Source: Candidatus Zixiibacteriota bacterium (lineage in GTDB: Bacteria; Zixibacteria; MSB-5A5; GN15; FEB-12). From it: a stretch of 46,047 bases of DNA. Shown here in pieces: positions 1-46,047 of the stretch. The position numbers were made by a program, and so were the translations under genes. The DNA lies in the NCBI GenBank assembly GCA_020346225.1, contig CP070777.1:1887840-1933886 (forward strand), written 5' to 3'. How positions within the stretch are numbered: position 1 is the stretch's first letter; each line of letters begins with the position of its first letter. Under the pieces are notes generated by a model that was not told the origin of the DNA, ran no database searches, and saw only the letters and a program-made list of their open reading frames with translations.

Positions 1-495
1 ACCATGAATTCAGCGACTTCCATGAAACAGGGCAAGGTCGTCACCTCCGGCGCCGTATACACGCTGTTCAGCAATCTCAGCTCCCGCATCGGTCAGCCTT
101 TCGACAAAGAGCAGCCCCTGAAGGACCTCCTTACCAACATCACCGTTGAAGATGGCAAGGTCAGCTTCGACAAGTTGACAACCCGGCTGGGCAACATCGG
201 TGAACTCGAGCTCGGCGGGTTCTACTCCTTCAGCGGTGACCTGAGCGGCAACGGTTCCATTCTTCTGTCTAAGGAGTACTCGCAGAAGCTCGTTTCCCAG
301 CTGGGCGGGACTCTGGGCGGCCTCCTTACCGACCGCAGTGTCGACCGTGTCAAGCTTCCCTTTCCCGTGGGCGGTACCATTGACAACCCGACTATAAGTA
401 TAGATTACCAGGCTGTCGCCAAGAACCTGGGGGAGAACCTGCTGCAGGATGCCGGCAATCTGCTGGACCTGCTCAAGAAGAAGGATAAAAAGTAG
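1..495 (+). CDS. AsmA-like family protein, C-terminal fragment
   Basis: The frame is open from base 1, so this is the 3' part of a gene that begins outside the window; the ATG at 4 is probably internal. The 164 visible residues contain alternating beta-strand-like segments with the pattern 'ITVEDGKVSFDKL...GELELGGFYSFSGDLSGNGSI', then a Gly-Leu-rich stretch, 'PFPVGGTIDNPTISID' and a lysine-rich end (KKKDKK). This matches the C-terminal repeats of AsmA/TamB-like proteins, which are membrane-anchored and periplasmic and act in outer-membrane lipid or protein homeostasis. The family assignment rests on pattern only. The next gene begins 35 bases downstream and is functionally unrelated, so a shared operon is possible but not shown. 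Confidence 0.6.
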   Translation, partial: TMNSATSMKQGKVVTSGAVYTLFSNLSSRIGQPFDKEQPLKDLLTNITVEDGKVSFDKLTTRLGNIGELELGGFYSFSGDLSGNGSILLSKEYSQKLVSQLGGTLGGLLTDRSVDRVKLPFPVGGTIDNPTISIDYQAVAKNLGENLLQDAGNLLDLLKKKDKK

Positions 496-529
496 CACCT
501 GCAAGTCGTGCGCCCGCTTTCCGCAGTGA

Positions 530-1222
530 ATGACCATGACGTGGTTTTTCGAACAGATCGAGATTCTCTCCAGAGTGTTCTACTACCTCATTCAGGTTGT
601 TCACTGGACGATTCTCATTTCCATCAGCGCCTATGTTTTGGCGATGGTGCTGGGACTCGTCTTCGGGGTCGCCCGCATTTCCCGCAACCGGATCATAAGA
701 GTCTTTGCGGGTGCGTATATCAACACACTACGCGGCGTGCCTCTTCTGGTCTTGATATTCTTTTTCTATTTCGGTCTCGGTAAGGTCATCAATCTCGACC
801 GCTTTGTCGCCGGTGTTCTCGCAGTCGGCGTGTGTTACGGCGCCTATATGGCGGAAATCTTCCGCTCCGGGATCGAGGCTATCGACTACGGCCAGCACGA
901 GGCGGCCATGTCGCTCGGTATGACCCGATGGCAGACCCTGCGCCATATCATTCTTCCTCAGTCGGTCCGTATCGTCGTGCCGCCCGGCGCCAACGAGTTC
1001 ATCGCCTGCCTCAAGGATTCATCGCTGGTTTCCATCATCGGCCTGAGAGAATTGACCAGGGCCGGCCGTGAATATGCCAACCAGTATTTCCTCGACTTCC
1101 ACACCTGGCTCGTCGTCGGTGTCATCTACCTGATTATGACGCTGTCCCTTACGAGATTGGTCAAGTACCTCGAAAAGCGCGTCGCCGTCCACGGTTACGG
1201 AGCCAGCCGCGATGATCATTGA
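530..1222 (+). CDS. Polar amino acid ABC transporter permease (HisM/GlnP family)
   Basis: A 230-residue inner-membrane protein. The order of features is that of the His/Glu/Gln/Arg/opine permease family: a hydrophobic helix near residues 15-40, the '[20 protein letters not shown]' segment at about 65-85, and the cytoplasmic EAA loop '[20 protein letters not shown]' (about 124-143) that docks on the ATPase. An Ile/Leu/Val-rich last helix follows. The ATG at 530 and another at 536 are both possible starts, with no strong ribosome binding site. It overlaps the ATPase gene by 11 bases, indicating translational coupling. No periplasmic binding protein gene is visible here, so the substrate cannot be told; it may be encoded elsewhere or left of the window. 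Confidence 0.9.
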
Positions 1223-1937
1223 CGTCAGGAACATCACCTGCCGCTTCGGCAGTATAACGGCCGTTGACAACGTCAGCCTGTCGGTCGACCAGGGCGAGGT
1301 GGTCGTCATCCTCGGGCCGTCCGGTTCGGGCAAATCGACTTTGCTTCGCTGTCTTAACGCTCTGGAAGAAATAGACTCCGGCGAAATCAACATCGACGGT
1401 TTCCTCATAGACAAAAGCCACCGCCACATCCATCAGATTCGCCTCGAGGTCGGCATGGTCTTTCAGGCCTTCAATCTTTTCCCGCATCTGTCGGTGCTGA
1501 ACAACGTCAATCTAGCCCAGCGGGTCGTGCGCCGGAGGTCCAGAGCCGAGGCCGCCCGCGTCTCGAAAGAGCTGCTGGCCAAGGTCGGACTGCAGGACAA
1601 GCTGGATGCTTACCCCGGGCAGCTCTCCGGCGGCCAGAAGCAGCGTGTCGCCATCGCCCGGGCCCTGGCCATGAACCCCAAGATCATGCTCTTTGACGAG
1701 GTAACCTCGGCCCTTGACCCCGAGATGATCGGCGAAGTTCTCGAAGTTATGAAGCAACTTGCCCGCGAGGGTATGACCATGCTCGTGGTCACGCACGAGA
1801 TAGGTTTCGCCCGCGAGGTCGCCGACCGCGTGATCTTTCTCGATGAAGGGAAAATCGTTGAACAGGCCTCGCCCGGCGACTTCTTCACCAATCCCACCCA
1901 CCAGCGCACCAAAGACTTTCTGGCGCGGGTCCTTTGA
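1212..1937 (+). CDS. Amino acid ABC transporter ATP-binding protein (GlnQ/HisP family)
   Basis: A 241-residue ATPase that powers the permease encoded immediately upstream. All nucleotide-binding elements are present: Walker [10 protein letters not shown] (35-43), Q-loop in '[10 protein letters not shown]' (83-92), ABC signature LSGGQ (138-142), Walker B '[13 protein letters not shown]' with Asp162-Glu163, and the switch His195 in 'VVTHE'. The phrase '[16 protein letters not shown]' is typical of the polar amino acid uptake subfamily. Length is normal for GlnQ (about 240). It starts inside the permease gene and is followed by about 105 bases without a gene, so this two-gene unit probably ends here. 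Confidence 0.93.
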
Positions 1938-2043
1938 AACACAACGGGCGGAAATACGTTTTAGTTGATAACAAAACACGGAACCTGCTGATTGCGTCAT
2001 GTTATCGTGAGTCAATCTTGAGAGATCAGTAAGAGCCTGTCAA

Positions 2044-4026
2044 ATGAAGTCCGGCACCATCATCGTTCTCCTGGCTGTTCTGTGCGTCCCTCTACACGCC
2101 GCGTTCGGACAGGCACCCCTGACCGCCGGCAAACTGACACCGCGCGCTCTGGCTGCCGTGCGGGAAGCTCAGCCGAGCGATTCCGTTAAGCTCTGGCTTT
2201 ATCTTGACAGCACCGCCTGGGATTCCGGCAAGGTCCGGTTGAGCGAACGGGCCCGCCTCCGCCGGGCCAGGGTTGACCCGGTCAACTTCCTTGTTGAGGA
2301 ACACGATTACCCCATCTCTGATTCCGCGCTGACCGCTCTCAGGAATGCCGGTGTGACCGTTCGTCACGTGTGCAAGTGGCTCCGCGCCGTCTCGGTGAGG
2401 TCCGACAGGCTCGCCCTTGACCGCGCCGCCGCACTGCCGTCCGTCCGAAAAATCGATCTGGTGAAAACTCTTGTCATGCCCGTGGACGAAGATATCGCGT
2501 CGCTGAAGCCGTTGCCGGCGCCCAAGACGGTCGTTGATTTCAATTACGGCCTGTCGGCCTTGCAGAATCACTTCACCAACGCCGTCAAGTTACATCGGGC
2601 CGACCTGACCGGTCAGGGCGTGCTCATTGCCATGCTGGACACCGGCTTCGATCCCTCCCACCCGGCCTTCGCTTCAGCTGCTGTCGACGCCACCCACGAT
2701 TTCATCAACGGTGATGCTTTCGTCGACGAGATCGAGTGTCCCGAGGAGTCACCCAACAGTCATCAGAGTTTTCACGGCACCGCCACCTGGAGCGTCATCG
2801 GCGGCTACAGCCCCGACACGCTCGTCGGCGTTGCCCCCGACGCCGAATTCATACTCTTCAAAACCGAAATAACCTGCGGCGGGACCGAGATAAAGGTCGA
2901 GGAAGATAACTGGATCGCGGCGGCCGATTCCGCCGAAGCTCGCGGGGCCGACATCATCAACTCGTCGCTGGGTTATGCCTTTTTCACCGACTACGGAAGT
3001 TATACCTTCGACGACCTCGACGGCAACACCGCCCTGATTACAGTGGCCGCCGATGTCGCCGCTTCCAAGAACGTACTCGTCGTCACTTCGGCCGGCAACG
3101 AGCGCGCTACGCTGTGGAACCACATTCTGGCCCCCGCCGACGGCGACTCGGTGGTCGCGGTAGGTGCCGCCACGGCCGATTCCTCGCTGGCCGTGTTCTC
3201 TTCGCCGGGTCCCACCGCTGACGGCCGCATCAAGCCGGACATCACCACGCTCGGCACAGGTGTCGTCGCGGCCTTCCACCTCGGCGGCTACGGTGCTTTC
3301 AACGGTACTTCCTTATCCGCTCCTCTCACCGCCGGCTGCGCCGCTCTCGCTCTTCAGCATGACCCCACCCTGACCGCCGCCGAACTCGTCGATCTGATCC
3401 GCCGCACCGGGAGCATGTCTCAGTTTCCCGACAATGACTTCGGATACGGCCTGCTCGATGCTGCGGCTGCGGCTGATATCATCAAGTTCGACCCGCCGTT
3501 CAATCTCAGGGTCACCATCGGCCTGACCGAAACTTTGGCTATTTCAACTTCCGGGCGCACCGATTCTATTCCGGCTCTCGAAGCATTCGGTCTGCCGCCT
3601 TGGGCTGAGTTGCTTGAGAACGGCGATGGTACGGGGGTTCTCCGCATTACCGCCCCTCTCGGCGGACCGCCGACCGATTCCTTCTATATGGCCGCCGATG
3701 TCGGCTATTTCGTTGACACCGCGACTTTTACGATCACCAAAGTGAACACGGACCAGTTTGTCACCGCCGGTCCCAATCCGTTCACTGAGTTCGTAGATAT
3801 ATTTGTCTCTTCTGCCGCTGGCGACCCGGTTTCGGTGTCAATTTTCAACGTTGCCGGAGAAAGAATATGGGAGCAAGTCAATAATTTACCCGCAAGTGCC
3901 GATGAATATACTATCCGGTGGTACGGCCGCAATCAATCGGGAAAGGCTGTGGCCCCGGGTGCGTATATTCTGCTGGTCGTCACCGACCTGCAGACATACC
4001 GCATTAAGTTGTTGAAAAGTCAATAG
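2044..4026 (+). CDS. Secreted subtilisin-like serine protease (S8) with FlgD-like C-terminal sorting module
   Basis: A 660-residue exported protease. It has an N-terminal signal peptide (hydrophobic 5-20, cut near 'AFGQA'), a pro-region to about 165 and an S8 catalytic domain (about 185-480). The catalytic residues are all visible: Asp199 (IAMLDTGFDPSHP), His244 (SFHGTA), the oxyanion Asn352 (TSAGNE) and Ser423 (FNGTSLSAP). After a spacer, residues about 573-660 ('AGPNPFTEFVDIFVSS...VSIFNVAGERIWE...GKAVAPGAYILLV') form the FlgD Ig-like/T9SS type A-like beta module common in FCB-group secreted proteins, suggesting cell-surface or outer-membrane delivery. No strong Shine-Dalgarno is visible before the ATG. 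The gene stands alone, 16 bases before a sensor-kinase gene that may be cotranscribed. Confidence 0.9.
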   Translation: MKSGTIIVLLAVLCVPLHAAFGQAPLTAGKLTPRALAAVREAQPSDSVKLWLYLDSTAWDSGKVRLSERARLRRARVDPVNFLVEEHDYPISDSALTALRNAGVTVRHVCKWLRAVSVRSDRLALDRAAALPSVRKIDLVKTLVMPVDEDIASLKPLPAPKTVVDFNYGLSALQNHFTNAVKLHRADLTGQGVLIAMLDTGFDPSHPAFASAAVDATHDFINGDAFVDEIECPEESPNSHQSFHGTATWSVIGGYSPDTLVGVAPDAEFILFKTEITCGGTEIKVEEDNWIAAADSAEARGADIINSSLGYAFFTDYGSYTFDDLDGNTALITVAADVAASKNVLVVTSAGNERATLWNHILAPADGDSVVAVGAATADSSLAVFSSPGPTADGRIKPDITTLGTGVVAAFHLGGYGAFNGTSLSAPLTAGCAALALQHDPTLTAAELVDLIRRTGSMSQFPDNDFGYGLLDAAAAADIIKFDPPFNLRVTIGLTETLAISTSGRTDSIPALEAFGLPPWAELLENGDGTGVLRITAPLGGPPTDSFYMAADVGYFVDTATFTITKVNTDQFVTAGPNPFTEFVDIFVSSAAGDPVSVSIFNVAGERIWEQVNNLPASADEYTIRWYGRNQSGKAVAPGAYILLVVTDLQTYRIKLLKSQ

Positions 4027-4041
4027 ATAACGAACGACGGT

Positions 4042-5961
4042 ATGGTAACGAAGCAGGCTCGTCCCAGCACTGGCTTTACTCGGTGCGCTGTATGTAAGAT
4101 CGACCTTAAAGGCAGATTTGTCTATCTGGACGAAAAGGTCGAAAACCTCCTCGGTTTCTCCAAAGAAGAGTTGTTCGGCAAACCCTTGCAGGAGTTCGTG
4201 GACGGGTCCTCCCAACAACTGATCGAAGACCTCCTTGCCCAGCGAAATCATTACGAGACTTTCTACGACACCACTTCGGTTGCCCTGGTGCATCGCGATG
4301 GATCCACGGTCAACGCACGGGCCATTGTCTCGCTCAATTTCATCGCTGGCAACCCCGTCAACTTCCAGCTCATCCTCGATTGCCCCGATGCCGCGGGCAT
4401 AGTTCGTCCGGGCAGTGCCGCCGACACCGACTTTCGTTCCCTGGTGGCAAACCTGCTCGAAAGAGGACAGGACCCTGACCTGAAGTTATTTCTGGAAATG
4501 CTCTGTCCGCTCGTACGAGCCGAGAAAGGCTGCCTTTATCTTATAAGCGAATCGGGTCTTGACCCGGTGTGGTCGGTTTCGGGCGAAGGTGGCGATGCCC
4601 TGGCCCTCGGGTCGATACCCGATACCGGCCGGCTGCACCAGCGGGTCGCCGGTGGCGAAGAAGAATACTCCTTCGTCAATCAGAAGAACGTGCAGAAAGT
4701 GATCGAGGAGGACGGTACGGCTCCGTCCGAATATGTCGCCCGTATCCAGCTTCAGACCGGCGAGAGCTATCTCCTGCGCCTGTTCTTCTCTGACGACTTC
4801 GATCATCAGGCGGCCGCCGTCTCCGTTGCCGACGCCCGGATGGCCCTGAACCTCGCTTGCCGCGTGTGGGGTGGATCCGGCGGGGAAGAGGCCGAGGGAG
4901 TGTTCGACATCAAGTTCACCGTCGGCTTTCTCGACTCACTCGGCATAGCCGCTTTTCTCATCGACTCTGAAGGCGACGTCGTCGGATACAACCCGTCCAT
5001 GTTGAAGGTCCTTCCCCAACCCAACCTGGAGGGAAGCTACCTTCGGCCGCTGGACAATCTGCTCCGGCAGAGCCGGTCAGGGACCAAAGAACGAATCGTT
5101 GAATACATCACCGGTACGCAACAGGGCGTGGCCGCAACTGAGGACCTCAGCCTTATAATCAAAACCCCCGCCGGGGAGATTGCCCGGCTGGTCGTAATGA
5201 GACTCGGCGATTCGGCAAAGGACCTCAGCAGTTGCTTTGTCCTGGTTCCGGAACGCTCAGCCGACATCCGGCCCGCCCGCGATTCCGACGCTGATGATTC
5301 CGTGGCAATTTTGCCCGTCCTCGAAGGCGCCGCCCGCTGGCTCAAAACCCAGATCGCCCAGACCGATACTCTGGCGCATCGCTTTTACAACGGCCTGGGT
5401 GATGAAGGCAACGACCTTCTGGGCAAACTCAGTGCCGACACCAAACGGGCAATGCAGTGCGTGAAAGCCCTGAGGCGTTTCACCCGGATCATGAAGAAGT
5501 CCGGCCAGCCTCGCCTGGTCGATTTGAACCTGCTGGTCCGGCAACGACTTGATGACCTGCTCTCGACTCACCATGGTGCTGAAGTGGTCTGCCGTTATGA
5601 TGACCTGCCCAAGGTCAAGGCCAACCAGAGACTCCTCTCCGAAGTGCTTTATAACCTGCTTTCGAATTGCCTTAAGTATAACGACAAAGGCAAGATTGAA
5701 ATCAGTGTCTCAGCCGAGGTGAGCGACGGCACATGCCGCCTGACGGTTTCGGATAACGGCTTCGGGATCGACGCCCGGCACCTGCCCCGTGTTTTCGACC
5801 TTTTCTATCGGGCCCCGGACAAGCGGGTTGAGAAAACTCCCGGGTCGGGCCTCGGGCTGGTGTTCGCAAAGAAAATAGCAGAATCTATGGGTGGCGACAT
5901 CACCGTCACCGCGACCGATGGGGAGGGTACGTCGGTAAGACTCTCATTCCCAACCGGGTGA
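4042..5961 (+). CDS. PAS-containing histidine-kinase-like protein with no recognisable H-box histidine
   Basis: A 639-residue soluble sensor with no membrane helices. An N-terminal PAS-like domain (about 12-115, 'VYLDEKVENLLGFSKEELFG') is followed by a possible GAF-like domain (130-275) and a second PAS-like domain (295-400). Next come a two-helix DHp-like stretch (425-490) and a complete HATPase domain: N-box 'LLSNCLKY' (Asn542), G1 DNGFG (571-575) and G2 GSGLGL (601-606). Aligned by eye to phytochrome-type kinases, the H-box position falls in 'VLEGAARWLK', where Gly429 replaces His; the nearest His (446) is a helix away. It may be a pseudokinase or phosphorylate another partner. The receiver gene follows 6 bases later, so the two are surely cotranscribed. 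Confidence 0.82.
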   Translation: MVTKQARPSTGFTRCAVCKIDLKGRFVYLDEKVENLLGFSKEELFGKPLQEFVDGSSQQLIEDLLAQRNHYETFYDTTSVALVHRDGSTVNARAIVSLNFIAGNPVNFQLILDCPDAAGIVRPGSAADTDFRSLVANLLERGQDPDLKLFLEMLCPLVRAEKGCLYLISESGLDPVWSVSGEGGDALALGSIPDTGRLHQRVAGGEEEYSFVNQKNVQKVIEEDGTAPSEYVARIQLQTGESYLLRLFFSDDFDHQAAAVSVADARMALNLACRVWGGSGGEEAEGVFDIKFTVGFLDSLGIAAFLIDSEGDVVGYNPSMLKVLPQPNLEGSYLRPLDNLLRQSRSGTKERIVEYITGTQQGVAATEDLSLIIKTPAGEIARLVVMRLGDSAKDLSSCFVLVPERSADIRPARDSDADDSVAILPVLEGAARWLKTQIAQTDTLAHRFYNGLGDEGNDLLGKLSADTKRAMQCVKALRRFTRIMKKSGQPRLVDLNLLVRQRLDDLLSTHHGAEVVCRYDDLPKVKANQRLLSEVLYNLLSNCLKYNDKGKIEISVSAEVSDGTCRLTVSDNGFGIDARHLPRVFDLFYRAPDKRVEKTPGSGLGLVFAKKIAESMGGDITVTATDGEGTSVRLSFPTG

Positions 5962-5967
5962 ATATAA

Positions 5968-6678
5968 ATGGCGCACGGCCATAGGGACAGACCGAGAATC
6001 TTGATATTCGAAGCAAACCGGGATTGCAGTCAAATTGTCCTCAGCCATATCAACCGGAGACTCCGCGACTCCTCCGTCACCATTTGCTCCGGCCTCGACC
6101 AACTTACTTCCGTCGCGACCTCGGCCGGCTTTGATGTCGCCATCGTCGACTTTCCGGCAAAGAACCCTGATGGTCTGGCTATCGTCGAATCGCTTCGCCG
6201 CAGCGACCCGAATCTGGCAATCGCGGCGGTGGTTGAGAATGTCACCGAAGACCTCATGAAACGACTCTTTGACCTCGGCTGTGAGGAACTTCTCGTCAAA
6301 GACAGTTCATTTTACCGGGTCGTGCCGCAACTGATCGACAGCCTGTATCGGCGCCGGCAAAAGCGGGTCCGGGAGTCCTCGGTCGCGTCACCCCCCCAGG
6401 TCCGCCCGGCCGCATCGGCACAGCGAATAATCAGAGATTTCTCCCGAGAGATTAACGTTCCCCTCGCCCGCATTCTCGATGCGGCCGATACAATTCTACG
6501 CAACCCTGCCCGCCGCGACTTCGAGCTGCAAAACAGGATTAGAAATATCCGGAACGCTGCCCGTCAAATCAAAAACTCTCTTGAAGCCTTTGCGGGCAAA
6601 GCGGTTCCGAACGAAGGCGGCACCGTTACCACTTCCCGTCGCAGGTATGAACTAACAAAGCATCCCTTCGGCCGCTAA
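5968..6678 (+). CDS. Receiver-domain protein with degenerate DHp-like C-terminus
   Basis: A 236-residue protein. Residues 10-130 look like a CheY-type receiver domain with putative phosphoacceptor Asp61 (AIVDFP) and Lys111 (LLVKDSS). The acidic pair of the pocket is reduced to Glu15 (ILIFEANRD), and the usual Thr/Ser is absent ('AAVVENV'). After a variable linker, 'FSREINVPLARILDAADTIL' (158-177) reads like the H-box helix of a histidine kinase (S-H-E-L-x-T-P-L pattern) with Arg160 in place of His. A second helix ('LQNRIRNIRNAARQI') follows, but there is no ATPase domain. This suggests a protein that dimerises through a dead DHp fold, perhaps with the kinase-like protein encoded just upstream. 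No DNA-binding domain is visible, so a transcription-factor role is unlikely. Confidence 0.75.
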   Translation: MAHGHRDRPRILIFEANRDCSQIVLSHINRRLRDSSVTICSGLDQLTSVATSAGFDVAIVDFPAKNPDGLAIVESLRRSDPNLAIAAVVENVTEDLMKRLFDLGCEELLVKDSSFYRVVPQLIDSLYRRRQKRVRESSVASPPQVRPAASAQRIIRDFSREINVPLARILDAADTILRNPARRDFELQNRIRNIRNAARQIKNSLEAFAGKAVPNEGGTVTTSRRRYELTKHPFGR

Positions 6679-6700
6679 CTCACTTTAGTATGATTTGCGG

Positions 6701-6728
6701 TTGACAAATCAAACGAAAGGCGTATTCT
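6701..6728 (+). promoter_or_regulatory. Sigma-70-type promoter for the yicC-gmk-rpoZ-topA run
   Basis: A perfect -35 TTGACA (6701-6706) and a -10 TATTCT (6723-6728, four of six matches) are separated by 16 bases. The predicted transcript starts near 6735, giving a leader of about 27 bases with AGGTGG ahead of the yicC ATG at 6762. The preceding gene ends at 6678, so this begins a new transcription unit. Confidence 0.65.
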
Positions 6729-6761
6729 TTAGCCTGTTTTTTATCAGTTAGGTGGCATTTC

Positions 6762-7637
6762 ATGAATTCTATGACCGGTTTCGGTAAAGCCGAAGTCAGC
6801 ACCAGGTTTGGAAAGCTTACTGTCGAAATATCGAGCGTCAACAATCGCTTCCTTGAGATTACCCAGCGCCTGCCCCGTTCATTGACAGCCTTTGAGCCCA
6901 GACTGCGCGATCTGGTAACATCGAAAATAAGTCGGGGTAAAGTTAGTCTGTATGTCGGCTTCGACGAAAACGACAGTGCCTCGGGTTCCTATAGTATTAA
7001 TGTGGATGCCGTCAAGGCCTATCATCGCCAGTTGACCCGGCTCGCCAGACAGCTTAAGATAAAGGATACCGTCACCGTCCGTGACCTCCTGCTGTTGCCC
7101 GATGTCGCCGCTCCGAAGCAGAAAGACCTCGATGAGCGGCTTGTCTGGAATAACCTCCAGAGAACTACCCGCAAGGCTCTGGTCGAACTGGTCAAAATGC
7201 GGCGCAAAGAGGGACTGGCCATGGCCAGGGATATGACCCGGCGCATCCAGGCTCTCGGCCGCGATGCCGCCCGGATCAAGGGTCGTGCCGGCGTGGCGGT
7301 TGATGCATATCGCAAAAAGCTCACCAGGCGGTTGGATGAGCTTCTGGAGTCTCCCGTCCCTGACTACGTCAAGATCGAGGAACAGATCGCCCTTATGGCC
7401 GAGAAGACCGACATCTCCGAAGAGTGTACGCGCTTTATGAGTCACATTAACCAGTACCGGACAGCCATGAAGGAAGGCAGGCCGGTCGGCAAGAAGCTCA
7501 ACTTTATCCTTCAGGAACTCAACCGGGAAGCTAACACCATCGCTTCCAAGTCGACCGATTCCCGAATTTCGTCGCTGGTCATCGGCGTCAAGGAAGAGAT
7601 TGAGAAAATCCGCGAATTGGTGCAGAACGTTGAATAG
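6762..7637 (+). CDS. yicC: YicC family endoribonuclease-like protein
   Basis: A 291-residue protein of the YicC/YloC family, whose E. coli member is an RNase implicated in small-RNA turnover. The diagnostic N-terminus is present (MNSMTGFGKAEVSTRFGKL, then 'VEISSVNNRFLEITQRLPRSL'). So is the conserved C-terminal DUF1732 region 'KLNFILQELNREANTIASKS' (about 246-265) followed by 'VKEEIEKIREQ'-like residues. Length equals the family norm (about 290). The ATG at 6762 is preceded by AGGTGG. The next gene is gmk, 6 bases after the stop; yicC-gmk-rpoZ is a widely conserved order, which supports all three calls. Confidence 0.93.
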   Translation: MNSMTGFGKAEVSTRFGKLTVEISSVNNRFLEITQRLPRSLTAFEPRLRDLVTSKISRGKVSLYVGFDENDSASGSYSINVDAVKAYHRQLTRLARQLKIKDTVTVRDLLLLPDVAAPKQKDLDERLVWNNLQRTTRKALVELVKMRRKEGLAMARDMTRRIQALGRDAARIKGRAGVAVDAYRKKLTRRLDELLESPVPDYVKIEEQIALMAEKTDISEECTRFMSHINQYRTAMKEGRPVGKKLNFILQELNREANTIASKSTDSRISSLVIGVKEEIEKIRELVQNVE

Positions 7638-7643
7638 TCGACC

Positions 7644-8282
7644 GTGAGCGCACCCGATACAATGAAACCAAAACCGGGCAAAATTGTCGTCATATCTTCA
7701 CCGTCCGGCGGCGGCAAGACTTCGATCTGTCGTCGCCTGTTGACTCCTGCCCGCCGCCAAAACGGCTGGACTTTCTCCATTTCCTATACGACGCGCCGCA
7801 GACGACCCTCGGAGCGAAACGGCCGCGAGTACTACTTTGTTGCCGAGGATAAATTCAGGAAGTTGGCCGCAAAGAACTTCTTTGCCGAGCACTTCAAGGT
7901 CCACCTGTATCGCTATGGCACCCCTCGCAGACCCCTCGAAAAAGTCATCCGCTCCGGCGGCGTGATAATACTGGATGTCGATGTTCAGGGTGCCTTTCGT
8001 CTGAAGAAGACTTTTCCTCAGGCCGTTACCATATTCATTCTGCCCCCGTCCATACCTGTTCTCCGGCGTCGTCTCATAAGGCGCGGGACCGAGACCGCCG
8101 AGCAGCGCCGGGTGCGTTTTGACAACGCCAGAAAAGAAATTCGCCTCTACAAAAGGTTCGAATACTGCGTCATCAATGATGACCTGGACACCGCCGTGAG
8201 GGAAGTTCTCGGCATAATTACCAGCCACCATTGCCGGACCGAGCATGTTCCGGCGGAACAAATCAGAAAATTGTTAGTTTAA
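7644..8282 (+). CDS. gmk: Guanylate kinase
   Basis: Phosphorylates GMP to GDP using ATP in the cytoplasm. The 212-residue protein has a P-loop SSPSGGGKTS (slightly unusual; GPSGVGKST is common), the GMP-binding segment 'SISYTTRRRRPSERNGREYY' and the 'YRYGTP' element. 'GGVIILDVDVQGAFRLKK' contains the conserved DVDVQG, and the lid region with 'RLIRRGTE' follows. The GTG at 7644 gives an 18-base extension relative to an ATG at 7662; either could start. The sequence is Arg-rich compared with standard Gmk, and the F/Y-x-E-H part ('FFAEHFKVHLYRYG') lacks the usual 'G-x-x-YGT' glycine, but all functional motifs remain. It lies between yicC and rpoZ. Confidence 0.93.
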   Translation: MSAPDTMKPKPGKIVVISSPSGGGKTSICRRLLTPARRQNGWTFSISYTTRRRRPSERNGREYYFVAEDKFRKLAAKNFFAEHFKVHLYRYGTPRRPLEKVIRSGGVIILDVDVQGAFRLKKTFPQAVTIFILPPSIPVLRRRLIRRGTETAEQRRVRFDNARKEIRLYKRFEYCVINDDLDTAVREVLGIITSHHCRTEHVPAEQIRKLLV

Positions 8283-8308
8283 GTGAGTGATTTTTAAAGG
8301 AGGTTTCT

Positions 8309-8536
8309 GTGCAAAAATTGCCCATCGGACAAATAGAGAAGCTCGGCCTGAATCGATATGAAGCCGTGATCGTTGCCTCGCAGCACGCTAGGAGCCTGAA
8401 CAACAGGCGCTTACGAAGCCTGGAGAAGATGGAAGAAAACCCCCTCGTGGAAATCGAGGCCCGTAAAATCACCATGGTTGCCCTCAAAGACCTTTTGGAC
8501 GGAAATGTAAAGTTTACGCGGGCAGATTCGATGTAA
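8309..8536 (+). CDS. rpoZ: DNA-directed RNA polymerase omega subunit
   Basis: A 75-residue protein matching omega in size and pattern. 'NRYEAVIVASQHARSLN' (about 15-31) is the conserved helix that clamps the beta-prime subunit, followed by 'NPLVEIEARKITMVALKDLL'. It helps assemble and stabilise RNA polymerase. The GTG start at 8309 is set by a very strong ribosome binding site (AAAGGAGG at about 8297-8304). It follows gmk by 26 bases, the usual place for rpoZ, and topA begins 40 bases later. Confidence 0.9.
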   Translation: MQKLPIGQIEKLGLNRYEAVIVASQHARSLNNRRLRSLEKMEENPLVEIEARKITMVALKDLLDGNVKFTRADSM

Positions 8537-8576
8537 TAAGTAATTATCCTCCCGTGGAGCAGAGAAAGCGACCCTG

Positions 8577-10865
8577 ATGGCAAAAAACCTACTTATCGTC
8601 GAGTCACCGGCCAAAACCAAAACCCTTGCACGCTTTTTGGGCAAGGGATTTAACATTATGGCCACCATCGGTCATATTCGTGACCTTCCCAAGTCCAAGC
8701 TCGGTATCGATGTCGACAACGACTTTGCCCCCGACTACACGGTGATCAAGGGCAAGGAGAAGGTTATAAGAGAACTAAAGAAAGCCTCCAAAGAGGCTGA
8801 CACCATTTACCTCGCCCCCGACCCCGACCGGGAAGGCGAGGCTATCGCCTGGCACGTCGCCCACAGCCTCGGTAAAACCTCCAAAGCAAAAATCGTCCGG
8901 GTCGCCTTCAACGAAATCACCAAGCGGGCCGTGGTGGAGGCTATCGAGTCGCCCCGCGAGATCGACATGAATCTGGTTAACGCCCAACAGGCTCGCCGCG
9001 TGCTCGACCGTATCGTCGGCTACACCGTTTCTCCCTTTTTGTGGAAAACGGTGGCCCGGAATCTTTCGGCCGGACGGGTCCAGTCGGTGGCTTTACGTCT
9101 CATAACCGAGCGGGAAGAGGCCGTCAACAATTTCCAGCCTCAGGAGTACTGGAACATCGAGGCCGAGTTCGAAACCAAAAAGAAGCGCAAGTTCACCGCC
9201 CGCCTTCACAAGATCGATGACCAGACGGTCGTGACGCCCAACGGCAATGGCAATAACCGCATCACCATCGGCTCCGAAAAAGAGGTCAAACAGTACCTTA
9301 AGGAGTTGAAAAAGGCCGCCTTCGTCGTGGACGACATAAAAAATTCCGAGCGTTCCAAAAAGCCGTCGGCACCGTTCATCACCTCCACCCTGCAGCAGGA
9401 GGCCGCCAAGAAGTACGGTTTCAGCGCCAAGCAAACCATGTCGATTGCCCAGAAGCTCTACGAAGGTATCGAGGTCGGCAAGCAGGGCTCGGTCGGTCTG
9501 ATTACCTATATGCGGACCGATTCCACGCGGGTTTCCGGCGAGGCGATCGCCGCTGTGCGGAAATTTATCGCCACGTCTTTCGGTAAAGATTATCTGCCGG
9601 CCAGACCGGTCCACTACGGCAAAAAGAAGTCTGCCCAGGACGCTCACGAGGCCATCCGGCCTACCTATATGGACTTTACCCCGGACGAGGTAAAGAAGAA
9701 CCTCACCCCCCAGCAGTACAAACTCTACTCGCTGATATTCAACCGGTTCGTGGCGTCGCAAATGCAGCCGGCCAGGTTCGACGTGCAGACCGTCATTGTC
9801 ACCGCCGGCCGCTTCCGGTTCCGCGCCGCCTCCCAGAAGGTCGCCTTCGACGGTTTCTTGCGGGTTTACCACGAAGAAAAAGAGCCCGACGAGAACGGCA
9901 ACGGCGCAAATGGCTTTACGCCGCTTCCACCGATGAAGACCAAGGACCCGCTCAAACTGCTCGAACTGACCCCGTCGCAGTCGTTCACAAAGCCCCCGGG
10001 GCGCTTTTCGGAGGCCATGCTGGTGAAGGAGCTCGAAGCCGACGGCATCGGTCGTCCGTCCACCTATGCCACGATTATTTCGACTTTGAAGGAGCGCAAG
10101 TACGTGGAGATGGATCAGCGCAAGCTCAAACCGACCGAACTCGGCATGGCCGTGGGAAAAATCCTGGTGGAGAACTTCCCCGAACTGTTCAATGTCGGGT
10201 TTACGGCCGAAATGGAACATGAGCTTGACGCCGTGGAGGAAGGATCGGATGACTGGGTCGAGGTTGTTGCCGATTTCTACGGCCCCTTCAAGGAGACCCT
10301 GGACGAGCTTAAGGGACGGGAAAAGGAAATCAAGGCATCGATGGAAGAAAAGACCGATGTCGTATGTGAAAAGTGCGGCTCACCGATGGTCATCAAGTGG
10401 GGACGTAACGGCCGCTTCCTCGCCTGCTCCTCGTACCCTGACTGCAAGTCCACGAAACCGCTCCCCGAAGAAGAGGCCCGCAGCAAAACCGATGAAGTCT
10501 GTGAGAAGTGCGGCTCCCCGATGGTTATCAAGAGCGGTCGCTTCGGGCGTTTCATGGCCTGCTCCGCCTACCCCGACTGCAAAAACACCAAAGCCATTAC
10601 CCTGGGTATCAAGTGCCCGCGGGATGGCTGCGGCGGTGACATCATCGAAAAGCAGACTAAGGGTCGCCGTATTTTTTACGGCTGCTCCCGGTACCCCAAG
10701 TGTGATTTCGCCAGCTGGGATATGCCCGTGAAGACCGAGTGTCCGGTATGTCACCACCCGTTTATGGTGCTAAAGACATCCAAGGCCAAAGGCGACTTTC
10801 ATCGTTGTCCGGAATGTAAGCACGAAATGGTGGAAAGCTCTTCCGAAAAGAAAACGGTTGGCTGA
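8577..10865 (+). CDS. topA: DNA topoisomerase I with four C-terminal zinc ribbons
   Basis: A 762-residue type IA topoisomerase that relaxes negative supercoils through a single-strand break. The TOPRIM domain (1-115) has Glu9 in 'IVESPAK' and the acidic set 'PDPDREGE' (81-88). The nucleophile is Tyr311 in 'ITYMRTDST'. The linker 'PPGRFSEAMLVKELEADGIG' and 'RPSTYATII' are canonical. The C-terminal part (about 594-755) has four Cys4 zinc ribbons: two nearly identical (each 'VCEKCGSPMVIK...SYPDCK'-like), then 'CPRDGCG...CSRYPKC' and 'CPVC...CPEC'. The near-identity of the first two suggests a recent internal duplication. No strong Shine-Dalgarno precedes the ATG. A hairpin follows the gene. Confidence 0.96.
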   Translation: MAKNLLIVESPAKTKTLARFLGKGFNIMATIGHIRDLPKSKLGIDVDNDFAPDYTVIKGKEKVIRELKKASKEADTIYLAPDPDREGEAIAWHVAHSLGKTSKAKIVRVAFNEITKRAVVEAIESPREIDMNLVNAQQARRVLDRIVGYTVSPFLWKTVARNLSAGRVQSVALRLITEREEAVNNFQPQEYWNIEAEFETKKKRKFTARLHKIDDQTVVTPNGNGNNRITIGSEKEVKQYLKELKKAAFVVDDIKNSERSKKPSAPFITSTLQQEAAKKYGFSAKQTMSIAQKLYEGIEVGKQGSVGLITYMRTDSTRVSGEAIAAVRKFIATSFGKDYLPARPVHYGKKKSAQDAHEAIRPTYMDFTPDEVKKNLTPQQYKLYSLIFNRFVASQMQPARFDVQTVIVTAGRFRFRAASQKVAFDGFLRVYHEEKEPDENGNGANGFTPLPPMKTKDPLKLLELTPSQSFTKPPGRFSEAMLVKELEADGIGRPSTYATIISTLKERKYVEMDQRKLKPTELGMAVGKILVENFPELFNVGFTAEMEHELDAVEEGSDDWVEVVADFYGPFKETLDELKGREKEIKASMEEKTDVVCEKCGSPMVIKWGRNGRFLACSSYPDCKSTKPLPEEEARSKTDEVCEKCGSPMVIKSGRFGRFMACSAYPDCKNTKAITLGIKCPRDGCGGDIIEKQTKGRRIFYGCSRYPKCDFASWDMPVKTECPVCHHPFMVLKTSKAKGDFHRCPECKHEMVESSSEKKTVG

Positions 10866-10889
10866 AGAAAATCTATATCCCTCTTCGCG

Positions 10890-10924
10890 GCCGGAACTGA
10901 TCAGTCGGTTCCGGCTTCCTCTTT
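10890..10924 (+). terminator. Probable rho-independent terminator after topA
   Basis: An 8-bp inverted repeat, GCCGGAAC (10890-10897) with GTTCCGGC (10908-10915), encloses a 10-base loop. A pyrimidine-rich tail TTCCTCTTT follows. The T-tract is imperfect, so termination may be partial. It lies directly after the topA stop and before the promoter of the recombinase gene. Confidence 0.6.
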
Positions 10925-10943
10925 GGTGGCCCCTCCAAATCAT

Positions 10944-10975
10944 TTGACCTGCATTTTGTTTTTCAATATTATAAT
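10944..10975 (+). promoter_or_regulatory. Strong sigma-70-type promoter abutting the recombinase start codon
   Basis: -35 TTGACC (10944-10949), 17-base spacer, -10 TATTAT (10967-10972); a perfect TATAAT also overlaps at 10970-10975. Transcription would begin at about 10979-10982, on top of the GTG used as the start of the xer-type gene. That implies a leaderless mRNA, or a downstream start. No ribosome binding site is visible before the GTG. Confidence 0.6.
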
Positions 10976-10978
10976 TCC

Positions 10979-11893
10979 GTGTTGCTGAAACTTCTGGACA
11001 GATACCTGAGGAAGCTGCGCTCGGACGGCCGTTATGCTCCGCGAACGGTGGATGCCTACCGTCGCGACCTGCAGCCGTGGCTGCGGTTCCTCGAGCAGAA
11101 ACATGCCGAGCTGCCCGACGCCGCCAAAAACGACCCGCTTTTCCTCCGGTTATACCTGCGGCTGCGCTCCGAGGACGGTGTCTCCAATCGCTCGCTGGCA
11201 CGGTTTCTCTCCGCCCTGTCCGGTTTTCAGCGGTTCCTCGCCCGGGACTCCGGACACCGGCCGCTGATTTTCCGGCTGCCGACCATGAAATACCGGGCCA
11301 GGATTCCGGAATTCGTCCCCCAGAGTGATGTCGGCAAGCTGTTTGAACACGACCGGGCCGTGCAGGACAACAAGCGTTTCCGTTACTGGCGTGATTTCCT
11401 CATGATCGCCATGCTTTACGCCACCGGCATTCGGCGGGAGGAACTGGCCGGTATCAAACTCGCCGACCTTGACGACCGGGCCGGCACCATTACCGTCACC
11501 GGCAAGGGCAACAAGATCAGGGTCGTCCCCGTCGGCGACGTTACCCTTGATGATCTGCGCACCTACCTGCCTCTCCGGCAGGGTCTCCTCAATGAGAGAC
11601 AGGCCCAATCACCGTATCTGTTTCTTAACAAAAACGGCGGCCGCCTGAGCTTGCGCTCTGTCGATCGTCTCGTCAAGAAGTTCGCCGCCGAGGCCGGCGT
11701 GGAACTCACTCCCCATACTCTCAGGCATTCGTTTGCCACCCACTTGCTGGAGAACGGCGCCGATTTGATGCTGATAAAGGAAATCCTGGGGCATACTTCT
11801 CTGTCCACCACTCAAAAGTACACCCACATCACCGCCGAATCGATGAAGAAAGCTTACCGGGTGGCTCATCCTCGCTCCGGGTCCAAGAAATAA
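10979..11893 (+). CDS. Tyrosine recombinase, XerC/XerD type
   Basis: A 304-residue site-specific recombinase, probably for chromosome dimer resolution at dif. The N-terminal SAM-like domain (1-100, '[20 protein letters not shown]') is followed by the catalytic domain. Its active residues are Arg152 (ATGIRREEL), Lys176 ([11 protein letters not shown]), His246 and Arg249 (HTLRHSF), His272 (LGHTSLSTT) and the nucleophile Tyr281 (QKYTHI). The position before hslV-hslU copies the Firmicute order codV-clpQ-clpY, here without trmFO. XerC cannot be told from XerD by motif alone. The GTG start sits where transcription is predicted to begin and has no ribosome binding site. hslV starts 11 bases after the stop, so they are likely cotranscribed. 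Confidence 0.93.
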
Positions 11894-11904
11894 GGGGTTC
11901 GCCG

Positions 11905-12441
11905 ATGAAATTCCATGCCACTACCATTGTCGGATTGATTCATAACGGCCGGGCCGCTATGGCCGGCGACGGTCAGGTCACCTTCGATGAAACGGTCATG
12001 AAAACCAAAGCCGTCAAGATTCGAAAGATCTACGACGGAAAGATTCTCGCCGGTTTCGCCGGTGCCGTGGCCGACGCCATGGCCCTCTATGATCTGCTGG
12101 ACAAGAAAATCGAGGAGCACGACGGTAACCTGCCTAGGGCCGCCGTCGAGCTGGCCAAAGAGTGGCGCACCGACCGCACTCTCCAGAGACTCGAGGCCGT
12201 CATTGCCGTCACCGACAACAAGCACATCTTCCTGATCAGCGGCAACGGTGAAGTGATTGAACCGGATGATGGCCTGCTCGCCATCGGCTCGGGCGGTTCC
12301 TATGCTCTGGCCGCCGCCCGCGCTCTGCTTTTCGCCAACCCCGGGATGACCGCCGACAAGGTCGTCCGTAAAGCCCTGGAGATCGCCGCCGACATCTGTG
12401 TCTTCACGAACAAGAATATCAAGGTGGAAACACTTAAATGA
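11905..12441 (+). CDS. hslV: ATP-dependent protease proteolytic subunit HslV (ClpQ)
   Basis: The peptidase half of the HslUV proteasome-like complex. The 178-residue protein begins [10 protein letters not shown]: the catalytic Thr (residue 6) follows a five-residue propeptide that must be removed, instead of the single Met seen in E. coli. Conserved parts are '[10 protein letters not shown]' (20-29), '[20 protein letters not shown]', '[12 protein letters not shown]' and '[15 protein letters not shown]'. The start ATG follows AAGGGG. Its last four bases overlap the hslU start (ATGA), a sign of translational coupling and equal production of the two subunits. Confidence 0.96.
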
Positions 12442-13787
12442 ACAATGACTACCCCACGCCTCGCCAGATCGTAGAACACCTCGACCGGTATATCGTTGGC
12501 CAGGCCAACGCCAAAAAATCGGTGGCTATTGCCCTTCGCAATCGCTGGCGCCGGCAAAACGCCCCCGAGGAGATGCGTCGGGAAATAATGCCCAACAATA
12601 TCATCATGATCGGCCCCACCGGTGTCGGTAAGACCGAAATCGCCAGGCGTCTCGCCGATATGGCCCGCGCGCCGTTTATAAAAGTGGAGGCCTCCAAGTT
12701 CACCGAGGTCGGGTATGTCGGCCGCGACGTCGAGTCCATGATCCGGGACCTTGTCGACATCGCCGTAAACATGGTGCGTACCGAAAAATCAAACAGCCTG
12801 CACGGAAAGGCCGAGCAGAACACCGTCGAGCGGCTCCTGGATCTCCTGTTGACACCGGCCCCCGGGACGGGAAAGGCAGGGGATGCCGACGATACAGAGC
12901 AGCCGTCGCTCGCCCGCACCCGTGAAAAATTCCGGCAGAAGCTCCTTGACGGCGATCTGGACAAACGTGAGGTCGAACTCGACGCTCCCCAGACGCCGTA
13001 TCCCGTGGTCGAGATCTTCTCACCTATGGGGATGGAGGAACTCGGCGTCAACTTCCAGGAAATGCTTTCCGGTCTCGTCCCCCAGAAGACAAAACGGCGC
13101 AAAATGTCAGTCAGGGACGCCCGCCGCCTGATTTTTAACGAAGAGCTGGGCAAACTGGTCAACATGGATGAGGTCGTCTCCGAGGCTCTCGACCGGGTTC
13201 AGGAGTCCGGTATCGTATTCGTCGATGAAATCGATAAGATCGTCGGCGATTCCTCCAAGACCGGTCCCGACGTCAGCCGGGAGGGCGTCCAACGCGATAT
13301 CTTGCCCATCGTTGAGGGTTGCGCCGTCACCACCAAGTACGGCATGGTGCGCACCGACCATATCCTCTTCATCGCCGCCGGCGCTTTTCACGCCGCCAAG
13401 CCGGCTGATCTCGTTCCCGAACTTCAGGGGCGCTTCCCCATAAGGGTCGAGCTGGATTCTCTCGCCGCCGCGGACTTTGAAAGAATCCTCACCGAGCCGA
13501 AAACGTCTCTCGTCAAGCAGTACAAGGCCCTTCTCAAAACCGAAGGAGTCAACCTGGAATTCTCTCCCGACGGTGTCAGGCAGATCGCCGCCTACGCCGA
13601 GAAAGTGAACCAGGCGTCGGAAAATATCGGAGCCCGCCGCCTCCACACCATCCTTACGACCCTGCTGGAAGACATCCTCTTTGAGCCCCCTGCCAAAAAG
13701 AAAAAAGTGGTTATCAGCGGAAAAATGGTGGCCAGGAGTCTAGACAGGATTATCGAAAACGAGGACCTCAGCCGTTATATCCTCTGA
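12438..13787 (+). CDS. hslU: ATP-dependent protease ATPase subunit HslU (ClpY)
   Basis: The AAA+ unfoldase that feeds substrates to HslV; 449 residues, typical for the family. N-terminal '[20 protein letters not shown]' (6-25), Walker [10 protein letters not shown] (about 59-67), '[20 protein letters not shown]' just downstream, and Walker B '[11 protein letters not shown]' (about 255-265) are present. Sensor regions ('[12 protein letters not shown]') and the conserved C-terminal 'DLSRYIL' that inserts into HslV are intact. The I-domain lies between about 110 and 235. It overlaps hslV by 4 bases. It ends 13 bases before the end of a convergent gene, with no clear terminator between. Confidence 0.97.
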
Positions 13788-13800
13788 AACCGCCCGGTGG

Positions 13801-14502
13801 CTAAAGCCCGTAAATTCTTATGTCGCCGATGAAATTATTGCACGCAATGTAGAGCTTGTCGGAAGACGATTCATAATTGGCCGTCTGTGAATCGACCGTA
13901 TTGCCGAATCCGCTGGAGCGTCTCCCCATCACATCGATATCGCCTACCGAACTGGAACAGTGAATGAACACGGCCATGTCCGGCGGGGCGTAGATTCTGA
14001 TGTCGCCAATGAAACTCGAGATTATCATGCGGTTGAGACCCTCGTCCAGCGTCGCGCCATGCAGCTTTATTTCGAGATCACCAACGCCGGCGGCAATTTC
14101 CACGTCCGCCAGGCTCATGCCGTTCAGATCGACGTACATGTCGCCCAGCGTCTTTTTGTATTTCAGCTTGCCGGTCGCACAACACTCAGGGCTCTGGGAG
14201 ATTCTCGGTTGCTCGTAAACGCGGTCCGATGGCGCTCCGGATTCCGGGGGACCTGCCGGTCGCGTCTCCGGTCCCCGCTCGGCGGCCGTTTCATATCCTA
14301 CTTTGGGTGGCGCCGGAGGCTGCCAGCGGTCCGGCTTTCGCTTGCGACGAATCAGAAGCCAGAACCCCAAGCCAATGAAGAAGATGGGCAGTACCGCTGA
14401 TACCAGGTCCTCCAGATCGAATAAGTCGGTCGTCTGGCCCACCAGGAGCAGTCCCACCAGAACCAGCGTGAAGCCGAGTATCATACTGCCTTTTTGCTTC
14501 AT
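13801..14502 (-). CDS. LiaF-like membrane protein (cell-wall stress response type)
   Basis: A 233-residue protein on the minus strand. Two membrane helices at the N-terminus (about 6-24 and 33-52, 'MILGFTLVLVGLLLVGQT', 'AVLPIFFIGLGFWLLI') are followed by a basic RRKRKP stop-transfer and a Pro-rich linker (56-105). The beta-rich domain (115-233) carries repeating Gly-Asp-(L/I)-x-(I/V) motifs: 'GVGDLEIKLHG', 'FIGDIRIYAP', 'SVGDIDVMGR', 'FIGDIRIYGL'. These repeats are typical of the LiaF/DUF2154-like and putative adhesin beta-helix families, membrane regulators of envelope-stress signalling in Firmicutes. No LiaRS-type genes are adjacent, so the role here is open. The gene is divergent from argF. 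Confidence 0.72.
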   Translation of the reverse strand: MKQKGSMILGFTLVLVGLLLVGQTTDLFDLEDLVSAVLPIFFIGLGFWLLIRRKRKPDRWQPPAPPKVGYETAAERGPETRPAGPPESGAPSDRVYEQPRISQSPECCATGKLKYKKTLGDMYVDLNGMSLADVEIAAGVGDLEIKLHGATLDEGLNRMIISSFIGDIRIYAPPDMAVFIHCSSSVGDIDVMGRRSSGFGNTVDSQTANYESSSDKLYIACNNFIGDIRIYGL

Positions 14503-14548
14503 TCTACGAGAGTCCTCAACGATGCACTTCTCTCAGTCTACGCAATAT

Positions 14549-14573
14549 GGGCAACATAGTTGCCCTTGGCAAC
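14549..14573. promoter_or_regulatory. Triple alternating half-site (possible operator or switchable hairpin)
   Basis: GGGCAAC (14549-14555), GTTGCCC (14559-14565) and GGCAAC (14568-14573) lie in alternating orientation. The middle element can pair with either neighbour through 3-base or 2-3-base loops. It lies 47 bases upstream of the LiaF-like gene and about 150 bases upstream of argF, in the divergent control region. It does not resemble the AT-rich ArgR box. Function unknown. Confidence 0.4.
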
Positions 14574-14645
14574 CCTATTGTTCGTGATATGCACAAGCGG
14601 CGCGCCGGCGCCGGAGTATCATTCAGTCGGTTCCCGCCTTCACGC

Positions 14646-14673
14646 TTGACATCTCCCCGGCAAGAGCTTTACT
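14646..14673 (+). promoter_or_regulatory. Candidate promoter for argF
   Basis: A perfect -35 TTGACA (14646-14651) and a weak -10 TTTACT (14668-14673) with a 16-base spacer. It would give a leader of about 40 bases before the argF ATG at 14721. Confidence 0.45.
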
Positions 14674-14720
14674 TCCTCAGGATTTTGATATCATCGACTC
14701 AAAGCTACGAAGGAGGATAT

Positions 14721-15626
14721 ATGCCCCGCTCCCTTTGCCGGATATCTGACCTCAGCGCCGACGAAGTACACGAAGTGTTTGACCTCTGCGCCAGGATGAA
14801 GAAGAAGGAAATCGCCCCCCGACCGCTTGAAGGCAAGTCCGTCGCCTGCGTCTTCACCAAGGAATCTCTGCGCACCCGGGTTTCGTTCGAAGTCGGCATA
14901 GCCGAGCTGGGCGGACACCCGGTTTATATAACCGACCGAGAGATCAAACTGGGGGAGAGGGAGTCGGTAGCCGATGCCGCCCGGGTTCTCTCCCGTTATG
15001 TCGGGATGATTATGATTCGTACCTTCAAGCAGTCCGATGTCGAAGAGCTCGCTCGCTACGCCTCCGTGCCCATCGTTAACGGTTTGACCGACCTCGTTCA
15101 CCCCTGCCAGATACTGGGCGACTACTTCACCGCTCTTGAGCATCTGCCTCCGTCGGACAGGTTCAAGGTTGCTTATGTCGGAGACGGTAATAATGTCGCC
15201 AACAGCTGGCTCAACCTGGCTTCGATTATTCCCCTTGACTTCCGTGTCGGAACGGCGGCCGACACTCAGCCGGACCCCGAAATCGTGGCCCGGGCGAACG
15301 CCAACCCCGAGAGCCGGATCCTTATCACCGATGACCCCGTTGAGGCCGTGGCCGATGCCGATGTCGTCTACACCGATGTCTGGGCGTCTATGGGCCAGAA
15401 GCACCTGGCCGAAGAAAAGGCCGCTAAGCTTAGCAAGTACCAGGTCAATGGCAGTCTGATGAAGGCCGCTGCTCCCAACGCCATCGTCATGCACTGCCTG
15501 CCCGCCGAGCGGGGGAGAGAGATTACCGATGACGTTATGGACGGCCCCCAGTCCGTGGTTTTTGATGAGGCCGAGAATCGCCTGCACATCCAGAAGGCAA
15601 TTATGGCCTTCCTCCTGAGCCATTAG
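14721..15626 (+). CDS. argF: Ornithine carbamoyltransferase
   Basis: Makes citrulline from ornithine and carbamoyl phosphate (arginine biosynthesis, cytoplasm). The 301-residue protein has the carbamoyl-phosphate motif SLRTR (in 'FTKESLRTRVSFEVG'), 'VHPCQ', the ornithine-binding 'DVWASMGQ' and the catalytic 'HCLPAERG', then 'PQSVVFDEAENRLHIQKA'. These fit true OTCase rather than the acetyl- or succinyl-ornithine variants. The start at 14721 was chosen because AGGAGG lies at 14711-14716 and the family N-terminus begins here. An in-frame ATG at 14547 would add 58 residues of unrelated sequence. No other arginine genes are adjacent. Confidence 0.95.
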   Translation: MPRSLCRISDLSADEVHEVFDLCARMKKKEIAPRPLEGKSVACVFTKESLRTRVSFEVGIAELGGHPVYITDREIKLGERESVADAARVLSRYVGMIMIRTFKQSDVEELARYASVPIVNGLTDLVHPCQILGDYFTALEHLPPSDRFKVAYVGDGNNVANSWLNLASIIPLDFRVGTAADTQPDPEIVARANANPESRILITDDPVEAVADADVVYTDVWASMGQKHLAEEKAAKLSKYQVNGSLMKAAAPNAIVMHCLPAERGREITDDVMDGPQSVVFDEAENRLHIQKAIMAFLLSH

Positions 15627-15779
15627 GCCCGCTCGGAGAGGCCGTCTGATTTCACCTTATCTGAAATCGATTGTCACCGGACACTTCCACAAATCCCGCC
15701 CTGCTGCCGGATGTTGCTGCCAATCAATGAATTAGCATGACGTTCCACTGATGGCATCGTCCTTGCTCCCAATCTAATT

Positions 15780-16295
15780 GTGAAAACACAATCGTCACCC
15801 TTGAAGGGGTACATAGCCGCTTTCATCAACCCGAAACTGGACCCCTCACTTGAGGCTAGGGGGCTTTCTGCCGGTATGATCTGCTTCGCGATACCGGATT
15901 ATGGTATTCTTTTCCGGTGTCGTACCGAAGGTTCTCTGCTCGACCTCGAGTTCAGTGCCTTCTTCTCGTTGCTCGAGTTTGTCAAATCGAAACTTAAGGA
16001 AGAGAATATACGAAATGTCGAGATTTATTCGTCGAATCCGACCTTTGTCTTTTCTTTCTCGAAAAACTCGGCCAGCATGCCGGTCGGCAGTGCCCGCCGA
16101 CAACTGCTTTCGCAATATCTCAAGGCCATGAAGATCGCCGTTTCATATGTCAAACCGGTGGCCAACAAAGCCCTGCTCTCACCTGCCCATTACCCGTCCC
16201 TGCCCGCCGATCAGACGGTTAAGCTCAATCTCGACCCGGCCGATCTTAACCGGGTTGAATTTAAACCCTTTCAAACGGGCGTCAAAGTCTCCTGA
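15780..16295 (+). CDS. Uncharacterised protein
   Basis: A 171-residue protein that I do not recognise. It starts at GTG 15780 with no visible ribosome binding site, so the start is uncertain. The middle (about 25-95) alternates strand and helix: 'SAGMICFAIPDYGILFRC...LEFSAFFSLLEFVKSKLKEENIRNVEIYSSNP'. This is vaguely like an RNase H-type fold in its strand-strand-helix-strand order, but the acidic catalytic residues are not clearly placed. The C-terminal part (120-171) is Pro/Leu-rich. No signal peptide or membrane segment. It is separated from argF by 153 bases and from the M28 gene by 130 bases, so it is probably a single-gene unit. Confidence 0.6.
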   Translation: MKTQSSPLKGYIAAFINPKLDPSLEARGLSAGMICFAIPDYGILFRCRTEGSLLDLEFSAFFSLLEFVKSKLKEENIRNVEIYSSNPTFVFSFSKNSASMPVGSARRQLLSQYLKAMKIAVSYVKPVANKALLSPAHYPSLPADQTVKLNLDPADLNRVEFKPFQTGVKVS

Positions 16296-16308
16296 AACGG
16301 GATTTATC

Positions 16309-16336
16309 TTGACAAATATCCGCTGTAAGTTAAATT
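16309..16336 (+). promoter_or_regulatory. Promoter of the first M28 peptidase gene
   Basis: A perfect -35 TTGACA (16309-16314), 16-base spacer, -10 TAAATT (16331-16336; four of six). The leader would be about 80 bases, ending in GGGAGG ahead of the GTG at 16425. The spacing from -35 to start codon (116 bases) is close to that of the second copy (123 bases). Confidence 0.6.
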
Positions 16337-16424
16337 GAGACAGTTACTTTAGTTACAACCGCAACTGCTTGTACCAGTCTCAGTTGTGATAGCTGGATCA
16401 AACTTATAATTCTCGGGAGGTCTT

Positions 16425-19157
16425 GTGACTTGCTTCAGGCTCTTCTTCGTTACTTTGGCACTGACTCTCTTCGTGTTTGCGACCGCGAGCGCTGACGATA
16501 TCGTCTTGCTGACCGTCAAAAACAAGATGCAGGCTCAGGTCGCCACCGGCATTCTGGGCAGCGCTCACACCCGGGCCGATGGCCGGTTTCTGGTCTCGAT
16601 TTCTGCTGTTCAGGGCGAGCTTCTGAAAAAAGCCGGCCTTGAGTTCGACCCAGTTCTGACAGAGGCCGACCCCGCTTCCACCTACCTCATCTATCCGCAA
16701 CCCCAACAGAGAGGACCCCAGCTCGGCATGGCCGGCGCTGTGGACATCGGCATGGGGTTGCGCCTTTCCAGGCTGAGCCCGGAAATAGAGGAAAGCCTGA
16801 GCGGTCGAGGGCGTCTGCGCGTGGCCGCGCTCGACAAGCTCGAGGTGAGCATCTTCTACGCCCCCAAAGTTATCGAAACTCTCCTAAGCACTCTGGAGGA
16901 TTATCCTACCGATTCCCTCGTCGACCGCATCAGCCTGGATTCGATTTACGCTTTTGACACCCACCTTGAGGCTTTTGAAACTCGCTACATCTGGACCGCT
17001 AATATTGATGCCGCCCGTGACTGGATGGTGCAGAAGTTCCTCGACTGGGGCTATACCGACGTTACCACTCCGACCTTTTCCTTTGGCGGCGGCACTCACT
17101 ACAACGTCAAGTGTGTCAAACCGGGATTTGCCGAACCTGATGTAGTCATTGTTATCGGCGGGCATTATGATTCTATCGTTTACGGCCAGAGTCCCGGTCC
17201 TTACGAATATGCGCCCGGAGCCGATGACAACGCCTCTGGAACTACCGTCTGTCTCGAACTCGCCCGTATTCTGGCCGATGTGCCCCTGCGCAAAACCATC
17301 GTCTTCATGCCTTTCTCGGCTGAGGAGGTCGGCCTGGTCGGTTCCGGGGCGGCCGCTCGCGACTTCTACAACGCCGGCACCAACCTGGAGGTCATGTACA
17401 ACTATGACATGGTTGCCCACGACCCCAACAACTTCTTCGAAATCAACCTCTCGTCCGGTGAGAACATAGCCTACCGTACGATCAGCTACAATGCGGTCAA
17501 TCGGGTCACCACCCTGACCCCATTCACCGTCGCCATGGGTTCCAGCTCCGACCATTTTCCGTTCTATACTCACGGCTTCAACATTGCCAATTGCATCGAG
17601 CGTGATTTTAACGATCTCGGTTGGCACACCAACCTCGATACCTCCGACCGCCTCAACTTCCCCTATTTCACCGAGGTGGTCAAGATGGCCTGTGCCTCGA
17701 TGGCTTACGTGGCCAATTCCGCTCATATTACCGACGTCGAGGAAATCGTCGACCAGGGTGACGGCCAGTCGGTCGAAGTCTTCTGGACCGCCTGCGACCC
17801 CAGTTATACTTACACGGTCAGGTATGGCTGGATCTCCGGCGTTTATCCCGAGTCCTTTGTGGCTCCGCCGGGCGCATGTTCTTATGTCATCGACGGCCTT
17901 ACCGAGGGACAGACCTATTACTTCTCCGTGGTCGGCGAGGTTCCGGATGCCTATCCCGCCGCATATACCACCGAGGCCAGCGCCGTTTCGCTCGTTATCC
18001 CGCGGACCCCGGTCGGTCTCACGGCAGAGCCCTGGATTTATGAGATCAGCCTGCTCTGGAACTCCAATCGGGAAGCCGATATCTCTCACTACCATGTCTA
18101 TCGCGACGACGGCTCCGGTTTTGTGCTCTATATGGACAACGTAACCGACACCACCTTCAATGACACCGGCGTCGAGGCCGTCACCGAATATACCTACCGG
18201 ATTACCGCCGTTGATTTCGATGTTAACGAGTCAACCGCCTCCCCTGAAGTCTCCGCCATGGCCTACACCTTCGATCAGGGCATACTGCTGGTGGACGAAA
18301 CCGCCGACGACTGGGTTCTGCCCAACCAGCAGGCACAGGAAGCTTTCTTTGACAGCATCTTTGCCGGTCAGACGTACGCTATGGAGATGGTTCAGGGAAC
18401 CTCCGATTCGCTCACCAAGCAGCAGGCCGGCCCCTATTCCTCGATAATCTGGCTCGATGACGATACCGGATACAAGGACGCTCATTACAGCGAAAATACG
18501 CTGCGCTGGTATACCGGCTTCCCCACCGACCTGTTCATGGCCGGGTGGAAGACTATCACCGCCTGGGCCGAGTCTCCAATCGACCCCGGCCACTTCGTCT
18601 ACGAGCAATTCGGCGTGGAAGGCTACACGCAAAACGACCTTGATGACTTCTGCGGCGCCGTCGGACACAACGGCTGGCCGTCGCTGGTGACGGATACCGA
18701 TAACACCTGGTCCGGGAACCTGCCGTATATCCCCGCTCTGGAAGTTCTCCCCGGTGCCACCGTTATTTACACCTATGATTCATTCTCCGACAATCCCACC
18801 TTCGAGGGTCAACCGTGCGGCGTTATCCAGGAAACCGCCGGCGGCAAGAGAGTCATTCTGGCCTTCCCGGTGTTCTTCTTAACCCCGGCTTCCTCGGAGG
18901 CGGTTATCCAGAAAGTCATCAGTTACTTTGGCGAGGGCAGCGGATACGTCTTTGGCGATGCCGACAGCTCCGGCGCGGTCGACGCCCTCGACATTATCTA
19001 CCTCGTGGAGTACTTCTGGAGTGGTGGCCCGCCTCCGGCTGATTTGAACGCCGCCGATGTCGACGGTTCGTGTCAGGTCGACACCATCGACCTGGTATAT
19101 CTCGTGGACTATGTCTTCGCCAGTGGTCCCGACCCCCAGGCCGGCTGCGTCGAATAG
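16425..19157 (+). CDS. Secreted M28 zinc metallopeptidase with two FN3 domains and dockerin-like end (copy 1)
   Basis: A 910-residue exported peptidase. A signal peptide (hydrophobic 5-20, cut after 'ATASA') is followed by an N-terminal region (25-170) and an M28 aminopeptidase domain (about 180-430). The two-zinc ligands are His247 (GGHYD), Asp267 (GADDN), Glu301, Asp328 (YDM) and His401 (WHTNLD), with general base Glu300 (FSAEE). Two fibronectin III-like domains (437-525, 527-612) lead to an unnamed alpha/beta domain (615-837). The end is a pair of EF-hand-like loops (D845-D856 'DADSSGAVDALD', D878-D889) as in type I dockerins. The GTG start is set by GGGAGG at 16415-16420. A paralogue follows in tandem. 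No cohesin is visible. Confidence 0.9.
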   Translation: MTCFRLFFVTLALTLFVFATASADDIVLLTVKNKMQAQVATGILGSAHTRADGRFLVSISAVQGELLKKAGLEFDPVLTEADPASTYLIYPQPQQRGPQLGMAGAVDIGMGLRLSRLSPEIEESLSGRGRLRVAALDKLEVSIFYAPKVIETLLSTLEDYPTDSLVDRISLDSIYAFDTHLEAFETRYIWTANIDAARDWMVQKFLDWGYTDVTTPTFSFGGGTHYNVKCVKPGFAEPDVVIVIGGHYDSIVYGQSPGPYEYAPGADDNASGTTVCLELARILADVPLRKTIVFMPFSAEEVGLVGSGAAARDFYNAGTNLEVMYNYDMVAHDPNNFFEINLSSGENIAYRTISYNAVNRVTTLTPFTVAMGSSSDHFPFYTHGFNIANCIERDFNDLGWHTNLDTSDRLNFPYFTEVVKMACASMAYVANSAHITDVEEIVDQGDGQSVEVFWTACDPSYTYTVRYGWISGVYPESFVAPPGACSYVIDGLTEGQTYYFSVVGEVPDAYPAAYTTEASAVSLVIPRTPVGLTAEPWIYEISLLWNSNREADISHYHVYRDDGSGFVLYMDNVTDTTFNDTGVEAVTEYTYRITAVDFDVNESTASPEVSAMAYTFDQGILLVDETADDWVLPNQQAQEAFFDSIFAGQTYAMEMVQGTSDSLTKQQAGPYSSIIWLDDDTGYKDAHYSENTLRWYTGFPTDLFMAGWKTITAWAESPIDPGHFVYEQFGVEGYTQNDLDDFCGAVGHNGWPSLVTDTDNTWSGNLPYIPALEVLPGATVIYTYDSFSDNPTFEGQPCGVIQETAGGKRVILAFPVFFLTPASSEAVIQKVISYFGEGSGYVFGDADSSGAVDALDIIYLVEYFWSGGPPPADLNAADVDGSCQVDTIDLVYLVDYVFASGPDPQAGCVE

Positions 19158-19180
19158 ACTCCGCTCTCTCTGAACATGAT

Positions 19181-19212
19181 GGCGGGACAGCACGTCCCGC
19201 CTTTTCTTTTTT
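19181..19212 (+). terminator. Rho-independent terminator of M28 copy 1
   Basis: A perfect 8-bp stem GGCGGGAC (19181-19188)/GTCCCGCC (19194-19201), a 5-base loop AGCAC and the T-rich tail TTTTCTTTTTT. The same stem recurs after the second M28 gene. Confidence 0.92.
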
Positions 19213-19267
19213 GGCCCCATCCGGGATGTGATACGGCACGCTCTTCAAAGGGATGGCAAATTGGGTC

Positions 19268-19296
19268 TTGACAGAACCCATCTCTGACATTAACTT
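19268..19296 (+). promoter_or_regulatory. Candidate promoter of the second M28 peptidase gene
   Basis: A perfect -35 TTGACA (19268-19273) with a weak -10 TAACTT (19291-19296) after 17 bases. It sits 123 bases before the start codon and just after the first copy's terminator. Confidence 0.45.
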
Positions 19297-19390
19297 AGAG
19301 TAGAAAGTCGACTTTCGGTGGTTGGCAGCACTTTCTTTACCCTTTGCCGCTCATCAGGTCTTCCTCTGTCCGTCACGAAGGGAGGTAACT

Positions 19391-22144
19391 ATGTCTGCCA
19401 GAAGAATCATCGCCACTGCTGTAATCGCCTGGCTGACGGCTGGACCGGCCGGCGCTGAAGATATCGGTGTGGTGACTGTCCGAAACAATGCGCAGTGTCA
19501 AACGATCCGGAATATCCTCGGCCATGCCTGCGCCCGGGTCGACAATCGGTTTGTTGTTTCGATCAGTGAAGGGCAAACCACTTTGCTGGCCGAGGCCGGT
19601 ATCGAGTTCGACGTAATATTTCAAGCCGCCGACCCGGCCCGAACCTTCCTGGTCTACCCGGCGCATGGACCCGACCCGCTCGCCTCGGCCATGACCGACG
19701 CCGTTCCGCTGGGGAAGGGCCTCAAGCTGTCGCGCTCCCCCGATTTAATGGCCCGTGCCGTGGAGTCGGGCGAATTTTCCCGGGTTATACCTCTTCAGAG
19801 TCTGGGCGCGCGATTTTCCTATGTGCCTGAAACCGTTGCGGGTATGCCTGGCGCCGCTCTGGCGTATCCGACCGATACACTTGCCGACATGGTCAGCCTG
19901 GATTCGTTATACGAGTATGTAACGTACCTGGAGGGGTACGAAACCCGGTACTGGCGTACGCGCGAGATTGACGCGGCGCGTGACTGGATCTTTGAGAAAT
20001 TCACCGATTGGGGTTACACCGACGTCTCGACGCAAGAACTATTTTTCGAAGGAACGGACAACTTCTATGTGCCTTCCCATGGCCCCGGATTGGTTTACAA
20101 TGTTATTGCGGTAAAGCCCGGCTATGCCGAACCTGACAGGGTGATCGTGATTGGCGGCCACTACGACTCCTGGGCCAGTACCGCCTTTATGAAGCACGCC
20201 CCCGGCGCCGATGACAACGCCACCGGGACGGCCACCGTCCTGGAACTGGCCCGTATACTGGCCGATGTACCCCTCCGAAAGACGGTCATGTTTATGGCTT
20301 TCTCGGCCGAAGAAGCATGGTTGGTGGGCTCGCTCTATGCTGCCGAAGAACTGGCCAGGCAGGGCACCGATGTCGAGGTAATGTTCAATTACGATATGAT
20401 CGGGTATGACCCCAATAATTACCGAAGGGTCGACCTCTTTGCCAGTCCCATCATCGAATACACCGAAGTTAACTACGATGCGGCCAGACGCCTTACCAGC
20501 CTCAATCCCGTCGTGGAGACCGTCATTCGCGCCTCCGATCATCTGTCCTTTTACTACCAGGGGTGGGAATTCATGTGGGCGCACGAAGGCCTGTTCAACG
20601 ATTCTGCCTACCACACCGCTCTGGATCGCGCCAATCTTCTCAACTTCGCATTCTTTACCGACATAGTTCGCATGGCTGCCGCCGCCGTCGGCGTGGTGGC
20701 CAATTCTGTCGATGGGTCGGCCGTAGTCGATGTCGTTGACCGGGGCGATGGGCAGTCACTGGAAATCACTTGGTCCCCGTGCAACCCCGATTACACGTAT
20801 CGCATCTGGTACGGCACCACTTCCGGTTACTATTCGCAATCCGTAACCGTCCCGTACGGAGAATCATCGCATACAGTCAGCGGCCTTGATGAGGGGGTCA
20901 CTTATTACTTCGCGGCCATGGGCGAGACCGCGGGGGCTTACCCGCCGGTATATTCGATTGAAATGAGCGGGGTCGCCTATGTGAACCCGAGGGCTCCGAC
21001 CGGCCTCACGGCTGAACCGGGTGTCTACGAGATTGCCCTGGACTGGGAGGATAACGGCGAAGCCGATTTTTCCCATTACCGGGTCTATCGCGATGACGGG
21101 TCCGGCATGACGCTCATCGCCGATAATGTCTCTGCCTCGTCGTTTCTGGATGTCGATCTCGCCGCCGCGACCGTGTATTCCTACCAGGTTACTGCTGTTG
21201 ACCATGATCTCAACGAGTCGGCACCCTCTAACCAGGTCGGCACTATCGTGTATACCTTCGACCAGGGCATTCTGCTGGTCGATGAAACCGCTGACGATTG
21301 GGTCCTGCCCGACCAGCAGGCGCAGGAGGCCTTCTTTGACAGCATCTTTGCCGGCGAGCCGTACGGGCTGGCAATTGTACAGGGTCCGTCCAATATCCTG
21401 ACGTGCCAGCAGGCCGGTCCTTATTCGTCAATATTCTGGGTTGATGACGATGCCGGCTACTTCGACATCGGCTACAACGAGGACACTCTGCGGAGGTACA
21501 CGGGATTCGAAAACAACCTCATGGTTGCGGGGTGGCAGACCATCACCCGCTGGAGCGAATCGCCGCTCGACACCGACCACTTTCTCTATGAGCAGTTCGG
21601 GGTCACAGGCTACACGCAGAACGAACTCAACGACTGGTGCGGTGCCTCTGGACAGAACGGCTGGCCGCCACTGACCACCGATACGGACAACACTTGGGAA
21701 GGTAATCTGCCGTTCATTCCGGCCCTTGAAGTCATCCCCGGCGCTTCCGTCATATATACCTACGATTCCTTTTCCGATGACCCAACCTTCGAGGGTCAAC
21801 CGTGCGGTGTTTACTACGAGCACGAAGGAGGAAAGAGAGTCTTGCTGGCTTTCCCTCTCTATCATCTCACGCCGGCGTCGGCGGAAGCACTGATCGCCAA
21901 AGCCATTGCCGTAATGGAGCCGACGGCTGATCAGCTGTGCGGTGATGTCGATGGATCCGGCCGGCTCGATGCTCTTGACGTTACTTACTTGGTCGAGTTC
22001 GTCTGGAATGGCGGGCCGCCGCCGGTCGGCGCCGCCGCGGGTGATGTTGACGGTTCCTCTCACACCGACGCTGTCGACCTGGTCTATCTTGTAGATTATC
22101 TGTTCGGCACCGGTCCGGCACCTGCCGCCGGCAGGGCCCGGTAG
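19391..22144 (+). CDS. Secreted M28 zinc metallopeptidase with two FN3 domains and dockerin-like end (copy 2)
   Basis: A 917-residue paralogue of the preceding gene with the same domain order. The start at 19391 was chosen for GGGAGG at 19380-19385 and because it opens directly on a signal peptide ('IIATAVIAWLTAGPAGA'); an in-frame ATG at 19322 would put 23 unrelated residues before it. M28 ligands are kept: His257 (GGHYD), Asp274 (GADDN), Glu307-Glu308 (FSAEE), a YDM Asp and 'YHTALD' His. Two FN3-like domains, the unnamed domain (DNA about 21250-21930) and two EF-hand-like loops ('DVDGSGRLDALD' and a second in which Ser takes the Gly place) follow. It probably cleaves peptides at the cell surface or outside. 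Its terminator is at 22168. Confidence 0.9.
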   Translation: MSARRIIATAVIAWLTAGPAGAEDIGVVTVRNNAQCQTIRNILGHACARVDNRFVVSISEGQTTLLAEAGIEFDVIFQAADPARTFLVYPAHGPDPLASAMTDAVPLGKGLKLSRSPDLMARAVESGEFSRVIPLQSLGARFSYVPETVAGMPGAALAYPTDTLADMVSLDSLYEYVTYLEGYETRYWRTREIDAARDWIFEKFTDWGYTDVSTQELFFEGTDNFYVPSHGPGLVYNVIAVKPGYAEPDRVIVIGGHYDSWASTAFMKHAPGADDNATGTATVLELARILADVPLRKTVMFMAFSAEEAWLVGSLYAAEELARQGTDVEVMFNYDMIGYDPNNYRRVDLFASPIIEYTEVNYDAARRLTSLNPVVETVIRASDHLSFYYQGWEFMWAHEGLFNDSAYHTALDRANLLNFAFFTDIVRMAAAAVGVVANSVDGSAVVDVVDRGDGQSLEITWSPCNPDYTYRIWYGTTSGYYSQSVTVPYGESSHTVSGLDEGVTYYFAAMGETAGAYPPVYSIEMSGVAYVNPRAPTGLTAEPGVYEIALDWEDNGEADFSHYRVYRDDGSGMTLIADNVSASSFLDVDLAAATVYSYQVTAVDHDLNESAPSNQVGTIVYTFDQGILLVDETADDWVLPDQQAQEAFFDSIFAGEPYGLAIVQGPSNILTCQQAGPYSSIFWVDDDAGYFDIGYNEDTLRRYTGFENNLMVAGWQTITRWSESPLDTDHFLYEQFGVTGYTQNELNDWCGASGQNGWPPLTTDTDNTWEGNLPFIPALEVIPGASVIYTYDSFSDDPTFEGQPCGVYYEHEGGKRVLLAFPLYHLTPASAEALIAKAIAVMEPTADQLCGDVDGSGRLDALDVTYLVEFVWNGGPPPVGAAAGDVDGSSHTDAVDLVYLVDYLFGTGPAPAAGRAR

Positions 22145-22167
22145 AATCTGCGCCTATCGCAAGGCTT

Positions 22168-22197
22168 GGCGGGACATCACGTCCCGCCTTTCTTGTT
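22168..22197 (+). terminator. Rho-independent terminator of M28 copy 2
   Basis: The same 8-bp stem as after copy 1, GGCGGGAC (22168-22175)/GTCCCGCC (22181-22188), with loop ATCAC and a shorter T-rich tail TTTCTTGTT. Confidence 0.88.
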
Positions 22198-22259
22198 CCC
22201 GCCGGGCTGTAGCTGGAAATAATAGTTGAATCTTAAACCCCCGGCCCGTAGCTTGCGGC

Positions 22260-22295
22260 AAACGAAAATGCCCCGCCCAAAATCGGCTCGGGGCA
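22260..22295 (-). terminator. Rho-independent terminator of rpsT (minus strand)
   Basis: Read on the minus strand, TGCCCCG (22295-22289) pairs with CGGGGCA (22275-22269), followed by TTTTCGTTT. It lies 32 bases beyond the rpsT stop, and together with the M28 terminator it isolates the two convergent genes. Confidence 0.8.
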
Positions 22296-22326
22296 CCTCA
22301 AGACTTTGACCCGCAAGACGGGGAGA

Positions 22327-22581
22327 CTAACCGAGTTGCTGAACGAAGCGCGCCAGACGGGCCTTGTGCCGGTCTGCATTCTTTCTATGAATAAGCCCGC
22401 GGCCGGCCGCTCTGTCCAGGAGCGACACCACATTGCGATACGCCGCCGATGCTTCCTCGCGGCTGGTCATGGCACGCAGTTCACGGACACTGGTGCGCAG
22501 GTTCGACAGGTATCCCCGATTGCGCAGCCGGCGCTCGGCCGAGGTTTTCATTCGCTTTTTGCACGATTTGTGAGACGGCAC
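22327..22581 (-). CDS. rpsT: 30S ribosomal protein S20
   Basis: An 84-residue basic protein that binds 16S rRNA early in 30S assembly. With a GTG start at 22581 it reads MPSHKSCKKRMKTSAERRLR..., matching the S20 N-terminus (MANIKSAKKR in E. coli). The C-terminus 'LLDRAAGRGLIHRKNADRHK' (54-73) matches the conserved 'VDRQAAKGLIHKNKAARHK'. The GTG start is favoured by an AAAGGA-type ribosome binding site just upstream. The frame stays open to 22986, but the added 135 residues are only antisense to murJ and should not be annotated. A promoter and a terminator flank it. S20 is known in E. coli to use a weak non-ATG start that limits its synthesis; the same may hold here. Confidence 0.92.
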   Translation of the reverse strand: MPSHKSCKKRMKTSAERRLRNRGYLSNLRTSVRELRAMTSREEASAAYRNVVSLLDRAAGRGLIHRKNADRHKARLARFVQQLG

Positions 22582-22630
22582 TTGGTATCCTTTCAACAGC
22601 TTACTGATTTTCGGTCCAACTTCGACCGTA

Positions 22631-22658
22631 AAGATAAGTGGCAGATAGATTTTGTCAA
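22631..22658 (-). promoter_or_regulatory. Promoter of rpsT, overlapping the murJ start
   Basis: On the minus strand, -35 TTGACA (22658-22653) and -10 TATCTT (22636-22631) with a 16-base spacer. The leader to the rpsT GTG would be about 43 bases. The -35 box overlaps the TTG start codon region of murJ on the other strand. Confidence 0.6.
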
Positions 22659-24232
22659 TAAGTAACGAAAATAAAAGTTCCCTCGTCGGCTCGGTCAGTG
22701 TCGTCTCCGGCGCCACCGCTTTTTCCCGCGTTCTGGGCCTTGTCCGCGAGCAGGTTATGGCTTTCTTCTTCGGCGCCGGTCTGGCCACTGACGCTTTTCT
22801 GACCGCCTTCAGGATCCCCAACCTTTTGCGCGACATGTTTGCCGAGGGTGCCCTCTCGGCGGCCTTCGTCCCGGTCTTCAAGGAGAAAATGGTCAAGGAG
22901 TCCGACGCCGAAGCGTTTCGGCTCGCCGACATCGTCATCACCGCCATCCTCCTCGTCGTCGGTTTTATTGTCCTGCTCGGGATCATCGCGTCGCCGGTAA
23001 TAGTCTATATTTCTGCTCATGGCTTTACGGCTATCCCGGAAAAATTCGATCTCACCGTCGACCTTACCCGGGTCATGTTCGTTTATCTGCTCCTGGTGTC
23101 GCTTTCGGCGCTCGTGATGGGCATGCTCAACTCTTTCGGGAAATTCGGCATCCCCGCCCTGTCGCCGGCCCTGTTCAACTTGGGTATAATTGTCACCGTG
23201 GTCGTTCTCCATCGCTATCTCGACACCCCCGTCTATTCGCTCGCTTTCGGAGTGCTGCTGGGGGGAGTGGCTCAACTGCTCATTCAGTTGCCGCCGCTGC
23301 TGAAGATCGGTTTTCGCTTCAAACTGTCCTGCAATTTCCTCGACGAGGGGCTTAAACGGGTCGTGCGCCTGCTCACCCCGATGATTATCGGGCTCTCCGC
23401 CGGACGCATCAATATACTGGTGAACACCCTCCTGGCCTCGTTTCTCATGCAGGGTTCCATCTCCTTTTTGAGCTATGCTTATCGGCTGATGCACTTTCCA
23501 CTCGGCGTTTTTGCCGTGGCCCTCGGGACGGTGGCCCTGCCTGCCGTTTCGGCGATGGTCGCCAGAAACGACATGAACGGCCTGAAAAGAACCTTCGATG
23601 AAGCCATCAGCCTGAACCTGTTCGTCGTTGTGCCCTCGGCCTTCTTCCTGGCTATGATGGGTCGTGAAGTTGTCGACCTCATCTACACGTGGGGTGCATT
23701 CTCCGCCGCCGACTCGGCCAATACCAGCCTGGCTTTGCTGCACTATTCCTATGGCCTGGTCGGTTTCGCCGCCGTTCGTGTCATCGTTCCTTTCTTCTAC
23801 GCCTTCAACGATTCCAAACTGCCCATGAAAGCCTCCGTCGCTTCGGTTGTCGTCAACATGGCCCTGTATTACCCCTTCATTCAAATTCTGAATTTTGCCG
23901 GTCTGGCCGCCGCCACTTCCATCGCCGGTCTCCTCAACGTTGCCATACTCCTGTACTACCTGCCGTCGCGCGGTGTCACTTTCTCGCTCGGACGGCTGGG
24001 CCTCGGTCTGTTCCGCGTCAGCGCCGCCGCGCTGTTGGCCTTTTATGTGGGGAGACTCGTGCCGATACGGTTCTATGCCGGAGACTCGTTACTGAGTGCC
24101 CGAATCGAAAATCTGCTGTTGCCGTCGATTGTCGCCGGCCTTATCTATATATTGCTGTGCGTCCTCATGGGCGTAGGGGAGGTTGATCTCTTGATAAGAA
24201 AATTGATCGGAAAAACTGCCGGGCGCCGATGA
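22652..24232 (+). CDS. murJ: Lipid II flippase MurJ (MviN)
   Basis: A 526-residue polytopic inner-membrane protein of the MOP superfamily that moves lipid II to the periplasmic face for peptidoglycan synthesis. The N-terminal signature is clear: 'SGATAFSRVLGLVREQVMAF' (19-38), then 'FGAGLATDAFLTAFRIPNLL' and 'FAEGALSAAFVPVF'. About 14 hydrophobic segments follow, with 'SYAYRLMHFPLGVFAVALGT' in the middle and 'VRVIVPFFYAFNDSKLPMKA'. Length is the family norm. The assigned start is TTG at 22652 with a poor ribosome binding site; no better start precedes the conserved part. The stop overlaps the ComEC-like gene by 4 bases (ATGA). Confidence 0.93.
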   Translation: MSISNENKSSLVGSVSVVSGATAFSRVLGLVREQVMAFFFGAGLATDAFLTAFRIPNLLRDMFAEGALSAAFVPVFKEKMVKESDAEAFRLADIVITAILLVVGFIVLLGIIASPVIVYISAHGFTAIPEKFDLTVDLTRVMFVYLLLVSLSALVMGMLNSFGKFGIPALSPALFNLGIIVTVVVLHRYLDTPVYSLAFGVLLGGVAQLLIQLPPLLKIGFRFKLSCNFLDEGLKRVVRLLTPMIIGLSAGRINILVNTLLASFLMQGSISFLSYAYRLMHFPLGVFAVALGTVALPAVSAMVARNDMNGLKRTFDEAISLNLFVVVPSAFFLAMMGREVVDLIYTWGAFSAADSANTSLALLHYSYGLVGFAAVRVIVPFFYAFNDSKLPMKASVASVVVNMALYYPFIQILNFAGLAAATSIAGLLNVAILLYYLPSRGVTFSLGRLGLGLFRVSAAALLAFYVGRLVPIRFYAGDSLLSARIENLLLPSIVAGLIYILLCVLMGVGEVDLLIRKLIGKTAGRR

Positions 24233-26505
24233 TTCGACGCTTCCCGTCAGTCTTCGTACTGGTCTTCATCATCGTTGGAATCGTCCTGGCCGACCAGAGC
24301 CGGGTCGCCTCGTGGCCGTTCCTGCTGCTTTCGCTTGTCCTCTTCGCGGCGGCGCTGTATCTGCTGGCCCGCCGCAGCGGCCGGATCGCCGTCCCCCTTT
24401 TCGGCGGCGCCTTGCTTTTCTTCTCGGCCTTTCACTTCAGCCTTCGCTGCTATGACCTCGGCCCGAACCATCTCGCCGCCGTGGCCGACCCCGCCCTGAG
24501 GTACCGTATCTTCGGCCATGTTTCCGACTGGCCCGACCTGAAACCGGATCGGACGGAGATCAAAGTCGATGTTGACTCGATTATCGCCAATCGGGCACAA
24601 CGTGTTCACGGCGCGATTCTCCTGCGCCTGGCCGACACCACCACCCGTCTCCAGAGGGGCGACGGTGTCGACTTCTTCGGACGCATCTATCCCGTGAAAG
24701 GTCGCGGTTTCTCGTCGACCTTCGATTATCAACGTTGTCTCAGTCTTAAGGGAGTCTTCGGTATCGTCTATCTGCCGACGCTGCTCGACGTTCGCGTCGA
24801 CCGCGCCAACCGCTATGCCGTCATCCCGGTCGTGGATGGGCTGCGCCGGGCCATGCGGACCGCCATGTATGACGACCTTTCGCCCGCCGGCGCCGCTCTG
24901 GCCGCCGGTTTTCTCATAGGCGAAACCAGGGACATTCCCACCAATGTTTACCGTCACTTCCGCGACTCCGGCACCCTCCATCTGCTGGCCGTCTCCGGCT
25001 CCAATGTCGCTCTCGTCATTCTTTTCCTTGCCTTCATCCTCAGGCCGCTGGCGCTCTCGCCGGGCAAACGAGCGCTGGTGTTGATGACGGCCGTGGCCCT
25101 GTTTGCAATGCTGTCATACGGGGAACCCTCCGTTATGAGGGCCTCGCTCATGGCCGGTCTCGTTATTCTGGCCGGACAGGTTCAACGCCGCTATGACCTT
25201 AACAATATCATCGCCGTGGCCGCCGTTATCATCCTCCTGGTCGACCCCGCTCAACTGTTCGACGTCGGGTTTCAGCTCTCCTTTGTCATTGCCTGGGGAC
25301 TGATATTCGTTCTGCCGCGACTCGCGGCTCTGTTCCGACCCGTTCAAAACCGACGGTGGTATCGATGGCTCGTCTTCCCGTTGCTGGTGTCGCTCGTCGC
25401 TCAATTATGCTCCGCCGGATTGATAGCCTATCACTTCGGCCGTATCCCCCTGATATCGCCGGTGGCCAACCTCATCATCGTTCCCCTCGTGTCGGCGGCC
25501 GTGGTAGGCATACTGGTGATGCTGGCCGCTCATCTCGTGCTGCCTCTGCTCGGGTCCCTGGTCGGTTCGTGGCTCGATTTGCTCCTCGACCTGATACTCG
25601 TGCTCATTGATACCCTGGGCGGTGAGCACGTCCCGGTGGCGCGGATGGCCAACCTGTCGGCGTGGATCCCCTTGATAGCCTACTTCTTTCTCTTTGCCGC
25701 CGTTGTGGCCGTCAACCGCCGGCGGCTGCGAAGACTCGTCCTGGCTTCGCTGCTGGTGATGCTCAATATAGTTCTCGCTGCTGCAATCTACACAACGCTC
25801 AGTCGCGAAAACCGCACTCGCGTTGACATCTTCCCGATACCTGGCGGCGTGGCGGCGGCGGTGCACCACCCCGGTCGGGACAGAACCGACCTCGTCATAA
25901 CTGATATCGCCTCGCGGCCGTACCCGGTGGACAGCCGGGTGCTCGATCCCTGCCTGACCGGTCTCGGTGTCGGTGACCTCGATGCCGTTTTCGTGCTGGC
26001 CGCTCAGTTTAACGCCATCGATGACCTCCTTCGTTTGTTCCGCGAGCGATCGGCCAGACATCTGTACATCGACCACCGGCTCAAAAGCAGCTTTGGTGAC
26101 GTCATCGCGCAGACCGGGATGGATACCGCCGGTCTGCCCGTGGCGACTTTTGGCGGGCAACCCGCCGACAGCCCGCCTTCTCGGTGGTACTACGCCGCCG
26201 GTTCGGACGGACTGGTTCTGCATCTTGACCGGACCAACCTGCTGTTTTGCAGCTGTCTCGACCCGGACCGGGCGGTGTCGTCTGTGCCGGCTGATATTGT
26301 CGTTACCGGCAGCCTCTGGCGGGTACCTCCCGGTGAACTGGCCGCACTGTCATCGCTCGGTGTCCGCCAAATCTTCTGCTCAAAATTTGCGCACCCGACC
26401 CAACCTACTGATTTCGACGCGCGAACGTCGGGCCAGGCAGTTCCTCCGGCGATACATGACCTCAGTCTCCTGGGTCCGGCCACCGTGAAAATTCCCCGTG
26501 AGTGA
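24229..26505 (+). CDS. ComEC/Rec2-like DNA uptake channel protein with degenerate beta-lactamase-fold domain
   Basis: A 758-residue membrane protein. N-terminal helices and an OB-like DUF4131 region (about 10-190) are followed by the Competence domain: 'GFLIGETRDIPTNVYRHFRD' (228-246+), 'GTLHLLAVSGSNV' (248-260), 'YGEPSVMRASLMAG' (297-310), 'FDVGFQLSF' (344-352) and many helices to about 520. ComEC forms the inner-membrane channel for transforming DNA. The C-terminal region (530-758) has the length and strand pattern of the metallo-beta-lactamase domain, but the site expected for HxHxDH reads 'FVLAAQFNAIDDL' (588-600), with no ligand histidines. It is coupled to murJ by a 4-base overlap. Alternatives to DNA uptake cannot be excluded. 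Confidence 0.87.
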   Translation: MIRRFPSVFVLVFIIVGIVLADQSRVASWPFLLLSLVLFAAALYLLARRSGRIAVPLFGGALLFFSAFHFSLRCYDLGPNHLAAVADPALRYRIFGHVSDWPDLKPDRTEIKVDVDSIIANRAQRVHGAILLRLADTTTRLQRGDGVDFFGRIYPVKGRGFSSTFDYQRCLSLKGVFGIVYLPTLLDVRVDRANRYAVIPVVDGLRRAMRTAMYDDLSPAGAALAAGFLIGETRDIPTNVYRHFRDSGTLHLLAVSGSNVALVILFLAFILRPLALSPGKRALVLMTAVALFAMLSYGEPSVMRASLMAGLVILAGQVQRRYDLNNIIAVAAVIILLVDPAQLFDVGFQLSFVIAWGLIFVLPRLAALFRPVQNRRWYRWLVFPLLVSLVAQLCSAGLIAYHFGRIPLISPVANLIIVPLVSAAVVGILVMLAAHLVLPLLGSLVGSWLDLLLDLILVLIDTLGGEHVPVARMANLSAWIPLIAYFFLFAAVVAVNRRRLRRLVLASLLVMLNIVLAAAIYTTLSRENRTRVDIFPIPGGVAAAVHHPGRDRTDLVITDIASRPYPVDSRVLDPCLTGLGVGDLDAVFVLAAQFNAIDDLLRLFRERSARHLYIDHRLKSSFGDVIAQTGMDTAGLPVATFGGQPADSPPSRWYYAAGSDGLVLHLDRTNLLFCSCLDPDRAVSSVPADIVVTGSLWRVPPGELAALSSLGVRQIFCSKFAHPTQPTDFDARTSGQAVPPAIHDLSLLGPATVKIPRE

Positions 26506-26629
26506 ATACTTCCGGCGGAAGCGTCCCCCCACCATTTTGCGATTAAGGAATCGCCCCCTTATCCCGATAATTATAGAGAAATATTCTAATTAGGAAAACC
26601 GTCGAGTAATGGGGGCCTGAGGACGTAAC
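26506..26629. other. Intergenic region upstream of the DUF4388 gene, with small hairpin and AT-rich stretch
   Basis: It contains a perfect 6-bp hairpin GCGATT-AAGG-AATCGC (26539-26554) without a T-tract and an AT-rich stretch (26566-26598) that could hold a -10 box. No convincing -35 is visible. It is likely to carry the promoter of the gene run starting at 26630; the ribosome binding site TGAGGA precedes that ATG. Confidence 0.4.
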
Positions 26630-27832
26630 ATGAGCTTAGCCGGTAACTTAAAAACCGTCTCGTTTCCCGATATTCTGCAGCTGCTGGCCACCGGTAAGAA
26701 AACCGGGGTTTTGGAAGTTAAAACCTCCACCCGGCAAAAAGAAGTGGCTTTCAAAGGCGGCAATATTATCTATGCTTCCTCGGTCAATACCTCCGAGGAC
26801 CTGCTGGGGAATATGCTTCTTCGGAGGGGTAGAATCACCAAGTCCGACCTCGACCGGGCCATCGCGCTGCACAAGCAGACGGGACGACAGCTGGGGACCA
26901 CCCTCATAGACATGAACCTCTTCCAGAAAGAGGAAATCGCCGAGTGCCTTAAGCTGCAGATTGAAGAAATCGTTTACAACCTCTTCTCGTGGCAGGAAGG
27001 CGATTTTGTGTTCCATGAAGGCTCCGCCCCCAAAAACGTGCCGTTCCTCATCGAACTGAGCACCATGAACGTGATCATGGAGGGGACGCGTCGTATCGAC
27101 GAATGGCTGGAAATTCAGAAGGTCCTGCCTCCTGACGATGTCGTCGTTGCTCTGGCCAAGAGTCCCAAGGTGGCCAAGGAAGATATCACCATCTCGCTGG
27201 AAGAGTTCCGCATCATGGCCCTCATCAACGGTGAGAGAACGCTGCCCGATCTGATCAACATCTCTCCCATGGGTGAGTTCGTCACCTGCCGTGCCATCTA
27301 TCGGCTCATCATCGGCAACCTTATCGAGGTGGTGGGACGTCGCCAGGACAGCGTCGAAGAAAGGGAGGATGAGGAGGAAGTTATGCTTTCGATCCTCTTT
27401 CACCTCTACAACAATTGTTTCTACAAGATCAGGCGCCTCGTTGAGTCCGTGTTGGGTGACAACAACGGCCGCTTCCCCGACTTCGTGTCACAGTACCGGA
27501 GCGGGGTCTTTACTTTTTTCCCCGGCGTGGAACCGGACTCGGAATTGTGTCCGTCCTTCGATAAATTCCTCAGCGCCGTGCGCACCATCCCGGCTGAGAC
27601 CCGTTTCCATAAGCTCGTGTCCGGGTTGGAGGCTATGCTCTCCGAACAGCTTGAGTATGTCTTCCAGCTCCTGGGTGTAAACCTTTACCGGGAGACCGTG
27701 CTGCAGGTAAAGAAGGAAATCGCCGAGCCGCTCGCTGTCAGACGGGAGCTCGTCAAGAGGTACGGAATTGATGACAGTTTTTATAAATCCGTCAAAAGAG
27801 CTGAGAAGGTCGTCAAAATGGTAAGAGGGTAA
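26630..27832 (+). CDS. DUF4388 (PatA N-terminal-like) domain protein
   Basis: A 400-residue cytoplasmic protein. Residues 1-150 match the DUF4388/PatA N-terminal domain: 'MSLAGNLKTVSFPDILQLLA' with 'GKKTGVLEVKT', 'GGNIIYASS' and 'GDFVFHEG'. This domain is common in proteins that sit next to roadblock proteins and small GTPases in bacteria. The middle (190-250) resembles a winged-helix-like repeat ('FRIMALINGERTLPDLINIS'). The C-terminus (250-400) is helical and unrecognised. It is first in a run of same-strand genes leading to mglA, mglB and the pilus motors, and the next gene follows after 3 bases, so it is probably part of that polarity or motility system. Confidence 0.8.
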   Translation: MSLAGNLKTVSFPDILQLLATGKKTGVLEVKTSTRQKEVAFKGGNIIYASSVNTSEDLLGNMLLRRGRITKSDLDRAIALHKQTGRQLGTTLIDMNLFQKEEIAECLKLQIEEIVYNLFSWQEGDFVFHEGSAPKNVPFLIELSTMNVIMEGTRRIDEWLEIQKVLPPDDVVVALAKSPKVAKEDITISLEEFRIMALINGERTLPDLINISPMGEFVTCRAIYRLIIGNLIEVVGRRQDSVEEREDEEEVMLSILFHLYNNCFYKIRRLVESVLGDNNGRFPDFVSQYRSGVFTFFPGVEPDSELCPSFDKFLSAVRTIPAETRFHKLVSGLEAMLSEQLEYVFQLLGVNLYRETVLQVKKEIAEPLAVRRELVKRYGIDDSFYKSVKRAEKVVKMVRG

Positions 27833-27835
27833 AAA

Positions 27836-28198
27836 ATGAAAAGGATATGTGGATTGACTCTCATCGGTGTGCTGCTCGGCGCGAATCCCGCCATGGCCGC
27901 CAACATCGCCGTTATCACCAGCCCCCCGACTACGCTCAAGCTGGTTGTGTTCGGGGTGGCCGTGGGATGCGTTGTCGCCACTTTTAAGGTGCTCGGTGTC
28001 CTCAAAGGGGGACTGCTGTCGAAAAGCTGGCAGCTTTTCCTGTTCGCTTTCCTGGTTCTGGCGCTCGGCCAGCTAGCTTCGCTTATGGGCGACATGGAAA
28101 TCCTCAACTTGCCGGGCTATGTATCGCCGGCTCTGTGGGTCCTGACCTCCGGCCTGTTTCTTTATGCTATTTTCGAAACTAAGCGGACCCTGGAGTGA
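27836..28198 (+). CDS. Small membrane protein of unknown function
   Basis: A 120-residue protein that I do not recognise. It begins with a signal-peptide-like segment ('LTLIGVLLGANPAMAA', about 7-22) followed by three hydrophobic helices: about 35-58, 66-84 and 97-113. It ends in a short charged tail (ETKRTLE). The ATG comes 3 bases after the DUF4388 gene stop, so both are translated from one message. A strong promoter for the next gene lies right after it, so these first two genes may form their own unit. Confidence 0.7.
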   Translation: MKRICGLTLIGVLLGANPAMAANIAVITSPPTTLKLVVFGVAVGCVVATFKVLGVLKGGLLSKSWQLFLFAFLVLALGQLASLMGDMEILNLPGYVSPALWVLTSGLFLYAIFETKRTLE

Positions 28199-28211
28199 GA
28201 TAACAATTAAG

Positions 28212-28240
28212 TTGACATAACCCTATAAGTTGCAGATAAT
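28212..28240 (+). promoter_or_regulatory. Strong sigma-70-type promoter for the roadblock-mglAB run
   Basis: A perfect -35 TTGACA (28212-28217), an optimal 17-base spacer and -10 GATAAT (28235-28240; five of six). The leader to the ATG at 28302 is about 55 bases. This is the best promoter match in the window apart from the recombinase promoter. Confidence 0.75.
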
Positions 28241-28301
28241 TATAGGTTGGGATAAGTTATTGATCGCCTAACGCTTTGAACAAAAGTAAGTTCTCAAGAC
28301 A

Positions 28302-29159
28302 ATGATAAATGCTGTCGAAATAGACGACCGGATTGCCAAGTGCCAGAAGATTCTGGATGTTGATCCTAATTCCCAGATCTTTGCCGCTCTGGCCGAGGCT
28401 TATCGCAAGAAAGGCGAGTTGGAGAAGGCCTTTCGGATCTGCCAGAACGGCCTCAGAGTGCACCCGTCGTACGGTTCTGCCCACGTCGTCATGGCAAAAA
28501 TAAACCTCGATCGCGGACTCTACGACTGGGCCGAGATAGAAGCTAACAAGGCTGCCGAAATCGATGGCCTCACCCGAACAATCGAATTGCTCCTGGCCGA
28601 GATATATATCTATAAAGGTGATTTCAAGCAGGCCGTCAAACTCCTCAGAAAGCTCAATCAGGCTGACCCTAATAACGCCCAGATTAAGAAGCTTCTAGAG
28701 ATTGCCCAGAAGATCCCGGAAGAGCAGGAGTCGCTGGCCGAGACACCTCCGAAGGCAGCTGACGAAAAAACCAGTCAGACCGACGAGGTTCCTGTAGCTG
28801 AGCCGGCGCCCGATGACATCCTGACAGCGCGCGGCATAATTGAAAGCGCCGTTAAAATAAACGGTGTCGACGGTGCCCTGCTGGTTAATTTCGAGGGTCT
28901 GGTGATCGACTCCGAGTGGAATCTGGATATGGACGCGTCATTGTGCAGCGCCACCCTCGGTGATGTCGGCAACCGGCTGAGCCAGGACCTGGTCAAGAGC
29001 CGCTTCGGCGACTTCTTTACCATCCTGATCGAAACCTTGGGCAACACTTTCTATCTGGTACGGGCGTCCGAAGGCCTGTTTCTTTTTGTCGCCAATGCCT
29101 CCGCCAATCTGGGGGCGCTGAGAATGAAGGTAGATAATTTACTGGAGTCTTACCGGTAA
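28302..29159 (+). CDS. TPR and roadblock/LC7 domain fusion protein
   Basis: A 285-residue soluble protein. Residues 1-140 hold three to four tetratricopeptide-like repeats ('AALAEAYRKKGELEKAFRIC', 'AHVVMAKINLDRGLYDWAEI', 'LAEIYIYKGDFKQAVKLLRK'). A Pro/Glu/Ala linker (145-172) follows, then a roadblock/LC7-like domain (about 175-285: 'VKINGVDGALLVNFEGLVID...', 'FYLVRASEGLFLFVANASAN'). Roadblock domains dimerise and act as scaffolds or GAPs for small Ras-like GTPases, and TPRs bind protein partners. In Myxococcus the TPR protein SgmX links MglA-GTP to pilus machines, and this fusion could serve similarly (inference). A strong promoter precedes it; no clear Shine-Dalgarno. Confidence 0.82.
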   Translation: MINAVEIDDRIAKCQKILDVDPNSQIFAALAEAYRKKGELEKAFRICQNGLRVHPSYGSAHVVMAKINLDRGLYDWAEIEANKAAEIDGLTRTIELLLAEIYIYKGDFKQAVKLLRKLNQADPNNAQIKKLLEIAQKIPEEQESLAETPPKAADEKTSQTDEVPVAEPAPDDILTARGIIESAVKINGVDGALLVNFEGLVIDSEWNLDMDASLCSATLGDVGNRLSQDLVKSRFGDFFTILIETLGNTFYLVRASEGLFLFVANASANLGALRMKVDNLLESYR

Positions 29160-29176
29160 GTAGACAAGGATTTCGT

Positions 29177-30133
29177 ATGGAAATAAGCGGACGCACAGCA
29201 AGACAGACGCTGCTTTTCTCGTTGCTGGTACTGATTATCTCGATGCTACTGTTCCCCACGAAGTACGGTACCGAGCTGGTCGAGGCACCCTTGATTTACA
29301 TCGTCTATGAACTGGTGTTCTACGGCGTTGTCATCTATCTGATGAACCGTCACCTCTCGGCCGTTCAGCTGCTGGCCTCGGCCGGGCTGTGCCTCATCTA
29401 TCGCTACATCATGGGTGCGGCGCTGGGCGGACTTATTGTCATCATGTACCAGTGGCAACTGAAGGCGGCCGTTCTGGCGGGGATGGGCAGCTATCTTCCG
29501 GCCGTGCTGCTGCACATAGCCGCCGCCCCCTTCATACTGCGGCCGGCCGTGCAGAGCATGTACCCGGCCCCGGTTCGACGGACCGTCGCTCCCGCGACGG
29601 ATGAAGCGGCTTCCAGCGGCACCACGACTTTCGCCGCCTCCAAAGAGAAAGGCGTTCAAACCACTCCGGTGGCCAAACCGGCCGCCAGGAAACCGGCCAA
29701 ACAGAAAGCGGCCGCCTCGGGTGCTTCCGCCGAAAACGACGGCTTCAATCGGGCCGCCAAGTACATCGGCGAGGACGGCTCGGTGCTGATGGCAGCTGTG
29801 GTCGACCACGAAGGTCTGCTCCTGGGCCGGTTCAGTCGACGCAATGTCGACGCTGAAGACTGGGCCCCCTTCGCCCTCGCCCTGGCCGGGGAAAACCGCA
29901 GTGTGATGCCCCGGCTCGACTGCCATGATCTGGAGCGAATGGATTTCCTCTTTTCCGATAAGAGAGTCGCGGTAGCCTGCGAGAAATCATATTCCCTCAT
30001 GGTCGTTTCCGAAAGGACGATGGATGAGGTTCTCAATATTCGCATAAATCAGGGGCTCGAAATGATTAGAAAATACGTAGCAGAACGATATAGCGAGAAG
30101 CTTATCGCGAACGCGGAGAAAACCTATGTATGA
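29177..30133 (+). CDS. Membrane protein with C-terminal roadblock-like domain
   Basis: A 318-residue protein. The N-terminus has four membrane helices (about 12-28, 38-58, 64-90 and 98-122), followed by a Lys/Ala/Pro-rich cytoplasmic linker (130-185). The C-terminal alpha/beta domain (190-318) has the strand-helix layout of roadblock/LC7: 'DGSVLMAAVVDHEGLLLGRF', a helix, then 'YSLMVVSERTMDEVLNIRIN'. This would tether a roadblock surface to the inner membrane. It starts 17 bases after the TPR-roadblock gene and overlaps the next gene by 8 bases. The roadblock call is by pattern and position, weaker than for its neighbours. Confidence 0.7.
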   Translation: MEISGRTARQTLLFSLLVLIISMLLFPTKYGTELVEAPLIYIVYELVFYGVVIYLMNRHLSAVQLLASAGLCLIYRYIMGAALGGLIVIMYQWQLKAAVLAGMGSYLPAVLLHIAAAPFILRPAVQSMYPAPVRRTVAPATDEAASSGTTTFAASKEKGVQTTPVAKPAARKPAKQKAAASGASAENDGFNRAAKYIGEDGSVLMAAVVDHEGLLLGRFSRRNVDAEDWAPFALALAGENRSVMPRLDCHDLERMDFLFSDKRVAVACEKSYSLMVVSERTMDEVLNIRINQGLEMIRKYVAERYSEKLIANAEKTYV

Positions 30134-30464
30134 AGTTCTTGGTGACTTGAATAAGACGTCCGGGATCACCGGTTCCATGCTGGTCGGCAATGACGGTATC
30201 GTCATCGCCCAGGACCTGGATGAATCCTTTGAGGGTGAAGCTATCGGCGCCCTGGCCGCGTCGATAACCACCAATATCCAGAAATCGCTCGACCGGCTCG
30301 AGTCAACGCCCCTCAAGCAGGTTACTATTGAAGCCGAGCAGGGCAAACTGTTCTTCACCGACGCCGGCCTGGGTATTCTGGTAGTCACGACCGACAAAAA
30401 CGTGAACATCGGGCTGATTCGCCTGGAAATTAAGAATGCCGTAAGCAAGTTGAAACTGGCATGA
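30126..30464 (+). CDS. Stand-alone roadblock/LC7 domain protein
   Basis: A 112-residue protein made of a single roadblock domain: 'LNKTSGITGSMLVGNDGIVI' (8-27), a helix ('GEAIGALAASITTNIQKSLD') and the last strands with 'LFFTDAGLGILVVTTDKNVN'. Its ATG lies inside the end of the previous gene (8-base overlap) and mglA follows 36 bases later. Such proteins pair with other roadblock proteins or bind a GTPase; MglC of Myxococcus is a functional parallel, but orthology cannot be judged by eye. Confidence 0.85.
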   Translation: MYEVLGDLNKTSGITGSMLVGNDGIVIAQDLDESFEGEAIGALAASITTNIQKSLDRLESTPLKQVTIEAEQGKLFFTDAGLGILVVTTDKNVNIGLIRLEIKNAVSKLKLA

Positions 30465-30500
30465 TGAGAACAACCACCATAAGTGACAGGGTATAAGGGT

Positions 30501-31577
30501 ATGGTTTCGATAAACTACTCGTCACGGGAAGTCTGCTGTAAGATCGTCTATTACGGACCCGGCCTGTCTGGTAAGACGACCAACCTTCTGTACGTGCATT
30601 CCAAGGTCCCGTCCGATACGCGCGGCAAAATGATCTCGCTGGCCACTGAAGCCGATAGAACCCTCTATTTCGACTTCCTCCCCATCAATATCGGCACCAT
30701 AAACGGCTTTGCGGCCAAGTTCCAGCTCTATACGGTTCCTGGGCAGGTGTACTACAACGCTACCAGAAAACTCGTCCTGCGCGGTGTCGATGGCGTCGTC
30801 TTTGTGGCCGACAGTCAGCCGGATAAAATGGACGAAAACATTGAGTCGCTCATAAATCTTGAGGAGAACCTCAGGGAGTACGGGTACGATATCAATGATC
30901 TTCCCATGGTTATCCAGTATAATAAGCGGGACCTTCCCGGCGTGCTTCCCGTTGAATCCCTCAACGCCAAGCTGAACACGCGGGGCTGGCCCCACTTTGA
31001 AGCTTCCGCCACCCTCGGCAACGGTGTCTTTGACACCCTCAAGCTTATCATAAAGCTCGTCCTCGACAAGGCCAAAAGCAGCGCCGCCGGACGGAGTCGT
31101 CCTTCCGTTGCTGTCGCCGCTTCGCCCTCCGAGGAACCCGACCCGCCGGACACCGAGGCGCCGCCGGAGGAAGCCGTAACGGCTCCCGCTGACCCGGTTG
31201 CGGCTCAGCCGGCGCCTTCGACCGCGAACGCCTCTGCTGACACCGCGCCCGCCCGTGCACCGGCGGCCACCGCTACCGAAGAAACGGCCGAAGCGGAATC
31301 CGGGCCGCCGCCCGAGCCCGCCCGATACCGGCCGTATCCGGGCAGCGAGCAATCTGCCGCCGTGGACAACAAACCCTCCGTCGCCGGCTTTGAACCGTCG
31401 ACCGCGGAAGAGTCCGAGGACGCCGCGCCGCAAACTGCGGGGAAGGAAGATGTCGCCGTTATGGATCAGGCAGAGCATCTGACCCAGCCGATTATGTCCC
31501 CATCGCTCAAACGGCGCGGACAGAGTGCTGACGGCAAGAAGCGAGGTTTCTTCAAACGTTTATTTGGGATTAAATAG
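30501..31577 (+). CDS. mglA: MglA-type Ras-like GTPase with long C-terminal extension
   Basis: Polarity-controlling small GTPase. From the ATG at 30501 the protein is 358 residues; the first 193 match MglA of Myxococcus nearly position for position ([10 protein letters not shown]... against MSFINYSSRE...). Visible are the P-loop GPGLSGKTT (19-27), the intrinsic arginine finger Arg53 ([10 protein letters not shown]), TVPGQ with Gln82, and NKRD (141-144). A GTG at 30483 would add six residues; the homologous start is preferred. Residues 194-358 are an extra Ala/Pro/Glu-rich tail, probably disordered, ending in the basic-aromatic [13 protein letters not shown]. Ordinary MglA ends near 195. mglB follows 17 bases later. 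Confidence 0.93.
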
Positions 31578-31594
31578 TCATCTAGGAGGCTGAA

Positions 31595-32086
31595 ATGGCT
31601 GATGACAGTCTGATATTTTACGAAGAAGAGATTAACCAGATCGATGCGTTGATTTCCAAGATGCTGAAAGGGGCTGAGGCGAAGTGCGCTCTACTGGTCG
31701 ACAAGGATGGCCACCTTATTACGAGACAGGGGTTCACCCACTCACTCGATACCACCGCTCTGGCTGCTTTGCTGGCCGGCTCCTTCGCCTCCACCAAAGA
31801 AATCGCCCGCCTGGTCGGTGAACCGGAATTCTCCGTGCTCTTCCACCAGGGCAAAAAGGACAACATCCACATGTCGCTGGTCGGAGATCGCTCGATTCTC
31901 GTGGTTATTTTCGATGACCGAACCACCATCGGCATGGTCCGTCTGTACGCCAAGGAAACATCCATCGAGCTGACCAAGATCTTCGAGAAGATCAAAGAGC
32001 AGTCCGCCGACGAAACAAAATCCGGTATCACGCACGATTTTGCCAGTCAGGCCGAGGATAAGCTCGACGACATTTTCCAGGATTGA
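31595..32086 (+). CDS. mglB: MglB-type roadblock GTPase-activating protein
   Basis: A 163-residue roadblock/LC7 protein resembling MglB of Myxococcus along its length: 'LIFYEEEINQIDALISKMLK' (5-24), 'CALLVDKDGHLITRQG', 'LDTTALAALLAGSFAS', 'FHQGKKDNIHMSLVGDRS' and 'VVIFDDRTTIGMVRLY'. An acidic C-terminal tail ends the protein (EDKLDDIFQD). MglB dimers stimulate GTP hydrolysis by MglA and so restrict active MglA to one cell pole. Translation starts at an ATG preceded by AGGAGG. It directly follows mglA (the reverse of the mglB-mglA order in Myxococcus) and precedes pilB by 58 bases. Confidence 0.92.
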   Translation: MADDSLIFYEEEINQIDALISKMLKGAEAKCALLVDKDGHLITRQGFTHSLDTTALAALLAGSFASTKEIARLVGEPEFSVLFHQGKKDNIHMSLVGDRSILVVIFDDRTTIGMVRLYAKETSIELTKIFEKIKEQSADETKSGITHDFASQAEDKLDDIFQD

Positions 32087-32144
32087 GCGAATTACCGCAA
32101 GGTGAACAGACGCGCTGGTAACCCTACTCCGAGTTGCGACCGTT

Positions 32145-33845
32145 ATGTCTGCTGAACTGAGTGCCATGCTGGTTAAGGCCGGCAAGATCACGCCGGAACA
32201 GGCCGAAGAGGCCCTCGCCTTAACCAAAGACAAGAAAGAGAAATTCGAGGCCGCCTTGGTACGTATCGGGGCCGCGGAATCCGAGGATGAAATTGCCAAA
32301 TTTATCGGCAAGCATCTCAAGATCGGTGCTCTTCGGCTGAGTGACGTCGAACTCAATCCGGAAATAGTCAAGCTCATTCCCCTCGACATCGCGCGCAAGT
32401 TCAAAGTTGTCGCCGTCTCCAAGCTCAACAAAACCCTTCTGGTTGCCATCAGTGACCCGAACAACATTTATGTTCTCGACGCCATCAAGTTCATCACCGG
32501 TTGCACCGTCCAGCCGGTAATATCACCCGAAAAGGCCATCGAAAAGGCCATCGAGACTTACTACTCCGATGCCGACGGCCTCTCCCAGCTGGTGAAGGGA
32601 CTGGAGGAAGACACCGACCTCGAGGTCGTCTCCGACGAGGAAGCCCCCAGTGAATCCGACTTGCTGTCCCAGATTCAGGATAAACCTCTGGTCAAGCTGG
32701 TCGACTCCATCATCGCCGACGCCATCCGCATGGGCGCCTCGGATATCCACTTTGAAATGTACGAAAAACGAATCCGCGTACGTTACCGCGTGGATGGTGA
32801 CCTCAGGGAAATGGCGCCGCTGCCTTTCAAGTACCGCGCCGCCATCGTGTCCCGTATCAAGATCATGGCCGAACTGGATATCTCGGAGCGACGCCTCCCC
32901 CAGGATGGCCGTATAAAGATCAAGATTGGCGGAAGAACCGTCGACCTGCGCGTCTCTGTCCTGCCGACCATCTTCGGTGAAAAGGTCGTTATGCGTATTC
33001 TCGACCCCATGGCCCTCATGGTCGATATGACCAAGCTTGGCTTCCGGGAAGAGGATCTTGCGCGGTTCAACGAGAAGATACACTCGCCCTTCGGAATTAT
33101 TCTCGTTACCGGCCCAACCGGTTCGGGGAAAACGACCACGCTGTATTCCGCGTTGAAACAGATCAATACCATTGACGTCAACATCATGACCGCCGAGGAC
33201 CCGGTCGAGTTCAACTTTGACGGCATCAACCAGGTAGCCGTCAAATCCGATATCGGGCTCACCTTCGCCGCCTCCCTCCGATCTTTCCTGCGCCAGGACC
33301 CGGACATCATCATGGTTGGTGAGATCCGTGACGGCGAAACGGCCGAGATTGCCATTCGAGCAGCCCTCACCGGACACTTGGTCTTCGCAACCCTGCACAC
33401 CAACGATGCCCCGTCATCGATCAACCGCCTCATAGATATGGGTGTGCCCAATTATCTGGTCGCCTCCGCAACCGTTTGCATAATGGCTCAGCGTATGACC
33501 CGTAAGATCTGCCAGAGCTGTAAGGAGGAAGTTAACCTTACCCAGGAGCAGGTCCAGAGCCTGGGTGTCCCCAAAGAGCTCCTTAGAAACATCCGTGGCT
33601 TCAAGGGCCGGGGCTGCGACGACTGCAACGGCACAGGATTATCAGGTAGAACCGGTATTTACGAAGTGATGCCGGTTACCCAGGAAATAGAGCAGGCCAT
33701 TCTTACCCGGGCCAGCGACGTAGATATCCGCGAAATTGCCCTCCGCGAAGGGATGTACAGCCTCCGTATGGCCGCTGTGGAGAAAATGAAACAGGGCGCT
33801 ATCAGCATCGATGAGGTCTTCTCCGTAACCTCCGCGACCGGCTAG
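32145..33845 (+). CDS. pilB: Type IV pilus extension ATPase PilB (GspE family)
   Basis: A 566-residue hexameric ATPase that drives pilin polymerisation at the inner membrane. The N-terminal GspE/MshEN domain (about 1-150, 'AMLVKAGKITPEQAEEALAL') is followed by 'LVKLVDSIIADAIRMGASDI' and the catalytic domain. This has Walker A GPTGSGKT (323-330), the Asp box ('MTAEDPVEFNFDGINQV'), Walker B 'RQDPDIIMVGEIRD' and the His box 'TGHLVFATLHTNDA'. A tetracysteine zinc site (CQSC...CDDC, about 458-488) is typical of PilB. It lies between mglB and pilT. No strong ribosome binding site is seen before the ATG. Confidence 0.95.
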   Translation: MSAELSAMLVKAGKITPEQAEEALALTKDKKEKFEAALVRIGAAESEDEIAKFIGKHLKIGALRLSDVELNPEIVKLIPLDIARKFKVVAVSKLNKTLLVAISDPNNIYVLDAIKFITGCTVQPVISPEKAIEKAIETYYSDADGLSQLVKGLEEDTDLEVVSDEEAPSESDLLSQIQDKPLVKLVDSIIADAIRMGASDIHFEMYEKRIRVRYRVDGDLREMAPLPFKYRAAIVSRIKIMAELDISERRLPQDGRIKIKIGGRTVDLRVSVLPTIFGEKVVMRILDPMALMVDMTKLGFREEDLARFNEKIHSPFGIILVTGPTGSGKTTTLYSALKQINTIDVNIMTAEDPVEFNFDGINQVAVKSDIGLTFAASLRSFLRQDPDIIMVGEIRDGETAEIAIRAALTGHLVFATLHTNDAPSSINRLIDMGVPNYLVASATVCIMAQRMTRKICQSCKEEVNLTQEQVQSLGVPKELLRNIRGFKGRGCDDCNGTGLSGRTGIYEVMPVTQEIEQAILTRASDVDIREIALREGMYSLRMAAVEKMKQGAISIDEVFSVTSATG

Positions 33846-33942
33846 GTCCGGCCGATAAATTCCTTGCCACGCAAGGGCTTACCACCACATTTTGACCGAA
33901 AATCTTTCAAGATTCCCTGAAATTGTCCGATAATAATACCAA

Positions 33943-33957
33943 ACGGCCATTGGCCGT
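33943..33957. promoter_or_regulatory. 15-base perfect dyad upstream of pilT
   Basis: ACGGCCA-T-TGGCCGT lies 36 bases before the pilT ATG, in the 147-base gap between pilB and pilT. A GATAAT at 33929-33934 could be a -10 element, which would put the dyad around the transcription start as an operator would be. No T-tract follows, so it is not a terminator. Confidence 0.4.
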
Positions 33958-33992
33958 CATGACGCGTACAAACATCTTTTTGGAGATATAAA

Positions 33993-35069
33993 ATGGTATC
34001 CCTGCGAGAACTTCTGGAACAGATGGTAAAAATGGGTGCCTCCGATCTGCACCTCACCGTAGGTTCGCCGCCGGTGGTGAGAATCGATGGTAAGTTACAG
34101 CGCCTCGAATACGATATTCTCACCAGTGAGCAGACCAAGAAACTCTCCTATTCCATGCTCAATGAAAAGCAGAAACTGAAGTTCGAGCAAAACTCCGAGC
34201 TTGACTTCTCCTTCGGTATCGAGCAGATGAGTCGCTTCCGTTGCAACATGTTCATGCAGCGCGGTAATGTCGCCGTCGCCCTGCGGCAGATACCTTATAA
34301 AATTTTGTCCTTCGAGGAACTCGGGCTGCCTAAGGTCGTGGCCGACTTCTCCAAGCTGCCGCGAGGTCTGGTCCTCGTCACCGGCCCCACCGGTTCCGGT
34401 AAGTCCACCACGTTGGCCTCCATCATTGACAAGATCAATCGGGAGCGCCCGGTCCACATAATAACCGTCGAAGACCCCATCGAGTACCTGCACCGCCACC
34501 AGCAGTCGCTCATCAACCAGCGTGAGGTCTATTCCGATACCAGCAGCTTCGCCGCCGCTCTCAAGTATGCCCTCCGCGAGGACCCGGATGTCGTTCTGGT
34601 CGGCGAGATGCGCGACCTGGAAACCATCGAGGCCGCCCTGTCGATCTCCGAAACCGGTCACCTGGCTTTCGCCACCCTGCACACCAACTCCGCCTCCGAG
34701 TCTATCAACCGTATTATCGACGCCTTCCCGACCAACCAGCAGGAGCAGATTCGTATCTCACTTTCCTTCTCGCTGCAGGCCATTCTGTCTCAAACGCTGA
34801 TCCCCAAAATCGGCGGCGGTCGCGCCCTGGCCATGGAGATACTCGTGGTCACGCCCGCCATTAGGGCCCTTATCAGAGACGACAAAGTTCATCAGATATA
34901 TTCGATGATTCAGTCCGGTCAGAAATATGGCATGAAAACAATGAACCAGTCGCTGACCGACTTGTACCTGGGCGGAAAGATTACCGTCAACGAAGCCATG
35001 AGCTACAGCCACAACCCTCAGGAGTTGAGTGAAGCGTTATCGAAGCAAAAAACTCCAGCTTTTACTTAA
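33993..35069 (+). CDS. pilT: Type IV pilus retraction ATPase PilT
   Basis: A 358-residue ATPase that depolymerises pili and powers twitching. The N-terminal PAS-like part reads 'MVKMGASDLHLTVGSPPVVR' (11-30). The core has Walker A GPTGSGKS (131-138), Asp box 'ITVEDPIEYLHRH', Walker B 'REDPDVVLVGEMRDLET' and His box 'TGHLAFATLHTNSA'. The PilT-specific C-terminal motif AIRNLIRE appears as AIRALIRD (about 289-296), followed by 'KVHQIYSMIQSGQKYGMKTM'. Length and motifs separate it clearly from PilB. The ATG follows GGAGAT. pilC begins 25 bases after its stop. Confidence 0.95.
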   Translation: MVSLRELLEQMVKMGASDLHLTVGSPPVVRIDGKLQRLEYDILTSEQTKKLSYSMLNEKQKLKFEQNSELDFSFGIEQMSRFRCNMFMQRGNVAVALRQIPYKILSFEELGLPKVVADFSKLPRGLVLVTGPTGSGKSTTLASIIDKINRERPVHIITVEDPIEYLHRHQQSLINQREVYSDTSSFAAALKYALREDPDVVLVGEMRDLETIEAALSISETGHLAFATLHTNSASESINRIIDAFPTNQQEQIRISLSFSLQAILSQTLIPKIGGGRALAMEILVVTPAIRALIRDDKVHQIYSMIQSGQKYGMKTMNQSLTDLYLGGKITVNEAMSYSHNPQELSEALSKQKTPAFT

Positions 35070-35094
35070 GGCTGATATAAGAAAGGATTAAGCT

Positions 35095-36291
35095 GTGCCG
35101 GTTTTTGAATATAAAGGTAAGACCCTCGCAGGCGCCGCCGTCAAAGGCGAACTTAAGGCTAACAGCCGGGCCGACCTCGAACGCGTTCTCCGGCAGAACC
35201 GGATCATCGTCAGCTCTATCAGCAAAAAAGCACCCGAGATTTCTCTCAAGATCGGTACCGGTGTCAAGAAGGTTGAGGTCTCCCGTTTTACCCGGCAGTT
35301 CGCCACCATGATCGGTGCCGGTCTGCCTATGGTCCAATGCCTCGATATCCTGTCCTCCCAGATGGAAAACAAGGAACTCGCCAGGATTGTCGGCCAGGTC
35401 AAGGACAGCGTGCAGGGAGGTGCCACCCTCTCCGAGGCCCTGGCGCGCCACCCCAAGATATTTGACCCGCTCTACACCAACATGGTTGAAGCCGGCGAAG
35501 TGGGCGGCGCTCTCGACGCCATTCTCAATCGACTGGCTCTCTATCGCGAAAAGGCCGATCAGCTCGTTCGAAAAGTGAAGGGCGCCATGGTCTATCCGGC
35601 CGTCATCGTCGTTGTCGCTGCCGCCGTTACCGTCGGTATGCTGGCCTTTATCGTCCCGGTCTTCGCCAAGATGTTCGGCGGGCTGGGCGCCGAATTGCCG
35701 AAGCCGACTCAGGTCGTCCTGGGAATCTCCAACTTCCTCAAGGGCAACTTCATGTATATCTTCTTCGGCTCCATCGTCGGCCTCGGTGTCTTCATCTGGT
35801 GGAAACGAACTCCCGCGGGCGCCTTGCTCTGGGACAGGTTCATGCTGATTTCACCCGTCCTCGGCAACCTGGTGCGGAAATCGGCCATCGCCCGCTTCAC
35901 GCGGACCCTGGGTACCCTGCTGGCCTCCGGTGTCTCCATCCTCGAGGCGCTGGAAATTACCGCCAAGACCGCCGGAAACCTGGTCGTCGCCAACGCTATT
36001 AACAAATCCGTGCTCTCTATTGCCGAGGGTGATACGATTACCAGCCCGCTGAGGGAAACCGGCGTCTTCCCCCCCATGGTCACGCAGATGATTGCGGTCG
36101 GTGAGAAAACCGGCGGACTTGATGAGATGCTCACCAAGATAGCCGATTTCTACGATGAAGAGGTTGATGAAGCCGTGTCGGCCCTGACGTCCATTATCGA
36201 ACCTATCATTATCGTCTTCATGGGCGTTATCATCGGTGGCATTCTGATTGCCATGTATCTGCCGATGTTCGACATTATCGGCAAGATTTAA
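35095..36291 (+). CDS. pilC: Type IV pilus inner-membrane platform protein PilC (GspF family)
   Basis: A 398-residue polytopic protein that couples the PilB and PilT motors to the pilus base. It has two T2SSF domains: the first about 65-190 ('FTRQFATMIGAGLPMVQCLD', 'EALARHPKIFDPLYTNMVEA'), the second about 265-390 ('RFTRTLGTLLASGVSILEAL', 'FPPMVTQMIAVGEKTGGLDE'). Three hydrophobic helices lie near 168-190, 217-237 and 367-390. The start is GTG 35095 with GAAAGGA upstream, and the N-terminus 'MPVFEYKGKTLAGAAVKGEL' is typical. A strong hairpin follows the stop. No pilA or pilMNOPQ genes are in the window. Confidence 0.94.
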   Translation: MPVFEYKGKTLAGAAVKGELKANSRADLERVLRQNRIIVSSISKKAPEISLKIGTGVKKVEVSRFTRQFATMIGAGLPMVQCLDILSSQMENKELARIVGQVKDSVQGGATLSEALARHPKIFDPLYTNMVEAGEVGGALDAILNRLALYREKADQLVRKVKGAMVYPAVIVVVAAAVTVGMLAFIVPVFAKMFGGLGAELPKPTQVVLGISNFLKGNFMYIFFGSIVGLGVFIWWKRTPAGALLWDRFMLISPVLGNLVRKSAIARFTRTLGTLLASGVSILEALEITAKTAGNLVVANAINKSVLSIAEGDTITSPLRETGVFPPMVTQMIAVGEKTGGLDEMLTKIADFYDEEVDEAVSALTSIIEPIIIVFMGVIIGGILIAMYLPMFDIIGKI

Positions 36292-36325
36292 ACACGCGGG
36301 TCCTGTGACCTGCCAACCGGATAAT

Positions 36326-36354
36326 AACGGCGCCGTACCGGCGCCGTTCATTTT
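36326..36354 (+). terminator. Strong hairpin between pilC and the sensor kinase gene
   Basis: A perfect 10-bp stem, AACGGCGCCG (36326-36335)/CGGCGCCGTT (36339-36348), with loop TAC and tail CATTTTG. It acts as a terminator by shape, though the T-tract is short. It ends only 9 bases before the assigned ATG of the kinase gene, where a ribosome binding site should be. Confidence 0.75.
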
Positions 36355-36357
36355 GCG

Positions 36358-38058
36358 ATGTCCAAAGAGTCGTTGTACAGGATTGGCTGGTTTCTCCCTC
36401 TCCGCCTCGCCCAGTATGTCGTCCTCTTCGCCGTAGTCGTCTTCTGGATGAACTATCCGTCCTACGTCCAGCTGCAGTTCATCCTCTATTCGATTTGCAC
36501 CCTGGTTTTTACCCTCCTTCTCGCCGTCGGCCGTAGACATGAACTGGGTGCCGCCACGGCTGCCGTAGTTGGGTTGCAGTTTCTCTTCGAGGTCGTTATC
36601 GAATCCACCATCATCTTCTCCACTGGCAGCATCAATTCACCCTTCTCCGCCCTGTTCGTCCTGACCATCGTTTCTGCCGCCCTGGTCTATCGCCTGCTCG
36701 GTACCTTGATTGTCGCTTCGCTTGTGTCAACCGCCTACGCCTTCATCATCTGGATGGGCCTCTACGGGACTGATAACCCCAACCTGTCGGTCCAGGCGCT
36801 GAAAACCATCTTCTCCAACGACGACCGCGCTTTCTACTCAATCTTACTGCACATCCTGATATTCTATCTGGTGGCGTTTATCTCGGGATATCTGGCCGAA
36901 CGACTTAAACAGCGTGACCGCCAGCTGGCTGACACCTCGCTCGCCCTGAAACAGGCCCGCTTGGAAACCGACGACATCCTCCGCCACCTCAACTCCGGGC
37001 TGCTTACGGTCGACGCCGCCGGCTCCATTATCTACTTCAATCGGGCCGCCGAGAGAATTCTCGGCTACCGGGAGGAAGATGTTAAAGGCATGCACTGCGA
37101 GGAAGTCTTCGCCGAAAGAATGCCCCGACTGGCCGAGTGTCTCATGGATGGCATCCGCGACCGACTCGAACACCCCCGCACCGAAGTGGAAATCACGAGC
37201 GTCGCCGCCGAGCGCCTGCCGCTGGGCCTGTCCACCTCCATTCTGACCGGTCCCGACCACCGCATGAGAGGTATAATCGCCATTTTCTCGGACCTTACCG
37301 ACGCCAAGAGACTTGAGGCCAAGGTCAGAACCGCCGACCGCCTCGCCGCCGTCGGCGAACTCTCGGCCTCGATAGCTCATGAAATTCGCAATCCTCTGGC
37401 CGCCATATCCGGCTCGGTCGAGGTTCTCAAGCAAGAGATTCAGGTTGACGGCGAAAATGAGCAGCTTATGGATCTCATCGTCAAAGAGTCGGACCGCCTC
37501 ACCAAGATTCTGACGGAGTTTCTCACCTACGCCCGTATCGACCGGGGCGCTTACAATAAGGTGGAACTGTGTCACCTCGTCGGCGACGTTGTCGAGATTC
37601 TCTATCACCACCCGTCGTTCAGTGAGCGTATTTCGGTGAACATACGGTCCGACGATTCCGTGACATATGTGGTGGGTGACGAAAACCTGATCAAGCAGCT
37701 GCTTCTCAATCTCGCCGTCAACACCTGCGAGTCTTTCGATGAAAACAAGGGTAACCTGACCTTCCGGATCGTTTCGCAGACCGAAAACAACCGGGTCGTG
37801 CTGTATGTTAGCGACGACGGCCCCGGCATATCGCCGGAACTGCTGAAGCGGATTTATGAACCGTTCTTTTCTACCAAGCGCGAAGGAACCGGCCTGGGCC
37901 TCTCCATTGTCCATCGGATCTGTACCGCCCTGAAGCTCAAGATTGATGTCTTGTCGCGGGTCGGCGAGGGAACGACTTTTGTTATAGAGTTCGCCGCCTG
38001 CCTTCACCATCAACCCGGCGAGGATACGAAGTCGGCTGCATCCGCCGCTTCAGTATAG
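36358..38058 (+). CDS. PilS-like membrane sensor histidine kinase
   Basis: A 566-residue kinase. Residues 10-180 form about six membrane helices, as in PilS. A PAS domain (205-315, 'ILRHLNSGLLTVDAAGSIIY', 'AERILGYREEDVKG') precedes the HisKA domain with phosphoacceptor His341 (ASIAHEIRNPL). The HATPase domain has 'LLLNLAVNTCESF', DDGPGI and GTGLGLS. PilS senses pilin level in the membrane and phosphorylates PilR to drive pilA transcription; the architecture and the place after pilC fit, but no pilR-type regulator is adjacent. The ATG at 36358 has no ribosome binding site because a hairpin occupies that place; the next in-frame Met is residue 31. Confident as a kinase, moderate as PilS. Confidence 0.88.
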   Translation: MSKESLYRIGWFLPLRLAQYVVLFAVVVFWMNYPSYVQLQFILYSICTLVFTLLLAVGRRHELGAATAAVVGLQFLFEVVIESTIIFSTGSINSPFSALFVLTIVSAALVYRLLGTLIVASLVSTAYAFIIWMGLYGTDNPNLSVQALKTIFSNDDRAFYSILLHILIFYLVAFISGYLAERLKQRDRQLADTSLALKQARLETDDILRHLNSGLLTVDAAGSIIYFNRAAERILGYREEDVKGMHCEEVFAERMPRLAECLMDGIRDRLEHPRTEVEITSVAAERLPLGLSTSILTGPDHRMRGIIAIFSDLTDAKRLEAKVRTADRLAAVGELSASIAHEIRNPLAAISGSVEVLKQEIQVDGENEQLMDLIVKESDRLTKILTEFLTYARIDRGAYNKVELCHLVGDVVEILYHHPSFSERISVNIRSDDSVTYVVGDENLIKQLLLNLAVNTCESFDENKGNLTFRIVSQTENNRVVLYVSDDGPGISPELLKRIYEPFFSTKREGTGLGLSIVHRICTALKLKIDVLSRVGEGTTFVIEFAACLHHQPGEDTKSAASAASV

Positions 38059-38148
38059 CTGTATAAGCCCTGATCCCATTTTGTGCTTGTTTTTTTGAAG
38101 CCAGTTGGTAATATAGCAGACTAATAACCCGTAACCGGAGAAGTCATC

Positions 38149-39900
38149 TTGAAAAGCCTGCCATATGCGATTCTGCTGACAGCGCTGCTGACCCTGTTTG
38201 CCGGCTGTCGCCCTGGAACTAAAATGATTACCGAACAGAATACCGCTGAGTTCAATTATCCCGTAATCGAAGCCGACCGCGACTACCAGTTCACCATGCC
38301 TCAGCTGTACGACCACCTCTACCGCAGCCCCCTGGCCCCAAACGGGGGCATACTCGACGTGGCCACCGTGACCCGCTTTCTCGACAGCCTTGTTACCGAC
38401 AGCCTCGCCGGTTTCGAGGCCCTGGAACTGAACCTGGCGGACTACTATGAACATTACCGCGTCTACAAACAGCGCTACAACGAGTCCCTTCATCAAAAAT
38501 ACCTCCAGGTTACCGTCTACGACCAGGTCGAGGCCGATTCTGACGAAGTCGCGCAGTTCTACGAAGAGCGCCCGGACCTGTTTACGGCCGATGAGTACGT
38601 CTACGCCTACCACATTCTTGTTTCCGCCTACGGCCTCAAGAGGGGCCCCGATTCGCTCGAATACATGGACCTGCCGTGGGAGCAAATCAAAGAGGGCGCC
38701 AAAAATCTCATTTACGAGATCCGAGACTCGGTAAACTCGGTCTCCGATTTCGAAAGCCTCGCCAGAAGGTATTCCCACGATACTACCAGCGGCAACCGCG
38801 GCGGTCTGTTGGGCTGGGTTGCTCCCGGTGTCTATATTGACCCTTTTGACTCCGTGGCCTTTTCAATGGAACCGGGACAGGTCTCCGAACCGTTCGAGGA
38901 TGCTCATGGCTGGCATTTGATATTCGTCGATGATTATGTGCCCGAACACGTGCCGCCGCTGGAAGGCGAGATGTTCGAGTCCGCCGAGGAGGCACTGCTT
39001 ACCGTGAAAGCCAACGCCCTGGGGCGGACCGTCATGGACTCGCTGGTGCGCGACATCAGCGTCGAGTACAATGATTCCCTTATGGATGCCGATGTTTACG
39101 CGGTCGAGCCGCAACGATGGCTGGCCGTCGTCAACGGAATCGATACCATCGATTGCTATGAAGCTCGCGGCGTCGAGCTAAACTATAGAAACGCCTTCGA
39201 CGTGCCCAAAACCACCACGGAGATGAAAAAGCAAATGCTGCATAGCCTGGCGGTCCGATATACCGTTATTCAGGCTGCGAGAAACATCAGCGTTGACACT
39301 CTCCCCGATATTGCCGGTGGAGAAGCCTACTTGAGGCACAAATATTCGAAGATCATCGTCGGTCACCGCGGCAAGGACCCCGGCTGGCTCCCGCCCGATG
39401 ATATGATCGCAGAGTACTATCAGCAGCATGTCGATGAGTTCACCGTCGAAAAACCGATGGTGGTGCAGCAGATTATCGTCCAGGATTCGCTGCTGGGCGA
39501 TTTCATCCGAAGCCAGGCCATGTCCGGGGTCGACTTTACCGATCTGATAGATGAGTTCTATCCGGGAGACAGGAAAACTCGCGCTGAAAAAGCCGACTTG
39601 GGACCGATCAGCGAGGAGGACGTCCCCGAGGCTGTCTATCGGGCCGCCATGCTGACCATTGAGGGTGAAGCTTCCTACCCCGTGAAGACACAGTACGGCT
39701 ATCACGTCGTCAAGGTGCTTGAAAAACGCCCGTCTCTTACTGTCGATCGCGCTCGCCCTCAGATCGTCGATGTTTTGAAAAAACGCCACACGGACGAAGT
39801 GTTTACCCGTTTCCGGGATGAGCTGTATGCCAAGTATAATGTCCGCCGCGTGGGTAAGCTCTACCCGGTGCATCTGAAACCGTCCATCCAGCGGAATTAA
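38149..39900 (+). CDS. Lipoprotein with two parvulin-type peptidyl-prolyl isomerase domains
   Basis: A 583-residue SurA/PpiD-like protein. It starts at TTG 38149 behind GGAGAAG and has a lipoprotein signal: 'MKSLPYAILLTALLTLFAGC', lipobox LFAG-Cys20. Parvulin domain 1 spans about 145-270 ('YAYHILVSAY', 'SHDTTSGNRGGLLGWVAPGV', 'PGQVSEPFEDAHGWHLIFVD') and domain 2 about 428-552 ('MVVQQIIVQD', 'ADLGPISEEDVPEAVYRAAM', 'YPVKTQYGYHVVKVLEKRPS'). Such proteins fold outer-membrane and surface proteins in the periplasm. The N-terminal part (25-140) is probably the substrate-binding segment. It precedes a lipid kinase gene by 5 bases. Confidence 0.88.
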   Translation: MKSLPYAILLTALLTLFAGCRPGTKMITEQNTAEFNYPVIEADRDYQFTMPQLYDHLYRSPLAPNGGILDVATVTRFLDSLVTDSLAGFEALELNLADYYEHYRVYKQRYNESLHQKYLQVTVYDQVEADSDEVAQFYEERPDLFTADEYVYAYHILVSAYGLKRGPDSLEYMDLPWEQIKEGAKNLIYEIRDSVNSVSDFESLARRYSHDTTSGNRGGLLGWVAPGVYIDPFDSVAFSMEPGQVSEPFEDAHGWHLIFVDDYVPEHVPPLEGEMFESAEEALLTVKANALGRTVMDSLVRDISVEYNDSLMDADVYAVEPQRWLAVVNGIDTIDCYEARGVELNYRNAFDVPKTTTEMKKQMLHSLAVRYTVIQAARNISVDTLPDIAGGEAYLRHKYSKIIVGHRGKDPGWLPPDDMIAEYYQQHVDEFTVEKPMVVQQIIVQDSLLGDFIRSQAMSGVDFTDLIDEFYPGDRKTRAEKADLGPISEEDVPEAVYRAAMLTIEGEASYPVKTQYGYHVVKVLEKRPSLTVDRARPQIVDVLKKRHTDEVFTRFRDELYAKYNVRRVGKLYPVHLKPSIQRN

Positions 39901-39905
39901 ACCGG

Positions 39906-40541
39906 ATGACGCCAGGCACCAGCAGCAACTCCGACAACCAGATAAGTTTCTTTCACGAAATCGTCCGCAAGACCACCCATATGGGGGCTCTCGTCATTCC
40001 GGGCGGCTACTATGTCTTCAGCCTCGAAAAAACCGGGGCGCTCGCTATAATGATTCCTATTACCCTGCTCATGATCTTCATCGATATTTCGCGCCTCAGA
40101 CGGTGGCGCTTCTGGACCTCCTTCGCCCGCAAAATCGGTGGCGCCTTGATCCGCCACCACGAAATGCAGGGAGACTTCACCGGTGCCTCATATATCCTTA
40201 TCTCCGCCTGCTTGACCATCGCTTTATTTGACAAACCGATAGCGATTGCCGCCTTGGCCTTTATCATCGTCGGCGACAGTTTCGCGGCTATCATCGGTCG
40301 AAGATACGGACGACACCGCTACCGACCCAACAAGACCGTTGAGGGGACGGCGGGCTGCCTGCTGGGAACACTTATTGTCGCCATGTTGTTGCCGGACATA
40401 CTCTTAACTGTCGCCGTCGGCGGCGCCGTGGTGGCCACCGTCATCGAAGCATATCCGTTCGGCGTCGATGACAATATCGCTGTTCCGCTCGTTTCAGGCC
40501 TCTTCATGACCTTCCTGCACAAGGCGATAATATTTTTGTAG
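39906..40541 (+). CDS. CTP-dependent lipid kinase of the SEC59/DGK1/VTE5 family
   Basis: A 211-residue membrane protein. Hydrophobic segments lie near 22-38, 45-58, 97-120, 150-180 and 190-208. The conserved catalytic region reads 'IIVGDSFAAIIGRRYGRHRY' (about 120-139), then 'PNKTVEGTAGC', where the KTxEG motif binds CTP in dolichol kinase, yeast diacylglycerol kinase and phytol kinase. The N-terminal 'FHEIVRKTTHMGALVIPGGY' also matches the family (R-K-x-x-H). The substrate in bacteria (undecaprenol, diacylglycerol or another isoprenol) is not known from sequence. It is probably cotranscribed with the isomerase gene upstream. Confidence 0.8.
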   Translation: MTPGTSSNSDNQISFFHEIVRKTTHMGALVIPGGYYVFSLEKTGALAIMIPITLLMIFIDISRLRRWRFWTSFARKIGGALIRHHEMQGDFTGASYILISACLTIALFDKPIAIAALAFIIVGDSFAAIIGRRYGRHRYRPNKTVEGTAGCLLGTLIVAMLLPDILLTVAVGGAVVATVIEAYPFGVDDNIAVPLVSGLFMTFLHKAIIFL

Positions 40542-40568
40542 ACTCCATCTGCCGTCCGTGCGTATAAT
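40539..40568 (+). promoter_or_regulatory. Promoter of the cold-shock gene
   Basis: A perfect -10 TATAAT (40563-40568) and a weaker -35 TAGACT (40539-40544) with an 18-base spacer. The -35 overlaps the stop codon of the lipid kinase gene. The leader is about 50 bases and carries CGGAGGA before the ATG at 40624. Confidence 0.6.
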
Positions 40569-40623
40569 CTAAGTAGTACAGTGAGCGCGGGAATCCAATA
40601 CTATCTCCATCGGAGGAATTTAG

Positions 40624-40830
40624 ATGTCTAAAGGCAAGGTCAAGTACTTTAACGACACAAAGGGTTGGGGTTTTATTGCCAGCGAAGAAACTGATCAGGA
40701 CGTCTATGTTCACTACACCGCCATTAACATGGACGGTTACAAAACACTCCGGGAAGGTCAGGAAGTCTTATACGAACTGACCGAAACAGGGAAAGGCTAT
40801 CAGGCGAAAAACGTCACTCCAACCGGTTAA
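40624..40830 (+). CDS. Cold-shock domain protein (CspA family)
   Basis: A 68-residue single OB-fold RNA/DNA-binding protein. RNP1 reads KGWGFI (18-23) and RNP2 reads VYVHYT (about 34-39). The family usually has KWFN, KGFGFI and VFVHFS; here they are KYFN, KGWGFI and VYVHYT, so the aromatic nucleic-acid-binding face is rearranged but kept aromatic throughout. Size and the rest of the protein ('LREGQEVLYELTETGKGYQA') are ordinary. Flanked by its own promoter and a strong terminator, it is a single-gene unit. Likely an RNA chaperone; cold induction is not shown. Confidence 0.93.
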   Translation: MSKGKVKYFNDTKGWGFIASEETDQDVYVHYTAINMDGYKTLREGQEVLYELTETGKGYQAKNVTPTG

Positions 40831-40859
40831 AAGCTTGAACCTGTCGCAAGATTTGTCGC

Positions 40860-40889
40860 GAGCCGCCTTTTGGGGCGGCTCTTTTTTTT
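40860..40889 (+). terminator. Rho-independent terminator of the cold-shock gene
   Basis: An 8-bp stem, GAGCCGCC (40860-40867)/GGCGGCTC (40874-40881), followed by eight T. The strongest terminator in the window. Confidence 0.95.
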
Positions 40890-40950
40890 GACTCCGGTGC
40901 CGCCCGTCGCCGGGCTTGCGCGGGGAAATTATTTGCTTATATTGGGTTCC

Positions 40951-41979
40951 ATGAAGACTATCGACCTCCGCTCCGATACCGTCACCAGACCTTCCCCTGA
41001 AATGCGTCAGGTCATGATGACCGCCGAGGTTGGGGATGATGTCTTCGGCGACGACCCCACCGTCATCAAACTCGAAGAATATGTGGCCGCCCTCTTTGAA
41101 AAAGAGGCCGCCCTCTACGTTCCCTCCGGTACTATGGCTAATCAGGTCTGCCTTCGGGCCAACTCACAACCCGGCTGGGAGCTTCTCTGCGACCGCGAGT
41201 GTCACATTGTCAACTACGAGGTGGCCGGGCCGGTCGTGCACTCCGGTCTTCTGGTAAACCTGATCACGACCGAATATGGCATGATTTCAGCCGAGGTTGT
41301 CCGCCATAGCATCCGCCCCAAAAACGTACACTGCCCCCTGACCAAGATGGTCGCCCTGGAAAACACTCATAACCATCACGGCGGCACCATCCTGCCGCAC
41401 GACGAAATCCTCCGTGTTCGGCAGGTCTGCGATGAGTTCGATTTAATCTTCCATCTCGATGGCGCCCGAATATGGAACGCCCACGTCGCCACCGGTATTC
41501 CCCTGGCCGAACTGGCCGCACCATTTGACTCGGTTTCGGTGTGTCTTTCCAAGGGTCTCGGGGCACCCATCGGGTCGGTGGTCATGGGCTCCGCCGAATT
41601 CATCTCGAAATGCCATCGGCAGCGCAAGCTCTTTGGGGGCGGTATGCGTCAGGTTGGTATCATTGCTGCCGCCGGTTTACACGCCGTCAGTAATAACATA
41701 GCGCGTCTTGCTGAGGACCACGCCAACGCCCGGCTTTTGGCCGAGGGTCTGGCGCAGATGGCTCCCTTCGATGTCGATATGGCCCGGGTGCAGACCAATA
41801 TCGTCATTGTCAAAATCAGGCCCGGCTGGACCGTGGAAAACCTGCTTGAAAAGATGAAAGCATCCGGCCTTCTTGCCGTGCCTTTCTGGTCCGAGAAAAT
41901 CCGCTTCGTAACTCATCTTGATGTTTCGCGGGAGGATTGTCAGGAAGCCCTGAGTCGAATCGAGTCTATCGTTGGCTGA
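40951..41979 (+). CDS. ltaE: Low-specificity threonine aldolase (PLP-dependent, GntG/LtaE family)
   Basis: Splits threonine or allo-threonine into glycine and acetaldehyde. The 342-residue protein begins MKTIDLRSDTVTRPSPEMRQ, the family signature. PLP-binding residues are visible: Lys201 (VCLSKGLGAPIG) as the Schiff-base lysine and 'IFHLDGARIWNA' with Asp170 and Arg173. The family segments 'ALYVPSGTMANQ' and 'ENTHNHHGGTI' are also present. The start at 40951 is preferred over an in-frame ATG-less extension to 40870, which would run into the terminator of the preceding gene. Its last 14 bases overlap the convergent bacteriohemerythrin gene. Confidence 0.92.
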   Translation: MKTIDLRSDTVTRPSPEMRQVMMTAEVGDDVFGDDPTVIKLEEYVAALFEKEAALYVPSGTMANQVCLRANSQPGWELLCDRECHIVNYEVAGPVVHSGLLVNLITTEYGMISAEVVRHSIRPKNVHCPLTKMVALENTHNHHGGTILPHDEILRVRQVCDEFDLIFHLDGARIWNAHVATGIPLAELAAPFDSVSVCLSKGLGAPIGSVVMGSAEFISKCHRQRKLFGGGMRQVGIIAAAGLHAVSNNIARLAEDHANARLLAEGLAQMAPFDVDMARVQTNIVIVKIRPGWTVENLLEKMKASGLLAVPFWSEKIRFVTHLDVSREDCQEALSRIESIVG

Positions 41980-42400
41980 TCTCGGCGCCGCGGGCCTGGG
42001 TTCCGTTCGTGCGCAGGTGCCTGCCGATTCTGGCGTCGTCTTCGAGAATGTGCTTCTGCCACCAGTCCTTAAGAAAAGCCAGCAGCCTGGTCGCGACGAT
42101 ATTCCCGTTCTCGCCGCATCTGGCCATCAGCGGCTTCAGGGTGGCCATCAGCTCCTGGTGTTTCTGTCGATGCTTCGGCAAAAGCGGGTAAGCGGCCCGC
42201 TCCATAACCTTCTCCTCATCGGCAAAGTGACCCCGGACGTCGGTCATCAACTGCGTTAGAATATCGCCCGTCTTTTCCGTCGTGGTTTCCGAGGCAAGGG
42301 CCTGGTGCACCCGGTTTATCAATCGGAAAATATCGCGGTGCTGACGATCAATATCGGCGGCTCCGATATTATATGATTTATGCCAGGTAAGAATCTCCAC
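41966..42400 (-). CDS. Bacteriohemerythrin
   Basis: A 144-residue O2-binding di-iron protein. All seven iron ligands of the family are in place: His21 (DIDRQH), His58 and Glu62 (HFADEE), His77 and His81 (KHRQKH), His117 and Asp122 (HILEDD). The N-terminal 'LTWHKSYNIGAADIDRQH' is diagnostic. It probably stores or senses oxygen in the cytoplasm. The start is GTG 42400 behind a GAGG-like ribosome binding site. It is convergent with the threonine aldolase gene, overlapping by 14 bases, and divergent from the hydrolase gene; no partner domain is fused. Confidence 0.93.
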   Translation of the reverse strand: MEILTWHKSYNIGAADIDRQHRDIFRLINRVHQALASETTTEKTGDILTQLMTDVRGHFADEEKVMERAAYPLLPKHRQKHQELMATLKPLMARCGENGNIVATRLLAFLKDWWQKHILEDDARIGRHLRTNGTQARGAEISQR

Positions 42401-42546
42401 TGACTTTAACCTCGTTGAAGGCTCCGCCGGCTGGCCGCAAAGAGCCTGTTGTTAATAGTTATCGTCTTATATCCGCTTCTTTTAATAGTTGCCGGTCGCC
42501 CCCCAAGCCCGTAATTTGACCGGTGATGACAGGGCCACCGCCGAAC

Positions 42547-43317
42547 ATGTCAAGAAACACACTGACCATCCTGGGTTCTTCCTCCGGTCGGCCGCAGCCC
42601 GACCGGGCCGGTTCGGGCTATCTGCTGCGAGTGGGGGAGAGCCTGACCCTCCTCGACTGCGGCAGCGGCGTCACTTCCTCGCTGCTCCGGCGGGGTTACG
42701 ACCCGCTCGGTGTTGACCGCGCCTTCATCACCCATAGCCACCCGGACCACGTTGTCGACCTGCCGCTTTTTATTCAGCTCATTTATCTTGAGGGCCGCCG
42801 GGAGCCTTTCGATGTCTACCTGCCGGCTGAATTCGTGGAACCTTTCAGGGCCTATCTCCGGGCCACTTATCTGATCGAGCGAAAACTGCCCTTCGAGCTC
42901 AACCTGCACAGCTACCGGGAAGGTCTCGTCTGCGATACCGATTACAGGCTCACCGCCATAGCCAACAGGCACCTTCGGGGTTATGCCGCTCTCATCGATG
43001 AAGACCGTTTGCCCAACAAAATGCAGTGCTATTCATTCGTGATCGAAGTTGACGGACGGTCGCTTCTGTATACCTCGGATATCGCTTCTCTCGACGATGT
43101 CGCCGCCCACCTGGGCGGCAAGGACGTCGTGATTATCGAACCGACTCATATTGACCTGGATGATTTCTTCAGGCGGGCGCAGGATCTTAAGGTCGGCCGG
43201 TATGTCGTCAGTCATCTGGGAGACAACGCCGAGGTCGCCGCCATCAACCGGATGGCCGCCGAGGCCGGCGTCGACAATCTCGTCACGGCTGTCGACGGCA
43301 TGGAAGTGGAACTGTAA
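42547..43317 (+). CDS. Metallo-beta-lactamase fold hydrolase (RNase Z-like)
   Basis: A 256-residue protein from ATG 42547. 'MSRNTLTILGSSSGRPQPDR' opens like other members (xLTVLGSG...P), and the metal site HSHPDH is at 63-68. Further His residues come in 'NRHLRGYAALID' and 'EPTHIDLDDFF', and the last strand reads 'YVVSHLGDN'. It resembles RNase Z and phosphodiesterase-like MBL proteins, but its exosite is not evident, so a tRNA-processing role is unproven. An ATG at 42523 would add eight residues; neither start has a good ribosome binding site. The upstream gap (42401-42546) holds two near-identical TTAATAGTT words but no clear promoter. A terminator follows. Confidence 0.85.
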   Translation: MSRNTLTILGSSSGRPQPDRAGSGYLLRVGESLTLLDCGSGVTSSLLRRGYDPLGVDRAFITHSHPDHVVDLPLFIQLIYLEGRREPFDVYLPAEFVEPFRAYLRATYLIERKLPFELNLHSYREGLVCDTDYRLTAIANRHLRGYAALIDEDRLPNKMQCYSFVIEVDGRSLLYTSDIASLDDVAAHLGGKDVVIIEPTHIDLDDFFRRAQDLKVGRYVVSHLGDNAEVAAINRMAAEAGVDNLVTAVDGMEVEL

Positions 43318-43345
43318 GCGCCCCTCTGCGTCTGTGGAAAATAAT

Positions 43346-43380
43346 AACCCTGAGCCTTGGTTTCAAGGCCCAGGGTTTTT
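43346..43380. terminator. Terminator between the MBL hydrolase and sdhB (possibly bidirectional)
   Basis: A 14-bp stem with one mismatch, AACCCTGAGCCTTG (43346-43359)/CAAGGCCCAGGGTT (43364-43377), with five T at the plus-strand end. On the minus strand the hairpin is followed by TTATTATTTT, so it can also serve the convergent sdh operon. Confidence 0.88.
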
Positions 43381-43406
43381 GATTCAACGCGAAAATTGAC
43401 GTCGTC

Positions 43407-44150
43407 TTATTTGGCCACTACCGCGCGCATGTATTCGCGGTTCATCTTGGCGATAAATTTCACCTTGATTTCTTTGGGACAGGCCGCCTCGCATTCGTAG
43501 TGGTTGGTGCAGTTGCCGAACCCCTCCATGTCCATCTGCTTCACCATCCTGTCGACCCGCGCCTTCCGCTCCACCTGGCCCTGCGGCAGATAGGCGAACT
43601 GAGATACTTTGGCCGAGACAAACAGCATGGCCGAGGCGTTCGGACACGACGCCACACACGCCCCGCAGCCGATGCACGCCGCCGCATCGAAGGCCGTGTC
43701 CGCGTTCTTTTTCGGTATTGGCAGGGCGTTGGCGTCCGGGGCCCCGCCGGTATTGACCGACACGAACCCGCCCGCCTGCATTATGCGATCTAAGGCGCTG
43801 CGGTCAACCACTAGGTCCTTCAGAACCGGGAAAGCCCTCGCCCGCCACGGCTCGATGTAAATCCGGTCACCGTCTTTGAAGTGACGCATATGCAGTTGGC
43901 AGACGGTGGTGGCCAGTTCCGGTCCGTGGGCCCGCCCGTTGATTATCAGCGAGCAGGTGCCGCAGATACCCTCGCGGCAATCGTGGTCGAACGCGATCGG
44001 GTCGATACCCTGTTCGATAAGGTCCTCGTTGACAACGTCGAGCATCTCAAGAAATGACATGTGATGATTGATGTCCTTTGCCTCGTACTTCTCGAGACGA
44101 CCCTTATCATCGGCATTCTTCTGTCGCCAGACATAAAGTGTTAAGTTCAT
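43407..44150 (-). CDS. sdhB: Succinate dehydrogenase/fumarate reductase iron-sulfur subunit
   Basis: A 247-residue electron-transfer subunit. [2Fe-2S] ligands are Cys58, Cys63, Cys66 and Cys84 (CREGICGTC...C). The [4Fe-4S]/[3Fe-4S] ligands are Cys159, 162, 165 and 169 ([11 protein letters not shown]) and Cys214, 220 and 224. It carries electrons between the flavoprotein and the membrane cytochrome b in the TCA cycle and respiratory chain. The start codon shares one base with the sdhA stop (TAATG), so translation is coupled. The segment lacking long insertions and the whole-sequence look fit the Bacteroidetes/Chlorobi/epsilon-type complexes rather than E. coli SdhB. Confidence 0.95.
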
Positions 44151-46047
44151 TACTTGTAACTCCTCGTTGCCAGTTCCACGTTCTCGAAAACCAGGGGTTC
44201 TTTATGCAGCGCCGGGGGCCTGCCGTCGCCGGTATATTCCCACGCCGAGACATGGCAGTAGTCCTTGTCATTACGAAGCGCCTCGCCCTCTTCGGTCTGG
44301 TACTCTTCGCGGAAATGCGCCCCGCACGATTCCGCCCGGTCGAGCGCGTCGTGGCACATCACCTCGCCGATATCCAGAAAGTCGGCGACGCGGCCGGCCA
44401 TCTCGAGCTGCTGATTCAGCTCCTCGTTGTCGCCCGTTACCTTCAGGTCCTGCCAGAATTCCTCGCGCAGCGCCGGAATGTCCCGGAGGGCCTCCTTCAA
44501 GCCGCCTTCATTGCGCCCCATTCCGCACTTCTCCCACATGATCTTGCCGAGGGCTCTGTGGAACGTCGCGGGCGAACGCTTGCCGTTGATCGAAAGCAGC
44601 TTCTTCATGCGGTCTTCGACTTCCCTCTCCGTCTTTTTGAACTCCTCGTGGTCCGCTTTGATGTCGGAGACTCCCACGCGGACGAAGTAGTCGCCGATAG
44701 TGTACGGTATCACGAAATAACCGTCCGCCAGGCCCTGCATGAGAGCGCTCGCTCCCAGGCGGTTGGCGCCGTGGTCCGAGAAGTTGGCCTCACCCGCCAC
44801 GAACAGGCCGGGTATGGTGCTTTCCAGGTTGTAGTCAACCCACAGCCCGCCCATCGTATAGTGGGAGGCCGGGAAGATGCGCATCGGCACGGTGTAAGGG
44901 TCCTCGCCGGTGATTCGCTCGTACATCTGGAAGAGGTTGCCGTAACGCTCCTCGATGACGCTCTTGCCCAGGCGCTGGATGGCGTCGGCGAAATCCAGAT
45001 AAACCCCGACACCCGTTTCGCCCACCCCGCGACCTTCGTCTACGACCTCCTTGGCGCTCCGCGACGAGATGTCGCGCGGGGCCAGATTGCCGAAACTCGG
45101 ATACTTGCGCTCGAGATAATAGTCGCGCTCCTCTTCGGGAATCTCGCCGGGATGTCTCTTGTCGCCGACGTTCTTGGGTACCCAGATCCGGCCGTCGTTG
45201 CGCAATGATTCCGACATGAGCGTCAGCTTCGACTGATAGTCGCCGCTCACCGGAATGCAGGTCGGGTGAATCTGCGTGAAACATGGATTGGCGAGCAAGG
45301 CGCCTTTCCGGTAGCAGCGGAACGCCGCCGTAGCGTTGCTGCCCTTGGCGTAAGTCGCCAGGTAGAACACGTTGCCGTAACCGCCCGTCGCCAGGATAAC
45401 CACGTCCGCCGCGTGCGAGCTTATCTGGCCGGTCACCATGTTGCGCACGACTATCCCGCGCGCCCGGTTATCCACCACCACCAGCTCCAGCATCTCCGTG
45501 CGCGGGTACATCTTGACCTGCCCCCGGCCGACCTGGCGCGACAGCGCCGAATAAGCCCCCAGCAGAAGCTGCTGGCCGGTCTGACCGCGAGCGTAAAAAG
45601 TACGCGACACCTGGGCGCCGCCGAAAGAACGGTTATCCAGAAGGCCGCCGTAATCGCGCGCGAAGGGGACGCCCTGCGCCACACACTGGTCGATGATATT
45701 GTTGGCCACCTGGGCCAGACGATAAACATTGGCCTCGCGCGACCGGAAATCACCCCCCTTGATCGTGTCGTAGAAAAGACGCCAGGTCGAGTCCCCGTCA
45801 TTCTGGTAGTTCTTCGAGGCGTTTATCCCGCCTTGGGCGGCGATACTGTGCGCCCGGCGGGGAGAATCCTGGTAGCAGAAACATGATACGTTATAGCCCA
45901 GCTCCGCCAGCGATGCCGCCGCCGACGCGCCCGCCAGACCCGAACCAACCACGATCGCCGAAAATTTCCGCTTGTTGGCCGGATTCACCAATTTCATCTC
46001 GAAACGGTGCTTGTCCCATTTCTCTGCCAGCGGTCCTGAAGGAGTTT
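44150..46047 (-). CDS. sdhA: Succinate dehydrogenase/fumarate reductase flavoprotein subunit, 5' end beyond the window
   Basis: The catalytic FAD subunit. The frame stays open to the right edge: before the Met at 45997 it encodes '...[15 protein letters not shown]', which matches the N-terminus of Bacteroides/Chlorobium-type SdhA. So that Met is internal and the true start lies outside. Visible are the FAD-binding [17 protein letters not shown], the covalent-FAD region '[20 protein letters not shown]', the substrate-binding 'QIHPTCIP' and '[19 protein letters not shown]'. At least 631 residues are seen. A cytochrome b (sdhC) gene would be expected just outside. The end overlaps the sdhB start by one base. 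Confidence 0.95.

Follow-up and report, generated by a model that had tools for sequence, protein, structure and literature searches.

A kinase-like sensor and a receiver-DHp protein, both without a phosphoacceptor histidine, encoded side by side in a Candidatus Zixiibacteriota genome

Two neighbouring genes of a Candidatus Zixiibacteriota bacterium encode a kinase-like sensor, here called K, and a receiver protein, here called R, each of which carries a two-helix hairpin of the DHp type with no phosphoacceptor histidine. The two are best read as a pseudokinase similar to DivL and RetS and an LvrB-like partner that lacks a CA (ATPase) domain. Phosphotransfer through either DHp is unlikely because both hairpins lack the histidine; K and R would instead be a co-inherited pair that signals by conformation or binding, with phosphohistidine out of play, a reading to which we give a probability of about one half. 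The linked orthologs of the pair differ in which kinase parts they retain, and the evidence presented here concerns both the state of the pair in this genome and its history in the Zixibacteria.

The pair lies in a window of 46,047 nucleotides, which is the whole stretch of DNA analysed (contig CP070777.1, forward-strand positions 1,887,840 to 1,933,886) and to which all positions below refer; the genome is a single 3.18-Mb contig. K (639 amino acids, positions 4042-5961) and R (236 amino acids, positions 5968-6678) are plus-strand open reading frames separated by 6 nt, in agreement with an earlier note made from the sequence alone, and both were delimited by ORF calling, Pfam, and alignment (for R, also by a structure model). 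They are followed by yicC (6762-7637, also on the plus strand) and then by gmk (7644). By genome comparison, yicC is a conserved downstream neighbour in two bacterial families and stands outside the pair. A promoter-like match before yicC (6701-6728) was set aside, as the region holds three such sites versus 1.5 expected. A single contig scan that reached beyond the phylum places the nearest named relatives of K in metagenome-assembled genomes of Candidatus Zixiibacteriota. The window also encodes a second histidine kinase (approximately 37354-37992), which scores 66 bits against HisKA and 78 bits against HATPase_c and is normal, unlike K.

Domain structure and phosphoacceptor sites of the two proteins

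K begins with a PAS domain (PAS1) and a middle part of low conservation; after these come another PAS-like region, two helices, and finally the CA domain. PAS1 occupies residues 12-108 (4075-4365; Pfam and ortholog comparison) and includes the motif RCAVCKIDLKGRFVY; its Cys15 is invariant and its Cys18 nearly so (C-x-x-C-K). The second PAS-like region, with approximate boundaries at residues 291-400 (4912-5241), was read from the sequence and falls below the Pfam threshold. The CA domain (residues 528-638; 5623-5955) matches HATPase_c at 92.5 bits (E = 2.9e-26) and has intact ATP-binding motifs, also seen in alignment (N542, DNGFG at 571-575, and GSGLGL at 601-606), so the ATPase domain is complete, as had been proposed. 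Compared with HisKA histidine kinases, K thus has a CA domain with its N, G1, and G2 boxes and lacks the H-box histidine; no HisKA-type family is reported in K by Pfam, even at E ≤ 1.

The position of the missing histidine was located by two routes. When a profile of 28 K orthologs is aligned with solved kinases in the PDB, the histidine of ZraS falls at profile position 426; with the register fixed at the N-box asparagine (profile 540 = window residue 542), this site corresponds to residue 428, a glutamate (codon GAA, 5323-5325). A MAFFT alignment with His-bearing orthologs also places Glu428 in the histidine column. Both routes rule out Gly429, the residue given in the earlier note, which was off by one; its conclusion that K has no H-box histidine is unaffected and is upheld by the profile alignment, the MAFFT alignment, and the absent HisKA match. 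An AlphaFold2 model of K residues 400-639 (pLDDT 78) contains a DHp-type hairpin with helices at 419-447 and 449-485 (5296-5496; also placed by profile alignment), and the kinase structures that it matches in Foldseek include ZraS, HK853, DivL, and RetS. Model and alignments together give K the character of DivL-type proteins, namely a DHp-CA fold whose histidine site is occupied by a different residue. A shifted alignment with His446 (codon CAT, 5377-5379) at the phosphoacceptor site is ruled out by the profile alignment and the model, in which this residue lies 18 positions beyond the site, at the end of helix 1.

R consists of a receiver domain followed by a DHp hairpin. The receiver (approximately residues 9-132; 5992-6363), supported by Pfam, alignments, and model, scores 30.0 bits versus a Response_reg cut-off of 30.2. 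The alignment bears out the earlier identification of its active-site residues Asp61 (6148-6150) and Lys111 (6298-6300). In the R of the window, an alanine replaces one residue of the acidic pair and the conserved Thr/Ser is gone, which makes it less certain here than in sister proteins that Asp61 can be phosphorylated. The HisKA match of R is weak (13.4 bits, residues 152-203, versus a cut-off of 26.9), and HisKA is matched by 39 of the 42 R orthologs. The profile of these orthologs aligns through receiver, linker, and DHp with LvrB, a Leptospira Rec-DHp-CA kinase that is its best solved relative (8vc9), and Arg160 (codon CGA, 6445-6447) falls on the LvrB phosphoacceptor histidine; residues D56 and H161 of LvrB correspond to D61 and R160 of R (residue numbers from PMC13269768). 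The ortholog and LvrB alignments thus confirm that the H-box-like helix of R has arginine in place of histidine. An AlphaFold2 model of R (pLDDT 73; like that of K, built from a four-sequence alignment) shows the receiver and a hairpin with helices at 147-178 and 185-210 (6406-6597). Its structure matches are receivers, and the structure search found no specific match for the helical part. With DHp-like hairpins in both models, the claim that both proteins keep a DHp fold without the histidine stands.

Distribution, history, and constraint in the Zixibacteria

In a survey of 132 Zixibacteria genomes, R, yicC, and PAS1 were searched for and the region upstream of yicC was read. Four families are relevant: that of the window (f1), its sister (f2), f3, and f4; the genus of the window (g1) is represented by four genomes. 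K is located upstream of yicC in f1 and f2, and R directly follows K in all f2 members seen and in most of f1, while several genomes have K with no adjacent R. In f4, K and R are neighbours at a second, unrelated locus. Adjacency at two unrelated loci argues that the proteins work together as a real pair, and it rules out linkage as a side effect of the yicC neighbourhood. The PAS1 protein at this other f4 locus again stands beside a DHp protein, and both may be reduced; in G088, for example, a 265-aa PAS1 protein is followed after 11 bases by a 151-aa DHp protein with the motif HEINNPL and no receiver. Judged from these sequences, the comparison argues that the conserved core of the pair would be PAS1 together with the DHp protein. 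A single copy of the K-type PAS1 occurs in 69 of the 132 genomes (f1, f2, and f4), and it persists even where the kinase part and R are gone. In one genome (G058:C50, locus L082), a single TAG stop interrupts the yicC open reading frame.

In f2, all five orthologs whose sequence spans the histidine column of K have histidine there, within AHDLRAPL or a closely similar motif, whereas f1 proteins never do; likewise, Pfam HisKA is matched by 5/5 of the f2 K proteins scanned and by 0/28 of those from f1 at E ≤ 0.01. In the yicC tree, f1 is a clade (SH-aLRT 98). Mapped on this tree, the histidine of K changes once, CA intactness six times, the histidine of R three times, the aspartate of R five times, and the presence of R six times, counts that give no direction by themselves and that supply too few independent changes for independent-pair trait tests. 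K appears to have lost its histidine once, at the base of f1.

The corresponding site of R is histidine, in an HEINNPL-type box, in 36 of the 42 orthologs from f1-f3. In the clades that lack it, the residue is asparagine in the three genomes of genus g30 and arginine in three of the four that represent the genus of the window, which rules out Arg160 as a sequencing or assembly error. The remaining genome of that genus (G027) keeps histidine in the R160 column, with the rest of its H-box altered. The double loss of histidine is a late state of one genus, and an R without histidine is not the rule for the K-R pair. In most His-bearing R proteins, the DHp is followed by a C-terminal tail resembling T-x-x-G-x-M-I-D (e.g., L078:3890-4630); this tail is missing in both f1 genera whose R lost its histidine (g1 and g30).

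Conservation is uneven along both proteins. The K proteins of the window's genus are only 43-46% identical to that of the window, and mean pairwise identity within the genus is 73% for PAS1, 48% for CA, and 30% for DHp, making PAS1 the most conserved part of K and DHp its least conserved domain. The ATP-binding positions checked, which were picked by known role before counting, are invariant in all four genomes (8/8, versus 38 of 148 CA columns; hypergeometric 1e-5), as are D61 and K111 of R. Mean pairwise identity of R is 46% in the receiver and 36% in the DHp within this genus, the reverse of the other f1 genera (22% and 44%, respectively).

Proposed mechanism, known systems, and rival explanations

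In the mechanism proposed here, PAS1 of K would act as the sensor and the DHp helices of K as rods for dimerisation and transmission, while the CA domain may bind ATP as a conformational element. The receiver of R could still accept phosphate on Asp61, with another kinase as its most likely source, and the DHp hairpin of R may offer a surface for dimerisation or docking. Signalling, in a presumed direction, would consist of altered shape or altered contacts among K, R, and probably a third protein, by analogy with DivL and RetS. Gene linkage is the basis on which we infer direct contact between K and R. The mixed dimer of K-DHp and R-DHp suggested in the earlier note is possible but unsupported; the covariation of K-DHp and R-DHp distances beyond the species tree is weak and not significant (r = 0.20, p = 0.08, 19 genomes). 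The broader suggestion of that note, that conformational or direct signalling replaces phosphotransfer, is favoured by the His-less hairpins and by the DivL and RetS precedents. Across an order of Zixibacteria, the conserved two-protein module might tentatively be described as having a PAS sensor and a CA-less DHp partner for its core, with the ATPase, the receiver, and finally phosphohistidine having proved dispensable; in the window's genus this would leave an ATP-bound pseudokinase and a phospho-receiver facing each other with no phosphohistidine.

RetS of Pseudomonas is a membrane protein, and its partner GacS is a complete hybrid kinase. In this system, direct contact between two kinase-type proteins conveys the signal, and the model of K matches RetS; unlike GacS, however, the partner of K is a receiver-DHp protein without CA. 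The closest proven case to K is DivL of Caulobacter, which likewise has PAS domains followed by a DHp and a CA domain in which the histidine is replaced, in this case by tyrosine. DivL binds a receiver protein and does its work without needing kinase activity, and its relatives in divergent species have often lost DHp-CA (PMC4211667). The two also differ: DivL keeps the remainder of its H-box, whereas K lost the entire box, and the DivL partner DivK is a single-domain receiver, whereas R has its own DHp. In contrast to LvrB, which is an active kinase with a DHp histidine, R has no CA and, in the window, no histidine. CA-less HisKA proteins made up 3.66% of HisKA proteins in one count (PMC3591291). 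Open-licence papers about two-component signalling in Zixibacteria, or about response regulators that carry HisKA but lack HATPase, yielded nothing on the K/R pair and no biochemistry on any member of the family. His-less pseudokinases were already known.

A serious alternative, although an unlikely one, is a kinase split between two chains, in which the CA domain of K phosphorylates the histidine of a separate CA-less DHp protein. The target could be R itself in lineages with an intact CA and, in the genome of the window, a candidate GAF-DHp protein, from which phosphate might then reach Asp61 of R. The CA site of K is intact and constrained, and its integrity would equally fit kinase activity on another protein; moreover, CheA3/CheA4 and split EnvZ show that two-chain chemistry works (PMC3591291). 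CheA3/CheA4 resemble K and R where K has an intact CA and R has HEINNPL, with CA and phosphoacceptor on two proteins, an arrangement seen on sequence in G041, G019, and G020. They are unlike the window's pair, in which neither protein has a phosphoacceptor (R has Arg160), and the CheA histidine domain belongs to another family. The candidate in the window's genome is a 255-aa GAF-like and DHp protein (G000:C1:3053753-3053989; L131:930-1697, minus strand) with an intact HEVNNPL and no CA; it shares the short C-terminal tail of R orthologs. Of the 132 Zixibacteria genomes, 128 have matches to a DHp-plus-tail profile, and many of these matches lie in open frames of 250-300 aa. DHp matches of this type are spread over most of the phylum, also in families that have no K, and so show no special tie to K. 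Furthermore, HEINNPL persists where K has no CA (g28 and some f4) or a decayed one, indicating that the DHp histidine is independent of the CA of K.

General decay is disfavoured and seems improbable as an account of the pair. It would hold that K and R are losing function in the window's genus and that the histidine losses are part of that degeneration, as the repeated changes across f1 in CA motifs, in the aspartate of R, and in the presence of R beside K would suggest, together with the weak conservation of both DHp regions in the genus. Against it, PAS1 is strongly conserved, both open reading frames are intact in all four genomes, and neither the ATP-binding residues nor those of the receiver site vary, despite the low overall identity of K; invariant CA and receiver sites beside weakly constrained DHp regions are unlike general or uniform decay. 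Least probable is a moved phosphoacceptor, whereby His446, in the motif L-S-H-E-F-Y-N-x-L, would now be the phosphorylated residue. This histidine appears in the very clade from which the canonical one disappeared, ranks with the best-conserved DHp positions of f1 (22 of 31 proteins with a residue there), is absent in f2, and has surroundings resembling an H-box. Its location at the helix tip beside the hairpin, far from the site, makes such a role very unlikely; it is also retained despite decayed CA domains (g16, g17, g25, and g30) and missing in G020, whose CA looks intact.

Significance of the pair

With K and R read as a pseudokinase and its CA-less partner, their linked orthologs form a natural series. 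At one end stands a complete histidine kinase whose partner carries the histidine, at the other a pair in which neither protein has a phosphoacceptor histidine. This series makes it testable which parts of a kinase a two-component pair can do without and yet transmit a signal, and whether a CA domain binds ATP for any purpose other than phosphotransfer. The survey also brings out CA-less DHp proteins as a class that is widespread and uncharacterised in the Zixibacteria phylum.
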